Source of the DNA: a virus
DNA length: 27,517 bases
Reading direction: 5' to 3' (one strand)
Virus record (IMG/VR): IMGVR_UViG_3300043772_002033
Location: 1 to 27,517 of that record
In this document: positions 1 to 27,517 of the stretch, piece by piece
How the letters are laid out: the number at the start of each line of letters is the position of its first letter
How positions within the stretch are numbered: the first letter of the stretch is position 1
Made by a program: the position numbers and the translations under genes
Notes under the pieces: generated by a model
The model's database searches: none
Told to the model about the DNA's origin: nothing
Seen by the model: the letters and a program-made list of their open reading frames with translations, nothing else

Positions 1-1
1 G

Positions 2-3000
2 CCGCAGGAGGGCGCAGAGCGTCCGGTGTTCGACACGGCCGACACGCTGATGGCCGTGCCTCGCGGCGTCACCGGGTTCGGCAAGAGCGTCTACAACCTC
101 GCCGATTGGGCGACCTACGACCTCCTGCCCGACTGGCACACGAACCCCTTCGGTACCTCCAAGTCAACCGTGGGCGGCTTCGTCGAGGGTCTCTCCCAGG
201 TCGTCACGGGATTCGCTACGGGCGGTCTCGCGCTCCGAGCGGCATCGACCATCCCCGGTGCTGTCGGATCAGCGGCGGCGTGGCTCGGCGGTTCCGGTGG
301 CGGTACGGTCGCCGGAATCCGGTCTGCGCTTGCAAAGGGCGCGTTCTCCGACTTCGTCGGGTTTGAGGCCAACGCCGGTCGTCTGTCGGACCTCCTGACC
401 GAGTCGGACAACCCGATCCTGAACAACGCGGTCACCCAATACCTGTCCACGGACATGGAGGACGGCGAGCTCGAGGGGCGTCTCAAGAACGCTCTCGAGG
501 GCTCGGTTCTCGGCGTTGCGCTGGAAGGAGTCGTCGCCGGCATCAAGGGATCCGCCAAGGCCGTCAAGACCTACCGGGCGATGAAGGCCGCCGGAGCCGC
601 AGAGGACGATGCGGTCGCCGAGGCGGCGAAGATCGCCGGCAAGGACCTCAAGGACGCCGAGGATCTCTTCAACAAGGCCGAGTTCGACGAGATGCCCCCT
701 ACCGCGGAGGCGATGTCGTTCGGTCGGGTTGATCCGGACGCCTCTGTGGACGACCTGTTCAAGGCGTTTGAGGATGCAGACAACCCCAAGCCGCCCACGT
801 ACTCGGAGTCGTATCCGGTGAAGCGCGGCGGCGATGCGATGATCGACCGGATCAACCGCGAGGTCGGTCAGGCCGGGGGGATCACCGCCGAGGAGGGACG
901 GTTCATGTCCTCCATCATCGAGCGGATGGGCGTCTCCAACTTCGAGGACATGGGAATCAGGTTCAGGAAGCTCCGCAAGGGTGCTGACGGAACCTTCGAT
1001 TTCATCCGGAACGTCATCAACATCTCCCGCAAGGCTGAGGCATCCGGGAACACCAAGGAGACGTTCGTTCACGAAGTCTGGCACTCGCTCACCGAGTACC
1101 TCGATGACTCCATGCTTGCGGCGATGAAGCGCGACTACGAGAAGGCGCATGTCGCGTTCTTCGACAAGTACGGCGTCAGCGTCCGCGATGGCGTGTCCGG
1201 GAACAAGGAATCGGCGGAGCTGCTCAAGGACGTACTCAAGAAGAACAACATCCCGATCAAGGATTGGTACAAGCTGGTCAACCTTGATGAATGGGTCGCC
1301 GTGACCTTGGCCGACTCAACGATGAAGCGTCTTGCCCTGGAGGCGGACACCAAGACCGTCCTCGGGTTCCTGCGGTACTTCATCAAGAACGCCGCGGTCG
1401 AGATCAAGGCGGTCTTCGGCGGTGCCAAGTACGACAAGCTGGCGAAGGACTGGCTCAACGGTCGGTACAAGAGCGCGTACACGGACAAGATGATTGCCGC
1501 CATCGGCGGTGCGGATGTCCTCCCCGGCCGCGGGATCCTTGGCGGAACCCGGATGGCCGAGTATCGGATGTACGGCAGTTACTCCAACCCGAACATGGCA
1601 GGGGTCGCCGGCAGTCCGAACCGAGGCGTCCTTGACATGCGGACAAAGGCTGCACTCTCGTCGCCGATTCCTCCTTCTGCGATCCGGGAGATCAACGACC
1701 TCATCAACTCCGGTGCGGGTATCCCGGCCATCGCCGCCAGGATCGACGCACTCCGTGCCGCGGGGGTAATCAACCTTCGCCCCGTGGTCGGCAGCGGAAC
1801 CAACGGTGCCTACGCCGAGGCACTCATCGCCATCCGTCAGGCGGACGGCAACCCGCGCTCCTTCGGCCCCGCGAAGAAGGGATCGAACCGCAAGGCGCAG
1901 ATGGCTGCGATGGCGCAGCTCGAGGCAGCGGCGGCGACCGGAGGCATCAACGCGGCCGAGATGGCGAAGCTGATGCAGGACGGCGTCGCGTCCGCAGAGG
2001 AGCTCTACAAGCGTCTCCCGTTCTTCCTCGGACTCGAGGCTTCGATGCGGCACCAGGCGGTGCAGGCACTTCGGGCAGGACGGGCGGAGACCCCCGAGTT
2101 CCTCCAGGCGTTCACCCTCGTCTCCGGAGCGTCCCGCCGGATCAAGTCCTACCTCGGCAAGAACCTCCAGATGGTGCAGGCGTTCGGGGACATGGAGTCG
2201 ATCCAGAAGACCTGGAACAGCCTCAGCCCGTCCCGCCGCAAGGTGCTGATGAACCAGTACGCGGATGCCCTCGAGCTCCTCGTCACGAACCCGGAGACCG
2301 GCAAGCAGGCCGCGAAGATGCTCACGGAGAACTTCGCGGCGAAGGGCGGTCGCATCGGCTCGGAGCTGTTCCGCAACTCAATCCTGAGCGGCCCCAAGAC
2401 CCTCGCCGTGAACGTGTGGAGCGGCGTCCAGATGCTTGCCATGCCTCTCGAGCGGGGCATCGGTCGGACTCTTGCGAAGCAGGGCGATCAGGCAGCGAAG
2501 GAGATCGGCACCATGAGCCGGTACTTCAGCGAGGTCAAGGATGCCTTCCATGCCCTCAAGGTCTCCTTCCGCGAGGAGGGCGACTCCGTGCTCCTCGGTC
2601 GCGGAACGACTCAGTACGGCGAGTTCCAGCCGGGTCGTGCGATCTCGAGCCGCAACTTCACCCGACTCAACATGGTCGATCCCGCTACCGGAGGCGTCCG
2701 CCGCACGACTTCCGGTCTTGCCGTGGACTTCGTCGGACAGGTCGTGAACGCCCCGATGAGGGCGATGGGTTCCTCGGACGAGTTCTTCACCACCCTGATG
2801 GCGCGTTCGGAGGCGGACGTCGTCCTCCGCAGGATCGTCGCGGCGGAGCGCAAGCTTCCCATGACCTCCCGCGCCGTGTCCTCGGAGGTCGAGCGGCTCA
2901 AGCAGCTCCTCTTCGTTGACGGGCAGCTCTACACGCGCAAGACGACCGTGGAGAAGGGGATGCGTCTTGCCCGTGACAAGTACCTCCCCGGGGCACTCCG

Positions 3001-4612
3001 GGAGACCCTTGCCGACTCCGTGGCAGCGAAGATGGGACTCGGCGTGTCCGACCCTGCCGTGCAGGCGGAGGCGTCCCGCCTGTTCGGCGAGGCGATGTCG
3101 GGTGGTCGCCTGAAGCCGATGTCGGAGATCCGCAAGAGCGTCGATGCCGACGCGCTGATGCAGTCCATCGACGCCGCGGGGCAGCGGGTCAAGGCGAACA
3201 GGATGTTCATCCCCGAGGTCCAGCGTTACGTTGACCAGAATTGGGACGCATACGTCGATGACGACTTCATGCCCATCGGCGGTCGTCTCCAGAACGCCGT
3301 CGGTCAGGACTACAAGATCCTCCAGAAGGCGTCGGGGGAGATCGAGCGTCGCGTGAAGGAGGCGACCTGGAAGCGCGACTACGACGACATGGCTGAGAGT
3401 GCCGTGTTCGGTACCCGTTTCGTCGGCAACGTCGGCAAGGCGACCGCGAGTGCCGTGAGCCACGTGCCCGTCCTCCAGCTCGTCGTCCCGTTCATCCGAA
3501 CTCCCACCAACCTCCTCGCGTTCGTCACCGACCGCAACCCCATCGGAAGGACCTACGACTGGTGGCAGGCGGCCCGTGCGGGCGACAAGGACGCGATGGC
3601 AGAGGCCGCCGGTCGCCTCTCGACCGGGGCAGTCCTCTACTCCGTCGGAGTGATCGCCGCGGCGAACGGGATGCTCACGGGTCGTGGCCCGAAGGAGCCG
3701 GAGCTCCGCAAGCAGCTCCTCGCCTCCGGGTGGCAGCCGTACTCGTTCCGCTTCGGTGATACCTATGTGTCCTACGGAAGAAACGACCCTGCTTCCACGT
3801 TCCTGGGGCTCGTCGCGGACGCATACGAGATCGCGGCGCAGACCTACGACCCGTCCCCGGAGGATCAGGGGGCAATCGAGACGCTGTCCGCGGCGATCAT
3901 CGGTTCCGTGGCGAACAACGTCACGAACAAGTCCTACCTCCGAGGCATTATGACAACCCTCGGTGCGCTCACGGGCGACGAGGCGGAGCAGAACAAGCTC
4001 AAGCGTCAGTACGCCGGTGCACTCGTCCCGAACTTCCTCGCGCAGTCCGAGACGTATCTCATGGACAACGACATCCGCGAGATCCGCTCGATGACCGACG
4101 CCATCCAGGCGCGTCTCCCGTTCTACGGCGACTCCGTGGACAAGGTGCGCGACCCGCTCGGCGACCCGATCAAGGGCAACGAGACCTGGTGGAGCATGTT
4201 CCTGCCGGTGTCCGGGAGCAGGGCGACCAAGGATCCCCTGAAGCGGGAGCTCGCGCAGTCGCTCATCTCCGTCGGTTCGCCGAGGCGGACGCTCCCCGGA
4301 GGCATCGACCTCAAGGCGATCCGGCTCAAGAGCGGTCAGTCCGCATACGACCGTCTCCAGGAACTCACCGGGCAGACGAGGCTCGGCGGTCGGACCGTGC
4401 GCGATCAGCTGGCGTCGCTCATCCGCAGTCCGTTCTACCAAGGACTCCCCCAGATGGGTCAGGACGACTTCGAGAGTCCTCGCGTCAAGCTCGTCCGAGG
4501 CCACGTCTCCAACTACCGACGGGCTGCGATGCAGCAGCTCATGCTGGAATCCCCCGAACTCGCACAAGCCGTCGCCCACAGTCGTGAGGTGAAGGCGCAG
4601 ATGCTCCGCTGA
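2..4612 (+). CDS. Large internal virion protein with HExxH motif (T7 gp16 position), 5' end probably outside window
   Basis: Very large protein of at least 1,528 residues counted from GTG at 26; the frame is open to the left edge, so the gene is probably cut by the window. The AGGAGG at 6-11 is 14 nt from that GTG, too far to favour it. Residues 349-353 are HEVWH, a zinc-metallopeptidase HExxH motif, with E422 (in DEWVAV) a possible third ligand. Around residues 782-795 the segment RNSILSGPKTLAVN resembles a motif common in large polyvalent or internal core proteins of podoviruses. A hydrophobic stretch near 1195-1220 could cross a membrane. It directly precedes the tail fibre gene, the position of T7 gp16, an internal core protein ejected into the cell that carries a peptidoglycan-cutting domain. 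The role is inferred from position and these motifs; no transglycosylase domain is recognised. Confidence 0.75.
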   Translation, partial: PQEGAERPVFDTADTLMAVPRGVTGFGKSVYNLADWATYDLLPDWHTNPFGTSKSTVGGFVEGLSQVVTGFATGGLALRAASTIPGAVGSAAAWLGGSGGGTVAGIRSALAKGAFSDFVGFEANAGRLSDLLTESDNPILNNAVTQYLSTDMEDGELEGRLKNALEGSVLGVALEGVVAGIKGSAKAVKTYRAMKAAGAAEDDAVAEAAKIAGKDLKDAEDLFNKAEFDEMPPTAEAMSFGRVDPDASVDDLFKAFEDADNPKPPTYSESYPVKRGGDAMIDRINREVGQAGGITAEEGRFMSSIIERMGVSNFEDMGIRFRKLRKGADGTFDFIRNVINISRKAEASGNTKETFVHEVWHSLTEYLDDSMLAAMKRDYEKAHVAFFDKYGVSVRDGVSGNKESAELLKDVLKKNNIPIKDWYKLVNLDEWVAVTLADSTMKRLALEADTKTVLGFLRYFIKNAAVEIKAVFGGAKYDKLAKDWLNGRYKSAYTDKMIAAIGGADVLPGRGILGGTRMAEYRMYGSYSNPNMAGVAGSPNRGVLDMRTKAALSSPIPPSAIREINDLINSGAGIPAIAARIDALRAAGVINLRPVVGSGTNGAYAEALIAIRQADGNPRSFGPAKKGSNRKAQMAAMAQLEAAAATGGINAAEMAKLMQDGVASAEELYKRLPFFLGLEASMRHQAVQALRAGRAETPEFLQAFTLVSGASRRIKSYLGKNLQMVQAFGDMESIQKTWNSLSPSRRKVLMNQYADALELLVTNPETGKQAAKMLTENFAAKGGRIGSELFRNSILSGPKTLAVNVWSGVQMLAMPLERGIGRTLAKQGDQAAKEIGTMSRYFSEVKDAFHALKVSFREEGDSVLLGRGTTQYGEFQPGRAISSRNFTRLNMVDPATGGVRRTTSGLAVDFVGQVVNAPMRAMGSSDEFFTTLMARSEADVVLRRIVAAERKLPMTSRAVSSEVERLKQLLFVDGQLYTRKTTVEKGMRLARDKYLPGALRETLADSVAAKMGLGVSDPAVQAEASRLFGEAMSGGRLKPMSEIRKSVDADALMQSIDAAGQRVKANRMFIPEVQRYVDQNWDAYVDDDFMPIGGRLQNAVGQDYKILQKASGEIERRVKEATWKRDYDDMAESAVFGTRFVGNVGKATASAVSHVPVLQLVVPFIRTPTNLLAFVTDRNPIGRTYDWWQAARAGDKDAMAEAAGRLSTGAVLYSVGVIAAANGMLTGRGPKEPELRKQLLASGWQPYSFRFGDTYVSYGRNDPASTFLGLVADAYEIAAQTYDPSPEDQGAIETLSAAIIGSVANNVTNKSYLRGIMTTLGALTGDEAEQNKLKRQYAGALVPNFLAQSETYLMDNDIREIRSMTDAIQARLPFYGDSVDKVRDPLGDPIKGNETWWSMFLPVSGSRATKDPLKRELAQSLISVGSPRRTLPGGIDLKAIRLKSGQSAYDRLQELTGQTRLGGRTVRDQLASLIRSPFYQGLPQMGQDDFESPRVKLVRGHVSNYRRAAMQQLMLESPELAQAVAHSREVKAQMLR

Positions 4613-4616
4613 ACCA

Positions 4617-5672
4617 ATGCCATACTCCTACGTCACCTACACGGCGACCGCAGGGCAGACCGCCTTCGGACCGATCACGTTCACCGGGGGCGCAGCCCTC
4701 CGTGACTCGCACATCAAGGCGTATGTCAACGGGAACCTCGTCTCGGCGACCGTGAGCGGCTCCCTGTCGAGCCCGACCGTCACGCTCAGTTCCGGGGCCT
4801 CGGCCGGGAACACCGTCAAGATCGCCCGGGAAACCCCGGTCATCGAGTCGCAGCGGATCATCAACTTCAACGACGGCGACGTGCTCACCGCAAGCGACCT
4901 CGACGAGTCGAGCCTCAATGCCCTGTACGCGGCGCAGGAGGCCCGTGACCGTGCGGACGACGTCAGCACCAGCGTGACCGGCGCGGTCACGTCCGTGTTC
5001 GGGCGTACCGGAGCGGTCACTCAGCAGACCGGGGACTACACGGCTGCTCAGGTGACGGACGCCGTCACCACGGACACCACGCAGACCATCACCGGGGCGA
5101 AGACGTTCTCGGCAGCGGCGACGTTCTCCTCCGTGGTCAAGTCCGGGGCAGGAACCATCGGCACCTCCGGTGCAGGCTGCGACCTCTCCCCGACCGGCAC
5201 GGTTCGAGCACAGGCGACATCCGGGAACGCCTACGAGGTCTGGGACTCAAGCAGCGGTACCGCCTCCCGCGTGTCCTTGGTCACTTACCTAGGCGGAGCG
5301 ATCTTCACGTCCGGGCGCATCACCGCGCTCTCCGGCACCGGAAACCGGGCCGTCTACAGCGACGGCAACGGCATCCTCACGAACTCGTCATCCGACCAGA
5401 CCCTCAAGGAGTCCGTCGAGAACATCACCGACGGTCCCGTGATCGTCTCAGCCCTCCGCCCCGTGCGCTTCAACTGGATCGACACGGCTCGGTTCGGTTC
5501 TCAGCGCGAGGTCGGCCTCATCGCCCAGGAGGTGCAGGCGGTTCTCCCCGAGGTGGTCGGGACGAACAACGACGGCACCCTGACCGTCGATTACCCGAAG
5601 ATCGTCTCGGTGCTGATCTCGGCCGTCCAATCGTTGCAGCAGCGCGTCGCCGCACTCGAGGGCGGTGCGTGA
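4617..5672 (+). CDS. T7 gp17-like tail fibre with C-terminal S74 chaperone peptidase
   Basis: Tail fibre of 351 residues. The first ~110 residues (starting MPYSYVTYTATAGQTAFG, with VNG, ETPVI and FNDGDVLTASDLD) match the T7 gp17 N-terminal domain that anchors the fibre to the tail. A short middle region contains VFGRTGAV-QTGDYTAAQVTD, a motif common in phage fibres. The C-terminus (from about 258) is a peptidase S74 intramolecular chaperone: S259-D260 and K264 in SSDQTLKE fit the Ser/Lys dyad that autocleaves after trimerisation, followed by FGSQREVGLIAQEVQ and a coiled-coil end. It starts 4 nt after the previous stop and overlaps the next gene as TGATG. The receptor-binding central part is short compared with the 553-residue T7 protein. 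Confidence 0.9.
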   Translation: MPYSYVTYTATAGQTAFGPITFTGGAALRDSHIKAYVNGNLVSATVSGSLSSPTVTLSSGASAGNTVKIARETPVIESQRIINFNDGDVLTASDLDESSLNALYAAQEARDRADDVSTSVTGAVTSVFGRTGAVTQQTGDYTAAQVTDAVTTDTTQTITGAKTFSAAATFSSVVKSGAGTIGTSGAGCDLSPTGTVRAQATSGNAYEVWDSSSGTASRVSLVTYLGGAIFTSGRITALSGTGNRAVYSDGNGILTNSSSDQTLKESVENITDGPVIVSALRPVRFNWIDTARFGSQREVGLIAQEVQAVLPEVVGTNNDGTLTVDYPKIVSVLISAVQSLQQRVAALEGGA

Positions 5673-5881
5673 TGAGTCAGGACCACGACGTGATGCTTGC
5701 CATCGGCAGGCTCGAGGGCAAGCTCGACTCCCTCCTCCAGATGCGGCAGCAGCAGCAGCAGGAGATCAAGGAGATCGACGGGCGTGTCCGTCAGCTCGAG
5801 CACATGAAGTCCATCATCATCGGCAGCGCGGGTGCGGTGTCGGCCGGGGTGTCCCTCCTCCTGAACTTCCTCAACAAGTAA
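5672..5881 (+). CDS. Holin-like small membrane protein (coiled coil plus one TM)
   Basis: Protein of 69 residues. Residues ~10-45 form a charged, Gln-rich coiled coil (RLEGKLDSLLQMRQQQQQ then IKEIDGRVRQLEH), followed by one hydrophobic segment (SIIIGSAGAVSAGVSLLLNF) and a short NK tail. This is the layout of XhlA-like and other class III-type holin or lysis accessory proteins. T7 also places its holin (gp17.5) between tail fibre and small terminase genes, which supports a lysis role. ATG 5672 overlaps the tail fibre stop as TGATG; an in-frame GTG lies one codon earlier. No endolysin gene is seen in this window. Confidence 0.65.
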   Translation: MSQDHDVMLAIGRLEGKLDSLLQMRQQQQQEIKEIDGRVRQLEHMKSIIIGSAGAVSAGVSLLLNFLNK

Positions 5882-5885
5882 GAAC

Positions 5886-6266
5886 ATGCAGACCAACTAC
5901 CTCCTGAACGCGCAGGCGATGTCCTCCGCCATCACCGGATCCACCGTCCAGTACCGCCCCATCGTCGATTCGGTCGGCGTTGCCCTCATTGAGATGAAGC
6001 AGACGAGCGCGACCAACCCGAGCGGTTCCTGCACCATCGAGATCCAGGGATCGCTCGACGGCGTCGATTGGGTCGTCCTGTACACGACCTCGTCGGCCGT
6101 CCTGACCAAGCCGCTCGGCGTCACCCCGACCTTCGGTGCCGCGACCGGCGGCTACGTCACGACCGCCCAGGTCATCCAGACGATGCCGATCATGCGCGTC
6201 TGCACCTCCGCAGCCCTCACCAACGGCGCGAACGCCGCCCTGACCGTCATCATCGCCAATGGCTGA
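5886..6266 (+). CDS. Hypothetical virion-associated protein
   Basis: Protein of 126 residues, not assigned to a named family. It is beta-rich, low in charge and rich in Thr, Ser and Ala, with the segment IEIQGSLDGVDWVVLY seen in many small phage structural proteins. No signal peptide or membrane segment is evident. It starts 5 nt after the holin-like gene and its 3' end overlaps the small terminase gene by 8 nt, so it belongs to the late operon. A virion or tail decoration role is inferred only from composition and context. Confidence 0.6.
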   Translation: MQTNYLLNAQAMSSAITGSTVQYRPIVDSVGVALIEMKQTSATNPSGSCTIEIQGSLDGVDWVVLYTTSSAVLTKPLGVTPTFGAATGGYVTTAQVIQTMPIMRVCTSAALTNGANAALTVIIANG

Positions 6267-6486
6267 CGAGACCAAGGAGTCCCTGAAGAGCCTGCACGGG
6301 CTCCTCTGCGAGGAGCTCATCCGCAGGATCCGAAGCGGCGAGGCAAGCCCGAGCGACCTCAACGTCGCCCGTCAGCTCCTCCGGGACAACTGCATCGACC
6401 ACGCGGCCATCCAGGGAGCCCCAATCCTCCGCCTCGCGCAGGACCTCCCGTTCGACGCCGAGGTGGAACGGAAGTTCGGGACCTGA
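6259..6486 (+). CDS. Small terminase subunit (T7 gp18-like)
   Basis: Protein of 75 residues. A helical N-terminus leads to GEASPSDLNVARQLLRDNCID, the hallmark of T7 gp18-type small terminases, and a C-terminus ending in FDAEVERKFGT. It should recognise concatemeric phage DNA and deliver it to the large subunit for packaging. It overlaps the preceding gene, and the large terminase GTG follows its TGA without a gap. Shorter than T7 gp18 (89 residues) but complete. Confidence 0.85.
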   Translation: MADETKESLKSLHGLLCEELIRRIRSGEASPSDLNVARQLLRDNCIDHAAIQGAPILRLAQDLPFDAEVERKFGT

Positions 6487-8178
6487 GTGCAGGAGATCGA
6501 CCCCCGCCTGCGGGACTTCCGCAATGCCCTGTACCTGACCTGGAAGTCCATCGGCCTCCCCGAGCCGACCAAGGTTCAGTACGAGATGGCCGACTGGCTC
6601 CAGGCGGGGCCGAGGCGCAGGGTGCTGATGGCGTTCCGCGGGGTAGGGAAGTCGTGGATCACGTCCGCATACGTGATGCACAACCTCCTGCTCGACCCGT
6701 CCAAGCAGTTCCTCGTCGTCTCGGCGTCGAAGATCCGTGCGGACGAGTTCACGAACTTCTGCAAGAAGCTGATGTCTGCCGTCCCGATGTACCAGCACTT
6801 GATGCCCCGGGACAACCAGAGGAACTCCTCCATCGCCTTCGACGTGGCACCGGCACCCCCGAGCCACGCCCCGAGCGTCAAGAGCCTCGGCATCACCGGG
6901 CAGCTCACGGGAAGCCGAGCGGACGAGGTCATCCTCGACGACGTCGAGGTCGCCAACAACTCCGCCACGGCGACCATGCGGGAGCAGCTCCGGGAGCGCA
7001 TCAAGGAGGTCGATGCGATCATCAAGCCGGGGGGCAGGGTGACGTTCCTCGGTACCCCGCAGACCGAGGAGTCGATCTACCACGCCCTCATCGAGCGCGG
7101 CTACGAGGTCCGCGTCTGGCCTGCGCTGTACCCGACCGAGCAGGAACTCGCCGTCTACGGCGAACGCCTCGCGCCGAGCATCCTCGAGGCATGGTCGGAA
7201 CAGGTCGCCGGGGAGCCCACGGATCCCATGAGGTTCTCCAAGGAGGACCTCCAGGAGCGAGCCCTGTCCTACGGACGGAGCGGCTTCCAGCTCCAGTTCA
7301 TGCTCAACACCTCGTTGAGCGACGCCGACAGGTACCCGCTCCGCCTGCGCGACCTCATCGCATACGGAGGCGACTCTGAGCAGGCCCCCGAGCGGATCGC
7401 CTGGGGCGGCATGGCGGACACCGCGGAGCAGGACATCCCCGCGGTCGGGTTCAAGGGTGACCGCTTCCACCGACCGCAGAGCATCTCCGACAAGTTCCTC
7501 GCCTACACGGGGAGCGTCATGGCAATCGACCCCTCCGGTCGGGGCGAGGACGAGACCGGCTACGCGGTCGTGAAGATGCTCAACGGGTGGATGCACCTCA
7601 CGGCGGCAGGCGGCCTGCGCGGCGGCTACACCCCGGAGAACCTACGGAGCCTCGCCAGGATCGCAAGGGACCAGAAGGTCAACCGGATCATCGTCGAGAG
7701 CAACTTCGGGGACGGCATGTTCACGCAGCTGCTCACCCCGTACCTCCGCGAGGCGTGGCCCTGCACCACCGAGGAAGTCCGCCACTCGACCCAGAAGGAG
7801 CGGCGCATCATCGACACGCTCGAGCCCGTCCTCAACCAGCATCGCCTGGTCGTGCAGCCGGCGGTCGTCCGTGCCGACTACGAGTCAACCAAGGGACTGC
7901 CCCCGGAGAAGCAGCTTGCCTACATGCTCTTCTACCAGCTCACCCGGGTCACCAAGGACCGCGGGAGCCTCCGCCACGACGACCGCCTCGACGCCCTCAG
8001 CATGGCCGTCGGCTACTGGTCGAAGGCGGTCTCGGTGGACGTGGACAACATGATCCAGGCGAGGAAGGACAGGGACATCGCCAGGGAGATGGAGAGGTTC
8101 GAGTCGGCCTACTCGCGGTCGTTCGGTCTCCCCGAGGCGGCGGCAGGACTCAACTGGATTTCCAAGACACACCCATGA
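6487..8178 (+). CDS. Large terminase subunit (T7 gp19-like packaging ATPase and nuclease)
   Basis: Protein of 563 residues (T7 gp19 has 586). Walker A is FRGVGKSW with K55; Walker B is EVILDDVEV with D151 and D152. The nuclease domain has MAIDPSGRGEDETGYAVVK (D348) and RHDDRLDAL (D498/D499) as likely metal ligands. It pumps DNA into the prohead and makes the terminal cuts. Translation starts at GTG directly after the small-subunit stop; the end overlaps the next gene as ATGA. The T7-type sequence suggests a genome with direct terminal repeats, consistent with the non-coding junction downstream. Confidence 0.95.
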   Translation: MQEIDPRLRDFRNALYLTWKSIGLPEPTKVQYEMADWLQAGPRRRVLMAFRGVGKSWITSAYVMHNLLLDPSKQFLVVSASKIRADEFTNFCKKLMSAVPMYQHLMPRDNQRNSSIAFDVAPAPPSHAPSVKSLGITGQLTGSRADEVILDDVEVANNSATATMREQLRERIKEVDAIIKPGGRVTFLGTPQTEESIYHALIERGYEVRVWPALYPTEQELAVYGERLAPSILEAWSEQVAGEPTDPMRFSKEDLQERALSYGRSGFQLQFMLNTSLSDADRYPLRLRDLIAYGGDSEQAPERIAWGGMADTAEQDIPAVGFKGDRFHRPQSISDKFLAYTGSVMAIDPSGRGEDETGYAVVKMLNGWMHLTAAGGLRGGYTPENLRSLARIARDQKVNRIIVESNFGDGMFTQLLTPYLREAWPCTTEEVRHSTQKERRIIDTLEPVLNQHRLVVQPAVVRADYESTKGLPPEKQLAYMLFYQLTRVTKDRGSLRHDDRLDALSMAVGYWSKAVSVDVDNMIQARKDRDIAREMERFESAYSRSFGLPEAAAGLNWISKTHP

Positions 8179-9950
8179 CAAACAGCCCAACGAACTCCGT
8201 GCCGAGCACGACGACTCGGGTGAACTACTTCACCGGACTTGCTCGACGCCGGCGGAAGCTCAGCCTCCTCCCCGCCAACGGCGACGGCTCCACGCTCTCG
8301 CTCGACTTCACCACGGGCGTCCTCGACCCGCGCCTGACGTTCACGCGCAGCACCAACGCCACCTTCATCAACTCGCAGGGGTTGGTGGAGTGGGCGCAAG
8401 CGAACTTGATGACGCAGAGCAACGCATTCACGACATCGCCGTGGGCACCAACCAATGTGTCAATGACCACGGACGGTGAATCCCCGGTCGGCTCGGCGTG
8501 GCGCATGACCGAGAACAGCGCATTGGCTTCTGTTCATCGTCTTGATCCGGCGGCTGTCACTTGCTCAAACGGAGTCATCTCCATCTCCGTGTATGTCAAG
8601 CAGGGATCTGGGACTCGACAGGCGTATTTCCTTGTGTCCGACAATGCGACAGGCGAGGTTCGCAGCAAGCGTCTGAATCCGGTGGATGGAAGTCTTCAAG
8701 GGACGGAATTAACTGGGACTTCGTCGTGGGCATCCGCATCGACAAGTGTTGTCAATGTCGGAGATGGTTGGTATCGCCTTGTGCTGACGGTCACAAAGGG
8801 TGGCGGAAGCGGCGTGATTGTTCGCATGGGAATGAGCGATTCCAGCGGCAACCTGTCTTACAACGGAGATGGAACTAGTTATCTCCTGTTCTCCGGTGTG
8901 CAGATCAATCCCGGCTCGGTGCAGTCCTATGTGGCGACATCCGGGTCGATCTACCAAGCCCCTCGCTTCGACTACGACCCGTCCACGCTCCAGCCTCGCG
9001 GACTGCTGATTGAGGGAAGCGCGAGCAATCTGCTCAAGCACTCGCAAGGACTGTTTACTAGTTGGATTCAGTTTGGAACCGTTGGTGCGCTCACGACCGG
9101 AATCACTAGTCCATCCGGTGATTCTTCTGCCGTAAGCCTCAACCTGAATACAGCAGGAAACAACGGCTACTACACGAACAACACCCAGATGGGCTACACC
9201 AACACCGTTGGTGCTACCTACACCTTCAGCATTTGGGTTCGCGCAACTGGCTCAACCACAAATCTCAACATTCGATTTGGCGACTCTGCTGTCGGGTATT
9301 CGGCAAACATCCCGATCACGACATCATGGCAGCGGTTGCAATACTCGTATGTAGCCGTTGCGGCAAGTGGCCCGACGATTGCAAGTGCCACCGGAACGGC
9401 TACCGGGGTCGTTGAACTTTGGGGCGCACAACTGGAAACAGGCTCCGGCGCATCCTCGTACATCCCGACCGGGGCAAGCACGGGGAGCAGGGCGGCGGAT
9501 TTCTGCACGATGAGCAGTATTGGATCTTGGTTCAACGAACCATCCGGTACGTTCGTATCGAAAGTCACTTACACAGCGTTGAGCGGAGACAACTCGGGAA
9601 TCGAAATCTCCGTAGGAACTGGCGCAAGTTCTTCCAATCGAATTGCCATCAGAAAGGGATACGTCGATTACTACAGCGGCGGCTCTCTATCCGCTGAAAT
9701 GTATCCAACCGTCACCAGCGGAAATGTTCGCATTGCAACCGCATACTCGGTCAATGACTTTGCGATGTGCAGCAATGGCGGAACCATGAGAACAGATACA
9801 ACCGGAGCCGTTCCCGTAGGTTTGAATACATTGAAGTTGTATTCGGATGCAGGAACCTCCAATACTTTGTGCCTGTTCGGATGGGTGTCATCGATCAAGT
9901 ACTGGCCGACCCGACTTCCAAACGCGCAACTCCAAGCCCTGACTACCTGA
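8175..9950 (+). CDS. Tail spike or fibre with carbohydrate-binding-like modules
   Basis: Protein of 591 residues starting at ATG 8175 (ATGA overlap with the terminase stop); the frame stays open upstream inside the terminase gene, but that extension is a shadow. Residues ~40-65 (LDFTTGVLDPRLTFTRSTNATF) are a motif common in phage tail proteins. Two related beta modules follow, one from about NLMTQSNAFTTSPW and one from NLLKHSQGLFTSW, each resembling CBM-type jelly rolls. The C-terminus (from about WFNEPSGTFVSKVTY, ending IKYWPTRLPNAQLQALTT) is LamG/concanavalin-like. Base composition is clearly more AT-rich than its neighbours over about 8400-9900, suggesting recent exchange. A role in host-surface glycan binding is inferred. 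Confidence 0.75.
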   Translation: MTNSPTNSVPSTTTRVNYFTGLARRRRKLSLLPANGDGSTLSLDFTTGVLDPRLTFTRSTNATFINSQGLVEWAQANLMTQSNAFTTSPWAPTNVSMTTDGESPVGSAWRMTENSALASVHRLDPAAVTCSNGVISISVYVKQGSGTRQAYFLVSDNATGEVRSKRLNPVDGSLQGTELTGTSSWASASTSVVNVGDGWYRLVLTVTKGGGSGVIVRMGMSDSSGNLSYNGDGTSYLLFSGVQINPGSVQSYVATSGSIYQAPRFDYDPSTLQPRGLLIEGSASNLLKHSQGLFTSWIQFGTVGALTTGITSPSGDSSAVSLNLNTAGNNGYYTNNTQMGYTNTVGATYTFSIWVRATGSTTNLNIRFGDSAVGYSANIPITTSWQRLQYSYVAVAASGPTIASATGTATGVVELWGAQLETGSGASSYIPTGASTGSRAADFCTMSSIGSWFNEPSGTFVSKVTYTALSGDNSGIEISVGTGASSSNRIAIRKGYVDYYSGGSLSAEMYPTVTSGNVRIATAYSVNDFAMCSNGGTMRTDTTGAVPVGLNTLKLYSDAGTSNTLCLFGWVSSIKYWPTRLPNAQLQALTT

Positions 9951-9951
9951 C

Positions 9952-10254
9952 ATGGACTACCTACTCCGCTCAACCACCGAGTCCGACCTCGACGATGCTC
10001 TTATCGCCGCAGGGCTTGCCGAGGAAGTCACCGACGAGGACGGCGAGGTCATGGTGCTGCCCGTCACGGGTGTCACGCTTGACCGAATCGGGCCGATCCC
10101 GGCACAGGTGGACGAGGAAGGCTTGATCCTGCGCCCCGGCGACAACCGCTACCACGCGAACCTCCGCGTGTCGTTTGAGTTGACGAAGGCGCAGGAGGAC
10201 GAGCTTCCCCTGGTCGATCCTCTGCCCTCCATCCCGTACCGGGTGTTCATCTGA
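9952..10254 (+). CDS. Hypothetical small late protein
   Basis: Protein of 100 residues, acidic, starting MDYLLRSTTESDLDDALIAAGL. The pattern (short helix, then GPIPAQVDEEG, then DNRYHANLRVSFELT) resembles small proteins often found beside phage tail-fibre genes, but I cannot name a family. The ATG is 1 nt after the previous stop, so it is probably translationally coupled to the spike gene. It may be a fibre accessory or assembly protein; that is inference from position only. Confidence 0.65.
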   Translation: MDYLLRSTTESDLDDALIAAGLAEEVTDEDGEVMVLPVTGVTLDRIGPIPAQVDEEGLILRPGDNRYHANLRVSFELTKAQEDELPLVDPLPSIPYRVFI

Positions 10255-10288
10255 TGACCACGGGACTCCCCGAGGGAGGCACCAGTCC

Positions 10289-10924
10289 ATGAGCAGAAGG
10301 AAGCAGCGGGTCAACAGGATCGGCCTCGATGCCGTGGCCCTCAGGAACCTCGAGGCATCCGTCAAGTCGTCTCAGGCCGTCGCGGTACCGGCAACGCCGA
10401 GCTTCACGCCACTTGCGGCCACCCACAGGATGCACGGGGCAGCCAACGCCACGGCCATGACTGCCTCGGCGATGACCGCCAACACGACCATCCTGAGCCC
10501 CTTCGTGGCCCCGGGCGACTTCACGGCCTCCTCCATTCGCCTCCAGGTCGCCACGGGAGTCGCCTCAAGCACCTTCCAGCTCGGCGTCTACGCAAGCGGG
10601 AGCAACGGATGGCCCACCGGGGCACCCTTGCTCAACACCACGGACCTCTCCGGGGCAACCGCGACTGATCTCTCGGCCTCCATCTTGCTCCTGATCCCCA
10701 AGGGAACCCAGTACTGGCTTGCCTGCAAGGCAGGAGCCACGGCACCCAACGTGAGGCGAATCGCCGTGGGCGGCTGCTGGAGCCTCGGCCAGTCCGCCGT
10801 CGGCACGGCAGTCTCCTCCTGCCTGCTCGTCTCCGGCTCCTCCTGGCCCAACTTCACGACCAACCCCGTGGCCGCCTCAAACCTCAGCAACCTGACCCCA
10901 CCGGCGGTCATGCTGACCACCTGA
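10289..10924 (+). CDS. Putative tail-associated beta-rich protein
   Basis: Protein of 211 residues. A basic N-terminus (MSRRKQRVNRIGLDAVALRN) is followed by a beta-rich domain with the order FTASSIRLQVATG, FQLGVYASGSNGWPTGAPLL and LLLIPKGTQYWLACKA. This layout (a property that varies, then a colour/age-like 'GxYA...PG', then 'PxGxYWLA') recurs in phage tail or receptor-binding proteins of unknown fold. A good Shine-Dalgarno (GGGAGG) lies just before ATG 10289. It is the last late gene before the non-coding junction, a usual place for host-range genes. Function is inferred. Confidence 0.65.
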   Translation: MSRRKQRVNRIGLDAVALRNLEASVKSSQAVAVPATPSFTPLAATHRMHGAANATAMTASAMTANTTILSPFVAPGDFTASSIRLQVATGVASSTFQLGVYASGSNGWPTGAPLLNTTDLSGATATDLSASILLLIPKGTQYWLACKAGATAPNVRRIAVGGCWSLGQSAVGTAVSSCLLVSGSSWPNFTTNPVAASNLSNLTPPAVMLTT

Positions 10925-10936
10925 TGCTCCCGATAC

Positions 10937-10949
10937 GGGAACCGTTCCC
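10937..10949. repeat. Inverted repeat GGGAAC-C-GTTCCC
   Basis: Perfect 6-bp arms around one central base, 13 nt after the last late gene. TACAAT at 10957-10962 follows closely, preceded by TTCCCA with a 6-nt gap; the same TTCCCA-N6-TACAAT arrangement occurs before the ssDNA-binding protein gene (21143-21160). It could be an operator or part of a promoter; no function is proven. Confidence 0.4.
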
Positions 10950-11155
10950 AAGCCGCTACAATGGCTCAGGATGCGTTCCTGCCAACGGATAGCCCTCGGG
11001 TAGCCAGAGACACCAAGAATCAATCCTGGGGCATCCCTGACCCCCTGCAAGCCAACGCAGCAGGAGGACCACGGGGACACCCGGGGAACCCGAGGGGGAA
11101 CCCAGAGCTCCCGAAGACACCCGTGGGTGACCTACGGAAAGCATGTCGTTCCCGT

Positions 11156-11197
11156 CCGTGGTCGGGTCAGAACCACGGTGCCATCCCTCCGCGGAGG
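11156..11197. repeat. Two adjacent hairpin-forming inverted repeats
   Basis: CCGTGGT (11156-11162) pairs with ACCACGG (11172-11178) across a 9-nt loop, and CCTCCGCGGAGG (11186-11197) is a perfect 12-bp palindrome. There is no U-rich tail, so an intrinsic terminator is not supported. They may structure a non-coding transcript or the packaging junction. Confidence 0.45.
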
Positions 11198-11350
11198 CCC
11201 TGACAGCCGGTGAACAGGATTCATCGCTGCCATCCTCCTGTCCATGATGCCTACTGAAGGTATCCAGGATCGGTCTCGGACAACGTCTTGGGGAATCATC
11301 CTCAGGGACATCATCCGCAGCAACCATCCCGGAATGGAGACAAGGAAGCA

Positions 11351-11387
11351 AAGGTAATCTCAAGGTATCTAGAGGTATCTCTAGGGT
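11351..11387. repeat. Short tandem repeat AAGGTATCT with a palindromic end
   Basis: Three tandem variants: AAGGTAATCT (11351), AAGGTATCT (11362) and AGAGGTATCT (11371); a related AAGGTATCC occurs near 11253. The last unit lies in CTAGAG-gtat-CTCTAG, a palindrome with 6-bp arms. T7 carries short tandem repeats next to its terminal repeats, so a terminus-proximal repeat is possible; repressor or replication-protein sites are alternatives. Confidence 0.45.
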
Positions 11388-11392
11388 GACTT

Positions 11393-11405
11393 GGGGGTAG
11401 GGGGG
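11393..11405 (+). repeat. G-rich repeat, copy 1
   Basis: GGGGGTAGGGGGG, identical over 13 nt to a second copy at 12021. The two copies flank the small metallopeptidase gene. G-tracts of this length could form quadruplex-like structure if further tracts join in. Confidence 0.5.
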
Positions 11406-11573
11406 ACTACTTTCCCTAAATCGTTACGGGACAGGTACTTACGGATCATCCCCCAAAGAGGGTCCGGATAGGTTATCTGGATCGTTCCTGCCACAGATCC
11501 GGACAAGTGTGGTCGATTCGGGCCGTGGAGGGATCCTTGGGGAGACCCTGCTCGGTGTCGGCTATGGAACACC

Positions 11574-11840
11574 ATGAGCAAGGGAGACAGGATCGTCAAC
11601 GTCCGGGGGCAGCGGTGGAGACTCCGCTTCGTGCCCAACCTCGGGGACAAGGACGGGGAGTGCGAGTACGGCACCAGGGTGATCCGGGTAGCCCTGGGGC
11701 AACCGGAGCAGTCCGAGCTCGACACGGTGATCCATGAGATCCTCCATGCGGCGTACCCGGATCTCGAGGAGGATGCCGTGGGTCAAACCGCCGAGGCTCT
11801 GGCGAAGGTGCTGTGGGGTCTCGGCTGGAGGAAGGGCTGA
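11574..11840 (+). CDS. Small HExxH metallopeptidase-like protein
   Basis: Protein of 88 residues. Its second half contains SELDTVIHEILHAAYPDLEEDAV; HEILH is a zinc-binding HExxH motif and the downstream acidic helix (DLEEDAV) may give a third ligand, as in short SprT/WLM-like or phage-borne metallopeptidase domains. Substrate unknown. No clear Shine-Dalgarno precedes ATG 11574. It stands alone between two non-coding stretches and is the first early gene after the late-early junction, a place where T7-like phages often carry host-takeover genes. The family is inferred from the motif only. Confidence 0.7.
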   Translation: MSKGDRIVNVRGQRWRLRFVPNLGDKDGECEYGTRVIRVALGQPEQSELDTVIHEILHAAYPDLEEDAVGQTAEALAKVLWGLGWRKG

Positions 11841-11962
11841 GAATTTGGCGAAAATTTGCGAAGGGGTCTTCGCCACGACCGGCGAGGCCGTTCCCCCCGG
11901 TACCCCCGGGGCAGCTCCGGATCGCCGGGATTCGAGGGATCCGGCACGGCACCGCGCCACAC

Positions 11963-12022
11963 ACTAGCGAAACGCGCTAGGCATTCGGGCGGAGCACCGG
12001 AACACTAATCCGATGCGTTAGG
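11963..12022. promoter_or_regulatory. Two ACTA-N11-TAGG imperfect palindromes (candidate operators)
   Basis: Copy 1 (11963-11981) contains CTAGCG-aaacg-CGCTAG with perfect 6-bp arms; copy 2 (12004-12022) contains CTAA...TTAG with the same total length. The starts are 41 nt apart, about four helical turns, upstream of the early-cluster promoter. This fits a dimeric repressor with two sites, but no regulator is assigned. Confidence 0.35.
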
Positions 12023-12034
12023 GGGTAGGGGGGG
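12021..12034 (+). repeat. G-rich repeat, copy 2
   Basis: GGGGGTAGGGGGGG; shares 13 nt with 11393-11405. It directly adjoins the second ACTA-N11-TAGG element. Confidence 0.5.
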
Positions 12035-12146
12035 CGACCTGGGGTTATCGGGCATCACCGGCATACGCGGCTAATCGCGGACATTTCGTCCGAAATTGGC
12101 CGCTTTATTGCGCGGAAAGAAACTTGCATTTCTCGCCGGAATGATT

Positions 12147-12176
12147 GTTCCGAAATCGAGCAAAGCACGATATAGT
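12147..12176 (+). promoter_or_regulatory. Predicted promoter of the early cluster
   Basis: The -10 element is TATAGT (12171-12176). The -35 is weak: GTTCCG (12147-12152, 18-nt spacer). The predicted start is at 12182-12183, exactly the foot of the hairpin that opens the leader. The -35 area overlaps TTCCGAAATCGA, a motif found at three other places in the window. Confidence 0.5.
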
Positions 12177-12182
12177 AACAGA

Positions 12183-12203
12183 CGCCCGGAGCGTAACCGG
12201 GCG
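12183..12203 (+). promoter_or_regulatory. 5'-terminal leader hairpin with AGCGUAA loop
   Basis: CGCCCGG and CCGGGCG form a 7-bp stem around AGCGTAA. The loop matches the stem I loop (GCGUAAU) of the three downstream hammerheads, shifted by one base. There is no CUGACGA core here, so this is not a ribozyme. It is followed by the cluster's usual Shine-Dalgarno GAAAGTAGG (12216-12224). Placed at the predicted transcript start, it would cap the primary mRNA with a hairpin. Confidence 0.6.
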
Positions 12204-12231
12204 AACCCCAAGTAGGAAAGTAGGTAACCAA

Positions 12232-12684
12232 ATGCATACTGAAGCAGTCCGCCGTATCTCTCACTTCACGGCGCAAGCGAACGCGAACCTAGCCCCCGAA
12301 GCTCTCGCCGCGGATCCCTTTACGGATGCCGCCATGCTGAAGCAGAACGGGCTCACGGGTTCTGAGTCTTTCTATATCGGATGCGAAGATGCGTCCGTGA
12401 TCGGGATCGTGTTCGGCACCGCGTACACGGATAACGCGCTGTCTCAGGCGGCGGAATTGGCGGAGGACGGTAAGCACCTTGAGCAATGGATCGCGGAGGA
12501 GGATCCGCGCGGGGTTGACCTTTGGTCGCTCCGTCTTGCGGATACGGGGGAGCGAGTGTGGGCTGTTGTGGTCGGCGATTCGGATCATTGCCGCGATTCC
12601 GTCACTTTCTACGGATGCGCGGACGATGCCTATGCAGCGTTCGAAGACGCGACCGATGCCGACAATTTCGGGGGGAGGGCGTGA
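12232..12684 (+). CDS. Hypothetical early protein (cassette 1, gene 1)
   Basis: Protein of 150 residues from ATG 12232, chosen because GAAAGTAGG lies 7 nt upstream and because the same leader plus ATGCAT start recurs at 13988. An earlier in-frame start at 12145 would sit inside the promoter. It is acidic, with FYIGCEDASVIGIVFG, WIAEEDPRGVDLWSLRL and WAVVVGDSDH segments suggesting an alternating alpha/beta fold. No family recognised. Its stop overlaps the next start (TGATG), so the two are translationally coupled. Host-takeover roles are common for such early genes, but nothing specific can be said. Confidence 0.65.
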   Translation: MHTEAVRRISHFTAQANANLAPEALAADPFTDAAMLKQNGLTGSESFYIGCEDASVIGIVFGTAYTDNALSQAAELAEDGKHLEQWIAEEDPRGVDLWSLRLADTGERVWAVVVGDSDHCRDSVTFYGCADDAYAAFEDATDADNFGGRA

Positions 12685-13061
12685 TGCCGCGTACTTCCGC
12701 AATCGTCACGGATGCCGCCATGATCCGCATGGGGTTTGAGCTTGAGCACACAGGCGGCGGATTCCGTGCCTACGTCATTACCCGGGGTTCGGGTTTGCTG
12801 CTGATGGTTGAGGCAACGCCTACCCATGAGACGCCCCAGGTTCGCCTCCGGGACTCCCATGTATGCGCGGAGTATCCATCGGGAGTCCCGGTAAACCTGG
12901 AACGGATGCCCAAATCGGCCGCGGAGATCCGTGCCGTCCGGGATGCGTTCCGGGATCCGATCAAGGGCATCCGTAGCCGGTTCCCCATTGCCCGTGAATT
13001 GGCGGTGGGTTTGCTCCGTGAGGCATGGGATGAGATGCAACCGGACGAGCGGAGGAAGTGA
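12684..13061 (+). CDS. Hypothetical early protein (cassette 1, gene 2)
   Basis: Protein of 125 residues starting MPRTSAIVTDAAMIRMGFEL. ATG 12684 overlaps the previous stop and has a G-rich Shine-Dalgarno (GGGAGGGC). A beta-rich first half (FRAYVITRGSGLLLMVE) and a helical second half (ARELAVGLLREAWDEMQ) are visible, with no recognised domain. Its TGA (13059-13061) is immediately followed by the first hammerhead ribozyme, so its mRNA would end in the 5' cleavage product. Confidence 0.65.
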   Translation: MPRTSAIVTDAAMIRMGFELEHTGGGFRAYVITRGSGLLLMVEATPTHETPQVRLRDSHVCAEYPSGVPVNLERMPKSAAEIRAVRDAFRDPIKGIRSRFPIARELAVGLLREAWDEMQPDERRK

Positions 13062-13066
13062 CCGCC

Positions 13067-13134
13067 GCCCGAAACGGCTAGGGGTTTCCCGATGCCGTCT
13101 AGCCGGAGCGTAATTCCGGCTACTGACGATGGGC
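13067..13134 (+). ncRNA. Type II hammerhead ribozyme, copy 1
   Basis: Read 5' to 3': GCCC (13067-13070, stem II); GAAAC (13071-13075, conserved core); stem III closed by AC-GGC with GCC-GU; cleavage triplet GUC (13097-13099); stem I TAGCCGGA/TCCGGCTA (13100-13107, 13115-13122) with loop GCGTAAT; CTGACGA (13123-13129, conserved core); one U; GGGC (13131-13134) pairing back to GCCC. Predicted cleavage follows C13099. The upper part of stem III has mismatches. The extra U between CUGACGA and stem II is present in all three copies and is not standard. It lies between a stop codon and the next gene's start 33 nt away. Confidence 0.85.
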
Positions 13135-13166
13135 AGTATTCCCAAGTATGCGAGAAAGTACCGACA

Positions 13167-13595
13167 ATGGGTAAGCGAAACCGAATTAGCCGCCGTGCCG
13201 CCGAAGCCCGCGCGAACCTCTATTCCTCTTTGGGTTCCCTCGGGTTTACCTCGGACGAATCCGATGCGCTCCGGCGCGTCTCGATGGCCCTGCATAGTTG
13301 GGCGGAGCATGAATGCAACGGGACGATTCAGCGGGACGAAGCGACCGGAATACCGTACTTCCACTCTGAATACGATGGGCGGCGTCTCGGTCGCGCCCAG
13401 GATCGGGAACGGGGAGCCCTGCGGAAGCTCGAAACGATCCTGAAGGCTCATCCCGGGGTATCCGCGTACATCCAGGGCGATCCCCGGGGTTGTGCTCTGT
13501 ACCTCTATTCGGCCGCGGAATTGCGCCGCCGATTCCCGTGCGGCCGTTCCATCGATTCGGTCTATTCGTCCGTCGGGGTTCCAGTTTGCGCGTAA
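13167..13595 (+). CDS. Hypothetical early protein (cassette 2, gene 1)
   Basis: Protein of 142 residues from ATG 13167; GAAAGTA lies 6 nt upstream. An earlier in-frame ATG at 13092 would lie inside the ribozyme and is rejected. Starts MGKRNRISRRAAEARANLYSS; the C-terminus (GCALYLYSAAELRRR...IDSVYSSVGVPVCA) resembles the end of a small phage protein family with 'LYL...ID..Y..GV.VC', function unknown. It lies directly after the first hammerhead, so its mRNA would start with the stem I hairpin if cleavage occurs. Confidence 0.65.
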   Translation: MGKRNRISRRAAEARANLYSSLGSLGFTSDESDALRRVSMALHSWAEHECNGTIQRDEATGIPYFHSEYDGRRLGRAQDRERGALRKLETILKAHPGVSAYIQGDPRGCALYLYSAAELRRRFPCGRSIDSVYSSVGVPVCA

Positions 13596-13615
13596 TGTCT
13601 CGATAGTGCTACCAT
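13586..13615 (+). promoter_or_regulatory. Predicted promoter inside cassette 2
   Basis: TTGCGC (13586-13591), an 18-nt spacer and TACCAT (13610-13615). Predicted start near 13622, about 16 nt before the next ATG. The -35 lies in the last codons of the preceding gene. The -10 runs into TTCCGAAATCGA, shared with 12149, 16915 and, with one change, 24279. Confidence 0.4.
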
Positions 13616-13637
13616 TCCGAAATCGAAAGGCATTCCG

Positions 13638-13889
13638 ATGCTCATCCCGTCTTTCCCTACCGTCTCTGATCGCATTTCCCGCATCGTCCGCATGGTCGAT
13701 TCGGGGGAATGGAAATCGTCCCGCATTCCCGCGTACCGGATCCTCGGCGAATGCGAGAAGCTCATCGATAGTCCCCGCATCGTCCAGCTGCTGACTGATG
13801 CGGAACGTCAATGGCTGACCGGCGTGACCGTTTGGATTTCCGAGACGCTGGAGGATTCCGCTCGGGGTGAGGGGGTTTACCTCGACTGA
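13638..13889 (+). CDS. Hypothetical early protein (cassette 2, gene 2)
   Basis: Protein of 83 residues, mostly helical (MLIPSFPTVSDRISRIVRMV, then YRILGECEKLIDSPRIVQLL and WISETLEDSARGEG). ATG 13638 has AAAGG 9 nt upstream. No known family. It may be read from the upstream gene or from its own promoter. Its TGA (13887-13889) is followed after 5 nt by the second hammerhead. Confidence 0.65.
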   Translation: MLIPSFPTVSDRISRIVRMVDSGEWKSSRIPAYRILGECEKLIDSPRIVQLLTDAERQWLTGVTVWISETLEDSARGEGVYLD

Positions 13890-13894
13890 CCGCC

Positions 13895-13958
13895 GCCCGA
13901 AACCGGCGAGACGTTCGCCGGTCTACCCCGAGCGTAATTCGGGGTACTGACGATGGGC
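13895..13958 (+). ncRNA. Type II hammerhead ribozyme, copy 2
   Basis: The cleanest copy. GCCC (13895-13898); GAAA (13899-13902); stem III ACCGGCGA/TCGCCGGT (13902-13909, 13915-13922), perfect 8 bp with loop GACGT; cleavage after C13923 in GUC (13921-13923); stem I TACCCCGA/TCGGGGTA (13924-13931, 13939-13946), perfect 8 bp with loop GCGTAAT; CTGACGA (13947-13953); U; GGGC (13955-13958). Both stems differ in sequence from the other copies but keep pairing, which is covariation. The next start codon is 30 nt downstream. Confidence 0.9.
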
Positions 13959-13987
13959 AGAATTCCCAGGATTGAAAGTAGGTAGGT

Positions 13988-14668
13988 ATGCATTCAGAGA
14001 ACCCGGTCCGAATCCCCGTCCCCGCGCCCGTGCACCGCGCAGCTTCCGCCGAGTCGAAGCGATTCGCGCTCCGATCCACGGCGGCGTTCATTCCCGCCGA
14101 TGGTGATGCCGCCCTGGTCGCTACCGACGGGCGGATGCTGGCCGTCGTGCCGTTCCAATTCCCGAACCCGACGGATCCTGGGGTTCGCGGAGACGATGCC
14201 GGTGCGGTGCGTCTCATTCCGTTTGAGGCTATGCAGGCCGCGACGAAGCGGGGCCGCACCGATTCCGCCGTCTATATGAACGGCACCGCTCGGGTCGAGG
14301 GAGCGAAGGGATCGTCGGATTTCCCCATTGAGGATTTCGGTTCCTTCCCGCCGTGCGCGGACGTGATCCCGGCGGAGCAGCAAATTCGGAAGGGTATCTG
14401 CGTCACCCTGAATCCCGAGCTTCTCGCCCGTCTCGCGGAAGCCCTGGGATCCGGGAACGCGGTTTCCGTCATCGTCGATCCGGAAGGGACTCGACCGATG
14501 GTAGTGATTCCGATGAGCGGTAGTAAGGCTCCCGAGGATGCCGTCGGTCTCCTCATGCCGGTGATGAAGGGTATGGATTCCGGGACAAAGGATGAGGCTT
14601 CCCGCCGATGCGCGAACGCGGTTCGGATCATCCGCGCGGCCGAAGCTCGGAAGGGAGGTTCCCGATGA
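13988..14668 (+). CDS. Putative sliding-clamp-like (DnaN-like) protein
   Basis: Protein of 226 residues. Residues ~20-50 contain AESKRFALRSTAAFIPAD and ALVATDGRMLAVVPF, resembling the 'ATDGHRLA' strand of DNA polymerase III beta clamps. FPIEDFGSFPPCADVIP with ICVTLNPELLARLAEAL resembles the FPDxxxVIP and following helix of the second clamp domain, then VSVIVDPEGTRPMVVIPM. It is shorter than a full three-domain clamp (about 370 residues) and may have two domains. T7-like polymerases normally use thioredoxin, not a clamp, so this would be a phage accessory or a host-clamp mimic. ATG 13988 has GAAAGTAGG upstream; its end overlaps the next gene (ATGA). Confidence 0.55.
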   Translation: MHSENPVRIPVPAPVHRAASAESKRFALRSTAAFIPADGDAALVATDGRMLAVVPFQFPNPTDPGVRGDDAGAVRLIPFEAMQAATKRGRTDSAVYMNGTARVEGAKGSSDFPIEDFGSFPPCADVIPAEQQIRKGICVTLNPELLARLAEALGSGNAVSVIVDPEGTRPMVVIPMSGSKAPEDAVGLLMPVMKGMDSGTKDEASRRCANAVRIIRAAEARKGGSR

Positions 14669-14982
14669 GAACCGTCTCCGTCTTCACGTGCTCGTCTTTC
14701 TATGAAATCCCCGAGGAATGCGTCCGGGATATCTGTCGCCCCGGCCGGAACGATGACGCGGTTTCCTACTGGTCTTCCCGGATCGAATGGGATTCCCTGG
14801 CGGATCCCGATTCCATCCGCGCCGAGCTCAAGGAAACCGGCGGATGGTCCGCGGACGATCTACGGGACGATGACGCGAACCGATGCCGGTTCATTTGGAT
14901 CCTCGCATGGAACGCGCACGACGAGCTGCACGATGAGGATGCCGTGATCGTCCGGAGGATGCCCAGGCACGGGCTCACCTGA
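14665..14982 (+). CDS. Hypothetical acidic early protein (cassette 3, gene 2)
   Basis: Protein of 105 residues from ATG 14665, which overlaps the previous stop (ATGA) and has GGGAGG upstream. Starts MRTVSVFTCSSFYEIPEECV; very acidic, with many Asp (WSADDLRDDDANRCRF, AHDELHDEDAV). Such strongly acidic small proteins in phages can act as DNA mimics, but no family is recognised. Its TGA is immediately followed by the third hammerhead. Confidence 0.65.
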   Translation: MRTVSVFTCSSFYEIPEECVRDICRPGRNDDAVSYWSSRIEWDSLADPDSIRAELKETGGWSADDLRDDDANRCRFIWILAWNAHDELHDEDAVIVRRMPRHGLT

Positions 14983-14987
14983 TCGCC

Positions 14988-15066
14988 GCCCGAAACGGTC
15001 CCTGGGTTCCCCCGAGGATCCCGGGGCCGTCCGGCGGGAGCGTCATTCCCGCCGCTGACGATGGGC
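14988..15066 (+). ncRNA. Type II hammerhead ribozyme, copy 3
   Basis: GCCC (14988-14991); GAAAC (14992-14996); stem III ACGGTCCC/GGGGCCGT (14995-15002, 15023-15030), 8 bp with one G-U pair and a long, partly self-pairing loop; cleavage after C15031 in GUC (15029-15031); stem I CGGCGGGA/TCCCGCCG (15032-15039, 15047-15054), perfect 8 bp with loop GCGTCAT; CTGACGA (15055-15061); U; GGGC (15063-15066). Same context as the other copies: directly after a TGA and 30 nt before the next ATG. Confidence 0.88.
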
Positions 15067-15095
15067 AGTATTCCCGTATAGGAAAGTAGGAAGTG

Positions 15096-15302
15096 ATGAG
15101 AAACAGAGAACGCGCCGCACGTGCCGATGCCGTGCTGAACAGATGCGCCGAGGAATCCGAGTGTGACCCGGGGGCTACTGCCCTGGCGGACCTACTTGCC
15201 GATGCCATGCATTTGCTCGGGCGCGAAGCCGTGCTGGATTCCGTCCGTCGGGCCGAGGCTCACCACCAGGCGGAGCTCGAAGAGGAAGGGGGTGCGTCGT
15301 GA
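15096..15302 (+). CDS. Hypothetical small early protein (cassette 4, gene 1)
   Basis: Protein of 68 residues, helical, starting MRNRERAARADAVLNRCAEE and ending in an acidic tail. ATG 15096 is preferred over the GTG one codon earlier; GAAAGTAGGAA (15082-15092) is the Shine-Dalgarno. No known family. Its stop overlaps the next GTG start. Confidence 0.6.
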   Translation: MRNRERAARADAVLNRCAEESECDPGATALADLLADAMHLLGREAVLDSVRRAEAHHQAELEEEGGAS

Positions 15303-15538
15303 AGTACGTCGGATCGACTTCCACTACCGTGACGGTCACTATGGACCGCGCCGAGCTGCATACGATGATCGCCGTGATGGCCGACGGTTGCCAGCAGCTC
15401 GATATGATTTCCTCGGACGGCGGGAACGATCCCGATACCCGGAGGGAATGCCGTCGGATGATGCTCCAGGGGGAGCGGATCCAGACGTTCCTGGCGCATC
15501 TCAACGATTCCCTGAACCTACCCCCGGCGACCAAGTGA
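15299..15538 (+). CDS. Hypothetical small early protein (cassette 4, gene 2)
   Basis: Protein of 79 residues with GTG start overlapping the previous stop (GTGA). A short beta N-terminus (VGSTSTTVTVTMD) leads to two helices (RAELHTMIAVMADGC and RMMLQGERIQTFLAHL). No recognised domain. Translational coupling to the upstream gene is likely, as it lacks a clear Shine-Dalgarno of its own. Confidence 0.6.
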   Translation: MKYVGSTSTTVTVTMDRAELHTMIAVMADGCQQLDMISSDGGNDPDTRRECRRMMLQGERIQTFLAHLNDSLNLPPATK

Positions 15539-15593
15539 TCCACGTCCTCTTCATTGAGTCTTCCGAATCACCACCGATCATTTAGGAACAGCC

Positions 15594-15851
15594 ATGACAA
15601 CTATCGACATCAGCATTTGCCCTACCGCTTTGGAGTTTGACAACGGCGACCGTTACGACGAAACCCGGCTGGTGGCCGCCGTGCGGCGTCATTTTGAGGG
15701 TCGCTATCCGTCCGCCCGAGTTTCCGTCCAAATCGGTCACCGCCAGGGAGACGCATGGGCGACCATTGACGGCGACGGATCGCGCGGCGAGGACGAGATG
15801 GGGGAGTTTTGGCAGCTCCACGCATCGGATGAACGCCTGTTTGCGTCCTGA
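15594..15851 (+). CDS. Hypothetical small early protein
   Basis: Protein of 85 residues starting MTTIDISICPTALEFDNGD. Alternating strands and one helix (RLVAAVRRHFEGRYP), ending with EDEMGEFWQLHASDERLF. TAGGAA lies before ATG 15594. A 55-nt gap separates it from the preceding gene. No family recognised. A longer minus-strand frame over the same bases looks like a shadow. Confidence 0.55.
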   Translation: MTTIDISICPTALEFDNGDRYDETRLVAAVRRHFEGRYPSARVSVQIGHRQGDAWATIDGDGSRGEDEMGEFWQLHASDERLFAS

Positions 15852-15867
15852 ATGAAAGGCGAATCCC

Positions 15868-15966
15868 ATGCATCTCGTCCTCCTCATCGCGTCCATTCCC
15901 CTCGCGCTGCTCGTCCTGGGCGCGGTCATCGGGAAGCTGCTGAACCGGCGGCATACGGATCCCTGA
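15868..15966 (+). CDS. Small single-TM membrane protein
   Basis: A 32-residue ORF with ATG 15868 and Shine-Dalgarno GAAAGG about 8 nt upstream. Residues 3-22 are strongly hydrophobic (LVLLIASIPLALLVLGAVIG), followed by KLLNRRHTDP, so one membrane segment with a basic, presumably cytoplasmic, C-terminus. Last gene before the terminator. Possibly a superinfection-exclusion or lysis-timing peptide; function unknown. Confidence 0.5.
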   Translation: MHLVLLIASIPLALLVLGAVIGKLLNRRHTDP

Positions 15967-15981
15967 CGGCTGTGATCTAGC

Positions 15982-16063
15982 ATCGCCAACGCACGGCGAT
16001 AGAATTCCAGTTCCTACTTTCGGCCCCTCCCGGGATTACGCCCCGGTCGAGGGGCTTTCATTT
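15982..16063 (+). ncRNA. Candidate 3'-end antisense RNA against the early leaders
   Basis: Three parts are seen: hairpin ATCGCC-aacgcac-GGCGAT (15982-16000); a single-stranded stretch containing TTCCTACTTTC (16011-16021), the exact reverse complement of the Shine-Dalgarno GAAAGTAGGAA at 15082-15092 and 22762-22772 (9 of 11 at 12216 and 13974); and a terminator hairpin with loop ATTACGC (16035-16041), the exact complement of the GCGTAAT loop of hammerheads 1 and 2. The order fits antiparallel pairing. It could be released from the 3' end of the early mRNA or simply be part of that UTR. No dedicated promoter is evident. The sRNA role is inference. Confidence 0.4.
16023..16063 (+). terminator. 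Rho-independent terminator of the early cluster
   Basis: GCCCCTC (16023-16029) pairs with GAGGGGC (16049-16055), extended by CCGGG/CCCGG (16030-16034, 16042-16046) with a 2-nt bulge; loop ATTACGC; followed by TTTCATTT. It lies 56 nt after the last gene of the cluster. Confidence 0.75.
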
Positions 16064-16101
16064 CCCGGGAGCCCCGCGCTTCCGTCTCGGTTATTCCGAT
16101 C

Positions 16102-16113
16102 ATTTCCGGAAAT
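16102..16113. promoter_or_regulatory. Perfect palindrome ATTTCCGGAAAT (candidate operator)
   Basis: A 12-bp perfect palindrome 16 nt upstream of the -35 box of the next promoter. The promoter spacer itself contains CCCG-atag-CGGG (16141-16152). Both suggest protein-controlled transcription; the binding protein is unknown, the MarR-like regulator downstream being one candidate. Confidence 0.35.
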
Positions 16114-16129
16114 CTCCCGATATTCCCAC

Positions 16130-16158
16130 TTGACGACCATCCCGATAGCGGGACAATT
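16130..16158 (+). promoter_or_regulatory. Predicted sigma70-type promoter
   Basis: TTGACG (16130-16135) and GACAAT (16152-16157, 16-nt spacer) or ACAATT (17-nt spacer). This is the best -35 match in the window. The first ATG follows at 16167, so the leader would be nearly absent. It would drive the 16167-16874 genes and possibly integrase. Confidence 0.6.
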
Positions 16159-16166
16159 CCCCGAAG

Positions 16167-16325
16167 ATGACGACTACCGGCGTTTACGAGAGCCGTGCGG
16201 TGCTGAAGGCTCGGATCGAGGAACTGGAACGGCAGCTCAAGGCGGTGGGCCTTGCCTTGATTGCCGTCAACGACGAACTGAAGAGGCTCAAGGAGGAACG
16301 CAAGGATGCGAGTCCCGGAGATTGA
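16167..16325 (+). CDS. Small coiled-coil protein
   Basis: A 52-residue protein starting MTTTGVYESRAVLKARIEEL; a continuous amphipathic helix with heptads (IEELERQLKAVG, NDELKRLKEERKD). No known family. With the promoter ending about 8 nt before ATG 16167, it is probably read from a leaderless or very short-leader mRNA. The following gene overlaps it by 20 nt. Confidence 0.5.
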   Translation: MTTTGVYESRAVLKARIEELERQLKAVGLALIAVNDELKRLKEERKDASPGD

Positions 16326-16527
16326 GGTCAGGGTGGCCGTGGAGTACCTCCGTGCCCGAGCCAGGGCGGAGGCGCAGCAGCAGGAGTGCACCCCGGATTC
16401 CCTCATGCTGTCGAAGGCGGCGGATCTTCTCGTCCGCCTTGCTGAAGCCCTTGCTTCAGCGCGTGAGCGGAACGTGGTCCTCCAGCGTCAGGTGGGCGAG
16501 TACGAGTGCAGGGAGATGGGGGCATGA
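16306..16527 (+). CDS. Hypothetical small helical protein
   Basis: Protein of 73 residues, almost all helical (MRVPEIEVRVAVEYLRARAR, ADLLVRLAEALASARERN). AAGGAGG is 9 nt before ATG 16306, a strong Shine-Dalgarno placed inside the previous gene. No recognised domain. Its stop overlaps the next start (ATGA). Confidence 0.6.
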   Translation: MRVPEIEVRVAVEYLRARARAEAQQQECTPDSLMLSKAADLLVRLAEALASARERNVVLQRQVGEYECREMGA

Positions 16528-16874
16528 GCCGTCGCGTAGCCCGTCTGACCAGCGATTATGGGATCGACCCGGAGCGTCAGAATCTCTCCGACGGTTCCTG
16601 GAAATGGCCTTCCGTTCGGCAGATGTTAGGGTATGCTAGCGCGGAACGGAGGCTCGAGAGGGCCATCGTCAAGGAGCTGTTGGCATTCCCCGAGGCGAAG
16701 ACCGTCAGTCTCTCCGGAGACCGGCTGCGGTCGATCCTCGGAAGTTCGTGGGAGTCCCGGATCATCGACATGGGTAAGCCTGGGTTGACCAAGGTGGCCC
16801 TGCTCGTCTGCGAGTCGTGCGTCCGGGTGTCTGTTCGATTCTCTAATCGGGCAATCGTTGCCCAGGTGTACTGA
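16524..16874 (+). CDS. Hypothetical early protein
   Basis: Protein of 116 residues from ATG 16524 (ATGA overlap with the previous gene; GGGGG upstream). Basic N-terminus MSRRVARLTSDYGIDPE, a helix ERRLERAIVKELLAFP, then LSGDRLRSILGSSWESRI and a beta C-terminus (KVALLVCESCVRVSVRFSN). No family recognised. Confidence 0.6.
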   Translation: MSRRVARLTSDYGIDPERQNLSDGSWKWPSVRQMLGYASAERRLERAIVKELLAFPEAKTVSLSGDRLRSILGSSWESRIIDMGKPGLTKVALLVCESCVRVSVRFSNRAIVAQVY

Positions 16875-17005
16875 TGCGCTTCCTCATCACGTCAGCGTCC
16901 CGTAAGTGGATACATTCCGAAATCGAATGGTACTCGGGCGGGGTTGTTTACCTCAACTTCTGCCGCAAGTGGGATTTCTGCATCGACTTGCGACTGTCAC
17001 GGCTT

Positions 17006-17011
17006 TACAAT
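17006..17011 (+). promoter_or_regulatory. -10 element TACAAT of the regulator gene
   Basis: TACAAT ends 7 nt before ATG 17019, so the start point would fall on or next to the start codon. No good -35 is seen at 16-18 nt; TTGCGA at 16988 is only 12 nt away. No Shine-Dalgarno precedes the gene, consistent with a leaderless mRNA. Confidence 0.35.
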
Positions 17012-17018
17012 CGTTTCC

Positions 17019-17369
17019 ATGCGAAGCGCAACGACACGACTGCTGGACGCGATGAGGATTCTCCGAACCGTGGATCCGGAGATACAGGTTCTCTATGCGG
17101 CGGTGTTCCTGGAGATTGCCTCGCGGCATCCCAAGCCCTGCCCGATGGCGCAGCTTCAGGAGATGTTCGGGACCTCGAGGGCGACCATCTCGAGGATCCA
17201 CGTCTACCTCTCGAGTCACGTCATCAAGACGACCTCGGACAAGAGGGCGGGGTACGGCCTCATCCGCTCGGAGGAGAACGCCGACAACCGGCGGTGCCTT
17301 GACCTCTACCTGACGGCGAAGGGGAAGACCGTGTACGAGCAGATCGTCGCGGCCATAGAAAGGAAGTAG
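17019..17369 (+). CDS. MarR-like winged-helix regulator
   Basis: Protein of 116 residues. Residues ~46-70 (PMAQLQEMFGTSRATISRIHVYL) form a helix-turn-helix; SDKRAGYGLIRSEENADNRR is a wing, followed by CLDLYLTAKGKTVYEQI, the 'LTxKGxxxxEQI' dimerisation helix of MarR proteins. ATG 17019 is chosen because of the -10 box 7 nt upstream; the frame upstream is open but lacks promoter or Shine-Dalgarno support. It lies 3 nt from the integrase gene, so the two are co-transcribed and it probably controls integration or lysogeny. Its ligand and operators are not known; the TGACACA or ATTTCCGGAAAT palindromes are candidates. Confidence 0.7.
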   Translation: MRSATTRLLDAMRILRTVDPEIQVLYAAVFLEIASRHPKPCPMAQLQEMFGTSRATISRIHVYLSSHVIKTTSDKRAGYGLIRSEENADNRRCLDLYLTAKGKTVYEQIVAAIERK

Positions 17370-17372
17370 CGG

Positions 17373-18428
17373 ATGAAGATCACCAAGCGAGGCGGGTCGT
17401 GGCAGGCAAGCGTCCAGCACGGCAAGAAGAGGATCCGCCTCTCGTTCAGGACGGAGCAGGAGGCCCGGGTCTGGGCCGCCGAGGCCGAGCTTGCGATTGC
17501 CAAGGGCATCGCGCCGCAGACGAGGCCGTCTGCACCGGGGACCACGCAGTCGGGGCGAACGCTCCTTGAGCTCTACCGGGTGACGCATGAGACGCGGTGG
17601 TCGTCGTGCTGGAGCACGGCGATGTCCGACCTTGGTAACAAGGTCGTCCAGGAGCTCGGGGCGGACTCGCTGATCGACGAGATCGACTTCGGGCGCATCG
17701 CGTCCTGGATCTCCGACCTCAAGGCGCGATCCCTCTCGCAGTCCACGGTGAACCGCCGGCTTGCCGCGTTGAGCTCCATGTTCACCACGGCGGTCAGCCT
17801 CGGGTGGATGAAGGAGAAGCCGAAGATCCCGTTCGGCAAGGAGCGCAAGCGGGAACGCCGCTACCTCACGCACGACGAGGAGGAGGAGATCCTCGAGCGG
17901 CTCCGCGGCACCCGGGAGTGGGGCCTCGCGGTGGTCGCCGCGGACACGGGGCTACGCCTCGGTGAGCTCCTCAACCTCAAGTGGAGGAACGTGCGCCCGG
18001 ACTCGGTGACGGTGGAGAAGTCCAAGAACGGCAACCCGCGCACGGTGCCGCTGACCTCCAGGAGCCGGGAGATCCTCTCCTCGATGCCCAGGGACCGGGA
18101 GGGTCCGTTCGCCCGGATGGACAGGTTCGAGTGCAGCCGCAAGTACAAGGCGGCCGTGCTGTCCGCCGGCATCGCCGACGACTCGGTGGTCTTCCATTCC
18201 CTCCGCCATACCTGTGCCTCCCGGCTGGTGACGATGGGGGTGGACATCATGCGGGTGAAGACCTGGATGGGGCACAAGTCGATCTCGACGACGATGATTT
18301 ATGCCCACTTGGCCCCGAACTCGCTATCGGACATTGTGACACGCCTCGACGACTGCACAAGACATAAACTCCTGTGCGACGGACGTGACACAAGTTGTGT
18401 CAAAATGACACAGAACCGAGCATCGTGA
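17373..18428 (+). CDS. int: Phage tyrosine integrase
   Basis: Protein of 351 residues. An arm-binding N-terminus (KRGGSWQASVQHGKKRIRLSF) is followed by a helical core-binding domain (about 65-165) and the catalytic domain with R195 (TGLRLGELLNL), a likely lysine in EKSKNGNPRTVPL, H275-xx-R278 (HSLRHTCASRL), H301 (MGHKS) and the nucleophile Y310 (MIYAHL). All key residues are present. AGGAAG precedes ATG 17373. It should recombine attP with a host tRNA-Leu gene: attP lies 24 nt after its stop. The int-attP-RNA polymerase order matches integrase-carrying marine podoviruses such as Prochlorococcus phage P-SSP7. Confidence 0.93.
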   Translation: MKITKRGGSWQASVQHGKKRIRLSFRTEQEARVWAAEAELAIAKGIAPQTRPSAPGTTQSGRTLLELYRVTHETRWSSCWSTAMSDLGNKVVQELGADSLIDEIDFGRIASWISDLKARSLSQSTVNRRLAALSSMFTTAVSLGWMKEKPKIPFGKERKRERRYLTHDEEEEILERLRGTREWGLAVVAADTGLRLGELLNLKWRNVRPDSVTVEKSKNGNPRTVPLTSRSREILSSMPRDREGPFARMDRFECSRKYKAAVLSAGIADDSVVFHSLRHTCASRLVTMGVDIMRVKTWMGHKSISTTMIYAHLAPNSLSDIVTRLDDCTRHKLLCDGRDTSCVKMTQNRAS

Positions 18429-18436
18429 CTAATAAT
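18405..18436 (+). promoter_or_regulatory. Possible promoter facing attP
   Basis: AATAAT (18431-18436) matches 5 of 6 of the -10 consensus; ATGACA (18405-18410) matches 5 of 6 of the -35, but the 20-nt spacer is long. It points into the tRNA half at 18452 and could drive the tRNA rebuilt after integration. Confidence 0.3.
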
Positions 18437-18451
18437 AACTGCTTCCAAACT

Positions 18452-18492
18452 GCGGGCGTGGCGAAATTGGCAGACGCATCAGATTTAGGTTC
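18452..18492 (+). other. attP core: 41 nt equal to the 5' half of tRNA-Leu(UAG)
   Basis: The sequence begins GCGGGCGTGGCGAAATTGGC and runs through acceptor 5' strand, D arm, 5' anticodon stem (TCAGA) and anticodon loop TTTAGGT with anticodon UAG (18486-18488), then two bases of the 3' stem. After 18492 it no longer fits a tRNA, and no 3' half exists nearby. It lies just after the integrase gene. It is therefore an attachment core, not a tRNA gene. Since both flanks are phage sequence, the window is unintegrated (or circular) phage DNA. Confidence 0.85.
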
Positions 18493-18496
18493 CAAT

Positions 18497-18520
18497 GTGC
18501 TGACTGTTTCCAAAGTGGAA
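18497..18520. repeat. Inverted repeat next to attP
   Basis: Near 18503-18522, CTGTTTCCA is followed by TGGAACAG, with a one-base bulge and a 3-nt gap. It lies 10-30 nt from the att core and might be a core-type integrase or excisionase site. Confidence 0.3.
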
Positions 18521-18707
18521 CAGTTGCATCGGATGCGGTGCATTCGGCTGTGTCTTGTGGAAATCGGCACGTGTGTCAATGTGTCGAAATGCGGACGGTC
18601 GCAAGTGTGAGGCTCAATTCTGACACAGGTGTGTGTCAGGAATCGTGGTCGGTCGTGATGGCGTGACACAACTCAACCGGGTCAAGGACGACCCAAGGAC
18701 AAGGATC

Positions 18708-21119
18708 ATGGCGAAGATCAGCCAGAGGGAGCTCGACCTCGAGGGCGTCGAGCGGGGCAAGCGGAAGTACTACCGTCAGATCCGTCTTGCGATGGACAAG
18801 GGTCACGAATCGACAACCAACTGGGGGGCACGGATGACGCAGTCGGCCATCCTGCCGTACTCGGGGCTGCTGTCCGAGACGATGGAGAAGGACACCGGGA
18901 TCGGGGCTCGGCTCCTTGCGACTCTCGGGCTCGAGCCGACGGTCATCGCCATGATGGCGTTCCAGTCCCTCCTCGACGGATCCTCGAAGGGCAAGACGTT
19001 CACCCGGGCCTGCATCGAGGCCGCCCGTTCGGTTCAGCAGGAGGCCATCGTGAAGGCCCTCAAGGACACCGACAAGGACCGCTTCCTCCGGTTCAAGGAC
19101 TTCGTCGCCGGTCGCTCCGACTCGCGCAAGCTCCGGAACATCAAGGAGATGATGCAGAAGACGGTCCCGGAGCTGGTGGACCAGTTCGCTTGGAGCGACG
19201 AGGAGTGCCTCAAGGCCGGGTACGTCCTCGCCATGACTGCCATCGAGGCCACGGGGCTGCTTGAGCGCATCACCTTCAAGCGGTCCGCCCGGTCCTCCGT
19301 GTCCACCCTCGTCCTGACCAAGGACGCCTGGGACTACATCCACAAGGCGATGAGCCACGCGGAGATGCTTCACCCGATCAAGCTCCCGATGGTGGTCCCG
19401 CCCCGGAAGTGGGTGAACCCCGACGACGGCGGGTACGAGCAGGGCGTCGGGGACTGCCTCGTCCGGGGATCCACCAAGGTTGCCAAGGCATCCCACACGA
19501 AGGAGGCGATGCCCCTCGTCTACGAGTCGATCAACCTCATCCAGCACACCCCCTTCCGGGTGAACGCCGGGGTCCTCGCCGCCGCCCTCCAAGTGTTTGA
19601 GCGTCGGATCCCCATCGGTGACCTCGATGTCCACGACGAGCTTCCCATGCCGGTCGCGCCGCCGAGCCTGAAGACGGACTTCAAGCTCAGGACCGACGAG
19701 CAGATCCGGACCACCCGGCTCTACTTCCTCGATGCCTCCCGGGTCGCCGAGTACAACCGACGGATCAACTCCCGCCGCATCGGGGTGCTCCAGACGTTGA
19801 ACCTTGCCCGTCGATTCGCCGAGGAGAAGGACCTCCGGTTCTTCCACGCGGCTGCGCTCGACTTCCGGGGGCGGTTCTACTGTCAGGCCACGGGACTGTC
19901 CCACCAGGGCAGCGACCTTCAGCGGGGCCTCGTCGAGTTCGGCCTCGGGCACGTCATCCCGAAGCAGGGGGAGGCGATCCAGGCATGGCTCCGCCACGGG
20001 GCAACGGTGCTCGGCAAGAAGGGCACCCTCGAGGAACGGGCCAATGCCGCCGCCGCCTTGATCCGCTCGGGCGAGGCTGACGCGATTGCCCGGGACCCCG
20101 CCGGTACCGCCTCACTCTGGGGCAAGGCGGACGAACCCTTCTCGTACCTCGCGTGGTGCCTCGACGTGAAGAACGTCCGGGAGGGGAAGCCGTCTCACCT
20201 CATGGTCGCCGTGGACGGATCCTGCAACGGGATCCAGGTGCTCTCGCTGCTGCTCCGGGACGAGGTGGGTGCGGCGTCCGTGAACATCATCCCGAGCAAC
20301 AAGCCCTCGGACATCTACCAGGCCGTCGCCGACCGGACGATGGTTCGGATCGAGGAGGCGGTTCGCCGAGGGGAGACCTACGCGGCGGAGTGGAAGGCAC
20401 TCGGGGTATCCCGGGGCATGGTCAAGCGTCCCGTCATGTGCCTGCCCTACAGCATCACGCCCCGCTCCGCGATGATGTACCTCAAGGAGGCGTACACGGA
20501 GATGCACCGCGACGGCCCGTGGCCCGACCCGGCGCGTCCCTGCGGCTTCCTCATCCGGAAGGTGTGGCCGAGCATCGGGGAGATCGTCGTGAAGGGCAGC
20601 GAGTTCCTCGCGTGGGCCCGTGCCGCCGGCAGGATCATTACGTCCCACGGCATCCATCCCATGTGGGTGACCCCGGACGGGTTCACGGTTCAGCAGTCGT
20701 ACTACACCTACGACCCGAGCCGCGTCCGCACGACCCTCGGACGGGAGGCGCACATCTGGCAGATCCGCAACAAGACCGCCAAGATCAACCGCCGCAAGCA
20801 CATCTCCGGGCTCGTCCCAAACCTCGTCCATTCCCTCGACGCGACCGCAGCACGTGAGACGGCTCGGCGACTCCACGCGAAGAAGGTCCCGGACACGGCA
20901 TTCGTCCACGACTCGTACCTCGTCCACGCGGCGTTCCAGCCCGTCCTCGCGGCCGAGCTGCGCGAGGCGTGGGTGTCCACGTTCTCCGGCGATCCGCTCG
21001 GGGATTGGGTGAGGCAGATTGAGTCGCAGCTCCCGGTCGGCGTGAAGCTCCCGCCTCCGCCGGCATACGGGAACCTGGACATCGGCGTCATCAGGCAGAG
21101 CAAGTATTTCTTTTCGTGA
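18708..21119 (+). CDS. T7-type single-subunit DNA-directed RNA polymerase
   Basis: Protein of 803 residues from ATG 18708 (T7: 883). This start has AAGGA 8 nt upstream; the frame is open to a GTG at 18633, but that would begin inside the TGTGTCA array. Motif A is VDGSCNGIQVLS with D503; motif B has K573 in VKRPVMCLPYS; motif C is FVHDSYLVH with D735; PNLVHSLDATAARET matches the T7 PNFVHSQDGSH segment. It transcribes the phage genome independently of host polymerase. Its cognate promoter could not be identified with confidence in this window. The gene directly follows attP, so prophage insertion would place it at one prophage end. Confidence 0.95.
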   Translation: MAKISQRELDLEGVERGKRKYYRQIRLAMDKGHESTTNWGARMTQSAILPYSGLLSETMEKDTGIGARLLATLGLEPTVIAMMAFQSLLDGSSKGKTFTRACIEAARSVQQEAIVKALKDTDKDRFLRFKDFVAGRSDSRKLRNIKEMMQKTVPELVDQFAWSDEECLKAGYVLAMTAIEATGLLERITFKRSARSSVSTLVLTKDAWDYIHKAMSHAEMLHPIKLPMVVPPRKWVNPDDGGYEQGVGDCLVRGSTKVAKASHTKEAMPLVYESINLIQHTPFRVNAGVLAAALQVFERRIPIGDLDVHDELPMPVAPPSLKTDFKLRTDEQIRTTRLYFLDASRVAEYNRRINSRRIGVLQTLNLARRFAEEKDLRFFHAAALDFRGRFYCQATGLSHQGSDLQRGLVEFGLGHVIPKQGEAIQAWLRHGATVLGKKGTLEERANAAAALIRSGEADAIARDPAGTASLWGKADEPFSYLAWCLDVKNVREGKPSHLMVAVDGSCNGIQVLSLLLRDEVGAASVNIIPSNKPSDIYQAVADRTMVRIEEAVRRGETYAAEWKALGVSRGMVKRPVMCLPYSITPRSAMMYLKEAYTEMHRDGPWPDPARPCGFLIRKVWPSIGEIVVKGSEFLAWARAAGRIITSHGIHPMWVTPDGFTVQQSYYTYDPSRVRTTLGREAHIWQIRNKTAKINRRKHISGLVPNLVHSLDATAARETARRLHAKKVPDTAFVHDSYLVHAAFQPVLAAELREAWVSTFSGDPLGDWVRQIESQLPVGVKLPPPPAYGNLDIGVIRQSKYFFS

Positions 21120-21142
21120 ACAATGTAACGACTAGCATACTG

Positions 21143-21160
21143 TTCCCATTTCGATACAAT
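21143..21160 (+). promoter_or_regulatory. Possible promoter of the replication genes
   Basis: TTCCCA-N6-TACAAT (21143-21160), an arrangement also present at 10945-10962. No standard -35 is found 16-18 nt upstream of TACAAT. The Shine-Dalgarno AAGGAG (21168-21173) and ATG 21182 follow. Confidence 0.35.
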
Positions 21161-21181
21161 CAAGGACAAGGAGAACTACCG

Positions 21182-21811
21182 ATGAAGAAGGCGAACCAGA
21201 ACGTGACCAGTCCGGTCGGAACCCTCCAGTACCCCTCGCTGATTGAGCCGGATACCCGGTTCAACCCCGAGGGACTGTACAAGACCAACATCGTGATCCC
21301 CGCCGGGGAGGCCGCGGACGACTTCGAGGAGATCCTCGCGTCCGCCAAGAAGTCCGCGCTCGACAACTTCACGAAGGAGAGCGGCGGCAAGAAGGTCAAG
21401 GTCGCCGCATCGGAGCCCTTCGAGCGTGACGAGAGCGGCAACCTGGTCATCAAGGCCAAGCTCCCCGCCCGTGTCGAGACCAAGAGCGGCAAGTCGTGGA
21501 CTCAGCGTCCCGCGCTGTTCGACTCCCGCGGTCAGAAGATGCCCACCGACGGCATCCGCATCGGCAGCGGGACCCGTGCCCGAGTCGCCCTCGAGATCGC
21601 CCCCTACAACGTCCCGGCGACCGGCGCGGGAATCAGCCTCCGCCTCCGAGGCGTTCAGATCATCGAGCTCCGTGAGCCTTCCGCCGGCCGCGCCGAGGAC
21701 TTCGGCTTCGGTGCCGAGGAGACCGGCTTCGTCGCGGAGACGTTCGACAACTTCGAGGATGACCCGAAGCCCGTCGCAAAGGGCGACAAGAAGAAGGCGA
21801 CGGACTTCTGA
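21182..21811 (+). CDS. Single-stranded DNA-binding protein (T7 gp2.5-like)
   Basis: Protein of 209 residues from ATG 21182, chosen for AAGGAG 8 nt upstream; an open extension to 21116 overlaps the polymerase stop and the promoter. An OB-fold-like body (VTSPVGTLQYPSLIEPDT, LYKTNIVIPAGEA, ISLRLRGVQIIEL) ends in an acidic stretch (FDNFEDD) and a final Phe, as in gp2.5, whose terminal Phe is essential for contact with polymerase and helicase. A basic patch (KGDKKKATDF) between acidic stretch and end is unlike T7. It coats ssDNA and coordinates replication proteins. Confidence 0.85.
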   Translation: MKKANQNVTSPVGTLQYPSLIEPDTRFNPEGLYKTNIVIPAGEAADDFEEILASAKKSALDNFTKESGGKKVKVAASEPFERDESGNLVIKAKLPARVETKSGKSWTQRPALFDSRGQKMPTDGIRIGSGTRARVALEIAPYNVPATGAGISLRLRGVQIIELREPSAGRAEDFGFGAEETGFVAETFDNFEDDPKPVAKGDKKKATDF

Positions 21812-22170
21812 TGCCGAACAACCGCGAGAGAGGGAAGCGTGGCGAACGCGATGCCCGTGATGCCATACGGACCGTCCTCGGCGTTCGAGGCGCGTATAGG
21901 GCAGCGCAGTCGTCAGGCTCCCTCTCCGCGGATCTCGGCGGCACCGGCAACATCCACTTCGAGGTGAAGCTCCGCAAGGCGATCTCCGTCTACGACTTCA
22001 TCGAACAGGCGATCCGTGACTGCAAGGACAAGGTTCCCGCCGTGCTCATGCGGAGGGACCGGGGCGAGTGGCTGCTGATGCTCCGCCTCGACGACACCAT
22101 GAGGTTCATCAAGGAACTCCATGACATACAAGATCGTGAACAACCCGTCGCTGATCCCGAGCAGCGGTGA
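21811..22170 (+). CDS. PD-(D/E)XK nuclease, Holliday-junction-resolvase-like
   Basis: Protein of 119 residues. Conserved acidic positions E12 (KRGERDARD), D41 (SLSADLGG) and E51-x-K53 (IHFEVKLRK) fit the PD-(D/E)XK core; a Q/S-rich segment (AAQSSGS) before D41 is usual in resolvase-like members. The position after the ssDNA-binding protein gene matches T7 gene 3 (endonuclease I), which resolves branched DNA and breaks host DNA, but the sequence is not close to gp3. The ATG overlaps the previous stop (TGATG). Confidence 0.75.
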   Translation: MPNNRERGKRGERDARDAIRTVLGVRGAYRAAQSSGSLSADLGGTGNIHFEVKLRKAISVYDFIEQAIRDCKDKVPAVLMRRDRGEWLLMLRLDDTMRFIKELHDIQDREQPVADPEQR

Positions 22171-22366
22171 CAAGCCGACCTTCAAGGTGACCCCCGAGGG
22201 AGAGCTCGTGATCTCCTTCGGCGACTTCATGTTCACCCTGACCAAGGAGGAGGGGCTCCAGGTCGCCTCCTTCATCAACCGGCAGATCGGCGGGAGCCGC
22301 AGCCTGTTCGTCAACTGGCCTTTGAGTAAGCCTGCCGTGTCCAGTTGCTACGCCTTGGAGGCATGA
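22121..22366 (+). CDS. Hypothetical small protein
   Basis: Protein of 81 residues starting MTYKIVNNPSLIPSSGDKPT; beta-rich with VTPEGELVISFGDFMFTL, then a helix (KEEGLQVASFINRQIG). It overlaps the nuclease gene by 50 nt; AAGGAA lies before ATG 22121. No family recognised. The overlap is large for this genome, so the start is less certain than most. Confidence 0.5.
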   Translation: MTYKIVNNPSLIPSSGDKPTFKVTPEGELVISFGDFMFTLTKEEGLQVASFINRQIGGSRSLFVNWPLSKPAVSSCYALEA

Positions 22367-22367
22367 C

Positions 22368-22619
22368 ATGAGCATCAAGTTCGATGGGCAGGGACAGCTC
22401 ATCACGGTGTCCTTCTACATGAAGGAGGCGGATCACCCATACGACGCGGGGGTGACGATCCGGAAGACCAAGGCAGGACGCCCTGGCTCCGGATCGAAGG
22501 TGGAGGAGCGGTGGCTCCCCATCGAGCGCACCGATGCCGTGCATCTCCTCAAGCACATCGGCTGCACGGTGAACGCCGTGTGGGCCGTGGGTGACCGGGT
22601 TGCCGTGGTGATGCCGTGA
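22368..22619 (+). CDS. Hypothetical small protein
   Basis: Protein of 83 residues starting MSIKFDGQGQLITVSFYMKE. GGAGG sits 6 nt before ATG 22368. Its end overlaps the primase start by 4 nt (GTGA), suggesting coupled translation. Alternating strands and one helix (TDAVHLLKHIGC); no known domain. Confidence 0.6.
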   Translation: MSIKFDGQGQLITVSFYMKEADHPYDAGVTIRKTKAGRPGSGSKVEERWLPIERTDAVHLLKHIGCTVNAVWAVGDRVAVVMP

Positions 22620-24229
22620 GCGAGTCGGTGTTCGTCAGGCATGAGTCGTGCCCGTCGTGCGGGAGCAGGAACAACCTCGCCCGGTATTCGGACGGGCACG
22701 GGTGGTGCTTCGGTTGCCAGTACAGGGAACGAGGAACGGGCGATGACCTCGCCCATCCGCAGAAAGTAGGAAGGATCGAAGGAATGATCGAGGTTGAGTA
22801 CGCCGCGCTCGAGAAGCGTGGGCTGACGGAGGAGACGTGCCGTCTCTGGAACTACGGCATCGGGGAGCACCACGGCCAGCCGGTTCAGGTCGCCCTGTAC
22901 CGGGACGCATCCGGGGAGGCGGTGGCGCAGAAGGTGCGGACCGCCGACAAGCAGTTCAGGATCCTCGGGGATGCCTCGCGCATGGTGCTGTTCGGTCAGC
23001 ACCGCTTCTCGGGGCAGGGGCGCATGGTCGTCGTGACCGAGGGCGAGATCGACGCGATGAGCCTCAGCCAGGTGCAGGAGCACAAGTGGCCCGTCGTCAG
23101 CGTCCCGAACGGAGCGCAGTCTGCCCCGAAGGCCGTCGCCAAATCCCTCGACTGGCTTGAGGGATTCGACCGGGTGGTCTTCGCGTTCGACATGGACGAG
23201 CCCGGTCAGAAAGCGGCGAAGGAGTGCGCCCGTGTCCTGAGCCCCGGGAAGGCGTTCATCGCTAACCTCCCGCTCAAGGACGCCAACGACTGCATTCGAA
23301 ACGGCAAGGCCAAGGACCTGGTCAACGCCATGTGGAATGCCCCGGCATACCGCCCGGACGGCATCGTGGCCGCTCAGGACATCTGGGAGCGCATCGAGTC
23401 ATTCGACGCCTCGCCGGGGATCGCCTATCCCTGGAGTCCGCTGACCGGGATGCTGCACGGCATCCGGCCCGGTGAGCTCGTCACGGTGACCGCAGGCACG
23501 GGCGTCGGCAAGAGCCAGTTCTGCCGTGAGCTCGCCTACCACCTCATCAAGAGCGGTACCCCCGTCGGCTACATCGCCCTTGAGGAATCCGTAGCCCGTA
23601 CCGCCATCGGCCTGATGAGCCTCGAGGCGAACCGCCGGCTTCACCTCGGGGCGAACAAGGACGAGCTCAAGGACTCCTTCGACCGCGTATTCGGGTCGAA
23701 CCGCGTCTACCTGTACGACCACTTCGGCTCGACCGAGGGGCAGAACCTCCTCGACCGAATCCGCTACATGGGCAAGGGTCTCGGCTGCAAGGCCGTGTTC
23801 CTCGACCACATCTCCATCGCGGTGAGCGGACTGAACGACGGGCACGGGGACGAGCGCAGGATGCTCGACGCGCTGGTGACCAAGCTCCGCACCTTGGTCG
23901 AGGAGACGCAGATCACCCTGTTCATGGTCTGCCACCTCAAGCGCGTTGACGGTCGCAGCCATGAGGAGGGCGGCGAGGTGAGCCTGAGCCACCTCAGGTC
24001 GAGCCAGGGCATCGCGCAGCTGTCCGATGCGGTGATCGCTCTCGAGCGGAATCAGCAGGGAGAGAACAGGAACCAGACTCGGGTTCGCGTTCTGAAGTGC
24101 CGCTACACCGGCGAGACGGGACCGTGCCTCGCGCTCGAGTACGACAAGGAGACCGGGCGCATGAGCGAGTGCCCGATGTTCGATCCGGCGGACGGGTCGA
24201 AAGAAGAAGACGCAGAAATTCCTTTCTGA
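22616..24229 (+). CDS. Primase-helicase (T7 gp4-like)
   Basis: Protein of 537 residues (T7 gp4A: 566). Zinc finger C12-x2-C15 and C31-x2-C34; TOPRIM primase core with E142 (VTEGEIDAM) and D192/D194 (FAFDMDEPG); a linker; RecA-type helicase with Walker A GTGVGKSQ (K299) and Walker B VFLDHISI (D397). It synthesises RNA primers and unwinds DNA ahead of the polymerase. GTG start overlaps the preceding stop. M57 (ATG 22784) is preceded by GAAAGTAGGAAGG (22762-22774), so a shorter form lacking the zinc finger, like T7 gp4B, is likely. Confidence 0.93.
   Translation: MSESVFVRHESCPSCGSRNNLARYSDGHGWCFGCQYRERGTGDDLAHPQKVGRIEGMIEVEYAALEKRGLTEETCRLWNYGIGEHHGQPVQVALYRDASGEAVAQKVRTADKQFRILGDASRMVLFGQHRFSGQGRMVVVTEGEIDAMSLSQVQEHKWPVVSVPNGAQSAPKAVAKSLDWLEGFDRVVFAFDMDEPGQKAAKECARVLSPGKAFIANLPLKDANDCIRNGKAKDLVNAMWNAPAYRPDGIVAAQDIWERIESFDASPGIAYPWSPLTGMLHGIRPGELVTVTAGTGVGKSQFCRELAYHLIKSGTPVGYIALEESVARTAIGLMSLEANRRLHLGANKDELKDSFDRVFGSNRVYLYDHFGSTEGQNLLDRIRYMGKGLGCKAVFLDHISIAVSGLNDGHGDERRMLDALVTKLRTLVEETQITLFMVCHLKRVDGRSHEEGGEVSLSHLRSSQGIAQLSDAVIALERNQQGENRNQTRVRVLKCRYTGETGPCLALEYDKETGRMSECPMFDPADGSKEEDAEIPF
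22762..22786 (+). promoter_or_regulatory. Internal ribosome-binding site and start for a gp4B-like short helicase
   Basis: GAAAGTAGGAAGG (22762-22774) precedes an in-frame ATG at 22784 (codon 57), just after the zinc finger. The same 11-nt core GAAAGTAGGAA is the Shine-Dalgarno of the early gene at 15096. Confidence 0.5.
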
Positions 24230-24232
24230 CCG

Positions 24233-24260
24233 TTGCATGGGCAAGGGTCGTTTCTAGTAT
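24233..24260 (+). promoter_or_regulatory. Predicted promoter of the methyltransferase gene
   Basis: TTGCAT (24233-24238), a 16-nt spacer and TAGTAT (24255-24260). Predicted start near 24267. The leader begins with a hairpin TCGGAA-cga-TTCCGA (24270-24284) and includes the GATTCCGAAAACGA motif. The methyltransferase can thus be expressed apart from the replication operon. Confidence 0.5.
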
Positions 24261-24303
24261 GTCACGAAGTCGGAACGATTCCGAAAACGAGAAAGGCACA
24301 CGG

Positions 24304-25593
24304 ATGTCCAAGTGGAAGGTAGGAAGCCTGTTCGCGGGGGTCGGTGGATTCGACCTCGGCTTTGAGCAGACCGGGAAGTTTGAGACCGCCTGGATGTCCG
24401 AGTGGGACCGTCATGCGGAGGCCGTCCTCCGGCGTCGTTTCCCCAACGCGAAGCAACTCGGGGACATCACCAAGGTCGATCCCTCGCAGCTGGAGCCCGT
24501 CGATGTAGTCGTCGGCGGGTTCCCGTGCCAAGACCTCAGCGTTGCCGGGAAGAGGGCGGGGCTTGCCGGCGAAAGGAGCGGTCTGTTCCATGAGTTTGTT
24601 CGCATCGTCCGAGGGCTCCCCCGAAGGCCGTCCTTCGTGGTGGTCGAGAATGTCCCAGGAATGCTCTCAAGCCAGCAGGGGCGTGACTTCGCAGTCGTGC
24701 TCTCTGAAGTGGCCGAAGAGTGGGGTGCTGTTTCCGTCGCGTGGCGAGTGCTGGACAGTCAGTACTTCGGAGTGGCCCAGCGACGCCGCCGTGTGTTCCT
24801 TGTCCTCGATCTTGCAGGCGAACGCGCCCAAGAAGTACTGGCTCTCGGGGAAGGCAGCAGCCGGAATCCTCCGTCGCGCGTCCCGGCGGAACAAGAGTCT
24901 CCCCAAGCTGCTCGAGGATGCCCTGATGGCGGTCGTCCTTGCTTCAGCAGGCACGACCAATCCGGCACATGCCGCGAAGTCAGCGTAGCCCCGTGCCTGT
25001 CTGCCAAGGCCGACAACTGCTGCGACATCCCGATGGTCCTTGAGCAGCGTTCGTACGCCTGGAACAACAACTCGACCGGACCGCTGGAGACCGACGTGGT
25101 TCCGCTGCGGTCGTCTCAGGGGACCTCCGGATTCCATGAGATGAATCACCCGATGGTCGCGCAGACTTTCCGAAAGTCTGCGCGGGCTACCTCGGCGTCC
25201 GATGCCGAGACCTGGGTTGCGGACGAGTACGCGAACACCCTGAATACGTTCGATGTCAGCGAAGTCCGGGCAACGACGGTTGCGGTTGAGCCTTTGGTTT
25301 TGTCCTTCCCAAGCAACGCCGGGAACCGCATCCACAACGAGATTTCCGTGGACATTTCTTCTCCACTCAAGGTCGGGTCGTCAGTCGGGATCCCATCGCC
25401 ACCGCCGGTGGCGATGCGGTCAACCAACACGATTGTCCGGAGGCTGACGCCTGACGAGTGCTGCGTTCTCCAAGGGTTCCCGCCGGACTGGAACGACGGT
25501 CAGGCTGACTCCCATCGCTACAAGCAGATGGGTAATGCGGTGACCGTCACGGTCGCACGGTGGATCGCCGAACGCATGGCGAGGTTCCTGTGA
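24304..25593 (+). CDS. C5-cytosine DNA methyltransferase
   Basis: Protein of 429 residues from ATG 24304 (GAAAGG upstream). An in-frame ATG at 24259 overlaps the -10 box and is rejected. Motif I LFAGVGGFDLGFE binds AdoMet; motif IV GGFPCQDLS has the catalytic C75; motif VI is E115-N-V; motif VIII is QRRRR; a long target-recognition region (about 190-370) is followed by LTPDECCVLQGFPPDW (IX) and YKQMGNAVTVTVA (X). Complete Dcm-like enzyme with no restriction partner nearby, so it is probably an orphan that protects phage DNA from host restriction. Part of the recognition region is less GC-rich than the neighbours. Confidence 0.92.
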   Translation: MSKWKVGSLFAGVGGFDLGFEQTGKFETAWMSEWDRHAEAVLRRRFPNAKQLGDITKVDPSQLEPVDVVVGGFPCQDLSVAGKRAGLAGERSGLFHEFVRIVRGLPRRPSFVVVENVPGMLSSQQGRDFAVVLSEVAEEWGAVSVAWRVLDSQYFGVAQRRRRVFLVLDLAGERAQEVLALGEGSSRNPPSRVPAEQESPQAARGCPDGGRPCFSRHDQSGTCREVSVAPCLSAKADNCCDIPMVLEQRSYAWNNNSTGPLETDVVPLRSSQGTSGFHEMNHPMVAQTFRKSARATSASDAETWVADEYANTLNTFDVSEVRATTVAVEPLVLSFPSNAGNRIHNEISVDISSPLKVGSSVGIPSPPPVAMRSTNTIVRRLTPDECCVLQGFPPDWNDGQADSHRYKQMGNAVTVTVARWIAERMARFL

Positions 25594-27347
25594 ACCCCGT
25601 CATCCTCGACATCGAGACGGACGCCCTCGACGGCTACGCGAAGATCCACTCCATCGTGGTCCGCGATGCCGTGACCGCCAACGTGCTGTCATCGACGTAT
25701 GAGGGGATCGGCCACGGGGAGTCCCTCCGCATCCTGCGGCAGGCCCCGACGATCATCGGGCACAACCTCATCACCTTCGATCTTCCCGCGATGAAGCGGC
25801 TGGTCGGCTTTGTCCCCTCCGGCCAGGTCGTGGACACCCTCGTCCTCTCCCGCCTGTGCTACCCGGACATCCGCAACGACGACTACAAGCGTCCCGAGTT
25901 CCCCAAGGAGATGATCGGGAGCCACTCGCTCAAGGCGTGGGGATACCGGCTCGGGATCCACAAGGACGGGTTCGGGGAGACCGCTGACTGGTCTCGGTGG
26001 TCTGAGGAGATGCAGGACTACTGTGAGCAGGACACGGAGGTCACGCGCAAGCTGTGGCACCACCTCGTCCAGCAGGGGATCTCGGATCGCGCCTGGGCTC
26101 TCGAGCACACGGTCGCGGGAATCTGCCGTGACATCGAGGTCGCCGGATGGACGTTCGACATGGGGGGCGCGGAGCGTCTCACGGCGCAACTCCTGACGAA
26201 GCGGCTCGAGCTCAAGGAGCGACTTGTCCAGGTCTTCCCGCCCAAGAAGGAAGTCCTCAAGACAAAGACCAAGACGATCCCGTTCAACCCGGGAAGCCGC
26301 CTCGACATCGCCCGTGGCCTGAACGAGCTCTACGGCTGGCGTCCCTCCCTCGTCACTCCCTCGGGTCAGCCGAGGATCGACGAGGAGATCCTCTCGGAGC
26401 TGAAGTACCCGGAGGCGGAGCTCCTCACGGAGTACCTCCTGGTGGTCAAGCGTCTCGGTCAGGTTGCCGAGGGCGAGGAGGCGTGGATCAAGCTTGCCAA
26501 GTGCGGCAAGATCCACGGCCGCATCAACCCGGGCGGGACGATCACGGGCAGGGCATCCCACGCCCGACCCAACATGGCACAGGTTCCTGCCTCGCGCAGC
26601 CCATACGGCAAGGAGTGCCGGAGCCTGTTCCGCCCCCGGTCGGGGTGGTCGCTGGTCGGTGCGGACGCATCCGGGCTCGAGCTGCGGTGCCTGTCCCACT
26701 ACCTGACCTCGTATGACGGCGGCTCCTACGGCAAGGCCGTGGTGAGCGGGGACGTGCATTGGGAGAACGCCATCGCGTTCGGGCTCGTTCCGTCCGGGAC
26801 GAAGCGCAACAAGCACGACTCCGGGCATGAGTCCCGACGCAACCAGAGCAAGACCCTGATCTACGCCATGATCTACGGTGCCGGCGACATGAAGCTCGGC
26901 AGCGTGGTCGAGGGGGATGCCAAGGACGGCAAGCGTCTCCGGGCATCGTTCGAGAAGAAGGTCCCCGCCTACAAGATGCTCAAGGAGGCGGTGGTCTCGG
27001 CATCCAAGCGGGGGTACCTGGTCGGCCTCGACGGCCGCCGTCTCCCGATCCGTTCACAGCACTCAGCCCTGAACACCCTGCTCCAGTCTGCGGGAGCCGT
27101 GGTGATGAAGGTTGCCCTCGTCGGCTTCGTCGAGGGGATGGCCCTGGACGGCCTTGAGTGGGGCAAGGACTACGCAGTCATCGGGTGGATCCATGATGAA
27201 TTCCAGATCGAGTGCAGGCCGGGACTGGAGGAGCGTGTTGGACACGGTGCGGTCGCCGCAATCACCGCGGCAGGATCGTCCCTCGGATTCCGATGCCCCC
27301 TCGACGGAGAGTTCCGTTCCGGGTCTACATGGGCCGAGACACATTGA
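25590..27347 (+). CDS. DNA polymerase, family A with 3'-5' exonuclease (T7 gp5-like)
   Basis: Protein of 585 residues from GTG 25590, overlapping the methyltransferase stop (GTGA); an earlier ATG at 25560 is less likely. Exonuclease motif I VILDIETDAL (D7, E9), motif II IGHNLITFDLP, motif III YCEQDTEVTRKLW. Polymerase motif A GADASGLELRCLSHYL (D359), motif B SKTLIYAMIYGAG (K421, Y425) and motif C GWIHDEFQIEC (D536). It is about 120 residues shorter than T7 gp5 and a thioredoxin-binding insert is not apparent, so processivity may rely on something else. A LAGLIDADG gene begins at or inside its 3' end. Confidence 0.95.
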   Translation: MNPVILDIETDALDGYAKIHSIVVRDAVTANVLSSTYEGIGHGESLRILRQAPTIIGHNLITFDLPAMKRLVGFVPSGQVVDTLVLSRLCYPDIRNDDYKRPEFPKEMIGSHSLKAWGYRLGIHKDGFGETADWSRWSEEMQDYCEQDTEVTRKLWHHLVQQGISDRAWALEHTVAGICRDIEVAGWTFDMGGAERLTAQLLTKRLELKERLVQVFPPKKEVLKTKTKTIPFNPGSRLDIARGLNELYGWRPSLVTPSGQPRIDEEILSELKYPEAELLTEYLLVVKRLGQVAEGEEAWIKLAKCGKIHGRINPGGTITGRASHARPNMAQVPASRSPYGKECRSLFRPRSGWSLVGADASGLELRCLSHYLTSYDGGSYGKAVVSGDVHWENAIAFGLVPSGTKRNKHDSGHESRRNQSKTLIYAMIYGAGDMKLGSVVEGDAKDGKRLRASFEKKVPAYKMLKEAVVSASKRGYLVGLDGRRLPIRSQHSALNTLLQSAGAVVMKVALVGFVEGMALDGLEWGKDYAVIGWIHDEFQIECRPGLEERVGHGAVAAITAAGSSLGFRCPLDGEFRSGSTWAETH

Positions 27348-27517
27348 GAGGAGCCTCTGGATTGCTTATCTGGCTGGCTATCTCGATGGCGAGGGATGCT
27401 TCACGGTCTGGCATGGATCGACTCCGGCGGTATCGGTCAGCAACACCTTCCCATACGTCCTCGCGGCACTCCGCAGGGAGTGGGGCGGTCGCATCTCCCT
27501 CAAGTCCCGGCGCGACA
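27343..27517 (+). CDS. LAGLIDADG homing endonuclease (partial, 3' end outside window)
   Basis: The reading frame with codon 27358 encodes LWIAYLAGYLDGEGCFTVW, the LAGLIDADG motif that supplies one active-site acid (the D or E in LDGEG), followed by VSNTFPYVLAALRREWGGRI, and runs off the window. No ATG is available: ATT 27343 is in frame, and the frame is open upstream to GTG 27247 and GTG 27235 inside the polymerase gene, where GGAGGAG (27227-27233) lies. The start is therefore uncertain and the gene may overlap the polymerase by about 100 nt. It is free-standing as far as can be seen and would spread by cutting related phages at this locus. Confidence 0.75.
   Translation, partial: MERSLWIAYLAGYLDGEGCFTVWHGSTPAVSVSNTFPYVLAALRREWGGRISLKSRRD

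Follow-up and report, generated by a model that had tools for sequence, protein, structure and literature searches.

The early region of a T7-like temperate phage

The stretch of viral DNA analysed here (IMGVR_UViG_3300043772_002033, 27,517 nucleotides, hereafter the window) belongs to a T7-like temperate phage, as judged by its gene families (Pfam, PHROG). These include a single-subunit RNA polymerase, a Gp2.5-like SSB, a RusA-like resolvase, a T7-type primase-helicase, a DNA polymerase and a terminase, together with internal virion proteins, tail proteins and an integrase whose gene is placed between the early genes and the RNA polymerase gene. The gene order, in which small early genes are followed by RNA polymerase, SSB, endonuclease, primase-helicase and DNA polymerase (PHROG and Pfam), meets the criterion of a T7-like early region (Autographivirales). 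A preliminary description, made from the sequence alone, had proposed a T7-like phage and an early-operon location, and both held on gene content. The RNA polymerase shares only ~30% identity with those of cultured phages, and a host search with it across ~1,180 genomes (an alphaproteobacterial, acidobacterial and actinobacterial group) recovered just distant relatives (28–35% identity). Features of the early region are collected in Table 1.

Table 1. Features of the early region and the adjoining genes, in coordinates of the window.
Feature	Position	Strand	Basis and remarks
Promoter-like element of the early operon, TTCCGA-17-TATAGT	12148..12176	+	-10-like hexamer then hairpin in lineage A; -35 match weak in the window
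Leader hairpin, CGCCCGG-AGCGTAA-CCGGGCG	12183..12203	+	Predicted transcription start, 28 nt before first early ATG; loop as in ribozyme stem I
Early gene 1, 150 aa, no assigned function	12232..12684	+	ORF, SD-like GAAAGTAGG
Early gene 2, 125 aa, no assigned function	12684..13061	+	ORF
Hammerhead 1, type II, CGCC leader	13063..13134	+	Core, covariation, fold; predicted cut 13099/13100
Hammerhead 1 stems	Stem II 13067-13070/13131-13134; stem III from 13075 (13075-13097); stem I 13100-13107/13115-13122		
Early gene 3, 142 aa, no assigned function	13167..13595	+	ORF
Early gene 4, 83 aa, no assigned function	13638..13889	+	Gene-order table; its lineage relatives directly precede a hammerhead
Hammerhead 2, type II	13891..13958	+	Rfam RF02276 36.4 bits, E 4e-4; covariation, fold; predicted cut 13923/13924
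Early gene 5, 226 aa	13988..14668	+	Weak phrog_3007 match, no Pfam match
Early gene 6, 105 aa, no assigned function	14665..14982	+	ORF
Hammerhead 3, type II	14984..15066	+	Rfam RF02276 27.7 bits; covariation, fold; predicted cut 15031/15032
Early gene 7, 68 aa, no assigned function	15096..15302	+	ORF; GTG 15093 a possible alternative start
Terminator-like hairpin and T-rich tail, 3' of the early genes	16023..16063	+	Terminator scan; present in 8/10 relatives checked
Integrase (tyrosine recombinase)	17373..18428	+	Pfam PF00589, phrog_1
T7-like single-subunit RNA polymerase	18633..21119	+	phrog_414, E 9e-172

Early gene 5 carries an ATDGRMLA motif and may encode a sliding-clamp-like protein, an inference from sequence alone. 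The ATDGRMLAVVPF motif in this gene resembles bacterial sliding clamps; the gene matched a single family, and only weakly, namely a PHROG named RusA-like.

Three type II hammerheads lie between the early genes

Three elements of the early region (13067-13134, 13895-13958 and 14988-15066) share the arrangement GCCC-GAAAC-stem III-GUC-stem I-CUGACGA-U-GGGC, which is the type II order. The core nucleotides (CUGANGA, GAAA and the UH before the cut) are all present in that order in 3/3 copies, and C17, after which the cut is expected, falls at 13099, 13923 and 15031. The core and spacing pattern was found at these three places only in the window, and the reversed pattern at none. In each copy 5 nt separate the upstream stop codon from GCCC, and 29–32 nt separate GGGC from the next ATG, in front of which stands a GAAAGTAGG-like ribosome site. 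In all three copies one additional U separates A9 from stem II (CUGACGA-U-GGGC).

Most of what the preliminary description had claimed for these elements was upheld. Its three type II hammerheads in early-gene spacers held on coordinates, core, covariation, fold and relatives, and its three cuts held as positions, with C17 at each, cleavage itself being inferred. Its statement that each element starts within 6 nt of a stop codon becomes 5 nt exactly, while its 30–33 nt to the next start needed correction to the range above, with a possible GTG start for the third downstream gene (Table 1). It gave the core as CUGACGA-GGGC and left the inserted U unmentioned.

The minimum-energy fold was the hammerhead junction in 3/3 window copies. 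The check that the preliminary description had suggested, a search with the Rfam covariance model, gave matches to RF02276 (Hammerhead_II) for copies 2 and 3 below the gathering score of 37 and left copy 1 unreported; this threshold is a curated cut-off and not a biochemical definition. The inserted U probably accounts for part of the low scores, since the only relative lacking it scores 38.7 bits against the same model. With our own covariance model (R1), hammerhead 1 scored 103 bits, although it was among the sequences from which R1 was built. A weak R1 match inside early gene 2 (12900-12985, 15.7 bits) was treated as chance.

We then asked how the stems vary among relatives, using a pattern scan of viral contigs that fixed the core and stem II and left stems I and III free, and which returned relatives with 1–4 copies. 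Across 27 distinct lineage-A sequences (lineage A being the window's relatives, defined below), 99.6% of pair cells in stems I and III were paired, and 76 double changes were observed vs 23 in shuffles, so that the covariation claimed for these stems held; pairing dropped to 30–45% once the structure was slid by 1–3 columns. Stem II, the core, the CGC leader and the GCG of loop I were nearly invariant across these sequences. Being invariant, stem II has no covariation support of its own, and a pairing of the CGC leader with the GCG loop is possible but almost invariant, so that covariation neither supports nor opposes a leader-loop contact. The canonical type II pseudoknot between loop I and the 3' tail was not evident. 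CUGA-GA, GAAA and the GUC before the cut stay near-invariant while the stems vary freely. Together, core, order, covariation, fold, relatives and gene content support the reading of the three elements as type II hammerheads, their self-cleavage being inferred.

Hammerheads precede the RNA polymerase gene throughout lineage A

Lineage A comprises relatives with an RNA polymerase ~69–100% identical to that of the window, a locus being counted if its contig extends 2.5 kb or more ahead of the polymerase. Hammerheads were found before the RNA polymerase gene in 12/12 such loci (26 copies by the strict scanner), with none downstream in 108 kb and none on the reverse strand. In a 44-kb lineage-A relative, the model's four strong copies were confined to the region before the polymerase. 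Relatives differ in the genes that stand between the ribozymes but share a constant gene ahead of the cluster; in nearly every one, a gene of 82 aa precedes one hammerhead. The U insertion after A9 is present in nearly all lineage-A copies. The only copy seen without it (locus L083, 5148-5205) offers a natural control for that base. One pattern match, in locus L023, had no hammerhead stems and was rejected as chance.

A leader hairpin with the loop of ribozyme stem I

In lineage A, a -10-like hexamer precedes the first early gene and a hairpin follows it 4–9 nt later (12/12 examined loci covering the region). The loop of this leader hairpin is (A/G)GCGTAA, and its stems differ among the 12 loci yet stay paired. 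The stem I loop that the downstream ribozyme products would carry is GCGUAAU or GCGUCAU. The loop is kept where no ribozyme is present, and this conservation outside any ribozyme is the best clue to function. With a stem I-loop hairpin predicted at the start of the primary transcript, promoter and ribozyme would yield the same kind of 5' end in lineage A, a prediction that rests on weak promoter calls.

On the minus strand, the terminator-like hairpin (16030-16046 in 16023-16055) is a hairpin with a GGCGTAAT loop, after which comes GAAAGTAGG; the early mRNAs have this same leader module. It was seen in 8/10 relatives checked, with no obvious minus-strand gene.

A second soil lineage and the pelagiphages

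Hammerheads were also found in a second soil lineage (lineage B), whose RNA polymerase is ~25% identical to that of lineage A; in a tree of 51 polymerases the two lie far apart on long branches. Type II hammerheads lie 3.1–4.1 kb before the polymerase in 7/7 lineage-B loci, and their stems covary independently of lineage A (10 sequences). The extra U is present in these copies too, including a second one whose stem II differs and which was recovered once stem II was left free. The leader hairpin that marks lineage A was not seen in lineage B. Hammerhead 1 and the lineage-B copies share, above the base of stem III, a UA/GAU internal loop, despite the great divergence of these phages.

The third lineage, Pelagivirus (HTVC019P-type pelagiphages), was first noticed through a few type II members, and its loci were gathered by polymerase rather than by ribozyme. 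We searched them with a structural scanner that covers all three hammerhead types in the consensus core only, so that an absence of variants is not shown by it. Hammerheads precede the polymerase in 41/44 loci with at least 2.5 kb upstream (n = 139 copies, of which 81 are type I, 27 are type II and 31 are type III), whereas the 606 kb downstream and the reverse strand have none. Cultured carriers include Eistla, HTVC031P, HTVC168P, HTVC109P, HTVC022P, HTVC019P, HTVC304P and HTVC021P, and in annotated cultured pelagiphages nearly all copies lie in intergenic gaps; many type I copies have the upstream stop codon inside stem I. The core is canonical, without the inserted U, and five copies that were folded gave the expected junction. 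Rfam detected no pelagiphage copy at the gathering threshold; at E up to 1 it reported three as Hammerhead_II and one as RAGATH-1-hammerhead.

Two side observations concern these genomes. A type I hammerhead in HTVC109P (L304, 1105-1164), with a weak match to the Rfam RAGATH-1 hammerhead, overlaps an annotated gene start that is perhaps misannotated. In many Pelagivirus early regions (L159-L310) the order of types looks regular, with type III nearest the start of the region and types I and II then between genes.

Outside these lineages, the structural scanner found hammerheads with a consensus core in 0/15 other T7-like loci and in none of the stretches that were searched in twelve cultured T7-like phages, among them T7 itself. 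Earlier RF02276 and R1 searches of 50 T7-like records gave no convincing matches; these had missed a true copy in a covered record (L167), and were therefore replaced by the structural scanner and not counted as negative evidence.

For the loci examined, then, hammerheads are near-universal before the RNA polymerase gene in at least three divergent T7-like lineages (A, B and Pelagivirus), and all copies lie on the coding strand. The preliminary description understated this scope, which takes in cultured pelagiphages.

Chance or artefact is all but excluded as an explanation. In its favour, hammerhead-like cores are short, and a pattern scan of bacterial genomes, which located no prophage host, gave 46 loose-pattern matches, of which two passed the stem filter, both with implausible cores or stems. 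Against it stand the strict strand and position bias, the covariation, and the absence of any structural match in 3.3 Mb of shuffled sequence.

A second alternative is that the elements owe their conservation to the hairpins only, as stabilisers of mRNA 5' or 3' ends or as protein-binding sites, with a core left weak or inactive by the inserted U. The recurrence of the stem I loop in a stand-alone leader hairpin speaks for it, as does the U insertion in lineages A and B. However, the three core segments are near-invariant while the stems change, as catalysis demands, and Pelagivirus copies have a canonical core with no U; we consider this very unlikely.

We give similarly little weight to the possibility that the elements are recombination junctions for swapping early-gene cassettes, cleavage being incidental. 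It would fit the differing inter-ribozyme genes among relatives and the constant gene before the cluster. Yet the stem sequences differ within one genome, which lowers homology, and Pelagivirus mixes three hammerhead types of unlike sequence in the same place.

Proposed processing of the early transcript

Over these alternatives we favour a role in transcript processing. In T7, host RNase III processes the early operon by cutting at hairpins that lie between its genes, and in our proposal the hammerheads would fill the slot that these sites hold. It is likely that the window hammerheads cut the polycistronic early transcript between genes; cleavage, the transcript units and any benefit to stability or translation are inferred. 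Structure, covariation, location, lineage-wide conservation and the matching leader hairpin are the shown support for this reading. The three cuts would fall just after the upstream stop and ~30 nt before the next start, each leaving an upstream 3' end behind hairpin III (a 2',3'-cyclic phosphate) and a downstream mRNA that begins, with a 5'-OH, at the first base pair of hairpin I. The mRNAs named in the preliminary description (12232+12684, 13167+13638, 13988+14665, and 15096 onward) are likewise still inferred. In lineage A, the GCGUAA loop is common to hairpin I and the predicted primary-transcript hairpin, so that all early mRNAs would, after cutting, have an identical kind of 5'-terminal hairpin and leader. 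The core variants described in PMC3088659, as far as its text goes, do not include the U inserted after A9, which could slow a cleavage that is itself inferred.

The 5'-hairpin idea fits lineage A (and types II and III) and not all copies, because the type I copies of Pelagivirus leave no 5' hairpin. The notion that type II is needed since it leaves hairpins at both ends is weakened, as Pelagivirus uses types I and III too.

The ribozymes could instead be active but mainly regulatory, the ribosome that ends the upstream gene covering the ribozyme; cutting would then be tied to translation and would tune how the neighbouring genes are expressed or how fast their mRNAs decay. The ribozyme has a stop codon only a few nt away, or inside stem I in many type I copies, and the distance to the next start is fairly constant. 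However, the same spacing would result from the compactness of phage genomes and from cuts having to fall between genes. Neither an alternative fold nor a ligand pocket was seen, and we regard this explanation as unlikely.

Returning to processing, a bolder reading is that several T7-like lineages, including abundant HTVC019P-type pelagiphages, replace enzyme processing with hammerhead arrays, and that in the soil lineage the cut recreates the promoter-made 5' hairpin leader, giving one standard 5' end per early mRNA. This could as readily be wrong as right.

Relation to known hammerheads

Clustered prophage hammerheads flanking single genes or gene blocks have been described, with processing of a long transcript proposed (Perreault et al., 2011, PLoS Comput Biol; PMC3088659); tandem prophage sets cleave in vitro, and for one set cleavage was seen in E. 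coli. The window resembles these clusters in that several hammerheads flank genes or short blocks in an integrase-bearing phage genome. It differs in that gene identities there are not constant, whereas here the position before a T7-like RNA polymerase is constant in three lineages; the soil lineages also have the inserted core U, and in lineage A the post-cleavage leader would match the primary leader. The claim in the preliminary description that a repeated set partitioning a T7-like early operon was not known to be described held only in part, as clustering and the processing idea were published in 2011.

Other systems are alike in part. The window copies share the strand order, core, open stem II and hairpins I and III of Rfam RF02276 and differ from it in the U after A9, a 4-bp stem II, sub-threshold scores and a tertiary contact that is different or unrecognised. 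As at the T7 RNase III sites, the predicted cuts lie between early genes of a polycistronic transcript and leave hairpins at the new ends, whereas here the RNA itself, not a host enzyme, would do the cutting, and no hammerhead was found in the stretch of T7 that was searched. The HF1/HF2 halovirus hammerhead likewise stands in front of an early gene, and a mapped 5' end of an early transcript coincides with it, near the cut (PMC3088659); unlike those described here, it is a single variant copy in an archaeal virus that is not T7-like. Bacterial hammerheads are enriched near Mu-like phage genes, for a reason stated to be unknown (PMC10085705). In the open-licence literature searched (the 2011 figure and data set excluded), we found no paper linking hammerheads to Autographiviridae or pelagiphages. 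The general principle of clustered phage hammerheads and transcript processing is not new; what is new, as far as we searched, is the scale and the place.

The purpose of bacterial and phage hammerheads has been open since their discovery, and here they are a fixed part of a T7-like early operon. As carriers include cultured phages of SAR11, among the most abundant ocean bacteria, the question is testable: the predicted cut of HTVC022P lies at MH598798.1 2353/2354, and RNA-seq data that follow HTVC022P infection over time are public (BioProject PRJNA1253180; PMC12753301). If the proposal is true, these hammerheads would give phages common in the ocean a way of processing that needs only RNA, in place of RNase III.
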